Assembly (NCBI RefSeq): GCF_012910705.2
Contig: NZ_WTVG02000038.1
Location: 1-64,000, forward strand
Direction: 5' to 3'
DNA from: Aromatoleum anaerobium
Lineage (GTDB): Bacteria; Pseudomonadota; Gammaproteobacteria; Burkholderiales; Rhodocyclaceae
DNA length: 64,000 nt
Shown: positions 1 through 64,000 of the stretch, piece after piece
Layout: every line of letters begins with the position of its first letter
Position numbering within the stretch: position 1 is the first letter of the stretch
Notes under the pieces: generated by a model
Database searches by the model: none
Seen by the model: the letters and a program-made list of their open reading frames with translations, nothing else
What the model was told of the DNA's origin: nothing
Position numbers and translations under genes: made by a program

Positions 1-51
1 CACATCCAACAGGCCGTCAACCCCTTCCTGAAGCGATTTGAAAACGCCCCA
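1..51. other. window edge, downstream of dnaB
   Basis: These 51 bases follow the dnaB stop codon. No gene, hairpin or promoter can be supported in so short a stretch. Confidence 0.5.
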
Positions 52-1452
52 TCAATACCCGGCCGAGCCTCCCGCATAATTCTCGAACCGCGTGCATTCG
101 CCAATAAACGTCATCCGGACCGTTCCGGTGGGCCCGTTACGATGCTTGCCGATGATCAGCTCGGCCGAGCCCTTGTCCGGGGAGTCCGGATTGTAGACCT
201 CGTCGCGGTAGATGAACATGATGATGTCGGCATCCTGCTCGATAGCACCCGATTCACGCAGGTCGGACATCACCGGACGTTTGTTCGGGCGCTGCTCCAG
301 GCTGCGGTTGAGCTGCGACAGCGCGATGATCGGTACGTGCAGTTCCTTCGCGAGCGACTTGATCGAACGCGAAATTTCGGAGAGCTCGGAGGCGCGATTG
401 TCCGTGTCCTTCGTGCCGGTCATCAGCTGGATGTAGTCGATGACGATCAGGCCGAGCTTGCCGCACTGGCGCGACAAACGGCGCGCACGCGCGCGAAGAT
501 CGATCGGGTTGAGGCCCGGCGTCTCATCGATGAACAACGGCGCGTCGTAGAGCTTGCCCATCGCCGCCGTGAGCCGCTGCCAATCCTCGTCGCCGAGACG
601 ACCGGTACGGATCTTCTGCTGGTCGATTCGCCCCACTGACGAGATGAAACGTGTCGCGAGCTGCGTGCCCGGCATTTCCATCGAGAAAATCGCCACCGGC
701 AAACGACAATCGACGGCGACATGCTCGGCGACGTTCAGCGCGAAAGTTGTCTTGCCCATCGCGGGTCGGCCCGCGACGATGATCATGTCGGACGGCTGCA
801 GGCCGGAAGTCTTCTCGTCGAGGTCGATGAGGCCGGTAGGCACTCCGGTCACCTCGAGCGGGTTGTCGCGGTCGTACAGTTCCTGGACGCGATCAACGAC
901 CTGCTTCAGGATCGGCTGGATCGACACGAAGCCGCTCGCGTGGCGCGCGCCGGCCTCGGCGATCTCGAAGACCTTGGCTTCGGCCTCGTCGAGCAGCGTC
1001 TTCGCGTCCTTGCCGGACGCGCTCAGCGCGCTGGCGGCGATCTCATCGCCCACGGCGACCATCTTGCGCAGGATCGCCCGCTCGCGGACGATTTCCGCGT
1101 AGCGGCGGATGTTTGCCGCAGACGGGGTGTTGTTCGCGACTTCCGCGAGGTATGCGAGCCCGCCCGCCTGCTCGGCTTCGCCGTTCTTTTCGAGCGACTC
1201 GAAGACCGTCACGACGTCCGCGGGTTTCCCCAGGTCGATCAGTCGGGAGATGTGACGGTAGATGCGGCGATGGTCGTCCCGGTAGAAATCCACCTCATTG
1301 ACGAGATCCGCGATTCGCTCCCACGCGGCGTTATCGAGCAGGATGCCGCCGATCAGCGACTGTTCGGCCTCGAGCGAATGTGGCGGGAGCTTGATTGCGG
1401 AAATCTGCGGATCGCTCGAGCTATCGGAAAAGCGTCGCTTTGAAGTGGCCAT
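52..1452 (-). CDS. dnaB: replicative DNA helicase DnaB
   Basis: Hexameric 5'-3' helicase that unwinds DNA at the replication fork and recruits DnaG primase. The 466-residue product has the usual DnaB length. An N-terminal domain (about residues 25-130) begins with the typical PHSLEAEQSLIGG segment. It is followed by a RecA-like motor with Walker A GRPAMGKT at 228-235 and a Walker B-type hydrophobic stretch ending in IDYIQLM. The ATG at 1450-1452 gives the standard N-terminus. It is the last gene of the rpsF-priB-rpsR-rplI-dnaB group. An intrinsic terminator lies between rplI and dnaB, so dnaB probably needs its own promoter or readthrough. Identification is secure. Confidence 0.97.
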   Translation of the reverse strand: MATSKRRFSDSSSDPQISAIKLPPHSLEAEQSLIGGILLDNAAWERIADLVNEVDFYRDDHRRIYRHISRLIDLGKPADVVTVFESLEKNGEAEQAGGLAYLAEVANNTPSAANIRRYAEIVRERAILRKMVAVGDEIAASALSASGKDAKTLLDEAEAKVFEIAEAGARHASGFVSIQPILKQVVDRVQELYDRDNPLEVTGVPTGLIDLDEKTSGLQPSDMIIVAGRPAMGKTTFALNVAEHVAVDCRLPVAIFSMEMPGTQLATRFISSVGRIDQQKIRTGRLGDEDWQRLTAAMGKLYDAPLFIDETPGLNPIDLRARARRLSRQCGKLGLIVIDYIQLMTGTKDTDNRASELSEISRSIKSLAKELHVPIIALSQLNRSLEQRPNKRPVMSDLRESGAIEQDADIIMFIYRDEVYNPDSPDKGSAELIIGKHRNGPTGTVRMTFIGECTRFENYAGGSAGY

Positions 1453-1525
1453 CGGGGCACGGGTCCTTGCGAAAAGGGGAGAAATTCTAGCGAAGCGGGA
1501 ACAGGACTGAAAAGACGACGCTGAA

Positions 1526-1552
1526 AAGCAAAGGGGCTGCCGAAGCAGCCCC
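1526..1552 (-). terminator. intrinsic terminator after rplI
   Basis: On the minus strand an 8-bp GC stem (GGGGCTGC pairing with GCAGCCCC, plus-strand 1533-1540 with 1545-1552) closes a TTCG tetraloop. It is followed by the T-rich run TTTGCTTTT. It lies 26 bases past the rplI stop and should end most transcripts of the ribosomal-protein operon before dnaB. Confidence 0.8.
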
Positions 1553-1577
1553 TTCAGGATTAGACTTCCTGCGCAGC

Positions 1578-2030
1578 TTACTGCTGTTCGCCCAGCACCG
1601 AAACGGTGATCGGCACAACGATATCAGAGTGCAGCGCGACATCGATTTGGGAATCGCCGACCTGCTTGATCGGGCCTTCCGGCATGCGCACGGCGCTGCG
1701 CTCGATCTTGAAGCCCTGCTTTTCAAGCGCGTCGACGATGTCGATGTTGCTGACCGAACCGAACAGGCGTCCGTCCATGCCGGCCTTGCGGGTAATCTGC
1801 ACCATCAGGCCTTCGAGCTTGGTGGCGATCGCCTGGGCCTCTGCCACCTTCTCGGCGTGAGCGCGTTCGAGTTCGGCGCGCAGGGCCTCGAACTGGGCCA
1901 TGTTCGATTGCGTCGCGCGCTTGGCCTTGCCTTGCGGGATCAGGTAGTTGCGCGCGTAGCCGTCCTTGACCTTGACGACGTCGCCGAGCACGCCGAGGTT
2001 GGCGACTTTTTCGAGCAGAATGATTTGCAT
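1578..2030 (-). CDS. rplI: 50S ribosomal protein L9
   Basis: Large-subunit protein that binds 23S rRNA near the L1 stalk and helps hold the reading frame. The 150-residue length is standard. The N-terminal domain carries the L9 signature ([18 protein letters not shown]) at about residues 8-32. A long helical linker with Glu/Ala/Lys and a C-terminal rRNA-binding domain follow. It lies 15 bases downstream of rpsR on the same strand, and a strong hairpin terminator follows it. Confidence 0.98.
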
Positions 2031-2045
2031 GTCCGATCTCTCCTC

Positions 2046-2321
2046 TTACTTGTGCAGATCGGTGTAGGGCAGCAGCGCGAGGAAGCGTGCGCGCTTGATC
2101 GCGGTCGACAGCTGACGCTGGTAGCCGGCCTTCGTGCCGGTAATGCGGGCCGGCATGATCTTGCTGTTTTCGGTGACGAAGTCCTTCAGGATATCGACAT
2201 CCTTGTAGTCGACTTCCTCGATCTTCTCCGCGGTGAAGCGGCAGAACTTGCGACGCTTGAACAGACCGCGGTTGCCGCGATCATCCTTTTTCTTGAACTT
2301 CGACTTGGGCTTGAAAGCCAT
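2046..2321 (-). CDS. rpsR: 30S ribosomal protein S18
   Basis: Small-subunit protein that pairs with S6 on the platform. The 91-residue product starts [13 protein letters not shown] and contains the S18 core ([19 protein letters not shown], residues about 22-41). Two in-frame ATGs lie 6 bases apart (2327 and 2321). The GGAAGGA ribosome binding site is about 8 bases from the second but almost touches the first, so the second is chosen. The first 41 bases are shared with the end of priB in another frame, which implies translational coupling. Confidence 0.95.
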
Positions 2322-2637
2322 TTTCATTTCCTTCCAGAAATTCGATCTTGCTCAGGTGCAGCACCGGCATCCGGCTGCGAAGACTCTTCGCTGCGAGAAA
2401 GCCGGTGGCCCGTATCCTCATGCCGGGAGAGGCGCCGGCCAGCACGCTGGCCAACTCGCCGACCGCGACCGCCTGCAGTTCCACCGAAACGTCGCGGGCG
2501 ATGCCACCCTCGTCCTGTTTCGATTCGTGCGCGAGGCCGCAAGCGGCGATCGGCACTCCTGCCGGGGTTCGACGCAACGGCAGCATCTCGGCTATCCGTG
2601 CATCGAGGCGCAGTTCGTTCGCCCCGGGTTCAGCCAC
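2281..2637 (-). CDS. priB: primosomal replication protein N, PriB
   Basis: Single-stranded-DNA-binding OB-fold protein that works with PriA in restarting stalled replication forks. The 118-residue product starts at a GTG placed one base after the rpsF TGA. It has the OB-fold pattern expected of PriB ([12 protein letters not shown], then G.PIA...L.HES, then [12 protein letters not shown]). It is slightly longer than the roughly 104-residue E. coli protein. Its 3' end runs 41 bases into rpsR. Position between rpsF and rpsR is the classical one for priB in beta- and gammaproteobacteria and supports the call. Confidence 0.93.
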
Positions 2638-2638
2638 C

Positions 2639-3025
2639 TCAGGCGGATTCGGCCTCGGCCGGCTTCGCTTCGTCGGTGGCCGGTGCGGCGGTCAGCGAAC
2701 GCGACTTCTCTTCCTTCATCATCGGCGACGGAGTGGTCACGGCGGCCTTCGTCTTGACGACCAGGTGACGCAGCACGGCGTCGTTGAACTTGAACGCATG
2801 CTCGAGTTCGCCGAGGGCTTCGCCGTCGCACTCGATGTTCATGAGCACGTAGTGGGCCTTGTGCACCTTCTGGATCGGGTAAGCCATCTGGCGGCGGCCC
2901 CAGTCTTCGAGGCGATGGATCTGGCCATTGCGCGCGGTGACGATCGCCTTGTAGCGCTCGATCATCGCCGGGACCTGTTCCGACTGGTCCGGGTGGACGA
3001 TGAATACAACTTCATAATGTCGCAT
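2639..3025 (-). CDS. rpsF: 30S ribosomal protein S6
   Basis: Small-subunit protein that binds S18 and 16S rRNA. The start is ATG at 3023-3025, behind an AAGGAGT ribosome binding site, giving 128 residues beginning [17 protein letters not shown]. Longer readings upstream have no family similarity. The conserved S6 segment [20 protein letters not shown] lies at about residues 48-67. The tail after residue 100 is rich in Lys, Glu and Ala, as in many betaproteobacterial S6 proteins. First gene of the operon, with a promoter at 3093-3121. Confidence 0.97.
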
Positions 3026-3092
3026 GCAGACTCCTTGCGGTTTGATGTCAGCTCCCCGGCATGCGGACCGGTGGAGCAAGGGAAAGCCGGGC

Positions 3093-3121
3093 AGGATAGC
3101 AGGAAAGGCGCAGGGAATCAA
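3093..3121 (-). promoter_or_regulatory. sigma70-type promoter of rpsF operon
   Basis: On the minus strand TTGATT (3116-3121) and TATCCT (3093-3098) are separated by exactly 17 bases. This lies about 70 bases upstream of the rpsF ATG. The ISAs1 target duplication starts 7 bases farther upstream, so the IS replaced only sequence beyond the -35 box. Confidence 0.65.
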
Positions 3122-3128
3122 AAAGCAC

Positions 3129-3138
3129 GATCCGGCCG
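3129..3138. repeat. 10-bp target-site duplication, left copy
   Basis: GATCCGGCCG here is repeated exactly at 4437-4446 on the other side of the ISAs1-family element. A perfect 10-bp duplication fits the 8-10 bp expected for this family and suggests a fairly recent insertion. Confidence 0.93.
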
Positions 3139-3156
3139 CAGGGCAATCGCATCAAA
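3139..3156 (+). repeat. ISAs1 terminal inverted repeat, left
   Basis: CAGGGCAATCGCATCAAA, matched without mismatch by the reverse complement of 4419-4436. It overlaps the last five bases (3152-3156) of the transposase gene. Confidence 0.93.
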
Positions 3157-4303
3157 TCCCCTGTAGTCCCAAGATAGTTTCGCGGTAGGAGTCGGAAGAG
3201 GCGGCGATGATGCGTCGAGTGTGGATGCCGGTTTTTCGAGAAGAGTCGAGGCGAAAGAGATTGAGGACAAGACGACGAATGATGGCGAGGTTGGCGCCGG
3301 CGTTCTTTACGCGGGCACGCATCTGGTCGTCGTTCAAGGCGACATCGAGGCACCAATGAACACGATTTTCTATGCCCCAATGACTGCGAACCGCATTCGC
3401 CAGCGTTGCGGCATCGGCGGCAATGCTGCCGATATAGAGGCGACGCTCGCAGCTGGTCTTGCCGTTGATCGTCCGTTCTGCCTCAATCACCCCGAACATC
3501 ATGAGGTCCGGCCATTGCTGCGGATTGGCCAAACACGCCAGTTGATCGAAGGCCCAGCAGCGGCGCACTTCCAGACGGCCGTGATCCTTCTCGACCGACT
3601 CGACGTAGGTGTGCCTGGTCGCTTTCCAGCCCTCGGACTGGCCGATCTCGAAGAAGGTCGTGATCGATTCAGCCAGGGTCGGCTGGTTGTCCTTCACGGA
3701 CAGGACGTAATCGGCTTCCTTGTCCCGAATCGATTGGGCGATGTTGGCGTGGGTACCCATGGCATCGATGGTGACGATGACACCCTTGAGCATCAGGGCT
3801 TCCAGCAGGACGGGAATCGCGGTCAGTTCGTTGGACTTCTCGGCACAGGCTTCCTGCCCCAACACCAATCCGGCCTCGGCGGCGAACGCACTGACCATGT
3901 GCAATGCCTGCTTGCCCGCCTGACGACTGCGCCGACTCGCTTTGCCGTCGATCGCCACGACCGTGCCTTCGGCCAGCGCCGGCAGCACGCCGCCGACCCA
4001 GCGGCGGAACCCTGCCTCCAGCGCTTTCTTGTCCAGCAGCCCGAACAGACGGCCAATAGTGTCGTGCGACGGAATCCCGTTCTCCAGCTTCAAGAAGCGC
4101 CGCAACCAGTCAAGGCGCTCCTTGGACCAGTCTTCAACGCCGACAAAGTCGTCGATCCCGCACACCAGGGCGCAGACCGTGATCACCAGTATCTCCACCA
4201 AGTCGTGTTTCGACCGTCCCGCCACACGCGGATCAGGAAGGCCAGAAAACGCCTCCACCAGCGACAACTTCTCGCTTCCAGTTCCCCGATTTCCCGTCTC
4301 CAT
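3152..4303 (-). CDS. ISAs1-family DDE transposase
   Basis: Cut-and-paste transposase of 383 residues. The N-terminal part (about 15-100) matches the ISAs1-associated domain (FSGLPDPRVAGRSKHDLVEI, then HDTIGRLF). The DDE catalytic residues are likely D119 (AIDGKASR), D180 (TIDAMGTHA) and E312 (HWGIENRVHWCLD). The frame is uninterrupted from an ATG near the right end of the element to a stop within the left repeat. Related proteins are often annotated as H-repeat-associated proteins. It probably acts only on its own element. Confidence 0.95.
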   Translation of the reverse strand: METGNRGTGSEKLSLVEAFSGLPDPRVAGRSKHDLVEILVITVCALVCGIDDFVGVEDWSKERLDWLRRFLKLENGIPSHDTIGRLFGLLDKKALEAGFRRWVGGVLPALAEGTVVAIDGKASRRSRQAGKQALHMVSAFAAEAGLVLGQEACAEKSNELTAIPVLLEALMLKGVIVTIDAMGTHANIAQSIRDKEADYVLSVKDNQPTLAESITTFFEIGQSEGWKATRHTYVESVEKDHGRLEVRRCWAFDQLACLANPQQWPDLMMFGVIEAERTINGKTSCERRLYIGSIAADAATLANAVRSHWGIENRVHWCLDVALNDDQMRARVKNAGANLAIIRRLVLNLFRLDSSRKTGIHTRRIIAASSDSYRETILGLQGI

Positions 4304-4418
4304 GAGTCACCCCAAAAAGACAGAAAACTACACAAATCAAGATCCTGTGAACAGCCCCGGCGTAATCCATTGACTGTTAACGGTTTTTTCAGTGGGTCAA
4401 CGACAATGGCATCCGCAT

Positions 4419-4436
4419 TTTGATGCGATTGCCCTG
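4419..4436 (-). repeat. ISAs1 terminal inverted repeat, right
   Basis: The reverse complement of the left 18-bp repeat, with no mismatch. It is followed directly by the second copy of the 10-bp target duplication at 4437-4446. Confidence 0.93.
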
Positions 4437-4446
4437 GATCCGGCCG
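4437..4446. repeat. 10-bp target-site duplication, right copy
   Basis: GATCCGGCCG, identical to 3129-3138. It marks the outer boundary of the IS on the hrpA side, 21 bases beyond the hrpA stop codon. Confidence 0.93.
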
Positions 4447-4467
4447 CCATCCGGCCTCGCATCATCC

Positions 4468-7400
4468 TCAACGCGGTCGCGCATCCCAGATCTTCTGCAG
4501 CCGCTTGAGCGACATCGGCATCGGCGTCTTCAGTTCCTGGGCGAACAGCCCGACGCGCAACTCCTCGAGCAGCCAGCGGAATTCCTCGAGCGCCGGATCG
4601 GTGACGCCCGCCTTGCGTTTCGCGAGCAGCTCGCGCTCGAACGGCTGCGCGAGAGAGCGCCAGTCGGCGGCGAGCTGGGCGTCGCGCGCCGGATTGTTGC
4701 GCAGCTTGTCGAGCCGCACGCCGGCCGCCTTCAGGTAGCGGGAAAATTCCGCCAGGCGCTCCCACGGGAACGCGAGCAGGAAGTTCTTCGGCAGCAGTTC
4801 GCGCACTTGCGACTGGATATCGGCGGCGACCTCGGGAAACGCGCGCAGCCCGGTCAGCCGTTTCTGCAGCGCCGCGTGCTCGGCGATCAACGCGGCGGCG
4901 AGGCGCATGAATTCCTGCGCGACGAGCGTGACGCGCGGCTTGGCCTCCGCGCAGCGGCGCTCGAAGCTTGCGGCGTCGGGTGGCAGCGGATCGAGCAGGC
5001 AAGTGCGCGCGAGGGTTGCGGCGACGAGTTGCGCCTTGAGTTCGGCCTCGGTGCCGAACGGGATGAACGCGAGCGCCAGATCGCGCAGGCCGGGCAGCTT
5101 CTCGATCGCCCTGACCTGGTCCTTGAGCACGAGCGTGAAGAGCCGCGCGAGCCCCTTGCGATGGACTTTCGCCGCTTCCTCGGGCGTGTCGTAGGGGCGC
5201 AGCGAGACGCTGTCGCCGTCATCGTGCAGCGCCGGATAGCCGATGACGTCACGCCCGGCGACTTTTACTTCGAGCAGTTCGGGCAGCGGGCCGAAAGTCC
5301 AAGCCGTGAAGCCCTCCAGAGCTGGGGATGCGGGAGATGACGGTGACTGGTGCTCCGCACCAGCCGTGGCGCCGGCTTTTGCGCGCGCGACGCGGCTCGC
5401 GGGAGACGTTGCTCCGCGAGGCAAAGTGTCGGACTGCTTCGCCGCTTCGTGTTCCGGCAACGCGATGCGCGCCGCGCGGAAGCGCTCGGCGACCTGGTCG
5501 CGCAGCCTCGTGCGCAATTCCGCCAGGTTGCGCGACTGGCCGAGCACGCGGCCATGCTCGTCGACGACGCGGAAATTCATGAAGAAATGCGGATTGAGGT
5601 TTTCAGGGCGGAAGGACTCCATCGGCAGCTTCAGCGACACGCGCTCCTCGACGAAGCGTTGCAGCGCGCGCAGCAGCGCTTCGTCGCCATTGAACTCGCC
5701 CGCCTCGAACTGTTCGACGAAAGCAGCGGCGCTGTCAGCGACCGGCTGCAGCCGGTGGCGATGCCGCTGCGGCACGGTGCGCAGCAGCGCGGCGGCCTTT
5801 TCCCCGAGCAGGCCGGGCACGAGCCACTCGCAGCGATTCGCCGGCACCTGGTTCAGCATCGCGAGCGGCACGGTCAGCGTGACGCCGTCGTCGGGCTCGC
5901 CGGGCTGGTGAAGATAGGTCAGCTTCAGCTTCTGCCCGAGCACGTCGAAGGTCGACGGGAAGCGGTCGGTCGTGATGCCTTCGGCCTCGTGGCGCATCAG
6001 CTGGTCGCGCGTCAGGTACAGCAGCTTCGGCTCGGCCTGCTCGGCCGTCTTGCGCCAGCGCTCGAAGCTCGCGACATCCATGACGTCGGGCGGCAGTTTC
6101 GCGTCGTAGAAGGCAAAGATCAGCTCCTCATCGACGAGCACGTCCGGCCGCCGCGACTTGTGTTCGAGCCGTTCGATCTCGGCGACGAGCCGCCGGTTGT
6201 GCTGCAGGAAAGCCATGCCGCGCGCCGGCCCCTCGGCGATTTCGCCCTGCACGAGACCTTCGCGGATGAAGAGTTCGCGGCACAGCGCCGGATCGGTGTC
6301 GCGGTAGCCGACCCCGCGCCGCGGGTAGAGCACGAGTCCGTGCAGCGTGCCGCGCTCCCACGCGCGCACCGCTCCCGACGCCTTCGACCAGTGCGGCTCG
6401 AAGACCTGACGCTTGACGAGATGAGCGCCGATTTCTTCCAGCCATTCCGGCTCGATCTTCGCGAGGCAACGGCCGAAGAGCCTTGAGGTCTCGACGAGTT
6501 CGGCGCAGACGATCCACTTGCCGGCCTTTTTCGCCAGCGCCGAACCGGGATGCGGCCAGAAGCGGATGCCGCGCGCGCCGAGATAACTGCCCGCCTGCGG
6601 GCCGCTCGCATCCTCGATCTTGCTGCCGACGTGACCCAGCAGGCCGGTCAGCAGCGCCTTGTGGAGCGGTTCGTACTGCGCCGGCTGCTGGTTTTCCCTC
6701 CAGCCGTGCTCGGCGCACAGCGTCAGCAGCTGGCTATGCACGTCGCGCCATTCGCGCAGCCGCATGTAGGACAGATGATGGCGCTTCGCCCACGCTTTCT
6801 GCTTGGCTCCGGACTCGTGCCGCAGCACTTCGTCCCAGGCTTTCCACAGGTTCCAGTACCACAGGAATTCCGAGCGCTGGTCCTGTTCGCCGCCGCGGAA
6901 TTTCGCGTGCGCCTGGTCGGCCGCGCCGGGGCTCTCCGGCGAGCGCTCGCGCGGGTCCTGCACCGACAGCGCGGCGGCGATCACGAGCACTTCAGCCAGG
7001 CAGCCCCGATCGCGTGCGGCGAGGATCATGCGGCCGATCTTCGGGTCGAGCGGCAGCTTCGCGAGCTCGCGGCCGATCGGCGTAAGCTCGCGGACTTCGC
7101 CGTCGCGGGATGGCTCGTTCAGGGCGCCGAGTTCGATCAGCAGCTGGTAGCCGTCGGCGATCATGCGCGGCAGCGGCGCGTCGAGGAAGGGGAAATCCTC
7201 GACTTCGCCCAGGTGCAGCGATTTCATGCGCAGGATCACGCCGGCGAGCGACGAGCGCAGGATCTCCGGGTCGGTGTGCGCCGGGCGTTTGTCGAAATCC
7301 GTCTCGTCGTACAGCCGGAAGCAGATCCCGTCCATGACCCGGCCGCAGCGCCCGGCGCGCTGCTTCGCGGCCGACTGCGCGATCTTCTCGATCTGCAGCT

Positions 7401-8601
7401 GCTCGACCTTGTTGCGGTGCGAGTAGCGCTTGACGCGCGCGAGGCCGGTATCGACGACGTAGCGGATGCCCGGCACCGTCAGCGACGTCTCGGCGACGTT
7501 CGTCGCGAGCACGACGCGCCGCCCGCGCCCCGGCGCGAACACGCGCGACTGCTCCTGCGCCGACTGGCGCGCGAAGAGCGGCAGAACCTCGGTGCTGCCG
7601 GCGTGGTGCGCCTTGCGCAGCGCCTCGGCCGCCTCGCGGATTTCGCGCTCTCCGGGCAGGAACACCAGCACGTCGCCCGGCCCGCTGCGATGCGCCTCGT
7701 CGACCGCATCGACGATCGCGTCGAAGAGATCCCGCCCCTGTCCCTTGTCGCGGCGCGCAGCCTCACGACGCTGGTCCGTCGCAGGCTCGTCGTCGTCCTC
7801 GACCGGCCGGTAGCGCATCTCGATCGGATACAGCCGCCCCGACACCTCGATCACCGGCGCCGGCTTTCCGGGCGTGCCGAAATGGCGCGCGAAGCGCTCC
7901 GCGTCGAGTGTCGCCGACGTGACGATCACTTTCAGGTCGGGACGGCGCGGCAGCAGCGTCCTCAGGTAGCCGAGCAGGAAGTCGATGTTGAGGCTGCGTT
8001 CGTGCGCCTCGTCGATGATCAGCGTGTCGTACGCGGCGAGCAGCGGGTCGCCCTGAGTCTCGGCGAGCAGGATGCCGTCGGTCATCAGCTTGATGTGGGT
8101 CGCCGCGCCGATGCGGTCGGTGAAACGGATCTTGTAGCCGACCGCCTGGCCGAGCTCGGATTTCAGCTCCTGCGCGATGCGCGTCGCGGTCGCGCGCGCG
8201 GCGAGGCGGCGTGGCTGGGTATGGCCGATGAGCCCCGCGGCGCCGCGGCCGAGCGCGAGGCAGATCTTCGGCAGCTGAGTCGTTTTGCCCGAGCCGGTTT
8301 CGCCGCTGACGATGACGACCTGATGCGCGGCGATGGCGGCGGCGATCTCGGCGCGCTTCTGCGTGACCGGCAGCTCCGGCGGGAAGTCGGGGCGCGGCAG
8401 CGCCGACTTTCGTTCGGCGAGGGCCGCGCGCGAGCGCGTCAGCAGCGCCTCGAGATCAGCTTGCGCGCGCTCCCGCCGGGCGCCCTGGGCTCGTCCGAGG
8501 TCGCGGGCGAGGCGCTGCAGTCGCGGGCGGTCGGCGCTCAGGCAGTCGGCGAAGGATTGCCGTTCGCCGGCGTGGGCGGAAAGCGTGTCTATGGTTTTCA
8601 A
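4468..8601 (-). CDS. hrpA: ATP-dependent RNA helicase HrpA
   Basis: DEAH-box RNA helicase; the E. coli homologue acts in mRNA processing and in rescuing collided ribosomes. The 1377-residue product is close to the 1300 of E. coli HrpA. It has Walker A GETGSGKT at 100-107, DEAH at 197-200, the SAT motif in VTSATLD and the arginine-finger motif QRAGRCGRV. The helicase-associated and OB domains follow. The long C-terminal DUF3418-type region ends in the LYxLWDARP-like tail IWDARPR. A Pro/Ala/Ser-rich linker around residues 1055-1090 may be disordered. The IS element lies just past its stop. Confidence 0.96.
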   Translation of the reverse strand: MKTIDTLSAHAGERQSFADCLSADRPRLQRLARDLGRAQGARRERAQADLEALLTRSRAALAERKSALPRPDFPPELPVTQKRAEIAAAIAAHQVVIVSGETGSGKTTQLPKICLALGRGAAGLIGHTQPRRLAARATATRIAQELKSELGQAVGYKIRFTDRIGAATHIKLMTDGILLAETQGDPLLAAYDTLIIDEAHERSLNIDFLLGYLRTLLPRRPDLKVIVTSATLDAERFARHFGTPGKPAPVIEVSGRLYPIEMRYRPVEDDDEPATDQRREAARRDKGQGRDLFDAIVDAVDEAHRSGPGDVLVFLPGEREIREAAEALRKAHHAGSTEVLPLFARQSAQEQSRVFAPGRGRRVVLATNVAETSLTVPGIRYVVDTGLARVKRYSHRNKVEQLQIEKIAQSAAKQRAGRCGRVMDGICFRLYDETDFDKRPAHTDPEILRSSLAGVILRMKSLHLGEVEDFPFLDAPLPRMIADGYQLLIELGALNEPSRDGEVRELTPIGRELAKLPLDPKIGRMILAARDRGCLAEVLVIAAALSVQDPRERSPESPGAADQAHAKFRGGEQDQRSEFLWYWNLWKAWDEVLRHESGAKQKAWAKRHHLSYMRLREWRDVHSQLLTLCAEHGWRENQQPAQYEPLHKALLTGLLGHVGSKIEDASGPQAGSYLGARGIRFWPHPGSALAKKAGKWIVCAELVETSRLFGRCLAKIEPEWLEEIGAHLVKRQVFEPHWSKASGAVRAWERGTLHGLVLYPRRGVGYRDTDPALCRELFIREGLVQGEIAEGPARGMAFLQHNRRLVAEIERLEHKSRRPDVLVDEELIFAFYDAKLPPDVMDVASFERWRKTAEQAEPKLLYLTRDQLMRHEAEGITTDRFPSTFDVLGQKLKLTYLHQPGEPDDGVTLTVPLAMLNQVPANRCEWLVPGLLGEKAAALLRTVPQRHRHRLQPVADSAAAFVEQFEAGEFNGDEALLRALQRFVEERVSLKLPMESFRPENLNPHFFMNFRVVDEHGRVLGQSRNLAELRTRLRDQVAERFRAARIALPEHEAAKQSDTLPRGATSPASRVARAKAGATAGAEHQSPSSPASPALEGFTAWTFGPLPELLEVKVAGRDVIGYPALHDDGDSVSLRPYDTPEEAAKVHRKGLARLFTLVLKDQVRAIEKLPGLRDLALAFIPFGTEAELKAQLVAATLARTCLLDPLPPDAASFERRCAEAKPRVTLVAQEFMRLAAALIAEHAALQKRLTGLRAFPEVAADIQSQVRELLPKNFLLAFPWERLAEFSRYLKAAGVRLDKLRNNPARDAQLAADWRSLAQPFERELLAKRKAGVTDPALEEFRWLLEELRVGLFAQELKTPMPMSLKRLQKIWDARPR

Positions 8602-8790
8602 TATCGGTGTCGCCGGACAATAAGCGCGTCCGACGCCGGAAGAGGGAAATCGTTCCGGACGAGCCGGCGAGGACGGCCTTTCCGGTGGCGAGGCGGGATT
8701 ATGCCAGAACGCGGCGGGGCCGCCGCATGGCGTGGAGTGCCGACCGGAGCGAGGGACGGAATCTTCCGCCCCTCGCCGTCGGCGGCGCGA

Positions 8791-9390
8791 TCAGCCGCGC
8801 AGGCCGATGATCATGCTCATCGCGAGCGCCAGAACGACCAGCAATGCCATCCACGCGATGATGCCGGCCATCAGCACGAAAGTGCCCATGACCCGCGCCT
8901 TGCTCTTGTCCTCGAGCCTGAACAGCGGATAGACGCCGTGGTAGATCAGCGCCGCCGAGGCAACCCACGCGACTGCAACGACGAGTGCGTTGAACCACGT
9001 GATCGGGACGAACAGCGCGAGCGCCGAAATCCACAGCGGTGTCGGCGCCACGGCTGCGAGCAGGAACGCGTCCTGGTAGGTCGGCGTCGCATCGACGACG
9101 TCACCCATCTGCTGGATGATCGACGCCATCAGCGCGACCATCGCCAGTTCGGCGAGAAAGAACGCGACGGCCGCGGCGAGCGCTTCGCCGACCGTGATCG
9201 CCGGCACCAGCTCCGGAAACACGCCTCCCGGCATGACCAGCAACGCATACAGCAACATCACCGGAGGGATCAGCGACATCGGCAGCACGAACGTCGTGAA
9301 AAGCTTCCTCACGCCGGGATGGATCTCGATCAGGTACTGCCAGCCCTCCCGGTACGAATAGAACATTTTCGGAAGATTGTGCGTGTTCAT
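8791..9390 (-). CDS. Yip1-domain inner-membrane protein
   Basis: Predicted polytopic membrane protein of 199 residues with about five hydrophobic segments. The start is the ATG at 9388-9390, behind a GAGGAGGT ribosome binding site; the upstream extension is low-complexity Arg/Pro/Ala and is rejected. The N-terminus MNTHNLPKMFYSYREGWQYL precedes the first membrane segment. The pattern (a loop with two Pro around the first helix, a GDVVDATPTYQDAFLLAAVA loop in the middle) matches the bacterial Yip1/YIP1 family. No precise function is known. It lies 189 bases upstream of hrpA on the same strand. Confidence 0.75.
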   Translation of the reverse strand: MNTHNLPKMFYSYREGWQYLIEIHPGVRKLFTTFVLPMSLIPPVMLLYALLVMPGGVFPELVPAITVGEALAAAVAFFLAELAMVALMASIIQQMGDVVDATPTYQDAFLLAAVAPTPLWISALALFVPITWFNALVVAVAWVASAALIYHGVYPLFRLEDKSKARVMGTFVLMAGIIAWMALLVVLALAMSMIIGLRG

Positions 9391-9601
9391 CGCCGACCTC
9401 CTCGGTTCACGTGACGAGACTGCAATTCGACCGTTCAGGGCGGCGAAAAGTCCCGCTTCGTTCTCATTGTAGACACCCGGAAAAACCCCGGCCGGACCCG
9501 CGCCTGCCGCCACGGGACTTGCCGACGACGGAATCGCTCGGTACCTTGCGTCGCTTGCGCGCTGTCCTCGCGCGCCTTCCGGCCGACTCCCCCGCTCCCC
9601 C

Positions 9602-10102
9602 ATGTCCCGACTCGAAGGCTTTCCGCCGGTCGCCGCTCCCGGCGCCCACACCCTGATCCTCGGCAGCATGCCGGGTGCCGCCTCGCTGGCGGCGCTCGAG
9701 TATTACGCGCACCGCCGCAATCTCTTCTGGCCGATCCTCGGCGAAGTGCTCGGCATCGATCCGGCGCTGCCTTATGCGGAGCGCACGCAACGCCTGGCCG
9801 ATGCCGGCTACGCGCTGTGGGACGTGCTCGGCGCGTGTCGCCGGCACGGCAGCCTCGATTCGAACATCGAGAACGACTCGATCGAGGTGAATGATTTCGC
9901 GGCCTTCTTCGCCACCCACCCGGCGATCGATCGGGTGTTCTGCAACGGCACGACGGCCGAACAATGCTTCCGCCGCCACGTCCTGCCCGCGGTCGGAGCG
10001 CGCTTCGAATTCGACGTTCGGCGGCTGCCGTCGACGAGCCCGGCAAATGCGTCGATCCCGTATGCGGCGAAGCTCGCGGCGTGGCGGGAAATCGCGCGAT
10101 GA
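9602..10102 (+). CDS. hypoxanthine/uracil-type DNA glycosylase (UDG family 6-like)
   Basis: Removes deaminated bases from DNA, most likely hypoxanthine. The 166-residue product has the superfamily motifs in order: LGSMPG at 20-25, the YYAHRRNLFW segment around residues 34-43, the SLDSNIE segment near residue 84, and LPSTSPANA near 142-150. These fit the DNA-deoxyinosine glycosylase branch (COG3663-like) rather than Mug or Ung. N40 in HRRNLFW is a likely catalytic Asn by recollection of the family. The stop overlaps the next gene's start (ATGA), so the two are coupled. Confidence 0.85.
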   Translation: MSRLEGFPPVAAPGAHTLILGSMPGAASLAALEYYAHRRNLFWPILGEVLGIDPALPYAERTQRLADAGYALWDVLGACRRHGSLDSNIENDSIEVNDFAAFFATHPAIDRVFCNGTTAEQCFRRHVLPAVGARFEFDVRRLPSTSPANASIPYAAKLAAWREIAR

Positions 10103-11397
10103 GCGGCGGCGGGGAACGCCGGGTCGCCGTCATCGGCGGCGGGCCGGCAGGATTGATGGCGGCCGAGATGCTTTCGGCGCGCGGCCACGCCGTCGACGTC
10201 TTCGATGCGATGCCTTCGCTCGGACGCAAGTTTCTCCTCGCCGGCATCGGCGGCCTGAACCTGACGCATTCGGAAGCGCCTGACGCCTTTGCTTCGCGCT
10301 ATCGCGAGCGAAGGCCCGAATTCGAACGGCTGCTCGCGACGTTCGGCGCGGCCGCGCTGCGCGATTGGGCACACGGACTCGGCATCGAGACTTTCGTCGG
10401 CAGTTCCGGGCGCGTGTTTCCAGTCGGAATGAAGGCGGCGCCGCTGCTGCGCGCGTGGCTGCACCGGCTGCGCGGGGCGGGCGTGCGGTTTCACGTGCGC
10501 CACCGCTGGACGGGCTGGCAGCCGGGCGACGCCCTGGCGACGCACGGATTGCGCTTCGCGACGCCCGCCGGCGAGCGCCTCGTCGACGCCGAGGCAGTCG
10601 TGCTCGCACTCGGCGGCGCGAGCTGGGCGAGACTCGGCTCGGACGGCGCGTGGGTGCCGTGGCTGGGCGGGCGCAAGGTCACGATCGCCGCGCTGAAAGC
10701 TGCGAACTGCGGCTTCGATGTCGCCGCGCAAGAATCCCGTCGTGGTGCGACCGGCACCGGCTGGAGCGAGCATTTCCGCGCGCGTTTCGCCGGCCAGCCG
10801 CTGAAATCCGTCGCGCTGAGCTTCGCCGACGCGCACGGCGAGACGCATCACCGCGCCGGCGAATGCATGATTTCCGCAACCGGGCTCGAAGGCAGCCTGA
10901 TCTACGCGCTGTCGGCGCCGCTGCGCGACACGCTCGCGGCGAACGGCACGGTCGAACTTTCGATCGATCTCGCGCCCGGCCGCACGCTCGAACGGCTCAC
11001 CGAAGAGCTGTCGCGACCGCGCGGTGCGCGTTCGATGTCGAGCCACCTGCAGAGCAAGGCAGGCATCACCGGCGTCAAGGCCGGGCTGCTGCGCGAGTGC
11101 GTGGCTCCGGATGCATTCGCATCGCCCGCCCGGCTTGCCGCGGCGATCCATGCGCTGCCGCTCAAACTGGTTGCGCCCCGCCCGCTCGACGAAGCGATCA
11201 GCACCGCAGGCGGCGTGGTGTTCGAGGAGCTCGACGAAGGCCTGATGATCCGCAAGCTCCCGGGGATGTTCTGCTGCGGCGAGATGCTCGACTGGGAGGC
11301 GCCGACCGGCGGCTACCTGCTGACCGGCTGCTTTGCGACGGGACGCGCCGCAGGCTTGGGCGCAAGCGCATGGCTGGCGAGCGCGACGCGAAAGTAG
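10099..11397 (+). CDS. FAD-dependent oxidoreductase, BaiN/HI0933-like
   Basis: Flavoprotein of 432 residues of the HI0933/TIGR03862 type; the biochemical role is mostly unknown, though relatives act on bile acids or are annotated as aminoacetone-oxidising. The start is ATG at 10099, overlapping the glycosylase stop. The N-terminal dinucleotide fold RVAVIGGGPAGLMAAE lies at residues about 9-24. GRKFLLAGIGGLNLTHSE follows, which is the family hallmark. The C-terminal FAD-closing motif GCFATGRAAGLGAS ends the chain. It is convergent with crcB with only 12 bases between stops. Confidence 0.88.
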   Translation: MSGGGERRVAVIGGGPAGLMAAEMLSARGHAVDVFDAMPSLGRKFLLAGIGGLNLTHSEAPDAFASRYRERRPEFERLLATFGAAALRDWAHGLGIETFVGSSGRVFPVGMKAAPLLRAWLHRLRGAGVRFHVRHRWTGWQPGDALATHGLRFATPAGERLVDAEAVVLALGGASWARLGSDGAWVPWLGGRKVTIAALKAANCGFDVAAQESRRGATGTGWSEHFRARFAGQPLKSVALSFADAHGETHHRAGECMISATGLEGSLIYALSAPLRDTLAANGTVELSIDLAPGRTLERLTEELSRPRGARSMSSHLQSKAGITGVKAGLLRECVAPDAFASPARLAAAIHALPLKLVAPRPLDEAISTAGGVVFEELDEGLMIRKLPGMFCCGEMLDWEAPTGGYLLTGCFATGRAAGLGASAWLASATRK

Positions 11398-11409
11398 GGT
11401 GTTCCGCGC

Positions 11410-11814
11410 TCAGCCGCGCCAAACGTTGAACGCGGTGTAGCCGACCCACGCCATCAGCAGCGAACCGGCGACATGGACGAGCGTGTGCAGCGCGAGCCAG
11501 CCCCATTCGCCGCGCTGCATCAGATGCAGGGACTCGGCAGCGAACGTCGAAAAAGTCGTCAGCCCGCCGAGGAAGCCGGTCGTCAGCAGCAGCCTGAGCG
11601 CCGGCGGCATCTCGGGCACCGCGTGAATCCACGCCAGCGTGCCGCCCATCAGCAGGCCACCGAGCAGGTTCGCCGCGAGGGTGCCGAACGGAATGGCGAG
11701 AAACAGCGGATTGAGCAGCAATCCGAGCCCCCAGCGCAGCCAGGCGCCCACCGCCGCGCCGGCACCGACCGCGACGAACGCCGACACCGTCACCGGCGAC
11801 GTCATCGCACCCAT
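11410..11814 (-). CDS. crcB: fluoride ion exporter CrcB/Fluc
   Basis: Small dimeric membrane channel that expels fluoride. The 134-residue product has four hydrophobic segments and the family motifs NLLGGLLMGG (about 49-58) and GFLGGLTTFSTFAAE (about 79-93). ATG at 11812-11814 or at 11803-11805 are both possible. No fluoride riboswitch could be recognised upstream. The IS110-family element begins about 80 bases upstream and has pushed any more distant promoter 1.5 kb away, so expression may be altered. Confidence 0.93.
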   Translation of the reverse strand: MGAMTSPVTVSAFVAVGAGAAVGAWLRWGLGLLLNPLFLAIPFGTLAANLLGGLLMGGTLAWIHAVPEMPPALRLLLTTGFLGGLTTFSTFAAESLHLMQRGEWGWLALHTLVHVAGSLLMAWVGYTAFNVWRG

Positions 11815-11899
11815 CCATCCCGCATCGCCTCTTCGCCCGTCGGAACGGACGTCCGGGAGATCGGTACCGGCTCGATCGGCTCACCTGCCATGACATTTA

Positions 11900-11914
11900 T
11901 ATGGACGCCTCCCG
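11900..11914 (+). repeat. IS110/IS1111 subterminal inverted repeat
   Basis: TATGGACGCCTCCCG, a perfect 15-bp match to the reverse complement of 13395-13409. This copy is on the 3' side of the transposase gene. Confidence 0.88.
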
Positions 11915-12169
11915 TTTGCAAGGACGATTTGGTGTGTTGGGACAGATAGGCTGCAGTTTTATATCCGGCCTGTGGTGCAGGCCGATGCCTGCTGGCCCTG
12001 ATGGAATCCGCTGACCCGCGCCTCATTTCCTTTGGTGGACTCGAAGTCCGGAACGTCATACAGGCTTGGCGGGTCACGGTCTGACCTGTTTGCCATCACA
12101 CGTTTTCGTACCTTCGCAACCTTTACGGCGGCCACTCCTTTCTTCAAAGTGGTTGATTGACGTTGTGCT
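11915..12169 (-). ncRNA. candidate bridge/seek guide RNA region of the IS110 element
   Basis: This 255-bp non-coding stretch lies between the transposase stop and the inverted repeat. In the IS1111 subgroup the guide RNA is reported to be encoded on this side. It is rich in hairpins: GGCCTG/CAGGCC (11967-11972 with 11978-11983, 5-base loop) and GGACT/AGTCC (12037-12041 with 12045-12049, 3-base loop). CATTTCCT at 12024-12031 equals the right flank at 13411-13418, and TGCCATCACA at 12091-12100 differs by one base from the left flank at 11886-11895. Matches of this length can arise by chance. The RNA itself is an inference. Confidence 0.4.
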
Positions 12170-13201
12170 TCAGCCCTGCGCGGGTTGAGTCACAAACTCC
12201 CTTTGGTACGTCCGTTCATGAGCGAGAATCGCCCAGATCGTCCGCGCCATCTTGTTGGCCAAGGCCACCACCGCGACGTTGAGCGGTCGGCGCTGGCGTA
12301 ATGCAGTCACCCACGGGCCCGGATCCTTCGCGTTCGTAAGAACCGCCCGGGCGCCGTGGATGAGCAGCGTTCGAAGGTAGGTGTCGCCGCGCTTGCTGAT
12401 GCCAAGCAATTTGACTCGCCCGCCCGTGCCGGTCTGTCGTGGCACCAGTCCGGCGAAAGCGGCAAACTCCCGCCCGGACTTGAAGGTCTTGGCATCGCCC
12501 ATGATGGCGACGGCGGCGGTCGCGGTCAGCGGCCCGACGCCAGGAATCTCGGCAATGCGCCGGCAGGCAGCGTCTTGCTTGAGCCAGTCTTTGATGCGCC
12601 GCTCGATAGTGGCGATCTCGGCATCCATCTTCTCGATGCGCGCCCACTGCTCGCGCAGGGTGTCGATGACGATCGCCGGCAGGCGATCCGACAGTCGTGC
12701 CAGGGCTTGCGTGATGCCCTTCCGGATGGCGGCTTTTCCCTGCGCCATGACTTCGCCGTATTCGGTGAGCAATCCCCGCAGGCCGTTGATCTGGGCGGTG
12801 CGGAACTTGACCAGCTGGCTGCGCATGCGATGCAGCGCCAGGATCGCTTGCTGTTCCTCGCTCTTGATGGCGACGGCCTTGACGTGCGGCTGCTGTACCG
12901 CCGTCCAGATCGCCCGCGCATCGTGGCGGTCATTCTTGTTGCCCGTCACGAAGGGCTTGACCGCCTTGCCAGGAAGCAGCTTGACCTGGTGCCCCAGCGC
13001 CGTGAGGCTCCGCGCCCAGTGCTGCGCGCCGCCGCAGGCCTCCATGCCGATCAGGCAGGGCTGCCGGTTGGCGAAGTGCTCGAGAAACTTCTCGCGCTTG
13101 AGCGGCAAACTCACGATCTCTCCCGTCTCCATGTCGATCCAGTGCAACTGGAACACCCGCTTGGCAATGTCGATGCCGACGACCGTTTTGCTATCATTCA
13201 T
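12170..13201 (-). CDS. IS110-family DEDD transposase
   Basis: Recombinase of 343 residues with a RuvC-like N-terminal domain (DEDD_Tnp_IS110) and a C-terminal Transposase_20 domain. Candidate acidic catalytic residues are D11 (GIDIAKR), E54 (GMEACGG), D91 and D94 (NDRHDARAIW). The helix-hairpin-helix-like segment IPGVGPLTATAAVAIMGD starts the C-terminal domain. The segment often read H-S-S/T-G-G in relatives reads TGTGG here; whether the catalytic Ser lies there is uncertain. Start ATG at 13199-13201; the longer frame upstream is not family-like. Confidence 0.93.
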   Translation of the reverse strand: MNDSKTVVGIDIAKRVFQLHWIDMETGEIVSLPLKREKFLEHFANRQPCLIGMEACGGAQHWARSLTALGHQVKLLPGKAVKPFVTGNKNDRHDARAIWTAVQQPHVKAVAIKSEEQQAILALHRMRSQLVKFRTAQINGLRGLLTEYGEVMAQGKAAIRKGITQALARLSDRLPAIVIDTLREQWARIEKMDAEIATIERRIKDWLKQDAACRRIAEIPGVGPLTATAAVAIMGDAKTFKSGREFAAFAGLVPRQTGTGGRVKLLGISKRGDTYLRTLLIHGARAVLTNAKDPGPWVTALRQRRPLNVAVVALANKMARTIWAILAHERTYQREFVTQPAQG

Positions 13202-13394
13202 CTCGGACCCTCCGGTTTGCCTGTGAAGATCTTCGTATCTTCCACCTTGGCACTTTGATGCCGTCGGCCCGTGAGGGTCCACCTCTCGATCGACCACCCC
13301 CGCAGAGTTATCCACGGCGCCGGGCGCCGCAGGTCCCTCTATCACCGCAGGCGACCGGCGCGGTGGGTAACTCGTGTTCAGCGCTCACGGGGGG
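13202..13394. other. non-coding 5' segment of IS110 element
   Basis: About 193 bases between the transposase start and the inverted repeat at 13395. No open frame fits a protein family. It contains GGCGCCGGGCGCC-type self-complementary DNA near 13315-13329. In IS110-proper elements the guide RNA lies on this side, so it is the alternative location if the element is not IS1111-like. Confidence 0.4.
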
Positions 13395-13409
13395 CGGGAG
13401 GCGTCCATA
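13395..13409 (-). repeat. IS110/IS1111 subterminal inverted repeat
   Basis: Reverse complement of 11900-11914 over 15 bases. This copy is on the 5' side of the transposase gene, one base inside the shared CATTT. Confidence 0.88.
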
Positions 13410-13438
13410 CCATTTCCTGTACGTGCGAAACCGCCGGC

Positions 13439-13444
13439 ATTCTA
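13439..13444 (-). promoter_or_regulatory. possible -10 box facing the IS110 element (former crcB side)
   Basis: TAGAAT on the minus strand, 24 bases outside the element. No convincing -35 box sits 16-18 bases upstream. Before the insertion this would have faced crcB; now it points into the IS and could contribute to transposase transcription. Confidence 0.25.
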
Positions 13445-13485
13445 CCGGACGCGACCGGCGCAACGCCCTGCCACCTGCCGCGGCG

Positions 13486-13515
13486 TTCGATTTCAACCGG
13501 GGGCAGCGGTAGAAT
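13486..13515 (+). promoter_or_regulatory. putative glnS promoter
   Basis: TTCGAT (13486-13491) and TAGAAT (13510-13515) are separated by 18 bases. This is 45 bases upstream of the glnS GTG. The -10 is good and the -35 weak. Confidence 0.4.
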
Positions 13516-13559
13516 CGCCGGCTTCCGGGCATTGCACCCATTCTTCGAGGCTTCACCCC

Positions 13560-15293
<1,734 letters not shown>

Positions 15294-15415
15294 GCGGCTT
15301 GGTCCGGGAGCGGCTCCGCACGGCCGCCGGGACGTCCGGCCGCGGCAGCCCGCGCCGCGGTTGCGCCGCCGCGGGCATCGGCGGATCATCGGCGAAAAAT
15401 GCCGATTGAAAGCCG

Positions 15416-16588
15416 ATGACTCCCCTCTTTCGCCGCGTCCGCGCGGTTCTCGTCACCCTCCTCGTCCTTGCCCTCGTCATCACCGCCATCTGGTGGTTCA
15501 CCCGCCCCAAACCGGTCCCGGTGCTGCTCGTCGAAGTCGGGCATGGCGTCGTCGAGGCGACGCTGTCGAATACGCGCGCCGGCGAGATCGAGGCCTGCCA
15601 GCGCACCCGGCTGTCGACGATCATCGGCGGGCGCATCGATTTTCTCGGCGTCGAGGAAGGCGACCGGGTCGAAGCCGGGCAGGTGCTGATGCGCCTGTGG
15701 AACGCCGACCAGGACGCCCGGCTCGCCGTCAACCGCGCGCAACTCGAGACAGCGCGCAAACGCGTGCAGGAAGCCTGCACGCAAGCCGACAATGCCGAAC
15801 GCGAAGCGGCGCGCCAGACGGAACTCTTCCAGCGCAAATTCATTTCGGCGTCGCGCGAGGAGCAGGCCCGCACTGAAGCCCGGGCGCGCCGGGCCGCCTG
15901 CGAAACCGCGCGCGCCGACACGCGCACCGCCGAAGCGCAGATCGAGGCGACCGCCACCGACCGGCAGCGCACCGTGCTGATCGCGCCGTTTGCCGGCACG
16001 GTCGCGAAGATCACCGGCGAGCTCGGCGAATATTCGACGCCGTCCCCGCCCGGCGTGCCGACGCCGCCGGCGATCGACCTGATCGACGACAGCTGCCTGT
16101 ACGTCAAGGCGCCGATGGACGAGATCGACGCACCGAAAATCCATCCCGGCCAGCGCGCCCGCGTGACTCTCGACGCGCTGCCGGGAAAAGTGTTCGACGC
16201 GACGGTCAAGCGCATCGCGCCCTATATCACCGCCGTCGAGAAGCAGGCGCGCACGGTGGATGTCGACCTCGACTTCGTCCGGCCGATTGAAGCGCGCGGC
16301 CTCCTTGTCGGCTACAGCGCCGACGCCGAGATCGTGCTCGAGGTGCGCGAGAACGTGCTGCGCATCCCGACCGCGACGCTGCAGGAAGGCAACCAGGTGC
16401 TGCTTTATCGCGAATCGGATGGCACGCTCGAAGCGCGCGAGATCAAGCCCGGGGTGGCGAACTGGGACTACACGGAAGTGCTCGACGGGCTCGCCGTGGG
16501 GGACCGCATCGTCAGCTCGCTCGAACGCGAGGGCGTCAAGCCCGGCGCGCGGGTCGAGCCGGAAAACGACCGACGCGCGGCGCGCTGA
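15416..16588 (+). CDS. MacA/HlyD-type periplasmic adaptor of an ABC exporter
   Basis: Periplasmic adaptor that links an inner-membrane transporter to an outer-membrane channel. The 390-residue product has one N-terminal membrane anchor (about residues 9-28). A lipoyl half-motif region around 60-95 is followed by a long Ala/Glu/Arg-rich coiled coil (about 100-185). The second lipoyl half (RTVLIAPFAGTVAKI) and beta-barrel domains complete it. It is the first of four co-directional genes; the ATPase start lies 7 bases after its stop. No TolC-like gene is in the window. The substrate is unknown. Confidence 0.85.
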   Translation: MTPLFRRVRAVLVTLLVLALVITAIWWFTRPKPVPVLLVEVGHGVVEATLSNTRAGEIEACQRTRLSTIIGGRIDFLGVEEGDRVEAGQVLMRLWNADQDARLAVNRAQLETARKRVQEACTQADNAEREAARQTELFQRKFISASREEQARTEARARRAACETARADTRTAEAQIEATATDRQRTVLIAPFAGTVAKITGELGEYSTPSPPGVPTPPAIDLIDDSCLYVKAPMDEIDAPKIHPGQRARVTLDALPGKVFDATVKRIAPYITAVEKQARTVDVDLDFVRPIEARGLLVGYSADAEIVLEVRENVLRIPTATLQEGNQVLLYRESDGTLEAREIKPGVANWDYTEVLDGLAVGDRIVSSLEREGVKPGARVEPENDRRAAR

Positions 16589-16595
16589 AACACCC

Positions 16596-17294
16596 ATGGC
16601 GCAGATCGAACTCTCCGGCATCGAACGCGTCTTCACGCTCGGCGACAGCGAAGTCCATGCGCTGCACGCCGTGACGGTCGCGATCGAGGCCGGCGAATAC
16701 GTCGCCGTGATGGGGCCGTCCGGTTCCGGCAAATCCACCTTGCTGAACCTGCTCGGCCTGCTCGACCGCCCGAACGCCGGCACCTACCGGCTCGAAGGGC
16801 GCGACGTGACGACGCTCACCGCCGACGAGCAGGCCGAAGTCCGCCGCAACCGTATCGGTTTCGTGTTCCAGAGCTTCCATCTCGTGCCGCGGCTCACCGC
16901 CGCCGAGAACATCGCGCTGCCGCTGATGCTCGCCGGCGTACCGCCCGTCGAGCGCGGCCCGCGCGTCGCCGAGGCGCTGAAGAACTTCGGTCTCGACACC
17001 CGCGCCAATCATCGCCCGGACGAACTCTCTGGCGGCCAGCGCCAGCGCGTCGCGATCGCGCGCGCGACGATCATGCGCCCGGCGCTGATCCTCGCCGACG
17101 AGCCGACCGGCAACCTCGACCGCGCGACCGGCCAGGACGTCACCGCATTGCTCGAGAGCCTGAACGCCTCCGGCGTGACGCTGATCGTCGTCACCCACGA
17201 CCCGGTGATGGGCGGGCGGGCGCGGCGCCGGCTGATGATGGAAGACGGCGCGCTCGTCGGCGACCTGCGTGCGGACGCCGCTTCCACCGCCTGA
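16596..17294 (+). CDS. MacB/LolD-like ABC transporter ATP-binding protein
   Basis: Cytoplasmic ATPase subunit of 232 residues. Walker A GPSGSGKST is at 40-48, signature LSGGQ at 144-148 and Walker B LILADEP at 164-170. The sequence is closest to the MacB/LolD/FtsE branch that works with FtsX-type permeases. The start ATG at 16596 is 7 bases past the adaptor gene. Its stop TGA at 17292-17294 directly abuts the first permease ATG. In canonical MacB the ATPase is fused to the permease; here it is separate. Confidence 0.92.
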   Translation: MAQIELSGIERVFTLGDSEVHALHAVTVAIEAGEYVAVMGPSGSGKSTLLNLLGLLDRPNAGTYRLEGRDVTTLTADEQAEVRRNRIGFVFQSFHLVPRLTAAENIALPLMLAGVPPVERGPRVAEALKNFGLDTRANHRPDELSGGQRQRVAIARATIMRPALILADEPTGNLDRATGQDVTALLESLNASGVTLIVVTHDPVMGGRARRRLMMEDGALVGDLRADAASTA

Positions 17295-18503
17295 ATGACG
17301 CCCGCCGACACCCTGCGCTTCGCGACGCGCGCGGCCACCGGCTACCCGCTGCGCACCGCGCTGATGATCCTCGCGATGTCGATCGGCGTCGCTGCGGTCG
17401 TGGTGCTGACGGCGCTCGGCGACGGCGCGCGCCGTTACGTCGTCAACGAGTTTTCCGCGCTCGGCAGCAACCTCATCATCGTTTTGCCCGGGCGTTCGGA
17501 AACCGGCGGCGTCGGGCTCGGCAGCCTGTTCACGAGCACGCCGCGCGATCTCACGGTGCGCGACGCCGCGGCGCTGCTGCGCGCGCCCGACGTGCAGCGC
17601 ATCACCCCGCTGACCCTCGGCAATTCCGAAATCGCGTACGGCGGACGGCTGCGCGAAGTGCTCGTGCTCGGCACCAGCGCGGACTACCTCGGCATCCGCG
17701 GCTACCGCATGGCGCTGGGGCGTTTCCTGCCGCGCGAGGATCTCGAACGCGCGTCGTCCGTCGCGGTGCTCGGCGCGACGCTGCGCGACGAACTGTTCGG
17801 CATCGAGCCCGCGGTCGGGCGCATGATCCGCGTCGGCGACCGGCGGCTGCGGGTCATCGGCGTGCTCGAGAAGTCCGGCCAGGGCCTGGGCATGAACACC
17901 GACGAGTTGGTCGTCGTGCCGGTCGCAACGGCGCAGGCGATGTTCAACACCAACACCCTGTTCCGCGTGATGGTCGAGGCGCGCAGCCGCGACGCGCTCG
18001 CCTCGGCCCAGCGCCAGGTCGAAGACATCATGCGCACGCGCCGCGACGGCGAACTCGACATCACCGTGATCACGCAGGACGCGGTGCTCGGCACCTTCGA
18101 CCGCATCCTCGGCGCGCTGACGTTCGCGGTCGCCGGCATCGCCGCGATCAGCCTGGCGGTCGCCGGCATCCTCGTGATGAACGTGATGCTGGTCGCGGTC
18201 ACGCAGCGCACCGCGGAGATCGGCCTGCTGAAGGCGCTCGGCGCGACCGGTCGCAACATCCGCCTCGCCTTTCTCGCCGAAGCGGCGCTGCTGTCGCTCG
18301 CCGGTGCGCTCGCCGGCCTCGCGCTCGGGCATCTCGGCGCGTGGGGGCTGCGGCTCGCGTTCCCGGTGCTGCCGGCCTGGCCGCCGGACTGGGCCGTGTA
18401 CGCCGGGCTCGGCACGGCAATCGTGACCGGCGTGCTGTTCGGCGTGATGCCGGCGCGGCGCGCCGCGCGCCTCGACCCGGTGCAGGCGCTGGCGAAGCGA
18501 TGA
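17295..18503 (+). CDS. MacB-like ABC permease, first copy (FtsX domain)
   Basis: Inner-membrane permease of 402 residues with the MacB arrangement: one N-terminal membrane helix (about 22-45), a large periplasmic MacB_PCD domain (to about 260), then an FtsX domain with three helices. The cytoplasmic ends RTAEIGLLKALGAT and MPARRAARLDPVQALAKR are typical. It starts immediately after the ATPase stop and overlaps the next permease start (ATGA). The adjacent second permease suggests that the exporter uses a heterodimer of permeases. Confidence 0.9.
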   Translation: MTPADTLRFATRAATGYPLRTALMILAMSIGVAAVVVLTALGDGARRYVVNEFSALGSNLIIVLPGRSETGGVGLGSLFTSTPRDLTVRDAAALLRAPDVQRITPLTLGNSEIAYGGRLREVLVLGTSADYLGIRGYRMALGRFLPREDLERASSVAVLGATLRDELFGIEPAVGRMIRVGDRRLRVIGVLEKSGQGLGMNTDELVVVPVATAQAMFNTNTLFRVMVEARSRDALASAQRQVEDIMRTRRDGELDITVITQDAVLGTFDRILGALTFAVAGIAAISLAVAGILVMNVMLVAVTQRTAEIGLLKALGATGRNIRLAFLAEAALLSLAGALAGLALGHLGAWGLRLAFPVLPAWPPDWAVYAGLGTAIVTGVLFGVMPARRAARLDPVQALAKR

Positions 18504-19699
18504 GCCTCGCGGACTTCCTCCAGCTCGCGCTGCGCTCGCTCGTCGCGCACCGGCTGCGCAGCTTCCTGACGCTGCTCGGCATCGGCGTCGGCATCGCCGC
18601 GGTGATCCTGCTGACCTCGATCGGCGAAGGCCTGCACCAGTTCGTGCTCAAGGAATTCACGCAGTTCGGCACCAACATCATCCAGGTCACGCCGGGCCGG
18701 CAGGGCGCGCGCGGCGGCCCGCCGGGGCTGCCGAGCACGACGCGCGAGCTCACGCTCGACGACGCCGCCGCGATCGCGCGGCTGCCGCTCGTCACCGGCA
18801 TGACGCCGATCGTGCACGGCAACTCGGAGGTCTCCGCGGCCGGGCGGGTGCGGCGCACCAGCGTCTACGGCGTCGGCGCCGAGATGGACCGGCTCTTTTC
18901 GATGCGGGTCGGCATCGGCCGCTTCCTGCCGCCGGACGACCCGGCCGGCGCGCGCGCATTCGTCGTGCTCGGCGCGAAGCTCAAGCGCGAACTGTTCGGC
19001 AATGCGAACGCGCTCGGCGAACGGCTGCGCATCGGCGGCGAGCGCTACCGCGTCATCGGCGTCATGGCGGAGAAAGGCCAGTTCCTCGGCGTCGATCTCG
19101 ACGACACCGCCTATATCCCGACGGCGCGCGCGCTCGCGCTGTACAACCGCGAAGGGCTGATGGAGATCGACGTCACGTACGCGGAAACGACGCCGGCCGC
19201 GGCCGTGGCGGAGGCGATCCGCACACTGCTGACCGCGCGCCACGGCCAGGACGACGTGACGCTGACGACGCAGGAAGACATGCTCGCGCGGCTGTCGAAC
19301 ATCCTCGGCATTCTCACTGCGGCAGTTGGAGCGCTCGGCGGCATCTCGCTCGCCGTCGGCGGCGTCGGCATCGTCACGATCATGACGATCGCGGTGACCG
19401 AACGCACCAACGAGATCGGCCTGCTCGTCGCGCTCGGTGCACGGCGCGCGACGATACTCGGCCTGTTCCTCGGCGAAGCCGTCGCGCTGGCTGCGATCGG
19501 CGGCGCGCTCGGCCTCCTCGCCGGGGCCGGGCTCGCGCAGCTCGTCGGGCTGCTCGTGCCGGCGCTGCCAGTGCGCACGCCGTGGCATTTCGTCGTCGTC
19601 GCCGAAGTGCTGGCGATCGCCATCGGCCTGCTCGCCGGGGTGCTGCCGGCGCGCAAGGCGGCGCGGCTCGATCCGGTCCAAGCGCTGCGCGCCGAATAG
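18500..19699 (+). CDS. MacB-like ABC permease, second copy (FtsX domain)
   Basis: A 399-residue permease with the same architecture as its upstream neighbour: N-terminal helix (LRSFLTLLGIGVGIAAVILLTSIGEG), periplasmic domain with GTNIIQVTPGRQG, and C-terminal FtsX helices with ERTNEIGLLVALGARR and LPARKAARLDPVQALRAE. It starts at an ATG overlapping the previous stop by the ATGA arrangement. The two copies are clearly homologous but diverged, so the duplication is old. Last gene of the exporter group. Confidence 0.9.
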   Translation: MSLADFLQLALRSLVAHRLRSFLTLLGIGVGIAAVILLTSIGEGLHQFVLKEFTQFGTNIIQVTPGRQGARGGPPGLPSTTRELTLDDAAAIARLPLVTGMTPIVHGNSEVSAAGRVRRTSVYGVGAEMDRLFSMRVGIGRFLPPDDPAGARAFVVLGAKLKRELFGNANALGERLRIGGERYRVIGVMAEKGQFLGVDLDDTAYIPTARALALYNREGLMEIDVTYAETTPAAAVAEAIRTLLTARHGQDDVTLTTQEDMLARLSNILGILTAAVGALGGISLAVGGVGIVTIMTIAVTERTNEIGLLVALGARRATILGLFLGEAVALAAIGGALGLLAGAGLAQLVGLLVPALPVRTPWHFVVVAEVLAIAIGLLAGVLPARKAARLDPVQALRAE

Positions 19700-19797
19700 A
19701 AACAGCGGAACAGCGGAACAGCTGAAGCGCAGGCGAAGCGCTTGTCCACGGCAGTTTCATTGCGGCAGATCAAACGTCTGCGATCGGCTGCGGCGAC

Positions 19798-19836
19798 CGC
19801 CGTCCACGGCGACTACAGTGAATCGACGGATTCACT
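19798..19836 (+). promoter_or_regulatory. double hairpin/palindrome ahead of the Cys-rich gene
   Basis: Two perfect stems in tandem. CGCCGT/ACGGCG (19798-19803 with 19806-19811) has a 2-base loop. AGTGAATC/GATTCACT (19817-19824 with 19829-19836) has a GACG loop. They end 29 bases before the ATG at 19866. They could be an operator for a dimeric repressor or a structured leader. No T-tract follows, so it is not a classical terminator. Confidence 0.5.
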
Positions 19837-19865
19837 CTTCGCGCAACTGCAACATGGAGGTTGTC

Positions 19866-20135
19866 ATGTGTTTCTTCGACTCGCCCGTCGGCCGCTGCGA
19901 GGCCGTACGGGAGCTGGTGCTGCTGGACGAAACCCAGCAGGAATGTGCGTGCGAGCACAGTTGCCCGCCCGGCTTCGACTGCCCGCTGAAAGGCATCTTC
20001 ACCGAACAATCCGGCGTCACCGATCCGGCAAGCTTGCCCTGCCGGCGGGCGCCGCCGCCGCGAAGCCCGAAAGTCCGCGGCACCCGGCTCGGCGACGAGG
20101 CGCAGCCACGTTCAGAAGCGTTCGTCTTCTCGTAG
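19866..20135 (+). CDS. small Cys-rich protein of unknown function
   Basis: An 89-residue protein with a very good ribosome binding site (GGAGG, 19856-19860). Six of its seven Cys lie in the first half: C2, C11, then C27-x-C29-x3-C33-x5-C39 around the phrase [13 protein letters not shown]. The seventh is C59. No signal peptide or membrane segment is visible, so a cytoplasmic metal- or cluster-binding role is possible but unproven. The C-terminal tail is Pro/Arg-rich and its last 24 bases overlap the end of the convergent pseudouridine synthase gene. I do not recognise the family. It follows the ABC exporter by 166 bases and has its own structured leader. Confidence 0.6.
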
Positions 20136-21329
20136 GAAGCGCCACTGCCCGAGCGGCAGGTCGCCGAGCTTGACGCGCCCGATGCGGACGCGCTTGAGGC
20201 CGACGACCTTCAGTCCGACCAGTTCGCACATCCGCCGGATCTGGCGCTTGCGGCCTTCGCGCAGCACGAAGCGCAGCTGATCCTCGTTGAGCCACTCGAC
20301 TTTCGCCGGACGCAGCGTCCGGCCGTCGAGTTCGAGGCCGTGGTTGAGCAGCGCGAGGCCGCGTTCGTCCAGTCTGCCTTCGACCCGCACCAGGTATTCC
20401 TTCTCGACCTTCGAATCGTCGCCGATCAGCTGGCGCGCGATCCGTCCGTCCTGCGTCAGCACCAGGAGGCCGGTCGAGTCGATGTCGAGCCGCCCCGCAG
20501 GCGCGATCCCTTTCAGGTGCGAGGGATGAAAGCGCTGCGCGTCGGCGCGGTCGAACTGGTTGTCCGGCCCGATCAGCGACACCGCCGGCTCGAAGCCCGG
20601 CTCGGGCTGGCCGGACACGTAGCCGACCGGCTTGTGCAGCAGGATCGTGACCTGCTCCATCTGACGGCGCTTCGCCTGCGCGGCGAGCGTGATCTCGGCG
20701 TTCGGGTCGATGCGGATGCCCAGTTCGCTGACCCGCTGCCCGTCGACGAACACCCAGCCGCGCTCGATGATCTCGTCGGCCTCGCGACGCGAACACAGGC
20801 CGCGTTCGGACATGATTTTCGACAGCCGCACCCCTTCCGGCGCGTCGCTCTGGGCCAGCGCCGGCGCGGGAACGGACGGCGCGACGGGCCGGGGACGCAC
20901 AGTATCGGGAGCCCGTGGCCGCGGACGGTCCGAAGTGCGTCCGGCAGCGGGAGCCTTCGCGGTCCTGCGCGCGGGACCCTCGCCGGCTGCGGAAGCGGGG
21001 GGGTGAGGATGAGGGGGATTCTTGCGCGGCCCCCCGGGCTTGCGATTGGAGTCTTTCGATGGGGCTGCAGCCTGGTGCTCGGGAGGCTTTCCCGTGCCGC
21101 GGCGATCGGCCGACGGCAGGAAGCGCGTGCGCAATCCGGATTTTCTCGCGGGCACGTCGTTGCCGGCGGCCACCGCATCGGCGGCCTCAGCCGGCTTGAC
21201 GCCGAGGGTCGTGCGGCGGGTGCCGGTTGCGGCCTCGTCGCGGGCAACGCTGCGGGAAGGCTTGGTTGTCGTGTCGTCCGTCTCGGCGGCGGGCCGGCCG
21301 GTATCTCCGGCGGTGGGGGAGCGTTTCAT
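20112..21329 (-). CDS. RsuA-family 23S rRNA pseudouridine synthase (RluB/RluF-like)
   Basis: Converts a uridine in 23S rRNA to pseudouridine. The 405-residue product starts at ATG 21327-21329 (an in-frame TTG lies 12 bases upstream). The first 165 residues or so are Pro/Arg/Ala/Lys-rich and probably disordered. An S4 RNA-binding domain follows ([22 protein letters not shown]). The catalytic domain has the motif [17 protein letters not shown], with the catalytic Asp in GRLD. It ends [22 protein letters not shown]. Which of RluB, RluE or RluF it equals cannot be settled by eye. Confidence 0.88.
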
Positions 21330-21462
21330 GGAAACCTGCAATCAGAAAAAGTCGGCCGCGCGGGGCCGGTGCCGAATCATACGCGCGGCGGCGGCCGCGG
21401 TCTGTCTTCCCGGGGCGATTCTTCGCTGCGCCCGTCGAACCCGGTCCGGCCGCCCTGCTCCC

Positions 21463-22719
21463 TTACAGCAACTGGAACGCGAGGATCGCGACGAAGGTCG
21501 GCGGCAGCGCGGTGACCAGCAGGCCCAGCGGGTTGATCGCCTCGTCGTCGAAATTGCCGCGCAGGATCGCGAAGCCCGCCGGGTTCGGCGCGTTCGCGAT
21601 CACGGTCAGGCCGCCTCCGGTGACCGCACCGGCGACCAGCGAATACTTGAATGCCTCATCCGTGCCTTCGACGAGCGAGCCGAGATACGTCAGTGCGGCA
21701 TTGTCGGTGATCGCGGTCAGCGCCGTGGCGCCGAAATAAAGCGCGGTCGTGTCCATGCCCGCAAGGATGTCCTGCAGCCACCACTGCTGCAGCGCCCCGA
21801 GCGTCACCAGCCCGGCGAGGAAGAAGCCGACCATCAGGCCTTCGCGCAGCATCAGTCGGTCGTGGTAATGCCGGTAGCCTTCGGCGACGCCAAGAAACAG
21901 CAGGAACAGGCCGACGAACACGATCGGGTGATGGGCAAAATAGACGATGCCGACGAGAAACGCGACGTGCGCGGTGATCAGCGCCCACGGCACGGTGCGA
22001 TCCTTGCTCCGCGCGTCGACCTTCAGCGCCTTCAGTTCCCGCGCGAACAGGAAGGTCGCGATGCCGGCGTTGACGAACACGGCGAGCGCTGCTTTCCAGC
22101 CGAAATGGCCGAGCATGTACCACATGTCCCAGTTCCACTTCGCGGCCACCATCAGCACCGGCGGCGCGGCAAAATGCGTCAGCGTGCCGCCGATCGACAC
22201 GTTCACGAACAGCGCGCCGAGCGTGACGTACTTGAGCCGGTGCGAGATCCCTTTCGCGTAGAAGTTGTCGCGCAGCATCAGCGCGGCCAGCGTCATCGCC
22301 GCCGGTTCGGTGATGAAGGACCCGAGCAGCGGCAGCACCGCCAGGCACACGAAGTAGAACGCGACGCTGTCATGGAGCGGAATGTAACGGGCCAGCGCAC
22401 GCGCGCCGATCTTGCACAGCTCGAGAATCGGCCGGCTCGCGGCAACCACCATGATGATGAACACGAACGCCGGTTCGGTGTAGTTCAGCCCTTCGAGATA
22501 CGTCGTCGGGGCGCTCGCACCGCCGGTCACGGCCATGAAAATGAGCAGCACGAACGCCCAGAAGCCGAACACGACTTCCACTTCGCCGAGCAGGTGCCAG
22601 ATGCCGGCGTGATTGGGCTGGAGGTGAGCGAGATGCTCGAAGTACTTGGTCAGGAACGTATGGGCGACCGCCACCGCGAACAAGCCGGTGCCGACCACTT
22701 CGAGCATCGAGGGATTCAT
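21463..22719 (-). CDS. putative Na+/H+ antiporter (PF07399-like)
   Basis: A 418-residue polytopic membrane protein with about ten to eleven hydrophobic segments. Conserved polar stretches inside membrane regions, such as GSFITEPAAMTLAALMLRDNFY, NVSIGGTLTHFAAPPVL, AITDNAALTYLGSLVEG and GGGLTVIANAPNPAGFAIL, resemble ion-transporter superfamily antiporters annotated as putative Na+/H+ antiporter. Start ATG at 22717-22719 behind AAGG. It lies 79 bases downstream of lutC on the same strand, so it may be cotranscribed with the lactate genes. Ion specificity is not shown by the sequence. Confidence 0.8.
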   Translation of the reverse strand: MNPSMLEVVGTGLFAVAVAHTFLTKYFEHLAHLQPNHAGIWHLLGEVEVVFGFWAFVLLIFMAVTGGASAPTTYLEGLNYTEPAFVFIIMVVAASRPILELCKIGARALARYIPLHDSVAFYFVCLAVLPLLGSFITEPAAMTLAALMLRDNFYAKGISHRLKYVTLGALFVNVSIGGTLTHFAAPPVLMVAAKWNWDMWYMLGHFGWKAALAVFVNAGIATFLFARELKALKVDARSKDRTVPWALITAHVAFLVGIVYFAHHPIVFVGLFLLFLGVAEGYRHYHDRLMLREGLMVGFFLAGLVTLGALQQWWLQDILAGMDTTALYFGATALTAITDNAALTYLGSLVEGTDEAFKYSLVAGAVTGGGLTVIANAPNPAGFAILRGNFDDEAINPLGLLVTALPPTFVAILAFQLL

Positions 22720-22798
22720 TCAGGACCTTGCCATCATCAAAAAACCGGAAGCGCCCGATTATAGGCGGTCGGGCGCCGCGTTTCCGCCGCAAAAGGCG

Positions 22799-23452
22799 CT
22801 ATTCGCCGCGCACGAGGACCAGATGCACGCGGTACGGGCCGTGCGCCCCGAGCACGATCGTCATTTCGATGTCGCCGGTGCGCGACGGGCCGGAAATGAA
22901 ATTCACCGCGCGCGGCAGTTCGCCGATTTCGCTGCGCGCGAGCGCCCAGGCCTCTTCCATCGCCGGGACGATGCGCGACATCGGCACCACCGCGACATGA
23001 GTCTCGGGCAGCAGGCTCGTCGCCGCCGGGGTGCGGGGGCCGGAACAGGTCATCAGCGTGCCGGTCTCGGCGATCGCGCAGAAACACCCGGTGACGCCGA
23101 CGAGATCCGCGTCGCCGGCGGCGCGCGCCTCCATCGCCAGGCCCGCCGCCGCCCAGTCCAGCCCGGCGAGCGAAGGCCACACGACGCCACGGCGACCGAG
23201 CGCGCGGGCATCGAGATAGCGGGCAACGGCGGCCGGCACGTCGGCGAGCGCCGCGACCTCGTCGATCGTGCTCGACATGCGCTCCGCCTCGCACCGGAAG
23301 CGGGCCGCGAGATCGGCGTCGAACAGCGGGCGCGGGCCGGCGGCGGGCGCATTGAACGCTGTTTTCACATCGGCCCGCGCCGCCTCCCGGCTGCGCTCGG
23401 TGCGACCCAGTGCGGCGCGGACGCGCCCCAGGATATCGTCACGCGCGTTCAT
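22799..23452 (-). CDS. lutC: lactate utilization protein LutC
   Basis: LUD-domain subunit of the LutABC L-lactate dehydrogenase complex that oxidises lactate to pyruvate in the cytoplasm. The 217-residue product has the expected N-terminus MNARDDILGRVRAALGR and the LUD core near the end: ETGTLMTCSGPRTPAATSLLP, HVAVVP and FISGPSRTGDIEMTIVLGAHGP. The true start is ATG at 23450-23452; the longer frame is not conserved. It lies 85 bases downstream of lutB on the same strand. Confidence 0.92.
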   Translation of the reverse strand: MNARDDILGRVRAALGRTERSREAARADVKTAFNAPAAGPRPLFDADLAARFRCEAERMSSTIDEVAALADVPAAVARYLDARALGRRGVVWPSLAGLDWAAAGLAMEARAAGDADLVGVTGCFCAIAETGTLMTCSGPRTPAATSLLPETHVAVVPMSRIVPAMEEAWALARSEIGELPRAVNFISGPSRTGDIEMTIVLGAHGPYRVHLVLVRGE

Positions 23453-23537
23453 TCTTCGCCTCCGGTGGCATCCGCGAAGGACCGCGGGCGGCGCAATTGC
23501 GCACCGGCCGCGCCGTGTTCGAGCAGCGCGCTGCACC

Positions 23538-24980
23538 TCATCGCGTCGTCCTCCCCTCATGCCGAACCCGTTCGGCATACAGCTCGCGGAACGTCCGCCC
23601 TTCCGGCGCGGCCAGATCGCGGCCTGCCGTCCACTCCGGTGCGGCGCGCAGCGCCCGGATGCGGTCCGTGCCGCCGGCGAGCCGGTTCAGGTACCGCACC
23701 GCGGTGCGCGCCGCGAATCCGTACAGCGCCGGGCGGCTCGCGACCCAGCCCCACAGTCGCAGCGCGAGCCGTTCGCGCCACGGGCGCAGCTTCAGCTCGA
23801 CCTGCTTCTCGCGCAGCTTGCGCAGCAGCTCCGGCAGCGGAATCTTCACCGGACAGACGACGCCGCACTGGTTGCACAGCGTCGAGGCGTGCGGCAGGTC
23901 GAGCGCGTTCTCGATGCCGGTATAGAGCGGCGTCAGCACCGAGCCCATCGGCCCCGGATAAACCCAGCCGTACGCGTGCCCGCCGACGCTCTGATACACC
24001 GGGCAGTGGTTCATGCACGCGCCGCAGCGGATGCAACGCAGCATCGGCTCGAACTCGGTGCCGACGAGGCTCGCGCGGCCGTTGTCGACGAGGATGACGT
24101 AGAGGTGTTCGGGGCCGTCGAGATCGTCCTCGCCCTTCACGCCGGTCAGCACCGACACGTAATTCGAGATGCGCTGGCCGGTCGCCGAGCGCGGCAAGAG
24201 CCGCATCAGCGTCGAGAAGTCCTCGAGCGTCGGGACGAGCTTCTCGATCCCCGTCACGACGACATGCACTTTCGGCAGCGTCGTCACCATCCGCCCATTG
24301 CCCTCGTTCGTCACGAGTGCCACCGAACCAGTCTCGGCGATGAGGAAGTTCGCGCCGCTGATGCCCATTTCGGCGCTCATGAAATGCTCGCGCAGCACTT
24401 CGCGCGCCTCGCGCGCCATGCCGGCGATGTCGTCCTTTTTCGGCGTGTGGTGGGTGCGGGCGAAAAGTTCGGCCACTTCCTCCTTCGACTTGTGGAAGAC
24501 CGGCGCGATGATGTGCGAAGGCGGCTCGTTGTCGTTGATCTGCAGGATGTATTCGCCCAGGTCGGTCTCGACCGGCTCGATTCCGGCGGCGGCGAGCGCC
24601 TCGTTGAGGCCGGCCTCTTCCGACAGCATCGATTTCGACTTCGCGGCTTTCGTCACGCCATGGCGGCGCGCGATGTCCACGACGAGCCGGCAGATCTCGG
24701 CCCCGTCACGCGCGTACAGCACCTCGGCGCCGCGGGCGCGGGCCTTGTCCTCGAACGTCTCGAGCCAGACGTCGAGGTTGCCCAGCACGCGGTCGCGGAT
24801 CGCGCTCGCCGCGTCCCGCAGCGCCTCGAAGTCGGCGCCGGGAGCGGCATCGTAGTCGGCCACCGCCTGCGCCCGCCCCTCGACGAAGCGGCTCTTGGCC
24901 TTGCCGAGGTTCGCCTGCAGCTGGCGGTCCGCGAGCTTGTCGCCGGCCCGCGCCTTGAAGAACATTGCCTGCGAGCGCAT
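23538..24980 (-). CDS. lutB: lactate utilization iron-sulfur protein LutB
   Basis: Electron-transfer subunit of LutABC, 480 residues. The LUD domain spans about residues 60-300 (ISGANFLIAETGSVALVTNEGNGR). Two ferredoxin-type cysteine groups follow: C316-x2-C319-x2-C322-x3-C326-P, and C369-x2-C372-x3-C376-P. These should bind two [4Fe-4S] clusters. The start ATG at 24978-24980 overlaps the lutA stop (ATGA), so the two are coupled. A longer in-frame reading upstream runs through lutA in the wrong frame and is not real. Confidence 0.94.
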   Translation of the reverse strand: MRSQAMFFKARAGDKLADRQLQANLGKAKSRFVEGRAQAVADYDAAPGADFEALRDAASAIRDRVLGNLDVWLETFEDKARARGAEVLYARDGAEICRLVVDIARRHGVTKAAKSKSMLSEEAGLNEALAAAGIEPVETDLGEYILQINDNEPPSHIIAPVFHKSKEEVAELFARTHHTPKKDDIAGMAREAREVLREHFMSAEMGISGANFLIAETGSVALVTNEGNGRMVTTLPKVHVVVTGIEKLVPTLEDFSTLMRLLPRSATGQRISNYVSVLTGVKGEDDLDGPEHLYVILVDNGRASLVGTEFEPMLRCIRCGACMNHCPVYQSVGGHAYGWVYPGPMGSVLTPLYTGIENALDLPHASTLCNQCGVVCPVKIPLPELLRKLREKQVELKLRPWRERLALRLWGWVASRPALYGFAARTAVRYLNRLAGGTDRIRALRAAPEWTAGRDLAAPEGRTFRELYAERVRHEGRTTR

Positions 24981-25705
24981 CAGTCTTCCCCGGCCAGCAC
25001 CTCGGCGACATGCAGCACGCGCGTGCGCTCGTCGCCGCGGCGACGCAGCCGGCCCTCGATGTTCAGCATGCAGCCCAGATCCCCGAGCACCACCGCGTCG
25101 GCTCCCGTCGCCCGGATGTTGTCGCACTTGCGATCGACGATGCGCGTCGAGATGTCGCCGAACTTCACCGAGAACAGGCCGCCGAAGCCGCAGCACTCCT
25201 CGCTCGCGGCCATCTCCTTCAGCTCGACGCCCGGCATGTGCGCGAGCAGCGCGCGCGGCTGCGCCTTCACGCCTAGTTCGCGCAGCCCCGAGCAACTGTC
25301 GTGGTAGGTCACAGTGCCTTCGAAGTCGCCTGGCACGCCGCCTACGCCGAGCACGGAGACGAGAAAATCCGTCAGTTCGAACGTGCGCGCCGCCAGCGCC
25401 CGGGCACGCGCCGCGGCGGCCGGATCGTCGTCGAACAGCTGCGGATAATGGGCCCGGATCATCCCGCCGCACGACCCGGACGGAACGACCACGTAGTCGA
25501 GCCCATCGAATTCGGCGATCAGCTTCAGCGCCAGCGCGCGCGCGACGCGGGTGTCGCCGGAGTTGAAGGCCGGTTGTCCGCAGCATGTCTGGGTGGAGGG
25601 CACGACGACCTCGCAGCCCGCCGCTTCGAGCAGTCGCAGGGCGGCGAAACCGATGCGCGGGCGCATCAGATCCACCAGGCATGTCACGAACAGGCCGACG
25701 CGCAT
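24980..25705 (-). CDS. lutA: lactate utilization protein LutA
   Basis: CCG-domain (heterodisulfide-reductase-like) subunit of LutABC. The 241-residue product has both cysteine-rich units: FVTCLVD with TQTCCGQPAFNSG in the first half and YHDSCSGLRELG with SEECCGFGGLFSVKFGDIS in the second. ATG at 25703-25705 is preferred because GGAAGAG lies upstream and relatives begin MRVGLFVTCL. ATGs at 25720 and 25735 are in frame. First gene of lutABC, divergent from the IclR regulator. Confidence 0.93.
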   Translation of the reverse strand: MRVGLFVTCLVDLMRPRIGFAALRLLEAAGCEVVVPSTQTCCGQPAFNSGDTRVARALALKLIAEFDGLDYVVVPSGSCGGMIRAHYPQLFDDDPAAAARARALAARTFELTDFLVSVLGVGGVPGDFEGTVTYHDSCSGLRELGVKAQPRALLAHMPGVELKEMAASEECCGFGGLFSVKFGDISTRIVDRKCDNIRATGADAVVLGDLGCMLNIEGRLRRRGDERTRVLHVAEVLAGED

Positions 25706-25738
25706 TTTCTCTTCCGTCATTCCGACAAACGCCATTTC

Positions 25739-25755
25739 ATTTCACTAGGCGAAAT
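25739..25755. promoter_or_regulatory. inverted repeat in the lutA-iclR control region
   Basis: ATTTC-N7-GAAAT, a perfect 5-bp inverted repeat of 17 bases in total. It lies between the divergent lutA and IclR genes, 34 bases upstream of the preferred lutA start. IclR-type proteins bind short palindromes of this size, so this is a candidate operator. Confidence 0.4.
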
Positions 25756-25797
25756 TACGACGCCCGAGTAAACTGTACAAGTTAAGGAAAACCCGCA

Positions 25798-26589
25798 GTG
25801 ACCCGCGTGACCTCTCCCCCCGAAACCAAGAATCCGATCCAGGTCGTCGAGCGCATGATGAAGCTGCTCGACGTCCTCGCCCATCACCCCGATCCCGCGC
25901 CGCTGAAGCAGATCGCACAGGAGACGGGGCTTCATCCCTCCACCGCCCACCGCATCCTCGGCGCGATGTCGCAAAGCGGTTTCGTCGAGCGGGGCGATGG
26001 CGGCACCTACCGTCTCGGCATCCGCCTGCTGGAACTGGGGAGCCTGGTAAAGTCGCGCATCTCGCTGCGCGAGACGGCGATGCCGGCGATGCTGAAGCTC
26101 CACGCGGCAACCGGCGAGAGCATCAATCTGGGCATTCGCGACGGCGACGAGATCGTCTATGTCGACCGCACGTCGAGCGGCCGCTCGGCCGTCCGCGTCG
26201 TGCATATCGTCGGCGCACGGGCCCCGCTGCACACCACTGCCACCGGCAAGCTCTTCCTCGTAGAGGACGGCCTGGAGTGCGTGCGCGAGTACGCGCGCCG
26301 CACCGGTCTGCCGGCCTCTACGCCAGGTTCCATCACCGACCCCGCCGCGCTGGAAAAGGAACTCGACAAGGTCCGCCGGCACGGCGTCGCGTTCGACCTC
26401 GACGAGGTCGAAAATGGCGTGCGCTGCATCGCTGCCGGCATCCGCGACGATTCCGGCGAACTGATCGCCGGCCTGTCGCTGTCGACCCCTTCGGAGCGCT
26501 TCAATCCCGACCGCGCCCCCCTCGTGCGCGAAGCCGCCGACGAAATCTCCCGTGCGCTCGGTTACGTCCCGAGCCGCAACTCCCACTGA
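25798..26589 (+). CDS. IclR-family transcriptional regulator
   Basis: A 263-residue regulator with an N-terminal winged helix-turn-helix (about residues 10-70: NPIQVVERMMKLLDVLAHHP, then LKQIAQETGLHPSTAHRILGAM) and a C-terminal effector-binding domain (about 85-260, with GINLGIRDGDEIVYVDR-like and HTTATGKLFL segments). Start GTG at 25798 behind TTAAGGAAA. It is divergent from lutABC across 92 bases, which suggests that it controls lactate use. The usual regulators of lut operons are GntR-type, so an IclR here is less common. The effector is unknown. Confidence 0.88.
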   Translation: MTRVTSPPETKNPIQVVERMMKLLDVLAHHPDPAPLKQIAQETGLHPSTAHRILGAMSQSGFVERGDGGTYRLGIRLLELGSLVKSRISLRETAMPAMLKLHAATGESINLGIRDGDEIVYVDRTSSGRSAVRVVHIVGARAPLHTTATGKLFLVEDGLECVREYARRTGLPASTPGSITDPAALEKELDKVRRHGVAFDLDEVENGVRCIAAGIRDDSGELIAGLSLSTPSERFNPDRAPLVREAADEISRALGYVPSRNSH

Positions 26590-26613
26590 CGGACGGCGAG
26601 CAGCCCGGGGCGC

Positions 26614-27687
26614 CTAGCCGTTCCCGCCGGGGACGAGCCCCGCGACGCGCTGGGCGCCCACCGCCTCGAGCCACTTCTTGATCCGCACCGCATCCGCAGT
26701 GCGCGTGTAGCGCCCATCGGAATCCATCAGCACGATGATCACCGGCTGGTCGAGCAGCCGGGCCTGCATCACGAGGCAGCGGCCCGCCTCGCGGATGTAG
26801 CCGGTCTTCGACACGTCAATATCCCATTCGGGACTGCGGACGAGCGAATTGGTGTTGCCGAAGCGATGCATCCGGCCGCGGATCTCGACATGGTCTTCGC
26901 TGCTCGTCGAAAAGCGGCGGATCAGCGGATAGGTGGACGCCGCCGACACCATGCGGACGAGATCGCGCGGACTCGAGACATTGGCCGGATCGAGACCGGT
27001 GCTGTCGTTGAAATGCGTGTCGCCGAGCCCGACCAGCCGGGCCTTGACGTTCATCGCCTGGACGAACGCAGCGATGCCGCCCGGGTAGCTGCGGCCGAGC
27101 GCCGAAGCGGCGCGGTTTTCCGACGACATCAGCGCCAGGTGCAGCAACTGCTCGCGCGTGAGCCGGGTTCCGAGCGCGAGGCGCGACCCAGTCCCCTTGA
27201 TCGTGTCGAGGTCGTCCTCGGTGATGACGATCTCTTCGGACAGGCTCTGCCCGCCGTCGAGGACCACCATCGCGGTCATCAGCTTCGTGATCGATGCGAT
27301 CGGCAGTATCGAGTCGCTCTTCTTCTCGAGGATCACTTCGCCGGTCGCCTGGTTGACGACGACGAAGGCCGCAGAGCGCAGCTGCGGGTTACCCAGCCGG
27401 TCCACTTCGGGCCGGACCTGGACCGGTGCCATCGGCGCGACGGGGGCGACCAGCGAGCGGCGAGCGGACACCTTGCGCAACGCCGGCTTGCGCACCGCGG
27501 CCTTGCGCAGCGTCGTCGCCTTGGCGGTTTTTTTGCGTATCGTGTAGCGGACCGGCGCCTTTTTGGTCGCGGTCGGTTTGGCCGTTCGGACCCGCTCCTG
27601 CCCGGTCGCGGCGGCAGCGGGTTCGATCCCTCCGGTCTGCAGCAGGGCAAGACTCAGCAGGGCAATGACAAGATGGCGGAAAGTCAT
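26614..27687 (-). CDS. pbpG: D-alanyl-D-alanine endopeptidase, PBP7-like
   Basis: Periplasmic penicillin-binding hydrolase that cuts peptidoglycan cross-links. The start is ATG at 27685-27687, giving 357 residues. A signal peptide covers about residues 1-27 (ending AAAA-TGQ). A very basic Lys/Arg/Thr linker (about 32-78) follows. The catalytic motifs are SITK at 132-135, SEN at 189-191 and KTG at 294-296. The fold is peptidase S11. The basic linker is longer than in E. coli PBP7 and may bind the wall or nucleic acid. Convergent with the IclR gene. Confidence 0.9.
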   Translation of the reverse strand: MTFRHLVIALLSLALLQTGGIEPAAAATGQERVRTAKPTATKKAPVRYTIRKKTAKATTLRKAAVRKPALRKVSARRSLVAPVAPMAPVQVRPEVDRLGNPQLRSAAFVVVNQATGEVILEKKSDSILPIASITKLMTAMVVLDGGQSLSEEIVITEDDLDTIKGTGSRLALGTRLTREQLLHLALMSSENRAASALGRSYPGGIAAFVQAMNVKARLVGLGDTHFNDSTGLDPANVSSPRDLVRMVSAASTYPLIRRFSTSSEDHVEIRGRMHRFGNTNSLVRSPEWDIDVSKTGYIREAGRCLVMQARLLDQPVIIVLMDSDGRYTRTADAVRIKKWLEAVGAQRVAGLVPGGNG

Positions 27688-27846
27688 GGTAGGCGAGCCG
27701 GAAAGTGCGCGGGACGACACTTTTATTTTTAATCAAATTAAGCAGATATCAAGTTTTTTTGAAGTGGATTCAAAAAGACCTCAGACACATTGTTACATCA
27801 ACATGAAGGGATGGGTGGGCGCTTACATGCCTGCCTGAAAAAAAGT
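27688..27846. promoter_or_regulatory. AT-rich upstream region of pbpG
   Basis: A markedly AT-rich stretch in GC-rich DNA. On the minus strand it holds TTGATA followed after 17 bases by AAAATA, a possible promoter for pbpG. The palindrome TTAAT-CAA-ATTAA (27729-27741) overlaps the spacer. A run of seven T lies just after the patatin stop on the minus strand but without a clear hairpin. Confidence 0.35.
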
Positions 27847-28977
27847 TCATAACCGCAGAAAAACCGCCACCTCGTCACGGCGCGCGAGGGTGTCCTGGAA
27901 GCCCATCTCCATCAGCGCGCGGGTGAAGGCGGGCTCGAACAGGAGGTAGGACAGCAGCGTCGAACCCTCGCGACGCATCGCGCCGACGCCGCGCAGCAGC
28001 GTTCGCAATGCCAGCGGCAGCGTGTCGCGATGACGGCCGGCGATCGCGTCGAGCCGTTTTGACGGCGAGATCACCAAGGTTTCGATCGGCCGCAACGCGA
28101 GGCCTGCCGCGTCGCGCTCGGCCGCGGTGAAGGCGTTCAGCGTCGTGTTGATGCGCTCCATGCGCTCCAGGTCGACGGCAAGCCCGTCGAGGAAGATGCT
28201 CGACAGCGCGTGGCCGGCGATCTGCGCGAGCGGCGGATAGTCTTCGGTGCGCTGACGCCCCTCTTCGGCGAGCCGGCCCGAACCGATCACCAGGATGCGC
28301 TCGGCCCCCATGTGGATCGCCGGGCTGATCGGGGCGAGCTGGCGCATCGAGCCGTCGCCGAAATATTCACGATTGATCTTGACCGCCGGAAACACGAACG
28401 GAATCGCGCTCGACGCGAGCAGATGCTCGATGCCGAGGCGCGTCGGCATGCCGACGCGCTGCGCGCGGCGCCACGGCAGCACTTCCGGGGCCGCTTCGAA
28501 AAATGCGAGGTTCTCGCCGGACGAGTAACCGGATGCGGCAACGCTGACCGCATGGAGATGTCCCGCCTCGATCGCGCGGCGGATCGCCGAGAAGTCGAGC
28601 ACGCGCTCGAGCAGCGCGCGCAGCGGGCTGTTGTCGAGCAGCGAGCGCGGCGTCTGGCGTACCGCCCAGCCGAACATCAGCGCGCCGCCCCAGCGCAATC
28701 CGGTGCCCATCAGCGCCGCGGCGTCGGCCCGGTACACCTGCTCGACGTGGAAATTGCGCCAGATCCACGCCAGCTTGCGCACGCCGGCATTGAAGTCGGA
28801 CGAAAACACCGCGAGCGCCGCGGCGTTGATGCCGCCCGCCGACGTGCCGCACAGGATCGGGAACGGATTTCCCGGCTGCCGCCCCCTGATCTTGCGGATC
28901 GCGGCGAGCACACCGACCTGGTAGGCCGCGCGTGCGCCGCCCCCCGTCAATACCAGCGCCGCCTTCCCTTCCGTCAT
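27847..28977 (-). CDS. patatin-like phospholipase
   Basis: Predicted acyl hydrolase of 376 residues. The patatin elements are the oxyanion loop GGGARAAY at 12-19, the nucleophile elbow GTSAGG at 44-49 (Ser46) and the second dyad residue in FGDGSMRQ (Asp208). No signal peptide is visible. The C-terminal 120 residues have the LERMERINTTLNAF and ISPSKRLDAIA segments seen in proteobacterial patatin proteins of unknown role. It lies 96 bases downstream of maeB on the same strand. Confidence 0.88.
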   Translation of the reverse strand: MTEGKAALVLTGGGARAAYQVGVLAAIRKIRGRQPGNPFPILCGTSAGGINAAALAVFSSDFNAGVRKLAWIWRNFHVEQVYRADAAALMGTGLRWGGALMFGWAVRQTPRSLLDNSPLRALLERVLDFSAIRRAIEAGHLHAVSVAASGYSSGENLAFFEAAPEVLPWRRAQRVGMPTRLGIEHLLASSAIPFVFPAVKINREYFGDGSMRQLAPISPAIHMGAERILVIGSGRLAEEGRQRTEDYPPLAQIAGHALSSIFLDGLAVDLERMERINTTLNAFTAAERDAAGLALRPIETLVISPSKRLDAIAGRHRDTLPLALRTLLRGVGAMRREGSTLLSYLLFEPAFTRALMEMGFQDTLARRDEVAVFLRL

Positions 28978-29073
28978 GCGCCCCCCGCGTCGATCGCAAA
29001 CCTGCGGGGGAATGATGCCACGGGCGTGCGGGTGGCTGCGGCCGGCACCCCCGCAATCACGCCGCCTGCGGCA

Positions 29074-33516
<4,443 letters not shown>

Positions 33517-33548
33517 CGCCCGCTGCCGGCCCCGCTCCGGCAGCCCGT

Positions 33549-33579
33549 GAAAAAGCGCCGATCCGTCGGCGCTTTTTTC
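33549..33579. terminator. bidirectional intrinsic terminator after pckG
   Basis: A 7-bp stem GCGCCGA/TCGGCGC (33555-33561 with 33566-33572) with a TCCG loop. It is flanked by five A on one side and six T on the other. It should stop pckG transcripts and, from the other side, those of the lytic transglycosylase gene. Confidence 0.88.
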
Positions 33580-33671
33580 ATTTCAGCCGTTTCAGCCGCC
33601 TGAGCCGCCTGAATTCCGCACGTCCCCCGCGCAAGGAAAACCCGTGCCGCCGCGAGGCGTGCCGGCAGGCG

Positions 33672-34391
33672 TCAGACGTCGGTGCCCGTACCCCGCCCGG
33701 CTGCGACGACGAGACGCTTCTTCATCGCCAGCACCTTGTTCGCATACGAGGCGTTCGGGTCGCTGAGCGCGCCGCCGTAGTATTGCAGCGCGGTCTGCAG
33801 GCTGCCGAAACGGCGCAGTCCCTCGACCAGCACTTCGGTGCCGACACGCACGTTGAGCAGCGGATCGAACAGCGCGTCTTTCCGCCGGTTGTCGCCGATC
33901 TTGTCCATGTGGAAACGCGGAATCACCTGCATCAAGCCCTGCGCCCCCATGCTGCTGACAGCCAGCGGGTTGAAGCTCGACTCGATCGCCATCACGGCGA
34001 CGATCAGCAGCGGATCGATGCCCGAGCTGCGCCCGCGATGTTCGGCCGCGGCGAGCACCGGTTCCAGCGCCACGCTCGATACACGGTAGCGGCGTGCGAC
34101 ATAATCACGCACGCGCTCCATCTCGTCCGACAGCACATCGACATCCTTCCTTATCGGCACCGCCTTGACGACGGAAACCGGAACCGGAACCGCAACCGCC
34201 TGTTCCAGCGCGACGTCGCGGACGTCCATGATTCCGGTGTCCGCGAACACCACCGGATCATGCTGCAGGTAAGTGCTCCCCAGCCAGGCCGCCGCGACGA
34301 GTCCGACGGTGAAAAGCTTGGCGTGAGTCAGATGAACTACCAGGTCGCCGGCCTTGCTTGTGCTTTTGCCGGCATCAGTTGCGTGAACCAT
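33672..34391 (-). CDS. lytic transglycosylase, SLT domain
   Basis: Cleaves glycan strands of peptidoglycan. The start is ATG at 34389-34391 behind GGAGGAAC, giving 239 residues. An N-terminal hydrophobic segment (about residues 24-40, LFTVGLVAAAWLGSTYL) may be a signal anchor. The SLT domain begins after about residue 115. It carries the catalytic Glu in AVMAIESSFNPLAVSSMGAQGLMQVIP. The tail LQTALQYYGGALSDPNASYANKVLAMKKRL is typical. It has a long leader with a consensus-like promoter near 34700. Confidence 0.9.
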   Translation of the reverse strand: MVHATDAGKSTSKAGDLVVHLTHAKLFTVGLVAAAWLGSTYLQHDPVVFADTGIMDVRDVALEQAVAVPVPVSVVKAVPIRKDVDVLSDEMERVRDYVARRYRVSSVALEPVLAAAEHRGRSSGIDPLLIVAVMAIESSFNPLAVSSMGAQGLMQVIPRFHMDKIGDNRRKDALFDPLLNVRVGTEVLVEGLRRFGSLQTALQYYGGALSDPNASYANKVLAMKKRLVVAAGRGTGTDV

Positions 34392-34593
34392 GGTTCCTCC
34401 GTTCTGTGGCCGCAAGCTTCCACTTCCCGCTCCCTGAAGGCATGCGGGAGGCGCCCTTCGTGACATCGGGCAACGGAACCGGACACGGCAGGGACGCCAT
34501 GTTCGGGGTGGAATCCGGCGGTTGTCAGTGGTCGTTCAGGCACTCCGCCGCAACCTGACGGGGTGCCCCGCGGTGCGAGCGGCCATGTCGAAT

Positions 34594-34624
34594 GCGCCGT
34601 TTCCAATGAGCTGGAAACCGGCGC
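34594..34624 (-). other. strong hairpin in the transglycosylase leader
   Basis: GCGCC-G-GTTTCC and GGAAAC-GGCGC pair over 11 bp with one bulged base around an 8-base loop. On the minus strand it lies about 55 bases after the promoter and 200 bases before the gene. There is no T-tract, so it is more likely part of a structured leader or a small RNA than a terminator. Confidence 0.45.
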
Positions 34625-34678
34625 CGCACCGGTGGATAGAATGAAATCAAACGCTTGCTGCGACGCAACAACGTCCGC

Positions 34679-34707
34679 AATTTATTTTTGTTCGCAGGTA
34701 TTGTCAA
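34679..34707 (-). promoter_or_regulatory. near-consensus sigma70 promoter
   Basis: On the minus strand TTGACA (34702-34707), exactly 17 bases, then TAAATT (34679-34684). It points to the transglycosylase gene 288 bases downstream and is the best -35 match noted in the window. Confidence 0.6.
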
Positions 34708-34883
34708 TCCGGGGGATCGTGTAATCGTCGTCTGCAAGCGACGTTTTGCGACTTACGTCACGTGGCTGCAAGCTTCCGTCCGATTGTGAGGAAGTGTTGC
34801 GACAGGCCGATCCGGGGCCGCGGGGCGCCGAATCGGCACCAGACCGCGACCGGCACGGCGCACGAATCTCTCGACGAAAGTCG

Positions 34884-35501
34884 TCAGTGCGGGCTTGCGC
34901 CGCCGCCCGCGCTCCGATCCCTGTCGCTGCGATAGCGTGCGGTGAACGAGCGGGCCGCGGCGATGAACTCGAAGAAATCCGCCTCGAAGCCGGCATAGTC
35001 CGAGGCCAGTTCGGCACCGCTGCCCGCAAGCGGGTTTGCGCGCCGCAGGCGCAGCGCGATGCGGTCGAGCGCCTGCGCCGTCGCAGGCGCAGATCGATAC
35101 GACGTGAGCCAGTCCGCTTCGCGCATGCGCGGCAGGATATCGAGCAGGCGCGGCGGCAGCAGCGCGGCATGCTCGTCCATCAGCCGGTACATCTGCGCTG
35201 CAAAGTCCTCGAGCGGAATATCGTGGAACTCGTCCCAGTGACGGGCGAGGAAGTGATCGTAGAACATATCGACCATCACGCCACCGACCCGCCGGCGCGC
35301 GCTCGACACCCGCGAGCGGCTGCGGACGAAGGCCGGATGCGTATCGGCGAAGACGTCGATCTGCCGATGCAGCCGCACCCCCGCGGCGACCTCCGGCGGC
35401 AGACCGGCGGGCAGCGGCCCCTTGACGAAGTCGCCGATCAGGCCGCCGAGCCGGTCCGCCGGCGAGTCACCAGCGAGATAGGCATGCGCAAGGAAGTTCA
35501 T
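34884..35501 (-). CDS. acpH: ACP phosphodiesterase
   Basis: Removes the phosphopantetheine group from holo-acyl carrier protein. The 205-residue product has the family start MNFLAHAYLAGDSPADRLGGLIGDFVKG. The HD-type helices follow with LHRQIDVFADTHPAF and GGVMVDMFYDHFLARHW. The C-terminus ADFFEFIAAARSFTARYRS is also as expected. It follows the LysR gene by 12 bases on the same strand and may share its transcript. Confidence 0.92.
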   Translation of the reverse strand: MNFLAHAYLAGDSPADRLGGLIGDFVKGPLPAGLPPEVAAGVRLHRQIDVFADTHPAFVRSRSRVSSARRRVGGVMVDMFYDHFLARHWDEFHDIPLEDFAAQMYRLMDEHAALLPPRLLDILPRMREADWLTSYRSAPATAQALDRIALRLRRANPLAGSGAELASDYAGFEADFFEFIAAARSFTARYRSDRDRSAGGGASPH

Positions 35502-35513
35502 CGTCGGACAGGC

Positions 35514-36392
35514 TCATGCAAAGATGCCGGCGAGCCAGGCGATGAAATCCCGCACCACCGCCCGCTTGTGCTGCGCCGGCGTCGCCACGGCGTAATAGGT
35601 GAAGGGCGCCGGCGCGGTCACGCCGAACAGCGGCACCAGCCGGCCGGTGTCGACCCATGCTGCCGACAGCCTGCGGGTGCCGACGGCGGCGCCGAGCCCG
35701 GCCGCAGCGACCTCGAACAGCATGCCGAGATCATTGAACACGGCGCCGCGCTCGGGCTCCGGCCAGTCGAGCCCGGCCGCGGCGAAACACGGCCGCCACG
35801 GCAGCAGGGGCGAACGCAGCAGTTCGGCGCGGCCGAGATCGGCGATGCCGCGCAGCGCGCGCGCCGCCACCCACGACGGCGCGGCGAGCGGCATGACGAC
35901 GTCGTCGAACAGCTTGCACACGGTGCGCTCCGGATAATCGCCACGCCCCCAGCGCACCTCGACGTCCGCGGTCTCGGCCGTGACGTCCTGCAGCGGGATC
36001 GACAGATGCATCTCGACTTCGACTTCCGGGTGCGAGCGCAGGTATTCGGGCAGGCGCGCCATCAGCAATTGCCGCGCGAAAGTCGGCGGCAGCGACACGC
36101 GCAGCCGCTCGCGCTCGGGCTGCAGCACGGCGCCCGCCTGCGCGAGCTTGTCGAATGCCTCGCGCACGCTCTCGAGGTACAGCCGCCCCACCGTGGTCGG
36201 GCGCACCCCGGCCGGCGTGCGTTCGAACAACGGCGTGCCGAGCATCGCTTCGAGCTGGCGGATGCGGTGGCTGACGGCGCTCGGCGTCACGCACAGCTCG
36301 TCGGCCGCCTGCGCGAAACCGCCGAGCCGCGCCGCGGCTTCGAATGCGGCCAGCGCATGCATCGGCGGGACGCGGCGCACGACGCTGCTCAT
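35514..36392 (-). CDS. LysR-family regulator, GcvA-like
   Basis: Transcription factor of 292 residues. The N-terminal winged helix (about residues 8-67) reads PPMHALAAFEAAARLGGFAQAADELCVTPSAVSHRIRQLEAMLG, the arrangement of GcvA/AmpR-type members. The effector-binding domain (about 90-290) contains the GAAVGTRRLSAAW region. No divergently transcribed target lies next to it; acpH follows on the same strand. The start ATG overlaps a TGA of a weak upstream frame. Target genes are unknown. Confidence 0.88.
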   Translation of the reverse strand: MSSVVRRVPPMHALAAFEAAARLGGFAQAADELCVTPSAVSHRIRQLEAMLGTPLFERTPAGVRPTTVGRLYLESVREAFDKLAQAGAVLQPERERLRVSLPPTFARQLLMARLPEYLRSHPEVEVEMHLSIPLQDVTAETADVEVRWGRGDYPERTVCKLFDDVVMPLAAPSWVAARALRGIADLGRAELLRSPLLPWRPCFAAAGLDWPEPERGAVFNDLGMLFEVAAAGLGAAVGTRRLSAAWVDTGRLVPLFGVTAPAPFTYYAVATPAQHKRAVVRDFIAWLAGIFA

Positions 36393-36763
36393 CGTCCACC
36401 GTCCCCGGCAAGTCGTGCGACCGCATCAGGGCAAAAGCGCTCGACCGGATGGTCATCGAGATCGGGGTCGAGATCGGAGTCGGACACCAATGGCACCAGT
36501 CTTGAGCAAAGCCCTTGTGGATCATCGACGGGGACGTGCGCACGGAACACGCGGACGCCAGGATCGGCGCTGCGGAGGGTGCGGCAGAGTTCGATTGTAC
36601 CGTTCAATCCCTGGCGTTTGGGCGCAGCGGACAGCGCGCGGAGCCGGGATCCCCATCCGCCTTCCGGTTGACCGCTACGACAGCTCACCGAAGGCTCACC
36701 GGATTGCCCGCCAGCCTGACGGCGCCGCCAGTCACCACCGAGCCGAGCGCGGGGCGGGCGACG
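36393..36763. other. 371-base gap upstream of LysR gene
   Basis: No certain gene. A minus-strand frame of 99 codons (36389-36688) ends with TGA overlapping the LysR ATG. It has no recognisable family and its acidic SDSDLDPDLDD part is produced by a 12-bp tandem repeat (TCGAGATCGGGG and TCGAGATCGGAG at 36456-36479), so it is not called as a gene. No strong promoter is visible. Confidence 0.35.
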
Positions 36764-39700
36764 TCAGGCAGGGTCCTGCATCACGTGCGGCGACGAAGCG
36801 GCCGCATGCGGGAGGACATGCGGGGGAGCCTTCATTTCGCAGTTCTCGTCATCGACAACGAGCACTGTGCGCCCGCTCGCGTGAGCCGGACTGGCGAGGC
36901 GGCGGCCGCTGCGCAACAATGCAGCAAGCTCGTCCGCCGGCAGGGGCTTGCTGAAATAGTAACCCTGCATTTCGTCGCAATGGTGGCGCTCCAGGAAGGT
37001 GAGCTGCTCCGCAGTTTCGACTCCTTCGGCAACGACCTTCAGCCCCATCCTGTGGGCGAGGGCAATCACGGAGCTTGAAATCGCTGCTGCTGCGGGTTTG
37101 ACGAGTAGATCCATGACGAAGCTCCGGTCGATCTTGAGCTGATCGATGGGGAATTCGCTCAGATAAGTCAGACTGGAGTAGCCGGTACCGAAATCGTCGA
37201 TAGCCAGCTGAAGGCCGAGCTGCTTGAGGCGGGTTAGCGTGAGATTGGCTTGACGAGGGTCCTCCATCAGTGCGCTTTCGGTGAGTTCCAGTTCGAGCAG
37301 GGCGGGGTCGAGCTCGCTGCGGGCCAGCACATCAGCAACGATTTCGACCAGATCGGGCTGATGCAGCTGGGCGGCGGAGAGATTGACGGCGACGATGATG
37401 ACCGGCAGGCCGGCATCCTGCCAGGCCTTGTTCTGACGACAAGCCTCGCCCAGCGCCCAGGCGCCGAGCTGCTGGATCAGGCCGCTTTCCTCGGCAATCG
37501 GGATGAAGCGGGCCGGCGAGATGTATTCGCCGCTGACCGGGTGGCGCCAGCGTGCGAGCGCCTCGACGGCAACCACGCGACCGGTTGCGAGATCGACCTT
37601 GGGCTGGTAGTGGAGCTCCAGCGCGTTGGCGGCGAGGGAAAGGCGCAGCGCGCTTTCCATCGACATGCGCTCGCGGGTTTCGCGGTCCAGTTCTTCGCTG
37701 AACACGCAATACTTCAGACCCTGCGCTTCGGCGTGGTGCAGCGCGATCGTCGCCTTGTGCAGCAGCGCTTCGAAGGTGTCGCCGTCGTCCGACAACAGAC
37801 TCACGCCCGCTGCCGCCGAAGGCTGCAGCTTTTCGCCCTTGACCACGGCCGGCGTGCGGACGATGTCGATGATGCGCTCGAGCAGCGCTTGCACTTCACG
37901 CGCCTGCCCGAGCCCCGTGAGCATCAGGATGAATTCGGTGCCCTCCTGGCGCGAGACGGCATCCTGCTCGCGAATGCATTGGCTCAGGCGGCGGGCGATG
38001 ATCCTGAGCAGATCGTCGCCCGCCTTGCGGCCGAGGCTGTCGTTGATCTGCTTGAAGCGCCCGAGCCCCAGCGACACCAGCGCGATCCACGAACCGTCGT
38101 TGTGCGCTTGCGCGGCGGCCTGCGCGAAGCGTTCCCGCAGCAGGTTCTGGTTCGGCAATTCGGTCAGTTCATCGTAGCTGGCGAGGAAGGCGAGCCGGTT
38201 CTTGAGCTGCCGGTGCTCGCTGATGTCGTGCTGCACGGCGACGAAATTCGTCAGGGCACCGCTGTCGTCGACGACCGGGCTGACGTGGACCGCGGCCCAG
38301 TACAGGCTCCCGTCCTTGCGTCGGTTGATGAGCTCGCCCTCCCAGACCTGGCCTTTGAGGATCGTCTCCCACATGTCGCGGTACTGCGCCGGCGAGTTCA
38401 GCCCGGAGCGCCAGAATCCCGCCTTGCGCCCCAGCGCTTCGCTGTTCGTGTAGCCGGTAACCGCGCGGAAGCGCGGGTTGGTGTATTGGATGATGCCCTG
38501 ACCGTCGGTGACGGCCACCGCGCTCGCGCTGCGCTCGACGACGGTGTTGAGCTTGCGCAGCTCGCGGGCGTCGGCCTCGCGCCGGGCGATGTCGTCGAGC
38601 AGGGCCTGGCGCATCTGCTCGAAGGTGCGCGCGAGGTGGCCGAATTCGTCGTCGCGGCCGCCCGCCAGCGGCTGCGCGAGATCCCCGCCCGAGATGCGCC
38701 GGGCGGCGTCGTCGAGGGTTTTCAGCGGTTCGAGCACGCGCCGCCACAGCGTGCGCACGGCGAACCCGAACAGCGCGCTCAGGACGACGACGGTGAGCAC
38801 TACCAGCCCCAAGGTGTGCCGCGCGTTGCGGCGCAGCCGCTCGATGTCGCGCGCGAACTGCGCACCGACGGCCTCCGACACGCCAATGACGGCATCGATG
38901 CCGCGGCTCGCTTCGCGGTACCACTCCTCCCCGCTCAGCGGATACGCGAGCCCTTCGATGCCGCTCCGATAGACGCCTGCGCGCACCGCCTCGTAGCGCT
39001 GCAGCAGGTCCTGCTCGAACACCTCGCGCGCCCGGCTCAGTTCCGGGCTCGCCGGCAGATGCTCGAGGATGACCTCGACGCGCCGCCGGGCGTGAGTCGC
39101 CACCACACGATAGTTCCCGAGCAGTACCTGGTCCCGTTCGCCGAGTGGCGCCCCCTGTGCGATTGCAACGCCAAGCACGGCGCGCTCGCGTCCGACATGT
39201 TCGGCCAGCGTAAACAGCAGGTCCTTGGTCACCGGCAACGACGCATAGGTGTAGATGTTGTCGCGCAGCGGCAGCATGCCGATCGTGATCAGGCCTTCCA
39301 GATTCTCGATCGCGCCGGTTGTCAGGGCCACCCACCGCTCGGCGGCCGCCGGCGCGCCAGCGGCGCCTTGCAGCTGCACATCGAGCTGCGCCCGCCGGCG
39401 CTCGATCTCGGCGCGATCCTGCCGCACCTGAGCCAGCACCGCCGCCACCGGATGATCCGGCGCGCGCCGCGCGAGCTCGTCGGCGAGCGCCGCAAGCTGC
39501 GCGTGAGATTCATCGACCGCCGCCCGCCGCTGCCGCAGTTCGACCTTCAGCATCTCGTCGGCCTGGCCGGAACGGGGCAGCATCACCGCCGTGAGCCCGC
39601 GCTCCATTGCGAGCTGGGCGCTCGCGCGCTGGGCGGCGTCGCCCATGCGTGCGGTCAGCTCGATCCATTCGGCGGCGGCGGCCTTCTGGCGGCTGTCGGC

Positions 39701-39778
39701 GAGCTGCCACAGGCCGGCGGTCGCCGACAGCACGGCGAAGGCGCCGAGCAGCGTGAAGAACGTGCGTCTGAGCGTCAT
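36764..39778 (-). CDS. membrane c-di-GMP phosphodiesterase with degenerate GGDEF (HAMP-PAS-GGDEF-EAL)
   Basis: A 1004-residue sensor protein. Starting at ATG 39776-39778 (a GTG lies 21 bases upstream), it has two membrane helices (about 5-22 and 321-344) around a large helical periplasmic domain, then HAMP, PAS (about 408-520), GGDEF (about 530-690) and EAL (about 705-960). The GGDEF signature reads EGTEF (612-616), and the metal-binding Asp region reads SLGLGRFK rather than DLDxFK, so cyclase activity is unlikely. The I-site RxxD (REQD, 603-606) is kept. EAL reads EALARWRHP (739 onward), consistent with an active phosphodiesterase. Confidence 0.9.
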   Translation of the reverse strand: MTLRRTFFTLLGAFAVLSATAGLWQLADSRQKAAAAEWIELTARMGDAAQRASAQLAMERGLTAVMLPRSGQADEMLKVELRQRRAAVDESHAQLAALADELARRAPDHPVAAVLAQVRQDRAEIERRRAQLDVQLQGAAGAPAAAERWVALTTGAIENLEGLITIGMLPLRDNIYTYASLPVTKDLLFTLAEHVGRERAVLGVAIAQGAPLGERDQVLLGNYRVVATHARRRVEVILEHLPASPELSRAREVFEQDLLQRYEAVRAGVYRSGIEGLAYPLSGEEWYREASRGIDAVIGVSEAVGAQFARDIERLRRNARHTLGLVVLTVVVLSALFGFAVRTLWRRVLEPLKTLDDAARRISGGDLAQPLAGGRDDEFGHLARTFEQMRQALLDDIARREADARELRKLNTVVERSASAVAVTDGQGIIQYTNPRFRAVTGYTNSEALGRKAGFWRSGLNSPAQYRDMWETILKGQVWEGELINRRKDGSLYWAAVHVSPVVDDSGALTNFVAVQHDISEHRQLKNRLAFLASYDELTELPNQNLLRERFAQAAAQAHNDGSWIALVSLGLGRFKQINDSLGRKAGDDLLRIIARRLSQCIREQDAVSRQEGTEFILMLTGLGQAREVQALLERIIDIVRTPAVVKGEKLQPSAAAGVSLLSDDGDTFEALLHKATIALHHAEAQGLKYCVFSEELDRETRERMSMESALRLSLAANALELHYQPKVDLATGRVVAVEALARWRHPVSGEYISPARFIPIAEESGLIQQLGAWALGEACRQNKAWQDAGLPVIIVAVNLSAAQLHQPDLVEIVADVLARSELDPALLELELTESALMEDPRQANLTLTRLKQLGLQLAIDDFGTGYSSLTYLSEFPIDQLKIDRSFVMDLLVKPAAAAISSSVIALAHRMGLKVVAEGVETAEQLTFLERHHCDEMQGYYFSKPLPADELAALLRSGRRLASPAHASGRTVLVVDDENCEMKAPPHVLPHAAASSPHVMQDPA

Positions 39779-39799
39779 GTCATCGGTCCGGTGCGACAC

Positions 39800-40182
39800 G
39801 TAAGGGAAAGCATCGAATTTTCTTCAACCTGCTCCGTGCCGCTCCGGCCAGAACCCGCGCGGACATCAGCCGCCTCGGCGCCACGCGAAGCACCGGCAAG
39901 GCTGATGATGACAAGCACAGCGGGGCGGGGGTCTGGGGCCCGATGGACTACAGCCGGGGAAACTGTAACAGGCGACCTTGCAGGCCGTAAAGATCATATG
40001 TCACGCATTACGCATATGCCGGAATGCGCGGGCTGCTGTCGAGCACCGACGGCCGACCCGAACCTCGAGCTCGACCTCGATCCGTGGCCCTGCCTGACGG
40101 AAGTTGATGGACATGCCGGAAGCCGGCATCAGCGCGCGCACCAGATTCGACAGCGTGCGCCGTCATCGCCACCCGCGCCGCA
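39800..40182. other. 383-base gap between bluB and the GGDEF/EAL gene
   Basis: No family-like ORF. Two CATATG hexamers 12 bases apart lie near 40000-40020, and repeated GAGCTCGACCTCGA-like DNA lies near 40065-40080. These 383 bases probably hold the promoter of the GGDEF/EAL gene and the end of the bluB transcript, but no clear box or terminator is seen. Confidence 0.35.
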
Positions 40183-41037
<855 letters not shown>

Positions 41038-41901
41038 TCATGCAATCGGCCCCGGCCGCGATTTATCCGGATGGACTGCCGTGCAGCCGACATGCGGGGG
41101 ATGCGGAATGTCGTCCGGCGCAGCCGGCAAAAACCACGCGAGCCGCGGATACAGGCTGACCACGTCGCCGACGATCGTCAGCGCCGGCGGCCGGATGTCG
41201 GCCTCGCGCACGACGTCCGCGAGCGTCGCGAGCGTGCCGGGGGCGACCCGCTGCGCCTGCGTCGTGCCGCGTTCGACGACGCACGCGGGCGTGGCGGGCG
41301 GCAGGCCGTGCGCGACGAGCTGGCGGCAGATCTCGGCGAGCCGCGAGATGCCCATGTAGATCACCAGCGTCTGGCCGGGACGGGCGAGCATCGGCCAGTC
41401 GAGGTCGAGCGCGCCGCCCTTCAGGAAGCCGGTCGTGAAGACCACCGAGCGCGCATGTTCGCGATGCGTCAGCGGGATGCCGGCAAACGCCGCGACGCCG
41501 GCCGCCGCGGTGACGCCCGGCACGACTTCGACGGTAATGCCGGCTTCGAGGAGCGCCTCCATCTCCTCGCCGCCGCGGCCGAAGATGAACGGGTCACCGC
41601 CTTTCAGTCGCACGACGCATTTGCCGGCCTGGGCGAGGCGCACGAGGAGGCGGTTGATTTCCTCCTGCGGCAGCGTGTGGTCGGATGCCTTCTTGCCGAC
41701 GTAATGGCGCTCGGCGCCGGCCGGGGCGAGGTCGACGATCGCCGGGCTGACGAGATTGTCGAACACCACCGCGTCGGCGCCGGCGACAAGGCGCGCGCCG
41801 CGCAGGGTCAGCAGTTCGGGATCGCCGGGCCCCGCGCCGACGAGATAGACATGGCCCGCCGTCGGGCCGGGCCGGGGATGCGCGATGTCGGGTATGGGCA
41901 T
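41038..41901 (-). CDS. cobA: uroporphyrinogen-III C-methyltransferase
   Basis: SAM-dependent methylation of uroporphyrinogen III at C2 and C7, giving precorrin-2 for B12 and siroheme. The 287-residue product has the SUMT motifs VYLVGAGPGDPELLTLRGARL near residue 18 and LKGGDPFIFGRGGEE near 98. VVPGVTAAAGVAAFAGIPLTHRE follows near 125. It lacks the CysG oxidase/chelatase half. It is located upstream of bluB and downstream of btuD on the minus strand. Confidence 0.95.
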   Translation of the reverse strand: MPIPDIAHPRPGPTAGHVYLVGAGPGDPELLTLRGARLVAGADAVVFDNLVSPAIVDLAPAGAERHYVGKKASDHTLPQEEINRLLVRLAQAGKCVVRLKGGDPFIFGRGGEEMEALLEAGITVEVVPGVTAAAGVAAFAGIPLTHREHARSVVFTTGFLKGGALDLDWPMLARPGQTLVIYMGISRLAEICRQLVAHGLPPATPACVVERGTTQAQRVAPGTLATLADVVREADIRPPALTIVGDVVSLYPRLAWFLPAAPDDIPHPPHVGCTAVHPDKSRPGPIA

Positions 41902-41950
41902 GGGATGTCTCGCAGTGGTTTGCGGTGTCAGTACTCTACGCCCGACAGCA

Positions 41951-41984
41951 CGCCGCGTTGGAGCCGCGCAGCGGCGATTTTTTT
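41951..41984 (+). terminator. terminator-like hairpin between cobA and btuD
   Basis: CGCCGC and GCGGCG (41951-41956 with 41971-41976) form a stem, followed by A and seven T on the plus strand. All neighbouring genes are on the minus strand, so it may stop antisense transcripts or be fortuitous. Confidence 0.3.
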
Positions 41985-42066
41985 CTCGCTCACCGCCTTC
42001 CTGCGACGCCTGTTGGGGCCGTGGTAGCCGTTCTGGCCGGTCGATCGGGTCGATTCGTTCATTTTG

Positions 42067-42846
42067 TCAGTCCGGAAGAAACACCCTGCGGCCGTCGCCG
42101 CAGACACGCCGGATCGGATGGTTGTAGGCGTGGCTCAGGCGGTCCGCCTGCAGCACCTCGTCGCGGCTCCCGGCAGCGACGCCGCCGCGGCCGTCGAGCA
42201 GGATCACGTGATCGGCAAAGCGCGCGGCGAGGTTGATGTCGTGCAGCACCATCACGACGCCACGCCCGCCGCGGGCGAGCCGGGCGAAGAGTTCGAGTGT
42301 CGCGACCTGGTAGTGCAGGTCGAGGTGATTCGTCGGCTCGTCGAGCAGGAAAAGCCGCGGCGCCTGCGTCAGCAGCGCCGCGATCGACACGCGCTGCCGC
42401 TCGCCGCCGGACAGGTTCAGGATGTCGCGCTCCGCGATGTCGGCGAGCCCGACTTCGGCGAGCGCGGCACGTGCAAGGGCGACGTCGTCGTCGCTTTCCC
42501 AGCCCCAGCGCCCGAGATGCGGATGGCGGCCGACGAGCGCAGTCTGCAGCACCGTCGCGGAAAAATGGTCCGGCTGCTGTTGCGGCAGCAGCCCGCGAAA
42601 CCGCGCCGCGGCGAGCGCGTCCCACTGGGCATACGGCCGTCCGCCGAGCCGCACTTCGCCGACCGACGGCGGGCGCAATCCGGCGAGCGTATGCAGCAGC
42701 GTCGTCTTGCCGGCGCCGTTCGGGCCGAGCAGCACGAGGCATTCGCCGGCAGCCAGCCGCAGGCTGAATTCGCAGCACAGCCAGCGCTCGCCGACTTTCA
42801 GTGCGAGGCGGTCCGCTTCGAGGAGGAATTCGGCAGCAGCGTTCAT
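42067..42846 (-). CDS. btuD: cobalamin/iron-siderophore-type ABC transporter ATPase
   Basis: ATPase of a FecCD-type importer, here most likely for cobalamin. The 259-residue product has Walker A GPNGAGKTT at 41-49, the signature LNLSGGERQRVSIA and Walker B LFLLDEPTNHLD. The ATG at 42844-42846 overlaps the permease stop (ATGA). It lies behind btuB and its riboswitch, so a B12 role is much likelier than iron. A periplasmic binding protein (BtuF) is not in the window. Confidence 0.85.
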   Translation of the reverse strand: MNAAAEFLLEADRLALKVGERWLCCEFSLRLAAGECLVLLGPNGAGKTTLLHTLAGLRPPSVGEVRLGGRPYAQWDALAAARFRGLLPQQQPDHFSATVLQTALVGRHPHLGRWGWESDDDVALARAALAEVGLADIAERDILNLSGGERQRVSIAALLTQAPRLFLLDEPTNHLDLHYQVATLELFARLARGGRGVVMVLHDINLAARFADHVILLDGRGGVAAGSRDEVLQADRLSHAYNHPIRRVCGDGRRVFLPD

Positions 42847-43823
42847 CGCGGGTGGCGCGACAGCAGGAACAGGAACACCGGCACGCCGATCAGCGCCGTC
42901 AGCACGCCGACCGGCAGCTGCATCGGCGCGATCACGGTGCGTGCTGCCGTGTCGGCGAGGGTCAACAGCGTGCCGCCGGCGAGCATCGCGGCGGGCAGCA
43001 GCACGCGCTGGTCGTTGCCGATGACGAAGCGCACCAGATGCGGGACGATCAGGCCGACGAAACCGACCGAACCGATCAGCGTCACCGCCACCGCGGTCAG
43101 CAGCGACGCAAGCACATACAGCAGATAGCGCAGCCGCTCGACGCGCACGCCGAGCGCACGCGCCGACAGCTCGCCGCGCGCGAGCACGTTGAGGTCGCGC
43201 GCGAACGGCAGCACCGCGACCAGCCCCACGACCATCAGCACCAGCGCCGGCCACGGCCGGGAGGCACCCGACGCGTCACCCATCAGCCAGAACAGCATCG
43301 ACTGCAGCCGCGTGTCGGTCGCGAGCGACAGCATCAGCGTCACCGCCGCGCCGCAGCCCGCAGCGACGATGACGCCGGTCAGCAGCAGGCGCGTCTGCGT
43401 CCACGAACCGTCGCCGTGCGCCAGCCCGAACACCAGCAGCATCGCCCCGAGCGCACCGGCGAATGCTGCCGCATCGACGAGCCACGGCGCGAGGCCCAGC
43501 AGCATCGCCCCCAGCGCACCGACCGCCGCGCCCCCCGAGATGCCGAGCACGTACGGGTCGGCGAGCGGATTCCTGAGCAGCACCTGCATCAGCGCACCGG
43601 CAATCGCGAGCAGGCCGCCGCACGCGAACACCGCGACCGCGCGCGGCAGGCGCAGCTCGCGCACGACGCTCGCGGCCATGCCGTCGGCGCCGCCGAACAG
43701 CGCGCCGACGACGTCGGAGAACGGGATCGGCAGGTCGCCGGCGGAGAGCGCCCAGACGAGCGCGAGCGCGCCAGCCAGCAGCAAGGCAGCTATCGTGCGA
43801 AGGGCCGGAAGCGATCGGAGCAT
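42843..43823 (-). CDS. btuC: FecCD-family ABC permease, cobalamin importer
   Basis: Inner-membrane permease of 326 residues with about ten hydrophobic segments. Family motifs include RLPRAVAVFACGGLLAIAGALMQVLLRNPLADPYVLGISGG and FVGLIVPHLVRFVIGNDQRVLLP. It is coupled to the ATPase gene by an ATGA overlap and lies 32 bases downstream of the TonB-dependent receptor. The three genes follow the cobalamin riboswitch, so the substrate is probably B12 or cobinamide. Confidence 0.87.
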   Translation of the reverse strand: MLRSLPALRTIAALLLAGALALVWALSAGDLPIPFSDVVGALFGGADGMAASVVRELRLPRAVAVFACGGLLAIAGALMQVLLRNPLADPYVLGISGGAAVGALGAMLLGLAPWLVDAAAFAGALGAMLLVFGLAHGDGSWTQTRLLLTGVIVAAGCGAAVTLMLSLATDTRLQSMLFWLMGDASGASRPWPALVLMVVGLVAVLPFARDLNVLARGELSARALGVRVERLRYLLYVLASLLTAVAVTLIGSVGFVGLIVPHLVRFVIGNDQRVLLPAAMLAGGTLLTLADTAARTVIAPMQLPVGVLTALIGVPVFLFLLSRHPR

Positions 43824-43855
43824 CAGCGGTTATCCGCGCATGTACCCCTGCGAGC

Positions 43856-45742
43856 TTACTTCGGTGCGTAGCGCACGCCGACGAAAGCGTTCGCGCGCGG
43901 CGTGTTGTAGTCCTTGATCAGCTCGTAGTCCTTGTCGAACACGTTGTTCACGCGCCCCTCGAGCGACCAGTCCCGATCGATCGCGTAGCGCGCGAAGACG
44001 TTCGCGATCGCGTAGCCGCTCAGCCGCTCGACGTTCGCGTTCTTGCTGTAGCGATAGCTGCTGGCCAGCACTTCGCCGCCGACCGACAGGGCTCCGAAGG
44101 AGCGCGCCAACCGGAAAGTGGCAGTACGGTCGGCCCGACGCTGCAGGTGATCTCCGGTTTCCTCGTCGCGCGCCCGCAGGAAGTCCAGGGTCGCAGAGGC
44201 GCGCCACGCGCCCGCTTCGGTCGTCGCGCTCATGCTGACGCCCTCCAGCTTCGCGGCACTGACGTTGGCCGGCATCAGCAGGTTCACCCCGGGGGCAGGC
44301 TGCGTGGATTGCCAATCGATCAGGTTGCGCACCTTGTTGTTGAAGTACGTCACCGACGCCGTCGTCGACTCGACCTCCCAGTGCACCGCGAACTCGCGAT
44401 TCCGCCCTTCCTCCGGCTTGATGTCGGGATTTCCGCGCGTGATGAAAGTCTCGCCGCAGATCGCAGCCGGGCAAACGTCCTCGGGCCAGTAGAGATCATT
44501 GAACGTCGGCGCCGAGAATGAGGTGCCGTAGGACGCGTGCACCCGCAGCTGCTCGGTGAGCTGGTAACCGTATGCGATCGACCCGGTCGCCTTGTCGTCG
44601 AAGTCGGAGTGGTCGTCGTGGCGCGCGTTCGCCTGCAGCCGATGCTTTCCAAAGCTGCCCTGCCAACCCACGAGGGCGGAATTGGTCGTGCGCTCGTCCA
44701 CCTCAAGGACCTGATCGGTATCCACCTGCTGCTTCAGATGCTCGTATCCGAGCAACAGGCGTCCGATCGGAAGCCGGATGTCGTTCTGCCAGACGCTCTG
44801 GTCCTGAATCGTCTCGAAATGCGATTCGGGGGAGAACGCCGAGAAGTGGTCCGTCCCCTTGTCGACCGATCGACCATGCCGCAGCGTCGATTCCCAGCTG
44901 GTCGTCAGGCGGTTGCGGCTATATACGTTGAGGGTCGCGATCTCGCTGTTGCTGTGGATATCCGCCGGCGCCGGTGAAAAACTGTTGTCGTACCAGGTGC
45001 GGGTATCGCTGTAGAGCATCGATGCTCCCAGTTCGTGGCCCGACGCCGGCCGGAACGCGACGCTGCCCGCGAAATTGCTGTTGCGGTGCCCATCGTCGTC
45101 GGGGTCGGCGACCGCCTTCCTCCGTGCGCTGAATCCGTCCGACTCCGCGTACCCGCCCGAAACACTGTAGATCCATCGCTCGTCGCCGCCTGAGAGGCCA
45201 ACCGACGTCTCGCGCAGGCCGTAGCTGCCGACGCCGACGAACGCATTCGGGCGGACCGGACCGGGTTCGCCGCGTCGCGTGAAGATCTGGATGACGCCGC
45301 CGATCGCGTCGCTGCCATACAGCGCGCTCGCCGGTCCGCGCAGGATTTCGATGCGTTCGATCTGGCTGAGGGGGATGTTCTGCGGCGACGGCTCACCGAG
45401 CGTCGCAGAGCCGGTGCGCATGCCGTCGATCAGGATCAGCGTATGTCCCGCAGCGCCGCCGCGCAGGTAGATACCCGTCTGCGTACCGGGGCCTCCCGCC
45501 TGCGAAAACTGGACGCCGGCCTGGCTCGCCAACAATTCCGCGAGCGTCGACTGGCCCGCCTGCTCGATGACGTCGCGTTCCAGCACCATCAGGTCACTCA
45601 ACAGTTCATTGACCGGCGTCGGCGTTCGCGTCGCCGTCACCACGACGGTCTCGCCTTCGGCAGCAGCCGAGGCCGGAACCGGAACAACAAACGGAAAAGC
45701 GGCAGCAACCGCGACGGCCGTCGCGGACAAGCGGATATTCAT
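43856..45742 (-). CDS. btuB: TonB-dependent cobalamin receptor BtuB
   Basis: Outer-membrane barrel importing cobalamin with TonB energy. The start is ATG at 45740-45742 behind AGGGAGAA, giving 628 residues. The signal peptide covers about residues 1-26 (ends ASAAA). The TonB box ETVVVTATRT follows at about 30-39. The plug domain runs to about 150 (GTQTGIYLRGGAAGHTLILIDGMR, then IERIEILRGPASALYGSDAIGGVI). The C-terminal barrel ends in YAPK, an atypical final residue. It is preceded by a cobalamin riboswitch. Confidence 0.92.
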   Translation of the reverse strand: MNIRLSATAVAVAAAFPFVVPVPASAAAEGETVVVTATRTPTPVNELLSDLMVLERDVIEQAGQSTLAELLASQAGVQFSQAGGPGTQTGIYLRGGAAGHTLILIDGMRTGSATLGEPSPQNIPLSQIERIEILRGPASALYGSDAIGGVIQIFTRRGEPGPVRPNAFVGVGSYGLRETSVGLSGGDERWIYSVSGGYAESDGFSARRKAVADPDDDGHRNSNFAGSVAFRPASGHELGASMLYSDTRTWYDNSFSPAPADIHSNSEIATLNVYSRNRLTTSWESTLRHGRSVDKGTDHFSAFSPESHFETIQDQSVWQNDIRLPIGRLLLGYEHLKQQVDTDQVLEVDERTTNSALVGWQGSFGKHRLQANARHDDHSDFDDKATGSIAYGYQLTEQLRVHASYGTSFSAPTFNDLYWPEDVCPAAICGETFITRGNPDIKPEEGRNREFAVHWEVESTTASVTYFNNKVRNLIDWQSTQPAPGVNLLMPANVSAAKLEGVSMSATTEAGAWRASATLDFLRARDEETGDHLQRRADRTATFRLARSFGALSVGGEVLASSYRYSKNANVERLSGYAIANVFARYAIDRDWSLEGRVNNVFDKDYELIKDYNTPRANAFVGVRYAPK

Positions 45743-45884
45743 CGGGATTCTCCCTGCGCCATCGGTAGCGTCCCCGCTCACCGTGGCATGTTTCACGAGG
45801 AAGCGCCGCTACAGGGAATACGTCGAGAGCCGCAGAAGACCGCGCCCGTCGCCGCCACCCCGCGGCACTTCAGCCATAGCGCGT

Positions 45885-46105
45885 TCGGGCCGGTATCCGG
45901 GCTCGTGGGCTGACCGGCGTCCCGTCGGGGAATGCCGGACCGGTCGCATCGCCTTCCCGGACTGATCGTCCAGTGGCGGTTGGATGCGCCTTGCGTCCAC
46001 TTACCGTTGCGGGGGCAGCACAGGCATGGCGAAGGCCCTGTCGGACGAGCGTTCGCGCACCTGTTTCCCGTTTAACCTTCCGGCGAGGTTCGCCTTCGGG
46101 CACCT
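45885..46105 (-). ncRNA. cobalamin riboswitch upstream of btuB
   Basis: On the minus strand the conserved core GCTGCCCCCGCAACGGTAA spans 46001-46019. Upstream of it lies GTTAAACGGGAAACAGGTGCG. Downstream come GCCACTGGACGATCAGTCC and the B12-box-like end AGCCCGGATACCGGCC near 45888-45904. The order and spacing fit the cobalamin aptamer. It precedes btuB by about 140 bases and should repress btuB, btuC and btuD when adenosylcobalamin is abundant. Confidence 0.93.
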
Positions 46106-46114
46106 GAAACACGT

Positions 46115-46135
46115 CGCATCCGGAAACCGGATGCG
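46115..46135. promoter_or_regulatory. perfect 9-bp palindrome between riboswitch and cobU
   Basis: CGCATCCGG-AAA-CCGGATGCG. It lies between the minus-strand riboswitch and plus-strand cobU, close to an AT patch that reads TATTAT on the minus strand and GATAAT on the plus strand. It could be an operator or part of the leader start. No T-tract follows. Confidence 0.4.
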
Positions 46136-46192
46136 GGGCGGATAATAGCGCGTTCCACGACTTCACGCAGCGCAGGCTGCGCCATCCGCGAC

Positions 46193-46738
46193 ATGCCCGC
46201 ACACCTGATCCTCGGCGGCGCCCGCTCCGGCAAGAGCCGGTACGCCGAAACCCTCGCGCTCGGGACCGGGCTGCCGGTCACCGTGATCGTCACCGCCGAA
46301 GCGCTCGACGACGAAATGGCGTCCCGTATCCGCCGCCACCAGCAGGACCGCCCGCACGCGTGGCGTACCGTCGAGACGCCGCTGGCGCTCGCCGACGCGC
46401 TGCGCCGCGAAGCGCAGCCCGGGCGCTGCGTCATCGTCGATTGCCTGACGCTGTGGCTGATGAACCTGATGGCGGACGCCGACACGCTGGCATCTGCGCT
46501 CGATGCCGACGCCCTGCCGCGACTGCGCGCCGAACGCGCCGCACTGCTCGACTGCCTGCCCGGCTTGCGCGGCGATGTGCTGCTCGTCGCCAACGAGCTC
46601 GGCCTCGGGCTGGTGCCCGAGACGCCGCTCGGGCGGCTCTTTCGCGATGAGGCCGGACGGCTCAACCAGTCCGTCGCCGCGCTGTGCGGGCGCGTGACTT
46701 TCGTCGCCGCCGGCCTGCCGCTGGCGTTGAAGCGCTGA
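46193..46738 (+). CDS. cobU: adenosylcobinamide kinase / adenosylcobinamide-phosphate guanylyltransferase
   Basis: Phosphorylates adenosylcobinamide and transfers GMP to it, making AdoCbi-GDP. The 181-residue product begins with the P-loop GGARSGKSR at residues 8-16. The guanylylated-His region follows in IRRHQQDRPHAWRTVETP. The ending RLNQSVAALCGRVTFVAAGLPLALK is family-typical. It is divergent from btuB across the riboswitch region. A 13-bp tandem repeat starts at its stop codon. Confidence 0.95.
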   Translation: MPAHLILGGARSGKSRYAETLALGTGLPVTVIVTAEALDDEMASRIRRHQQDRPHAWRTVETPLALADALRREAQPGRCVIVDCLTLWLMNLMADADTLASALDADALPRLRAERAALLDCLPGLRGDVLLVANELGLGLVPETPLGRLFRDEAGRLNQSVAALCGRVTFVAAGLPLALKR

Positions 46739-46776
46739 ACCCCTGCCCTTAACCCCCGCCCTGAACCCCTGCCCTG
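46738..46776 (+). repeat. three tandem copies of a 13-bp repeat
   Basis: AACCCCTGCCCTT, AACCCCCGCCCTG and AACCCCTGCCCTG lie end to end, starting at the last base of the cobU stop codon. They have no coding role. Such a G/C-biased tract may be a replication-slippage product. Confidence 0.8.
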
Positions 46777-46863
46777 CAACGCGTCGCGCCGCTCTCGCAC
46801 TCGCGCGCGATCGATTTTTGCCCGAGCTGCGCCTTTTCACACGGCACTGCGCACAACGCCTCA

Positions 46864-46869
46864 TACAAT
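46864..46869 (+). promoter_or_regulatory. possible -10 box ahead of the diguanylate cyclase gene
   Basis: TACAAT (5 of 6 to consensus) about 36 bases upstream of the chosen start. No convincing -35 lies at the right spacing. It suggests that the cyclase gene may be transcribed separately from cobU. Confidence 0.3.
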
Positions 46870-46905
46870 AAAGGTCGTGTAACAATTTGTTTGCCGGGAG
46901 GGATG

Positions 46906-47832
46906 ATGCGGGAGCGTGCGGCACGACTGAAAAGCAACTCGGACATCCGGGCGCCCCGGGTGCCGGGGCGAAGCGGCGTCGCCATCACGGCGGTCGTCGT
47001 GCTCGCGGCCCCGCCCGACGCGCGCGCGGCCGAACCCGCGGCACGGCTTGTCGAGTGCCTCGAAGCGGCTCACCTCGGCCTCGCGTTCCATGCCGGCGCG
47101 CTCGCGGTGCTGTTGCTGTCGATCGCGCTCATCGTGCGCCGGCGGTCGCTCGCGCGCGAACAGGCGCGCCTCCAGGCCGAGGCCCTCGCGAGCCGCGACC
47201 AGCTGATCCGGACGTTGCAGGCATCCGAGCAGGCGCTGACCCAGGGTCTCGCCCAGCGCAGCCAGGAACTCGAAGCGGCGACCCGGCGCCTGCAGGAAAC
47301 CGAGCATCGCCTGCAATACGCCGCGCACAACGATCCGCTGACCGGGCTCGCGAACCGCCTGCTGCTCGGCGACCGCATCGCACAGGGCATCACGCGCTCG
47401 AAGCGGCACAACTGCCGCACCGCTGTCGTGCTGGTCAACATCGACGACTTCAGGCGCGTCAACGCGGCGTTCGGCGAAGCGGTCGGCGACGAAGTGCTGA
47501 AGGCCGTCGGAGCACGGCTGCGCGGCCTGGTGCGCGAGCAGGACACGGTCGCGCGCCCCGGCGGTGACGAGTTCGTCATCGTGCTCGAAGAGGTATTCGA
47601 CGCGCAGGACGTGCAGCGCGTCGCGAGCGCGGCCGCCACCGCGCTTTCGCAGGAATTCGAGGCGCGCGGCCACGCGGTCACCCTCAGCGCTTCGATCGGC
47701 TGCGCGATCTATCCGGACGGCGGGACCGACGCCGACGGGCTGCTGCGCCACGCCGGCAGGCTGATGCGCCGTGCCAAGCGTGGCAAGGACCTGCCTCCCC
47801 GGCAGGCGGACCCGACGGCTTCGGCGGCGTGA
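46906..47832 (+). CDS. diguanylate cyclase (GGDEF), membrane-anchored
   Basis: Makes c-di-GMP from two GTP. The 308-residue product starts at ATG 46906 (another ATG 3 bases before), behind GGGAGG. A hydrophobic segment around 23-35 and a clear membrane helix around 58-77 are followed by a coiled coil (about 80-135) and the GGDEF domain. The signature GGDEF is intact at 219-223, the metal Asp lie in VNIDDF (D180, D181), and the I-site RxxD (REQD, 210-213) stands five residues ahead. It lies inside the B12 block between cobU and cobT, which is unusual. Confidence 0.9.
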
Positions 47833-47912
47833 CGGAGACCGCGACAGCCCCGCCGGACTCGCCTCGCCCCCGTGCTAAGATCGGCCCCCCTCAGGACATT
47901 GTCACGACCATC

Positions 47913-48947
47913 ATGGACTTCGCGATTTCCCTGCCCGACCCCGGCCTCACTGCGGCGATACAGCACCGCATCGACCGCAAGACCAAGCCGCTCGGCGCGC
48001 TCGGCCGGATCGAAGCGCTCGCGCTGCAACTGGGCCTGATCCAGCAGAGCGCGGCGCCGCGGCTCCGCCAGCCGCACATCCTGGTGTTCGCCGGCGACCA
48101 CGGCGCCGCGCGCGCCGGGATCTCCGCATTTCCGCAGGACGTGACGTGGCAGATGGTCGAGAATTTTCTCGCCGGCGGCGCCGCGATCAACGTGTTCTGC
48201 CGGCAGATGGAGCTCGCGCTGACCGTCATCGACAGCGGCGTGAACCACGATTTCGGCCGCCGCGACGGACTGGTCGACGCGAAAATCGCCTCCGGCACCG
48301 CGAACTACCTCGAGACGCCCGCGATGAGCGCGGAGCAGCGCGACGCGGCCCTCGCGCGCGGCCGCGAACTCGCGCACGCGCTCGCCGCGAATGGCTGCAA
48401 CCTGGTCGGTTTCGGCGAGATGGGCATCGGCAACACCGCGTCGGCATCCTTGCTGACGCACTGCATTACCGGCATCGACCTCGCCATCGTGACCGGCCGC
48501 GGCACCGGCCTCGACGACGCCGGCCTCGCGCGCAAGCACGGGCTGCTCGCGCAGGCCATCGCCCGCGGCGGTCGTCCTGCCGACCCGCTTGGCGCGCTCG
48601 CCGAATACGGCGGCTTCGAGATCGCGATGATGGCCGGAGCGATGCTCGGCGCGGCCGAAAAACGCATGACGCTGCTGATCGACGGCTTCATCGTGACCTC
48701 CGCGCTGCTCGTCGCGCAGGCGATTGCGCCGACGATCCTGCCTTACTGCGTGTTCGCGCACCGCTCGAAGGAGCCGGGACACACCACCCAGCTCGCCCAC
48801 CTGCGCGTCGACCCGCTGATGGAGCTCGACCTGCGCCTCGGCGAAGGCACCGGCGCCGCGCTCGCGTTCCCGCTGGTGCAGGCGGCGGCGAACTTCCTCA
48901 ACGACATGGCGAGCTTCGATTCGGCTGGCGTCGACGACATGGTGTGA
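47913..48947 (+). CDS. cobT: nicotinate-nucleotide-DMB phosphoribosyltransferase
   Basis: Makes alpha-ribazole phosphate from DMB and nicotinate mononucleotide. With ATG 47913 the product has 344 residues. An in-frame GTG at 47829 would add 28 low-complexity residues and is rejected; TAAGAT at 47876-47881 could be the -10 box. Motifs include [14 protein letters not shown] near 20, [21 protein letters not shown] near 61 and [16 protein letters not shown] near 170. The catalytic Glu lies in the region [23 protein letters not shown] near 300. BluB, which supplies DMB, is in the same block. Confidence 0.95.
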
Positions 48948-48953
48948 GCGGGT

Positions 48954-49271
48954 TCAGTAGCCCTGGAACAGGAAATCGAGGGCCCGGATGATGTCGTCCC
49001 GGCGGTCCGCGAGCGAACAGATCGGCGGCTTCAATACACGGAGCGGGATGGCCGCAAGTTTCGGGGTTTCGATCTGGCAGGACTGGCCTTCGACGTCGAC
49101 ACAGGGAATCAGGTCCGAAGGCAACCGGACCGCCGAAAACCGGTCGCGGCGCCGCAATGGGATCACGACGCGGGTCTCGAGCTCAGCGAGCAGGTCGGCC
49201 TGGACATCGAGCAGATAGGGCGTATCCGCGGCGCCCGCCGAAGGATTCCGGTAAACATCGAAGCGCGCCAT
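48954..49271 (-). CDS. ccdB: CcdB-family toxin (gyrase inhibitor)
   Basis: Predicted gyrase-poisoning toxin of 105 residues. The start MARFDVYRNPS, the segment PYLLDVQADLLAELETRVVIPL and the ending RRDDIIRALDFLFQGY match CcdB. The last residues (W/F-G/Q-x-Y region) make contact with GyrA in the family; the usual Trp is Phe here. ATG at 49269-49271 lies one base after the ccdA stop. It is antisense to the surrounding cob genes. Confidence 0.92.
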   Translation of the reverse strand: MARFDVYRNPSAGAADTPYLLDVQADLLAELETRVVIPLRRRDRFSAVRLPSDLIPCVDVEGQSCQIETPKLAAIPLRVLKPPICSLADRRDDIIRALDFLFQGY

Positions 49272-49272
49272 G

Positions 49273-49512
49273 TCAGAAGCTTCTCCATTCGGCCAGCGGC
49301 ACGCCTTCGGCCTCCACGATGCGGTTGTACGCTTCGATGAATTCCGCGTACTCCTCCTTCCAGCGTCGGGCGCGCTCGCGCCGCACGAGCTCACGCAGGC
49401 ATTCGTCACAGGCTTTGGAAATGTTGATACCCAGGCTTTTGGCTTCCGCCAGGACATCGGCAGAAAGGCTTAGATTGGTCGCTTTCTTGGAAGAAACCGC
49501 ATGAGTCTGCAT
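49273..49512 (-). CDS. ccdA: CcdA-family antitoxin
   Basis: Antitoxin of 79 residues. The N-terminal ribbon-helix-helix (KATNLSLSADVLAEAKSLGINISKACDECL) binds DNA. The acidic C-terminal arm (RRWKEEYAEFIEAYNRIVEAEGVPLAEWRSF) binds CcdB. Start ATG at 49510-49512 behind GGAGG. A perfect palindrome of 19 bases lies just upstream, a likely autorepression site. The pair is on the chromosome in the middle of the cobalamin block. Confidence 0.92.
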   Translation of the reverse strand: MQTHAVSSKKATNLSLSADVLAEAKSLGINISKACDECLRELVRRERARRWKEEYAEFIEAYNRIVEAEGVPLAEWRSF

Positions 49513-49531
49513 CTCGAACCTCCACGTAAAT

Positions 49532-49550
49532 TGCGCATCACCTATGCGCA
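49532..49550. promoter_or_regulatory. palindromic operator candidate of ccdAB
   Basis: TGCGCAT-CACCT-ATGCGCA, a perfect 7-bp inverted repeat with 5-base spacer, 20 bases upstream of ccdA. TATGAT on the minus strand (49550-49555) overlaps its edge and would serve as a -10 box. CcdA-CcdB binding here could also affect cobS, which starts 37 bases away on the other strand. Confidence 0.6.
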
Positions 49551-49586
49551 TCATAATTCTACAGCTCCCATGAAGCCAGAACGTAC

Positions 49587-50366
49587 ATGACCACGATGCG
49601 CTACCAGTTCGAACTGTTCTTCACCGCGCTCGGCTTCTTCACGCGCCTGCCGGTGCCGGCGTGGGTGCCGTGGTCGCCGGAGCGGCTCAATCACGCCGCG
49701 CGCTTTTTCCCGCTCGTCGGCGGGATCGTCGGCACGATCGGCGCGGCAAGCTACCTCGCGTTCGTGCAGCTGCTGCCGCCTGCGCTCGCGGTGCTGCTGT
49801 CGATGGCGGTGACGATCCGCGCGACCGGCGCGTTCCACGAGGACGGCTGGGCCGATGCCTGCGACGGGCTCGGCGGCGGGTGGGACCGGTTGCAGGTGCT
49901 GACGATCATGAAGGATTCCCGCATCGGCAGCTACGGCACGGCCGGCCTCGTGCTGATGCTGCTCGCGAAGGCCGCGGCGCTCGTCGAACTGGCCGCGCAT
50001 GGCAATCTGCAGGTCGCATTGGCGCTGATCGCCGCCCACCCGCTGTCGCGCCTGGCCTCGACGAGCCTGATCCACACGATGCAGTACGTGCGCGAGGACG
50101 AGAGCGCGAAATCGAAGCCGCTTGCGCGCCGCCTGTCCGCGACCGAACTCGCCGTCGCGGCGGTGTTCGGCCTCGCACCGCTGGCGCTGCTCGCCCCGGC
50201 CGAAGCGCTCGCCGCGCTGACCGCGACGGCGGCGGCAACCCTCTGGGCGGCACGCGTGTTCGCCCGCCGCCTCGGCGGCTACACCGGCGACTGCCTCGGC
50301 GCTGCGCAGCAGGGCAGCGAACTCGCGTGCTATCTCGGGATCCTTGCCGCATGGAACTTCATCTGA
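49587..50366 (+). CDS. cobS: adenosylcobinamide-GDP ribazoletransferase (cobalamin synthase)
   Basis: Joins AdoCbi-GDP and alpha-ribazole(-phosphate) to give adenosylcobalamin(-phosphate) in the inner membrane. The 259-residue product has about six hydrophobic segments and the CobS signature [38 protein letters not shown] around residues 75-112. [17 protein letters not shown] near the end completes the motif set. It is separated from cobT by the antisense ccd pair and so probably needs its own promoter. It overlaps cobC by 16 bases. Confidence 0.95.
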
Positions 50367-50902
50367 TCCGCCACCCGCGGCCGGACGTCGCGGCGGGGGT
50401 GTGCTACGGCCAGTCCGACGTCGGCCTCGCCGAATGCCCCGCAACGGTCGCCGCCCGCCTGCGGCCGCTGCTGCCGCCGCGCTACGCGCTGCATGCGAGC
50501 CCGCTCGCGCGCGCCCGCCTGCTCGCGCTCGAACTCGGCACACCGGCATTCGACGACCGGCTCAGGGAAATGCACTTCGGCGCGTGGGAGCTGCGACCGT
50601 ACGCCGAGCTCGGCGACGCGATCGACGTGTGGGTGACGGACCCGCTCGGCTTCTGCGCCCCCGGCGGCGAGTCGGCGCGCGACATGTCGACGCGCGTGCT
50701 GCAATGGCTCGACGAGATCATCGCGACCCGCGCCGCCGATCCGGTCGTCGTCGTCGCGCACGGCGGGCCGCTGCGCGCGATCGCCGGCCACCTGCTCGGC
50801 CTGCCGCCGCAGCGCTGGCTCGCGCTCGACTTCGCCTGCGGCCACGCGACGCGGCTCGACATCGAGGACTGGGGCGTCGTGCTGAAGTGGTTCAACCGCT
50901 GA
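50351..50902 (+). CDS. cobC: alpha-ribazole phosphatase, CobC-like
   Basis: Histidine phosphatase of 183 residues that removes phosphate from alpha-ribazole phosphate or adenosylcobalamin phosphate. The catalytic motif reads LIRHPRPD (residues 5-12), with P in place of the common G after RH. The second motif [15 protein letters not shown] carries the C-terminal His. The start ATG at 50351 lies inside cobS. Location after cobS distinguishes it from other phosphoglycerate-mutase-like phosphatases. Confidence 0.88.
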
Positions 50903-51084
50903 AACCGGAACGCCGGCGCGGCAACGGGAGCCGCTGCGGCCGCGCCGGCGCGACGATCCGGACAGCATTTTCGCCCGGCCTCGCTCCCCGCCCGACGACG
51001 CTGCCCGCCCCGTGCACACGCTGGACGCCGCCGTTCGTGGGATAATTGCGGACTTTTCGACACGCTCTCGACGCCTACCGCCTC

Positions 51085-52065
51085 ATGCCGCCCACCCTGC
51101 CGGACTTCTCCCAAGGCCGCATCCTCGTCGCCGGCGACGTGATGCTCGACCGCTACTGGCACGGTTCGACGACGCGCATCTCGCCGGAAGCGCCGGTGCC
51201 GATCGTCAAGGTCGAAGGGGACGAGTTCCGCGCCGGGGGCGCGGGCAACGTGGCGCTGAACGTTGCATCGCTCGGCGCCCGGGCCGAACTCGTCGGGCTC
51301 GTCGGCTGCGACGAGGCGGCGCGGCTGTTGCGCGAACGGCTCGCAGGCGGCGGCGTCGTGTGCCGCCTGCTCGACGCGCCGCAGCACCCGACGATCACCA
51401 AACTACGCGTCATCAGCCGCCACCAGCAGCTGATCCGGCTCGATTTCGAGGACAGCTTCGCGGTGCTCGAGAGCGCCGGCATCGAGCAGGCGTTCGAGGA
51501 CGCGCTCGACGCCAGCGCGGCGGTCGTGCTGTCGGACTACGGCAAAGGCACGCTCGCCCAGGTCGGCCAGCTGATCCGCGTCGCGCGCGAACATGCGGTC
51601 GCGATCGTGGTCGACCCGAAAGGCACGGATTTCGGCCGTTACGCCGGCGCGACCGTCATCACGCCGAATCTCAGCGAGTTCGAAGCAGTGGTCGGACCGT
51701 GTGCGGACGAGGCGACTCTCGTGTCGCGCGGCGAGGCGCTGCGCGACAGCCTCGGCCTCGACGCATTGCTGATCACGCGCAGCGAACGCGGCATGACGCT
51801 GCTGCAGAAAGACACCGCGCCGCTGAATTTGCCGACGCAGGCGCGCGACGTGTTCGACGTGACCGGCGCCGGCGACACCGTCGTCGCGGTGCTCGGCGCC
51901 GGGCTGGCGTGCGGCCTGTCCCTCGCGGACGCGACCGCGTTCGCGAACCTCGCCGCCGGCGTCGTCGTCGGCAAGCTCGGCACGGCGACGGTCAGCATCG
52001 CCGAGCTCGACCTCGCGCTGCGCGCGGCGATCGCAGCCGGCCGCCCCGCCGCCATGCCAGGCTGA
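51085..52065 (+). CDS. rfaE1: D-glycero-beta-D-manno-heptose-7-phosphate kinase (HldE domain I)
   Basis: PfkB-family kinase that phosphorylates heptose 7-phosphate at C1 for ADP-heptose synthesis. The 326-residue product has [31 protein letters not shown] at the N-terminus, the GAGNVALN segment and the PfkB signature [14 protein letters not shown] near residue 255. It lacks the cytidylyltransferase-like second domain of E. coli HldE, so a separate rfaE2 must be elsewhere. Start ATG at 51085. First gene of the LPS core group. Confidence 0.94.
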
Positions 52066-52087
52066 GCGGGTGCATTCAGGAGAAAAC

Positions 52088-53047
52088 ATGATCATCGTCA
52101 CAGGCGGTGCCGGCTTCATCGGCAGCAACATCGTGCAGGGGCTCAACGCCCGCGGCATCACGGACATCCTGGTCGTCGACGACCTCACCGACGGGCACAA
52201 GTGCCTGAACCTCGCCGACGCCGACATCCGCGACTACATGGACAAGGATGAATTCCTGCAGCGCATCCGCGCCGACGAGGACTTCGGACCGGTCGAGGCG
52301 ATCTTCCACGAAGGCGCGTGCTCCTCGACGACCGAGTGGGACGGCCGCTTCGTGATGGCGGTGAACTACGAATACACGAAGTCGTTGCTCGCCTGGGCAG
52401 TGGCGCGGAAAGTGCCGCTGCTGTACGCGTCGTCGGCGTCGGTGTATGGCATGGGTCCGACGTTCCGCGAATCGCGCGAGTTCGAGCGGCCGCTGAACAT
52501 GTACGCGTATTCGAAGTTCCTGTTCGACTGCCATCTGCGCAGGTTCGCGCCGGGCATCGACAGCCAGGTCGCCGGCCTGCGCTACTTCAACGTCTATGGG
52601 CCGCGCGAGCAGCACAAGGGCAGCATGGCGAGCGTCGCGTACCATTTTCACAACCAGTTGAACGACAGCGGCCGCCTGCGCCTGTTCGAAGGCGCCGACG
52701 GCTACGGCCCGGGCGAGCAGCAGCGCGACTTCATCCACGTCGACGACGTCGTCGCGGTGAACCTGTGGCTGCTCGACAACCCCGGGGTGCGCGGCATCTT
52801 CAACGTCGGCACCGGCCGCGCACAGAGCTTCAACGAAGTCGCCCACGCCGCGCTGAGCTGGCACAAGGGCAGCACCGCCGGCGGCGGCATCGACTACATC
52901 GCGTTCCCGGAACACCTGAGAGGCCGCTACCAGAGCTACACGCAGGCCGACATCACGGCGCTGCGCCAGGCGGGCTACGAGGGCGAGTTCATGCCGGTCG
53001 AAGTCGGCGTGCCGCGCTACCTGGAATGGCTCGCGCTGCGCGACTGA
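52088..53047 (+). CDS. hldD: ADP-L-glycero-D-manno-heptose 6-epimerase
   Basis: NADP-dependent epimerase that makes the ADP-heptose used by WaaC and WaaF. The 319-residue SDR protein starts [19 protein letters not shown] (GGAGFIG at 6-12). It contains the active-site [10 protein letters not shown] (Tyr-x3-Lys) and the family segment [23 protein letters not shown]. Start ATG at 52088 behind AGGAG. Its stop overlaps the waaF start by one base (TGATG). Confidence 0.96.
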
Positions 53048-54099
53048 TGCCGACTCGCCGGATTCTCGTCGTCGGGCCGTCGTGGGTCGGGGACATGGTG
53101 ATGGCGCAGAGCCTCTTCATGACGCTGCAGGCCGAAGGCCCGTGCGCGATCGATGTGCTCGCGCCGGGCTGGTCGCTGCCGATCCTCGAACGCATGCCCG
53201 AAGTGCGGCGCGGCATCGCGATGCCGCTCGGCCACGGCCAGTTCGGCCTCGGCATGCGCTGGCGCCTCGGCCGCGAACTCGCCCAGGCCCGCTACGACCA
53301 GGCGATCGTCCTTCCCGGCTCGCTGAAATCCGCGCTCGTGCCGTTCTTCGCCGGCATCGCGCAGCGCACCGCGTTCCGCGGCGAGATGCGTTACGGCCTG
53401 ATCAATGACATGCGCGCGCTCGACAAGGCAGCGCTGCCGATGACGGTGCAGCGCTTCGTCGCGCTCGGCCTGCCGGCGGGCGCCGCCTTGCCCCGGCCGC
53501 TGCCGCGCCCGCGCCTCGTCGCCGACCCCGCAAACCAGGCCCGGCTGCGCGCCGCGCACGGGCTCGCGGCGGACCGGCCGGCGATCAGCTTCATGCCGGG
53601 CGCCGAATACGGCCCGGCCAAGCAATGGCCGCTGCCGCATTTCGCCGCGCTGGCGCGCGCGCTCGTCGCCCGCGGCCAGCAGGTGTGGGTGCTCGGTTCG
53701 GCGAAGGACGCGCCGGCCGGTGACGAGATCGTCGCAGCGGCCGGCGAGGGCGTCGTCAATCTGTGCGGCCGCACCCAGCTCGCCGACGCGGTCGATCTCC
53801 TCGCGATGAGCGAAGCCGCGGTCAGCAACGACTCCGGCCTGATGCACGTCGCCGCGGCGCTCGACCGGCCGCTGGTCGCGGTGTATGGCTCGTCGACGCC
53901 GGACCACACGCCGCCGCTCGCCGACCGTGTCGTGGTGCGCTATCTGCGGCTCGAATGCTCGCCGTGCTTCGCGCGGGTGTGCCCGCTCGGCCACACGCGC
54001 TGCCTCACGGAGGTCACGCCCGAGAGCGTGCTGAACGCGCTGGACAGCCTCGCCCTCGGCACGCCGCTCCGCCTCGCCCGGTCCGCTGGAACGGCCTGA
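53047..54099 (+). CDS. waaF: LPS heptosyltransferase II
   Basis: GT9 enzyme that adds the second heptose to the inner core. The 350-residue product starts RILVVGPSWVGDMVMAQSLF and contains the family block ISFMPGAEYGPAKQWPLPHFAALA. SNDSGLMHVAAALDRPLVAVYGSSTPDHTPPL follows, a typical nucleotide-sugar site. SPCFARVCPLGHTRCL near the end is also characteristic of WaaF. It is coupled to hldD and waaC by one-base overlaps (TGATG). Confidence 0.95.
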   Translation: MPTRRILVVGPSWVGDMVMAQSLFMTLQAEGPCAIDVLAPGWSLPILERMPEVRRGIAMPLGHGQFGLGMRWRLGRELAQARYDQAIVLPGSLKSALVPFFAGIAQRTAFRGEMRYGLINDMRALDKAALPMTVQRFVALGLPAGAALPRPLPRPRLVADPANQARLRAAHGLAADRPAISFMPGAEYGPAKQWPLPHFAALARALVARGQQVWVLGSAKDAPAGDEIVAAAGEGVVNLCGRTQLADAVDLLAMSEAAVSNDSGLMHVAAALDRPLVAVYGSSTPDHTPPLADRVVVRYLRLECSPCFARVCPLGHTRCLTEVTPESVLNALDSLALGTPLRLARSAGTA

Positions 54100-55268
54100 T
54101 GCGCGTGCTGATCGTCAAGACGTCCTCGCTCGGCGACGTCATCCACACGCTTCCCGCGCTGACCGACGCCGCCCGCGCGATCCCCGGGATCCGCTTCGAC
54201 TGGGTCGTCGAGGAAGCCTTCACCGAAATCCCGTCCTGGCATCCGGCGGTCGACCGCGTGATTCCGGTCGCGGTGCGGCGCTGGCGCAAGGCGCCAGTGA
54301 AGGCGCTGGTCAGCGGCGAGTGGCGCCGCTTCAAGCGCGCGGTCGCTGCGACCCGCTACGATGTGACGATCGACGCGCAAGGCCTGCTGAAGAGCGCGCT
54401 GCTGACGCGCTACGGCAGCAAGCCGGTGCATGGCCTCGACGAGGACTCCGCTCGCGAGCCGATCGCAAGCCGCTTCTACACGCACGCGCACGCGGTGCCG
54501 GTCGGCCGCCACGCCGTCGAGCGGGTGCGTGAACTGTTCGCAAAAGCGCTTGGTTATCCGCTGCCGGAAGGGCCGGTCACGTACGGACTCGACCGGCACC
54601 GGCTCGCCGGCGCGGACAACCCCGAACCGTACCTGCTGCTGCTGCATGGCACGACCTGGGTGACCAAGCACTGGCCGGAGCTCTACTGGCAGCGGCTGAT
54701 CGCGCTGGCGACCGCGGCGGGCTGGGCGATCCGTCTGCCGTGGGGCAACGCCGGCGAAGAGGCGCGTGCGCAGCGGCTCGCCGCCGACCAGCCGGCCGTC
54801 ACGGTGCTGCCGCAGCTGAAGCTCGCCGGCATCGCCGCCGAGATTGCCGGCGCACGCGCGTGCGTCGCCGTCGACACCGGGCTGGGCCACCTCGCCGCCG
54901 CGTTCGGCGTGCCGACGCTGTCGCTGTTCGGCCCGACAAATCCCGGCTTCACCGGCGCCTGGGGCCCGAACCAGTTCCACCTCGCGTCGAACATGCCGTG
55001 CGCCCCCTGCCTGCAGCGGCGCTGTACGCACATGCCGACTGCCGACGAGCGCGCGCGCTTCGATCTCGTCGCCGAACAGCCGCTGTGCTTCACCCGCATC
55101 GGCCCGGAGCAGGTGTGGAGCGCACTGCAGCGCATCCTCGACGGCAAGACGTCCGCGGAGGGGGCGCCGGCCGTCCACCCGCTCGCCGCCGACGGCGCGC
55201 CCGGCGGCTTCGACCCGTCGCCTGGGCCGCTCGTCCACACGATGTTCGACCGCAAGGCCTCCGGCTGA
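54099..55268 (+). CDS. waaC: LPS heptosyltransferase I
   Basis: GT9 enzyme that adds the first heptose to Kdo. The 389-residue product begins MRVLIVKTSSLGDVIHTLPALTDA. It contains DVTIDAQGLLKSALLTR, LLLHGTTWVTKHWPELYW and VDTGLGHLAAAFGVPTLSLFGPTNP, all WaaC landmarks. The C-terminal tail (about 40 residues, Pro/Ala/Gly-rich) is longer than usual and probably disordered. Start overlaps the waaF stop and its stop overlaps the waaG start. Confidence 0.95.
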   Translation: MRVLIVKTSSLGDVIHTLPALTDAARAIPGIRFDWVVEEAFTEIPSWHPAVDRVIPVAVRRWRKAPVKALVSGEWRRFKRAVAATRYDVTIDAQGLLKSALLTRYGSKPVHGLDEDSAREPIASRFYTHAHAVPVGRHAVERVRELFAKALGYPLPEGPVTYGLDRHRLAGADNPEPYLLLLHGTTWVTKHWPELYWQRLIALATAAGWAIRLPWGNAGEEARAQRLAADQPAVTVLPQLKLAGIAAEIAGARACVAVDTGLGHLAAAFGVPTLSLFGPTNPGFTGAWGPNQFHLASNMPCAPCLQRRCTHMPTADERARFDLVAEQPLCFTRIGPEQVWSALQRILDGKTSAEGAPAVHPLAADGAPGGFDPSPGPLVHTMFDRKASG

Positions 55269-56389
55269 TGCAGCTCGCGTTCTGCCTGTACAAGTACTTC
55301 CCGTTCGGCGGCCTGCAGCGCGACTTCCTGCGCATCGCGCTGGCGTGCCAGGCGCGCGGCCACGCGATCCGCGTCTACACGCTCGGATGGCACGGCGAAA
55401 TCCCGGCCGGGTTCGAAGTGCTGCGGGTCCCGGTGCGGGCGATCACGAACCCGCGCCGCAACGAGAAATTCACCGCATGGGTGCAGCAGGACCTCGCGCG
55501 CCGCCCCGCCGACCGGGTCGTCGGCTTCAACAAGATGCCCGGGCTCGACGTCTATTACGCCGCCGATCCGTGCTTCGAGGACAAGGCGCGCACGCTGCGC
55601 AACCCGCTGTACCGCATCAGCGGGCGCTATCGGCACTTTTCGGCGTACGAGCGGGCGGTGTTCGCGCCTGAAGTCCACACCGAGATCCTGCTGATCTCGG
55701 CCGCGCAGCAGCCGCTTTTCATGACGCACTACGGCACCCCGGCGCGCCGTTTCCACCTGCTGCCGCCCGGTATCGCCCCCGACCGGCGCGCTCCGCCCGA
55801 CGCCGCGCAGATCCGTGCCGCCTTCCGGCGCGAGTTCAGCCTCGGAGAGGACGATCTCCTGGTCGTGCAGATCGGCTCCGGCTTCAAGACCAAAGGCCTT
55901 GACCGCAGCCTGCGGGCGCTGGCCGCGCTGCCGGAAATGCTGAAAGGGCGCACGCGCCTGATCGCCATCGGACAGGACGACCCCAAGCCGTTCCTCGTGC
56001 AGTTGCACACGCTCGGCCTCGGCGACCGGGTGCGCATCCTCGGCGGACGCGACGACATCCCGCGCTTCCTGCTCGGCGCCGATCTGATGATCCATCCGGC
56101 CTACCACGAGGCCGGCGGCATCGTCCTGCTCGAAGCGCTCGTCGCCGGACTGCCAGTGCTGACGACTTCGGTGTGCGGTTTCGCGCACCATATCGAGGAC
56201 GCGGACTGCGGCATCGTGCTTCCCGAGCCGTTCGAGCAGGCTGCCTGCGATCAGGCCCTGTCCCGCATGCTCGCCGACCTGCCGGCGCGCAGACGATGGA
56301 GTGAAAACGGGCTCGCTTTCGCCGCTAGCGCCGACCTCTACAGCCTGCCCGAGCGCGCCGCGGACGTGATCCTGCGGGGGCGCGGGTGA
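55268..56389 (+). CDS. waaG: LPS core glycosyltransferase WaaG (GT4)
   Basis: Transfers glucose (or another hexose) to heptose II. The 373-residue GT-B protein has the WaaG N-terminus LAFCLYKYFPFGGLQRDFLRIA. VVGFNKMPGLDVYYAADPCF and the C-terminal EAGGIVLLEALVAGLPVLTTSVCGF nucleotide-binding block with the EX7E motif follow. The start ATG at 55268 overlaps the waaC stop. The donor sugar in this organism is not shown by the sequence. Confidence 0.94.
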   Translation: MQLAFCLYKYFPFGGLQRDFLRIALACQARGHAIRVYTLGWHGEIPAGFEVLRVPVRAITNPRRNEKFTAWVQQDLARRPADRVVGFNKMPGLDVYYAADPCFEDKARTLRNPLYRISGRYRHFSAYERAVFAPEVHTEILLISAAQQPLFMTHYGTPARRFHLLPPGIAPDRRAPPDAAQIRAAFRREFSLGEDDLLVVQIGSGFKTKGLDRSLRALAALPEMLKGRTRLIAIGQDDPKPFLVQLHTLGLGDRVRILGGRDDIPRFLLGADLMIHPAYHEAGGIVLLEALVAGLPVLTTSVCGFAHHIEDADCGIVLPEPFEQAACDQALSRMLADLPARRRWSENGLAFAASADLYSLPERAADVILRGRG

Positions 56390-57213
56390 GCACGCCGGCA
56401 ACGCTTTTCGTCGCCGAGCCGTTCCGCTCGCTGTGGGCCGGACGGGATCCGTTCGACATGGTCGAGGCGCTGCAGGGCGAAGTGTTCCGCGAACTCGAGG
56501 GACGCCGCACGCTGCGCACCGAAGCCGGCGGACGCGGCTATTTCGTCAAGATCCACCGCGGCATCGGCTGGCGCGAAATCTTCAAGAACCTGCTGTCGGC
56601 GCGGCTCCCGGTGCTCGGCGCGCGCAACGAATGGCAGGCGATACGGCGGCTCGACGAGCTCGGCGTCGCGACGATGAAGGCGGTTGCCTACGGCGAGCGC
56701 GGGTGCAACCCGGCCCGGCAGCATTCGTTCATCGTCACCGAGGAGCTCGCCCCGACGGTCAGTCTCGAGGATTTCTGCCGCGACTGGCGACGGCTCCCGC
56801 CCGACAGCGCGCTCAAGCATGCGCTGATCGACCGGGTCGCCGACATGGTGCGGCGGATGCACGAAGGCGGCATGAACCACCGCGACCTCTACATCTGCCA
56901 TTTCCTGCTGCACCTCGAGCCGGCCCCCACGCCGAGCGCGCTGCGCCTGTCGCTGATCGACCTGCACCGCTCGCAGATCCGCCCCCGCACGCCGCGGCGC
57001 TGGCGCGACAAGGACCTCGCGGGGCTGTATTTTTCGGCGCTCGATATCGGTCTGACCCGGCGCGACAAGCTTCGCTTCGTGCGGCGATACTTCGGCCGAG
57101 CCCTGCGCGAGGTGCTGCGCGACGAAGCGGCCCTGCTTGCCCGCCTTGAAGCGAAAGCAGGGCGCCTGCACGCCCGCTATCTGCGCAAATACGCTCCGCA
57201 GGCCGCGCGTTGA
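56386..57213 (+). CDS. waaP: LPS core heptose(I) kinase WaaP
   Basis: Phosphorylates heptose I of the inner core, important for outer-membrane integrity. The 275-residue product starts at GTG overlapping the waaG stop (GTGA). Kinase-fold landmarks are K55 (GYFVKIHRG), the hinge FIVTEELAPTVSLEDF and the catalytic loop NHRDLYICHFLL with Asp167. The metal Asp lies in LSLIDLHRSQIRPR. Close to the E. coli protein in length and motifs. Confidence 0.94.
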   Translation: MSTPATLFVAEPFRSLWAGRDPFDMVEALQGEVFRELEGRRTLRTEAGGRGYFVKIHRGIGWREIFKNLLSARLPVLGARNEWQAIRRLDELGVATMKAVAYGERGCNPARQHSFIVTEELAPTVSLEDFCRDWRRLPPDSALKHALIDRVADMVRRMHEGGMNHRDLYICHFLLHLEPAPTPSALRLSLIDLHRSQIRPRTPRRWRDKDLAGLYFSALDIGLTRRDKLRFVRRYFGRALREVLRDEAALLARLEAKAGRLHARYLRKYAPQAAR

Positions 57214-57253
57214 GCGACGCTTCAACGCGCGGCAGGCCGGACTGCTCCGGAAT

Positions 57254-58705
57254 ATGCAAACATCAATGAACCTTCCGCTCGAAACTCCCGCGACGCTGCG
57301 CCGGGCCGGCCGGCATCCGGCCGTGCCGTTTCGCATCGCGCTCGACGGCGGACGGGTCGCGACCGTCAAGCGCCTGCTGCGCGTGTTGCCCGGCAAGCGT
57401 CTGGTGGGCGAAGCGGAAGTCGGCGGGCACGCGGTGCTGGCGAAGTTTTTCATCGCCCGCCGAGGCTGCGCGCGGCACTTCGAGCAGGAACGGGACGGAC
57501 TCGCGGCCCTTGCGGCGCAGGCGATCGCGACGCCGCGGCTGCTCGGTGCCGGCCCGCTCGACGGCGGACATTACCTGCTGACCGAGTTCCTCGACGAGGC
57601 CGAGGATCTCGCCGATGGCTGGCACGCAGCGCTCGCCGCGCACCCCGACGACATCGGCGCCGCCCTCGCCGTGCTCGCTCCCGCGCTCGAGACGCTCGGC
57701 CGCATGCATGCGCGCGGGCTCGCGCAGTCCGATCTGCATCTGGGCAATTTCCTGCGCCATCGCGGGGTGCTCTATGCGATCGACGGCGATGCGATCCGTG
57801 CGCGCCGCCCCGGTCTCCCTCTCGGTGCCGGCGACGCCCTGCGCAACCTTGCGATCCTGCTCGCGCAGTTGCCGCACGAAGCCGATGCGCGACTGCCGGA
57901 CCTGCTGGCCGGCTACCATGCGGGAAATCCGGACATGGCCTTCGATCCCGCATTGCTTCGCCAGGAAATCATCCGCGTGCGGAGCTGGCGGCTGCGCGAC
58001 TACCTCGCGAAGACGCTGCGCGACTGCAGCCTGTTCCACGTCGAGCAGCGCCGCGACCGCTTCGTTTCGGTCGTCCGCCATGAGGCCGGGCGGCTCGCTC
58101 CCGTCGTCGCCGATCCCGACCTCTTCCTCGCCGCCGGAAGCCTGCTGAAGGACGGCGGCAGCAGCACCGTCGCGCGGATCGACATCGGCGCCCGCAAGCG
58201 CGTCATCAAGCGCTACAACATCAAGGGCACCGCACACGCGCTGTCGCGCTTGTGGCGGCCGAGCCGCGCCTGGCACTCGTGGATCGAGGGGCACCGCCTC
58301 GCTTTTCTCGGCATCGCAACGCCGCAGCCGCTGGCGCTGATCGAGCGCCGCTTCGGGCCATTGCGCGGCCGTGCGTGGCTCGTCACCGATTCCTGCGACG
58401 GGCCCCACCTGCTGCAGCATCTCGACGCCGGACGCGAACCGCCGCCTGCCGAGGCGCGAGCGTTGCGCGAGCTTTTCGCCGCCCTGCATCGCGAGCGCAT
58501 CAGCCATGGCGACCTCAAGGCGACGAACCTGCTGTGGGACCAGGGAACGGTGAAACTGATCGACCTCGACGCAATGCGCCAGCACGCCAGCGCTGCCGCC
58601 CACGCCAAGGCGTGGCGCAAGGACCGCGCCCGGCTGCTGCGTAACTGGCCGGAGGGCTGTGCGCTGCGCGGCTGGCTCGACGCGAACCTTCCTCCCGCAA
58701 ACTAG
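57254..58705 (+). CDS. double-domain LPS-kinase-like protein
   Basis: A 483-residue protein with two eukaryotic-like kinase folds in tandem. The first (about 30-200) has K64 (HAVLAKFF), catalytic loop QSDLHLGNFL with Asp160 and metal motif IDGD (177-179). The second (about 300-470) has K319 (RVIKRYN), loop SHGDLKATNLL with Asp420 and metal motif IDLD (437-439). Both appear catalytically complete. Start ATG 57254 or 57266. A double kinase of this length near waaG/waaP also occurs in Pseudomonas, from memory. Substrate unknown; a core sugar is likely. Its stop shares CTAG with the msbA stop. Confidence 0.78.
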   Translation: MQTSMNLPLETPATLRRAGRHPAVPFRIALDGGRVATVKRLLRVLPGKRLVGEAEVGGHAVLAKFFIARRGCARHFEQERDGLAALAAQAIATPRLLGAGPLDGGHYLLTEFLDEAEDLADGWHAALAAHPDDIGAALAVLAPALETLGRMHARGLAQSDLHLGNFLRHRGVLYAIDGDAIRARRPGLPLGAGDALRNLAILLAQLPHEADARLPDLLAGYHAGNPDMAFDPALLRQEIIRVRSWRLRDYLAKTLRDCSLFHVEQRRDRFVSVVRHEAGRLAPVVADPDLFLAAGSLLKDGGSSTVARIDIGARKRVIKRYNIKGTAHALSRLWRPSRAWHSWIEGHRLAFLGIATPQPLALIERRFGPLRGRAWLVTDSCDGPHLLQHLDAGREPPPAEARALRELFAALHRERISHGDLKATNLLWDQGTVKLIDLDAMRQHASAAAHAKAWRKDRARLLRNWPEGCALRGWLDANLPPAN

Positions 58706-60507
58706 CGATCCTCAGCGACCGTCACCTCCTCGCGGAACTGCATCGCGTGCAATCGTGCGTAATGACCGCCCGCGGCGAGGAGTTCAGCATGGCTGCCACG
58801 TTCGACGATGCGCCCGTGGTCCATCACCATGATGACGTCCGCCTGTTCGATGGTGGACAGCCGGTGCGCGATCACGAGCGTCGTACGCGCTTGCATCACG
58901 CGGTGGAGCGCCGCCTGGATATGCCGTTCCGATTCGGTGTCGAGCGCGCTCGTCGCTTCGTCGAGGATCAGGATCGGCGCATCTTTCAGCAGCGCGCGGG
59001 CGATCGCGAGGCGCTGGCGCTGGCCGCCCGACAGCGTCACGCCGTTTTCCCCGATCAGCGTGTCGAAGCCCTGCGGCAGCCGGTCGATGAACTCTTTCGC
59101 ATACCCTGCTTCCGCCGCGGTTTCGACAGCGGCGCGCGGGAGGCCGGCCAGGTCACCGTAAGCGATGTTGTTCGCCACCGTGTCGTTGAACAGGGTCACC
59201 TGCTGCGTCACCAGCGCTATGTGGCGGCGCAGGTTCTTCAGCGTGTAGTCCTCGACATCGACACCGTCGATGAGGATCTGGCCGTGGTCGTGGTGATAGA
59301 AACGCGGAATCAGGTTCGCGAGCGTCGATTTTCCGCTCCCGGAACGGCCGACCAGTGCGACCATCTGCCCCGGCTCGACCGTGAAGCTCACGTTGTCGAG
59401 CACCTCGCGGTCGGCGCCGGGATAACGGAACGACAGCTCGCGCACCTCGATGCGTCCGCTGACACGTTCGCGTTCGACGTGCCCGTGGTCCCCTTCCGGT
59501 TTCTCGTCGAGTTGTTCAAAAATACTCTCGGCGCCAGCGACGCCGCGCTGGATCGTCGAACTGACTTCGGAGAGCTGGCGAATCGGTTTGGGCAGCAGCC
59601 CGGCGGCGGTAATGTAGGCGACGAGATCACCTACCGACGCCTCGCCGCGCAGCCGCAGCACGAGAAACAGCACCACCGCCATCGCGCTGTACGTGACGAG
59701 CTGCAAGGTCGGCGTATAGACCGCCGAAGTCTTGACCATTTTCAGCTGCTTGCGCGTGTTGTCCTCGCTCGCAGCGCGAAAACGCTCCCGCTCGTAGTGC
59801 TCGCCGCCGAAGCTGCGCACAACCCGGTAACCCTGAATCGTTTCGGACGCGACGTGGGTCACGTCCCCCATTGCGACCTGGATCTTCCTGCTCTGCTTGC
59901 GGAACTTGCCGCTCGCGTTCCGGACCATCAGGCTGATCAACGGCAGGATCGCGACCATCACCAGCGTGAGCCGCCAGTTCATCCACAGCAGGTACGCGAA
60001 GAGGAACACGACGGTGAGCCCCTCGCGGATCACGATCTTGATCGCATCGGTCGCCGCGCCGGTGACCATCGTCACGTTGAACGTGATGCGCGAGATCAGG
60101 TGCCCGGAGCTGTGCTGGTCGAAATAGCTGTTCGGCAGGCGCAGCAGGCTGTCGAACAGCGCCTGGCGCAGATCCTGGACGAGTCCCAGCGAAACTCTCG
60201 CGAGGAAATAATTGCCGAGGTAGCCGCCCAGCCCCTGCCACGCCGCGATCAGCACGATCATCAGCGGCACGCCGTGCATCAGCTCCATACCGTCGAGCAG
60301 CGGCACTCCGCTGACCAGCGCCGCGTCGGGATGCGTCAGGCCATCGACGAAATACTTCAGCACCCCGGCGAGCATCGGCTGCGAGGACGCGAAGATGACG
60401 TAGCCGAGGATGCTGATGGCGAACAGTCCGACATAGGGCCGGACGTAGCTCAGCAGGCGTAAATAGATACGGATGCTGGAGACAACTGGGACAGCAACTG
60501 GGGGCAT
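58702..60507 (-). CDS. msbA: lipid A export ABC transporter MsbA
   Basis: Flips lipid A-core across the inner membrane. The 601-residue half-transporter has six membrane helices in the first 320 residues. The ATPase domain follows, with Walker A GRSGSGKST, signature LSGGQRQRLAIARA and Walker B LILDEATSALD. The loop AATDAIKIVIREGLTVVFLFAYLLWMNWRLTL is MsbA-like. It is transcribed toward the core genes and ends on the same CTAG as the double kinase gene. Divergent from the next kinase-like gene. Confidence 0.93.
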   Translation of the reverse strand: MPPVAVPVVSSIRIYLRLLSYVRPYVGLFAISILGYVIFASSQPMLAGVLKYFVDGLTHPDAALVSGVPLLDGMELMHGVPLMIVLIAAWQGLGGYLGNYFLARVSLGLVQDLRQALFDSLLRLPNSYFDQHSSGHLISRITFNVTMVTGAATDAIKIVIREGLTVVFLFAYLLWMNWRLTLVMVAILPLISLMVRNASGKFRKQSRKIQVAMGDVTHVASETIQGYRVVRSFGGEHYERERFRAASEDNTRKQLKMVKTSAVYTPTLQLVTYSAMAVVLFLVLRLRGEASVGDLVAYITAAGLLPKPIRQLSEVSSTIQRGVAGAESIFEQLDEKPEGDHGHVERERVSGRIEVRELSFRYPGADREVLDNVSFTVEPGQMVALVGRSGSGKSTLANLIPRFYHHDHGQILIDGVDVEDYTLKNLRRHIALVTQQVTLFNDTVANNIAYGDLAGLPRAAVETAAEAGYAKEFIDRLPQGFDTLIGENGVTLSGGQRQRLAIARALLKDAPILILDEATSALDTESERHIQAALHRVMQARTTLVIAHRLSTIEQADVIMVMDHGRIVERGSHAELLAAGGHYARLHAMQFREEVTVAEDR

Positions 60508-60613
60508 GAAATTCGGGATGTCGGCGGATCGCTGGATGGTACCACGGGCGTTTTGGGGGACATTTCACTGCTCGCGCGATTAAGATTCGCACTTTGCCCG
60601 AGCAGGAGCCTTC

Positions 60614-61282
60614 GTGACACCGTCGAGCCAAGACGCCTATCGTGCACTGCGCGCTGGCGCCACCGTGATCGAGTCCGACCGGCACGGAGAAAAAGTGCTC
60701 CTACTGCCCGACGGCACCTATCTCAAGCTTTTCCGCCGCAAGCGCCTGTTGTCGTCCGCAGCCTGGCATCCGTACGCGCAGCGCTTCGCAGACAACGCCG
60801 CTGCTCTTGCACGCCACGACATTCCCTGTCCGCAAGTGATTGGCGTGTTCCGCTTCCCGAGCATCGACCGCGACGCCGTGCACTATCGGCCGCTGCACGG
60901 CCAGACGCTGCGCCAGCTTATTCGTTCCTCCCCAGACCCCGAACGTTCAGCGCGGTTGCGCGTGCGGCTGGGGGCCTTCATCGCCGAGTTGCATAGCCAA
61001 GGCATCTACTTCCGCTCGCTCCACTTGGGCAACGTCGTCATCGGAGAAAGCGGCGCCTTCGGCCTGATCGACATCGCCGACCTGAAAGTGCATCGCGCTC
61101 CTCTTTCAAGGCTGAAGCGCCGGCGCAACTTCCGCCACATGTTTCGCTATGCCGAAGATCGTGCGTGGCTGCTTTGCGACGGCGGAAGTGCGCTCATCGG
61201 GGGCTATCTCGGCCATGCACCGGGAGTCTTCACACTGTCGTCGCTGCGCAGTTGCCTGCCGGCAGGCCGGCCAGACAGCTGA
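60614..61282 (+). CDS. kinase-fold protein lacking the catalytic Asp (toluene-tolerance-like)
   Basis: A 222-residue protein with a kinase-like fold of the WaaP/InaA group. An ATP-binding Lys candidate is K38 (GTYLKLFRRK). The catalytic loop reads YFRSLHLGNVV, with Ser135 where active members have Asp. The metal motif LIDIAD (D153, D156) remains. Related short proteins next to msbA in pseudomonads are annotated as toluene tolerance proteins and share this form as far as I recall. Start GTG at 60614 behind AGGAG. It may be a pseudokinase or use another mechanism. Confidence 0.7.
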   Translation: MTPSSQDAYRALRAGATVIESDRHGEKVLLLPDGTYLKLFRRKRLLSSAAWHPYAQRFADNAAALARHDIPCPQVIGVFRFPSIDRDAVHYRPLHGQTLRQLIRSSPDPERSARLRVRLGAFIAELHSQGIYFRSLHLGNVVIGESGAFGLIDIADLKVHRAPLSRLKRRRNFRHMFRYAEDRAWLLCDGGSALIGGYLGHAPGVFTLSSLRSCLPAGRPDS

Positions 61283-61309
61283 AGACCTGGAACCTGGAAC
61301 CGCAACGCG

Positions 61310-62827
61310 CTACCTGGTTGGCGACGGCGAGTTGGCTCGACGCGGGGCAAGAACGAGCACATCGATTCCAGGCCCCTCGAACTTCGTCACCAAAATGAGC
61401 TGATGCCCTTGCACAAAGGACCCCAGCGCCGCCTCGTCGGCGGCTTCGTGCTCCAGGACAAACAGATCGAAACGCTCTCCGGCCAAGTCTTCCAGCGCGA
61501 CGGCGCGTTCCATGGGCGTCCGCAGGAACCCCCTCCCCGCGTAATACGACACCCGCCGGCTCTCGATATACACCCGCGCGGCATCCGGCTGGCGGGCCTT
61601 CAACCAGGCGCCGGCCTCGGCGTACTGCCTCTTCGCCGGCGACAGCGAGATCACATTGGCAAGCATGGAAACCGCGGCAATGGCGACCAGCCACGGGCGC
61701 CACCGCGGCCAGCGTTCCATCATGCAGACGAGTCCCGCTGCGAAAAGCGGCACGGCAAGCATGTTGAGAAAACTCGCATACCGGCCGGTTACGAAAAAAC
61801 GATCCGTGACGAATGCAGCCAAAATAAGAAGATATGCGGCAAAGGCCCAGCCGAAAGGCTGCCAGCGAGCCAGCAGCGCGGCCGGGGAGCGATGCAAGAA
61901 TCCGAATACCAGCGGCACGAGAAAAATCCCGGACATTGCGGCAAATTTCACCGGAATCATCGACAGCAGGCCGAAGAACAGGATGTATGTCGCCTCATCG
62001 CGCGAGAGATCGTTGAGGACGACATCGGCCAGACGCGCAGCTTGCTGTGTGAACAGCTCCATCTTCGCCCCGACGTTCACCGAATGGAGATAGCTGGCAG
62101 CACGGCCGCTCAGTTCGAAAAGACCGGACATGTATGTCAACATCCACATCAGCAGGACCAGACCCGGAACGACTCCGAGCATGAGCGCGTGTCGCCCTGA
62201 AGAAAAGGCAAGCGGGCTGGCCACGTTGTCCCTTTGGGCCGTCCGGAACTGCCACCACCACAGCGCTGGGTACAGGATAGCCGCCTCCAGCCGGAACGCC
62301 ATTGCACCGGCGACAGCCAGTTGCTCCGCCAGAGCCAACGACCAGCGTGGCCGGTCAACCCAGCGCAGGGCCAGCCAGAACGCCACGAGCGAGAAAAACC
62401 AGAAACCGAATTCACGCAGAATATGGTCGCGGTATTCGTTGAACGCCGGCAGGGCCAGCGCAACCAGGCAGGCTGCCCACGCCGTTTCGGGGAAAAGGCG
62501 TCGCGGACACTGAACCAGCATCGCGCACGTCCCCGCCATCAACAACGCCATGAGCAGATAGCCCGCGCTCTCGAACCCGAGCCCGGTGAGCGTGGACAAA
62601 CCCGCGATCAGCGCGGGAAGGACGATCCAATCGAAACGGGCCAGGCCACTGTCGAGTCCGCCGAGCGTGAGCACTCGAGCGGTATCGACGTACAGCATTC
62701 CATCCCGGTTTAGCTCGCTACTGCCTCCCACGGCGATCGCCGACAACGCGAGGCTGATGATGAACGCTGCCGGAGCCGGATCTATCCGCCTGCATAGCCG
62801 GAAGACATATTGCACGAGAAGACTCAC
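61310..62827 (-). CDS. GT-C-like polytopic membrane protein
   Basis: A 505-residue inner-membrane protein with about eleven to twelve hydrophobic segments and a soluble C-terminal domain of about 110 residues. The first loop NRDGMLYVDTARVLTLGG and the later NEYRDHILREFGFW resemble GT-C glycosyltransferases such as ArnT/PMT relatives, where acidic residues in the first loop are catalytic. The start is GTG at 62825-62827, 4 bases after the stop of the upstream gene. Probably transfers a lipid-linked sugar to LPS or another envelope glycan. Confidence 0.55.
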   Translation of the reverse strand: MSLLVQYVFRLCRRIDPAPAAFIISLALSAIAVGGSSELNRDGMLYVDTARVLTLGGLDSGLARFDWIVLPALIAGLSTLTGLGFESAGYLLMALLMAGTCAMLVQCPRRLFPETAWAACLVALALPAFNEYRDHILREFGFWFFSLVAFWLALRWVDRPRWSLALAEQLAVAGAMAFRLEAAILYPALWWWQFRTAQRDNVASPLAFSSGRHALMLGVVPGLVLLMWMLTYMSGLFELSGRAASYLHSVNVGAKMELFTQQAARLADVVLNDLSRDEATYILFFGLLSMIPVKFAAMSGIFLVPLVFGFLHRSPAALLARWQPFGWAFAAYLLILAAFVTDRFFVTGRYASFLNMLAVPLFAAGLVCMMERWPRWRPWLVAIAAVSMLANVISLSPAKRQYAEAGAWLKARQPDAARVYIESRRVSYYAGRGFLRTPMERAVALEDLAGERFDLFVLEHEAADEAALGSFVQGHQLILVTKFEGPGIDVLVLAPRRANSPSPTR

Positions 62828-62831
62828 CCCG

Positions 62832-63629
62832 TCATCCCCGCTGTGGACGGCCCGGGGCTCCTGCGAGATCAGGCGGAAAGCTGCGCAACAACCCGTCCTT
62901 AATCATCTCGATGCCGGGGCGACGGTACGTGTCGACAATTACGGAAGCATCATGCAGCAGGTTGGCGTTCAGCCCGATTTGGGGCGGCTCGATGCCGAAG
63001 ACGCTGTAGTAGTCACGGAACTTGAAATCCCCGCCGCGCAGGGCGTCCGACACCTTCAGCCAAGCGTTCGGCACCCCGAGACTGTCTGCGGCAATCAGTC
63101 CGTGCATTGCGGAAGACAGCACGACTTCAGCCGCGCGAATCCGGCGGAGGATTTCGAGAGGTGGTGAGAATACGTCGACCAGTTCGACCCCGGCCAAGTC
63201 GCGGACAGCGGCGAGCAGTTCAGGGCAGTCGCGATCCTTGTAGTGAGGGATGATCAGGCAACCCCGGCGCGTGGCGGGCGGGGGTTCATGTTCGATCAGC
63301 AACGATGCCAGCAGGCCTGGATCGCCCAGCGCCACCTCGTCGCCTGCTCCGACGATGGCCGCCGAGAGCTTGCCTCGCAGGGCGCACAGGCGATGCCTGC
63401 TGCGATGAGGTTTTTCGGCGGCGATGAATCCCGCCCCCCAGACACTGATGCGCTTGTTCCAGAAGCGCTCCTTCACGCGCTGCATCAGGCTGCCAAGGGC
63501 AACCAGGTCGCACTCCCCGGCAGGCGCCCAGACGACGGAACGCCCTGCCACACGGGCGCAGATCAGCGGAGAAAGCACGTCGCCGAAATTCGGCTTCGAA
63601 CTCGCCCAGTGAAGCCGTAACGGCTTCAT
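62832..63629 (-). CDS. polysaccharide pyruvyl transferase-like protein
   Basis: A 265-residue protein with the PF04230 pattern. It has the N-terminal LRLHWASSKPNFGDVLSPLICARVAG, the segment SVWGAGF and the glycosyltransferase-like middle LLIEHEPPP...GCLIIPHYKDRD. The C-terminal VVLSSAMHGLIAADSLGVPNAWL follows. Members add ketal-linked pyruvate to sugars or act in glycan synthesis. The ATG overlaps the carbamoyltransferase stop (ATGA). Members vary in function, so the exact donor is uncertain. Confidence 0.78.
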   Translation of the reverse strand: MKPLRLHWASSKPNFGDVLSPLICARVAGRSVVWAPAGECDLVALGSLMQRVKERFWNKRISVWGAGFIAAEKPHRSRHRLCALRGKLSAAIVGAGDEVALGDPGLLASLLIEHEPPPATRRGCLIIPHYKDRDCPELLAAVRDLAGVELVDVFSPPLEILRRIRAAEVVLSSAMHGLIAADSLGVPNAWLKVSDALRGGDFKFRDYYSVFGIEPPQIGLNANLLHDASVIVDTYRRPGIEMIKDGLLRSFPPDLAGAPGRPQRG

Positions 63630-64000
63630 CCGTGATCCTCTGCCGCGTCCGGCCCGCCCATTCCCTTAACGACCAGCACATCCTCCATCACCAGGTACTC
63701 CAGGTCCGACCCGTAGAACATGTTCAGCGCATCCGTCGGCGAGCAGATCATCGGCTCGCCGCGGCGGTTCAGCGATGTGTTCAGCACGACGCCGTTGCCG
63801 GTGAGCTTCTCGAGTTCGAGCATCAGGTCGTAGTAGCGCGGGTTGAATTCACGCTTCAGGACCTGGGCGCGTGACGTGCCGTCCTCGTGCACGACTTCGG
63901 GCACGCGCGCCTTCCACTCGTCGGCGACTTCGAACGTGAAGGTCATGAACGGCGCGGGGTGGTCGGTCTGCAGCATCCGCGGGCCGACGGTGTCGAGCAT
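63626..64000 (-). CDS. carbamoyltransferase, C-terminal part (runs off window)
   Basis: The last 124 codons of a gene that continues beyond position 64000. The visible part matches the C-terminal domain of NodU/CmcH-type carbamoyltransferases: RMLQTDHPAPFMTFTF, GTSRAQVLKREFNPRYYDLM and GNGVVLNTSLNRRGEPMICSPTDALNMFYGSDLEYLVMEDVLV. The Met at the window edge is internal. Coupled to the pyruvyl transferase-like gene by ATGA. In Pseudomonas a related enzyme (WapO) carbamoylates a core heptose, a plausible role here by context. Confidence 0.88.
   Translation of the reverse strand: MLDTVGPRMLQTDHPAPFMTFTFEVADEWKARVPEVVHEDGTSRAQVLKREFNPRYYDLMLELEKLTGNGVVLNTSLNRRGEPMICSPTDALNMFYGSDLEYLVMEDVLVVKGMGGPDAAEDHG

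Follow-up and report, generated by a model that had tools for sequence, protein, structure and literature searches.

How an insertion sequence came to lie between crcB and glnS in the 64,000-nt stretch of Aromatoleum anaerobium DNA analysed here (the window), and what selected its landing site, were the questions raised by this locus.

An IS1111-group element with near-identical copies and precise empty sites

The insertion is a real IS1111-group insertion sequence of the IS110 family, close to ISEc11 and IS884, which occupies 11898–13415 with its transposase on the minus strand and measures 1518 bp when the core base is counted once. Its DEDD transposase gene (12170–13201, minus strand, 343 aa) matches Pfam PF01548 (DEDD_Tnp_IS110) and PF02371 (Transposase_20), both above the cut-offs, and the protein thus has the DEDD (RuvC-like) N-terminal domain and the Transposase_20 domain of IS1111 members; this bears out the initial annotation of an IS1111-like IS110 element. 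The perfect 15-bp inverted repeats described there as lying just inside the ends were located at 11900–11914 (plus strand, transposase-downstream end) and 13395–13409 (minus strand, transposase-upstream end), and their length is within the 7–17 bp reported for subterminal repeats of the group, which are usually of 11–13 bp according to excerpts of two papers (PMC11187229, PMC11208160). Terminal extensions of 6 and 3 bp, with the core base counted on each side, lie outside the repeats and show the asymmetry of IS1111 elements, given in excerpts of PMC11187229 as 7 (occasionally 6) bp on the left and 3 bp on the right. The noncoding region is longer downstream of the transposase than upstream (272 bp vs 214 bp), and it is the downstream region that holds a conserved RNA, in which the top-strand complement is 5′ of the bottom-strand complement, in the order published for IS1111 seekRNAs (PMC11187229, in excerpts). 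The IS900/IS110-group combination of an upstream RNA and no long subterminal inverted repeats was not found, the RNA lying downstream and the 15-bp repeat being present; the window element is like IS900 in its target only, namely insertion between a Shine-Dalgarno sequence and a start codon.

The genome carries four full copies, which over 1522 bp (window 11897–13418) are identical save for one base, 12977, in one copy. When 16 further genomes of the genus were searched, two (G007, G011) proved to have full-length copies with 89–90% DNA identity. At site 1, between crcB and glnS, all three relative loci above the alignment cut-off (L114–L116) are uninterrupted, the remaining 13 of 16 being below it. 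Uninterrupted sequence was likewise found in 4/4 loci aligned for site 2, before a small cupin-like gene (further, weaker matches were left out of the alignment), and in 5/5 loci tried for site 3, before a thiolase gene; for site 4 an empty site was sought in relatives and none was found, no relative being usable. Near-identity of the four copies could in principle also arise if they had spread inside larger duplicated segments and not by transposition. There is practically no chance of this, as the 70-bp flanks of the copies are unrelated except for a short target, and as relatives without the insert and with precise junctions contradict a segmental duplication at sites 1–3. The further copies and the uninterrupted crcB–glnS region, by which the initial annotation had proposed to check the element, are both present, and the element is not refuted by the first condition set there, a lack of any empty site. 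The three empty relatives at site 1 read CATGACATTCCT, and thus the insert is 1518 bp (11898–13415); deletion of 1517 bp, from which the ancestral site was to be rebuilt, leaves one extra T.

The shared core and the CATTT pentamer

A CATTT pentamer at both edges had been put forward as the recombination core. It indeed occurs at 11894–11898 and 13411–13415 of the window copy, and the right-hand CATTTCCT is found in all four copies of the genome. However, the left-hand CATTT is present in just one of these four, the other three having GTTTTA, AGTTA and TGCTTA before TATGG; the right-hand one is partly element and partly core; the empty site reads CATTCCT, not CATTTCCT, in all three aligned relatives; and other elements have G, T or C as the core. 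It is therefore very improbable that the pentamer is the core and the main determinant of site choice, and we rejected it: the CATTT "core" is mostly coincidence. The copies do not have their boundaries at CATTT, which refutes this core and leaves the element itself standing.

Ends were found in 64 of 80 loci plus L001–L005, whereas 16 loci were dropped, giving 69 element copies. In the window the core base lies at 11897 (first copy) and 13415 (second copy) and is a plus-strand T, hence A on the strand of the transposase; the base at these positions is the same at both ends in 61 of the 69 copies. In the remaining eight the extension is 1 nt longer and the core bases agree in that register; A, G, T and C are all found as core across the 69. 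At site 3 a G precedes the core, which leaves only the last base demonstrably common. The demonstrably shared core is a single base, T on the plus strand, although the core may comprise two bases, as in IS621. At site 2, the two bases read TT when filled (L002) and CT in four relatives (L141–L144), with only the last base demonstrably shared; T versus C before the core might stem from a two-base core in which the donor's base prevailed, or from a subsequent change.

The target is the gap between a Shine-Dalgarno sequence and a start codon

Copy comparison and the empty sites gave the target CATGAC-N(2–4)-T-CCT, which reads, on the transposase strand, as a Shine-Dalgarno sequence and, after a spacer of varying length, a start codon. 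The Shine-Dalgarno side (CCT; AGG on the transposase strand) is at 13416–13418 and the start-codon side (CATGACAT; ATGTCATG on the transposase strand) at 11889–11896, both read on the minus strand. The four sites of the genome are AGG-A-(ATGTC, AACGTC, CTGTC, GCACGTC)-ATG on the transposase strand, with core-to-ATG distances of 5, 6, 5 and 7 nt. The initial annotation was right in spirit, then, in claiming an identified target, although this is the Shine-Dalgarno/start-codon gap and not CATTT. At the other three sites the ATG opens reading frames for a protein of 110 aa whose cupin match falls slightly short of the Pfam cut-off, a thiolase of 402 aa and a protein of 89 aa that belongs to no family, while that of the window copy opens just a 29-codon frame overlapping the start of crcB, which counts against the start-site model. 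The genome has a further 38 AGGAN(1–4)GTCATG sites, compared with 18 for the reversed pattern.

A conserved seekRNA with two target guides and a donor guide

A putative seekRNA/bridge-RNA gene, its extent defined by conservation, lies downstream of the transposase at 11948–12088 (minus strand). The predicted consensus structure, from an alignment of the window sequence with 38 of 41 distinct-guide elements (39 sequences; L039, L092 and L110 were left out, and loci missed by the distinct-guide search pattern were not included), has 29 pairs, with 99.4% of cells paired and two-sided changes in 17 pairs. None of 500 shuffles reached any of five measures, and slid versions of the structure were 29–42% paired, a comparison biased towards the consensus, for which this very alignment was the source. 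Folded by itself, the window RNA scores 2.8 sd better than its shuffles (2/200 as good). An Rfam search of 11700–13700 gave six weak matches, none at the gathering score.

The first domain has a hairpin within a large internal loop, whose 5′ side (guide 1) and 3′ side (guide 2) are, by eye, the most variable parts of the domain. In the window, guide 1 (TATGACGTTCC, 12050–12060) is separated from guide 2 (AAAGGAA, 12027–12033) by the hairpin GGACTTCGAGTCC (12037–12049), which has two-sided changes in 3 of 4 modelled pairs. The second domain houses the donor guide, ATATAA in the window (11959–11964), which is found as GGATATAR in most elements; it repeats the ATATAA at the element's own terminus, core included, and all of these features are on the minus strand. 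Guide 1 can pair with the spacer and the AT of the start codon, and guide 2 is identical to the Shine-Dalgarno flank plus the core.

ISEc11, for which excerpts of Siddiquee et al. 2024 (PMC11187229) report an experimentally shown seekRNA and the target GTGAAAATACTG, served as the positive control. Its transposase shares 60.7% aa identity with that of the window element, and both have CCTG, guide 1, hairpin, guide 2 and donor guide in this order, with the RNA downstream and the top-strand guide first. Read by the same layout, ISEc11 has guide 1 AACAGTATTT and a guide 2 ending in GTGAAA, and joining guide 2 (GTGAAA) to the reverse-complemented guide 1 (AAATACTG) gives the published GTGAAAATACTG. 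The two systems differ in what they recognise, as far as those excerpts go: GTGAAAATACTG for ISEc11, and Shine-Dalgarno/ATG gaps, each with its own spacer sequence, for the window element and its nearest relatives. IS884 of Cupriavidus necator, the closest element named in plasmid annotation, has 70% aa identity and shares both its ends and its seekRNA layout with the window element; it differs in that its copy on pHG1, the one examined, is inserted at ATTACCCC and not at a start codon.

A long imperfect hairpin was also seen at 13305–13373, in the 5′ leader that separates the element's end from its transposase, with GC-rich, GTTATCCAC-like arms (13305–13328 and 13350–13373) that are 88% complementary. 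Because similar palindromes (73–77% identity) occur in L018–L020, in other members of the family, with no IS110 transposase match in the 1.6–3.1 kb fetched and with L018 and L019 situated at contig ends, this hairpin is apparently not element-specific. Three genomes (L012, L013, L028) retain a remnant, 86% identical over 81 bp, of the 3′ end and seekRNA of a related element; an IS110 transposase match was sought and not found for L012 and L013, and by eye the reading frame beside the remnant resembles the end of a different transposase.

A probable circle aimed by a guide RNA

It is highly likely that this IS1111-group element moves as a circle and is aimed to the Shine-Dalgarno/ATG gap by the seekRNA encoded downstream of its transposase. 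The boundaries, the empty sites, the conserved RNA structure, the guide-target and guide-donor matches and the start-site location are directly established; that the RNA is produced and binds, and that a circle forms, we infer from the DNA. Guide 1 (UAUGACGUU) would pair with the spacer and the AT of the start codon on the top strand (transposase orientation), guide 2 (AAAGGAA, Shine-Dalgarno plus core) would complement the bottom strand of the target, and the donor guide AUAUAA would complement the bottom strand of the element's own end. Strand exchange at the one-base (perhaps two-base) core would then place the element in the gap that separates the Shine-Dalgarno sequence from the ATG, in the same orientation as the reading frame. 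This model is alike to the IS621 bridge RNA, as described in excerpts of Durrant et al. 2024 (PMC11208160), in that one RNA has target and donor loops with the core within the pairings; IS621 differs, in the same excerpts, in belonging to the IS110 group, with an RNA that lies upstream of the recombinase, in the left end, and in having a two-base core.

The circle junction is predicted to read ...GTCCATATA-A-AATGGTATGGAC..., with a single core base, and to bring together a promoter-like site. A circular intermediate with a promoter at its junction, and an RNA that co-purifies with the transposase, are marks of the IS1111 group, and of these the promoter-like junction sequence was computed here. 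The −35-like TTGCAA at 11916–11921 (minus strand) meets the −10-like TAAAAT only once the ends join in the circle. Across the relatives the joined ends most often show TTGGCA or TTGCAA, 16–17 nt and TA-core-AAT. Scoring the best match over the same positions and spacings in real and shuffled junctions, we found a mean of 9.0 of 12 consensus matches for 54 distinct-guide elements vs 5.8 for shuffles, and a score of at least 9 in 34 of the 54 vs 1.4% of shuffles. Since the promoter-like site arises from joining the two ends, the promoter of an integrated copy is split. Landing behind a host promoter, directly past a Shine-Dalgarno sequence of the host and in the orientation of its gene, would put the transposase and the seekRNA on the host transcript, by which the integrated copy could be transcribed.

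Differing guides match their own landing sites across the clade

To ask more widely whether guides fit flanks, guides were parsed in all 69 element copies with known ends, 65 of which have enough 3′ flank (63 unique). Between guide 1 and the element's own 3′ flank, the mean longest Watson-Crick run was 6.17 in the 63 unique elements, compared with 3.20 (sd 0.12) after shuffling (0/2000 as high), and runs of single elements ranged from 3 to 9; with one element per distinct guide 1 (n=50) the means were 6.14 and 3.15. Guide 2, compared by identity with the own 5′ flank, gave 5.15 vs 2.97 shuffled (0/2000; 61 elements). In 68 of the 69 copies the donor 4-mer is identical to the last four letters of the element itself, the remaining one (L075) being unparsed, and this agreement extends to the rare forms ACAA, ACAT, ATAC, ATAT, AGAG and GTAG. 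These matches indicate that most of the examined relatives have differing guides, each matching its own landing site, and that targets are readable from sequence. Together with the family match and the covarying seekRNA, the agreement between guides and flanks gives in silico support to the structured guide RNA choosing donor and target that the initial annotation had expected.

Plasmid elements gave a similar picture. Among 19 loci fetched, 14 were parsed, three of which share one guide; L187, L195, L198, L202 and L205 were unparsed automatically, and all of these except L202 were read by eye. Guide 1 runs of at least 6 were found in 12 of the 14 and guide 2 runs of at least 5 also in 12, while a poor guide 1 in L197 and L204 and a short guide 2 in L188 and L189 count against the model. 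In the last two, which are IS884-like, guide 2 (AGTACG and AGGACG) matches the other element's 5′ flank and not its own.

The register between guide and core shows slack. One guide goes with varying core-to-target distances in 4 of the 8 shared-guide sets having at least two 3′ flanks: the own copies (5/6/5/7), L041/L042 (6/7), L050/L051 (6/7) and L077/L078 (off by one), while L052/L053/L060, L076/L079/L087, L083–L085 and L091/L095 are unshifted. A rigid guide-core register would not predict spacings of 5, 6, 5 and 7 nt from one guide, and these count against the model. In dozens of natural pairs the target is readable from some 20 nt of guide, which offers a ready-made natural table of guides and targets, including tolerated mismatches and the 1–2 nt guide-core slack, for a system near the proven ISEc11.

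Guides aimed at translation starts

A Shine-Dalgarno-like 5′ flank was found in 33 of the 65 element copies, and 27 of these 33 have an ATG-ORF 3–10 nt after the core, an ATG-ORF being defined as a frame no shorter than 50 codons, or no shorter than 15 if it is still open where the fetched DNA ends. When each distinct guide is counted once (n=52), 24 have such a flank, 20 of them with an ATG-ORF. Statistically, the background in the flanking DNA is 434/6091 Shine-Dalgarno-like sites (7.1%) and 3579/78028 sampled positions (4.6%), and copies without a Shine-Dalgarno-like 5′ flank have an ATG-ORF in 5 of 32. Because 33 of the 65 copies with enough flank are without an ATG-ORF, aiming at start sites is not a general property of the wider clade. 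Five plasmid copies have a Shine-Dalgarno-like guide 2 and an ATG (L194, L196, L197, L203, L205), and in two of them an annotated CDS starts exactly at the target ATG, namely stbB (L196) and a HEAT-repeat gene (L205); the L194 record is unannotated, and an incomplete gene table has no gene there for L197 and L203.

On a tree of 65 transposases, in which the three extra own-genome copies were left out and L107 was dropped as too short, the label "guide 2 Shine-Dalgarno plus guide 1 AT" falls on 30 rows and needs 9 changes vs 21.5 when shuffled (0/500), the quick method being unable to separate gain from loss. Eleven of the 12 rows around the window element are labelled, the exception being L040, whose guide 2 GGTGG equals its own GGTGG flank, and other subclades have different targets with guides to match (e.g. 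L052/L053/L056/L060).

The bias to start sites might instead come from selection or accessibility and not from the guide, if insertions elsewhere were lost or translated leaders were exposed. Shine-Dalgarno-like sites are common, and start sites are occupied by part of the clade only, with 9 changes needed on the tree, which fits such a bias. Nevertheless, the bias is written in the guides, with the Shine-Dalgarno sequence present in guide 2 and the AT of ATG in guide 1; elements at other targets have other letters at the same guide places; and the 36 distinct guides with an ATG in the flank fit their own flank, not each other's (5.86 vs 3.21, 0/2000). We therefore consider selection or accessibility acting in place of the guide unlikely. 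Selection may still be the reason why the guides keep this aim.

The targeting of translation-initiation signals by IS900 was reportedly described by Doran in 1997. For IS900 of Mycobacterium avium subsp. paratuberculosis, excerpts of PMC8141618 give a translation-initiation target with the motif CATGNNNNNNTCTCCTT, and place the element in the IS110 family without typical terminal inverted repeats, whereas the window element has its 15-bp repeat. The target shared by IS900 and the window clade looks convergent, and a testable reason for their converging on translation starts is that a host promoter could provide transcription to a copy with a split promoter. IS1111 elements are already known for RNA guidance, natural reprogramming and subterminal repeats; new, as far as the searched literature shows, is an IS1111 clade whose variable guides are often kept on translation starts. 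Among the matches listed, from a literature with subscription papers and preprints mostly outside it, no IS1111 element at Shine-Dalgarno/ATG sites was found.

The ATG within the repeat was considered as the start of a conserved leader peptide and rejected: its frame, of 7 codons in the window, varies in length from 5 to 373 codons without being conserved, and no claim is made for it. In parsed ends this ATG is a few bases past the target Shine-Dalgarno sequence, the end-finder having required it.

A sister element whose guide matches seekRNA genes

A second IS1111-type element (element B), with 42% aa identity to the window transposase, was met inside clade elements on plasmids of Paraburkholderia sabiae (L219/L223) and P. 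fungorum (L220), where both of these copies are situated in seekRNA genes. The reverse complement of its guide 1 ATATATCCGGC contains CCGGATATA, the conserved donor-guide stretch of the window clade. A search by the B transposase found four further copies with at least 96% identity on the P. sabiae plasmid (L224–L227), all four of which adjoin GGATATA within what look, by eye, like seekRNA genes of different host elements. A copy in another Paraburkholderia (L221, 87%) has the same B guide and a flank that is not clearly a seekRNA gene, which counts against such a preference, and a B relative from Xenorhabdus (L222, 65%) was unparsed. The B junction pattern was found in 5 of 299 genomes of one family, taken as Burkholderiaceae, at six places (L231–L236), with one match for the reversed control; as the search presupposes the junction, it shows spread and not preference. 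The B guide was read near three of the six places, once with a base change, and a longer junction pattern gave 0 matches in 399 genomes of the window's order. No IS1111 element aimed at seekRNA genes was found in the literature among the matches listed, again with subscription papers and preprints mostly outside.

We tentatively propose, at somewhat less than even chances, a wider reading in which the guides of the clade are kept aimed at a functional signal, the interval from ribosome-binding site to start codon, even as the intervening letters turn over, the copies ride host transcripts, and the guides of sister element B target the guide-RNA genes of its kin at their most conserved stretch, in a guide-against-guide conflict. 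In the seekRNA of the window, the 12-nt B site AGGCCGGATATA (11960–11971, minus strand) is intact.
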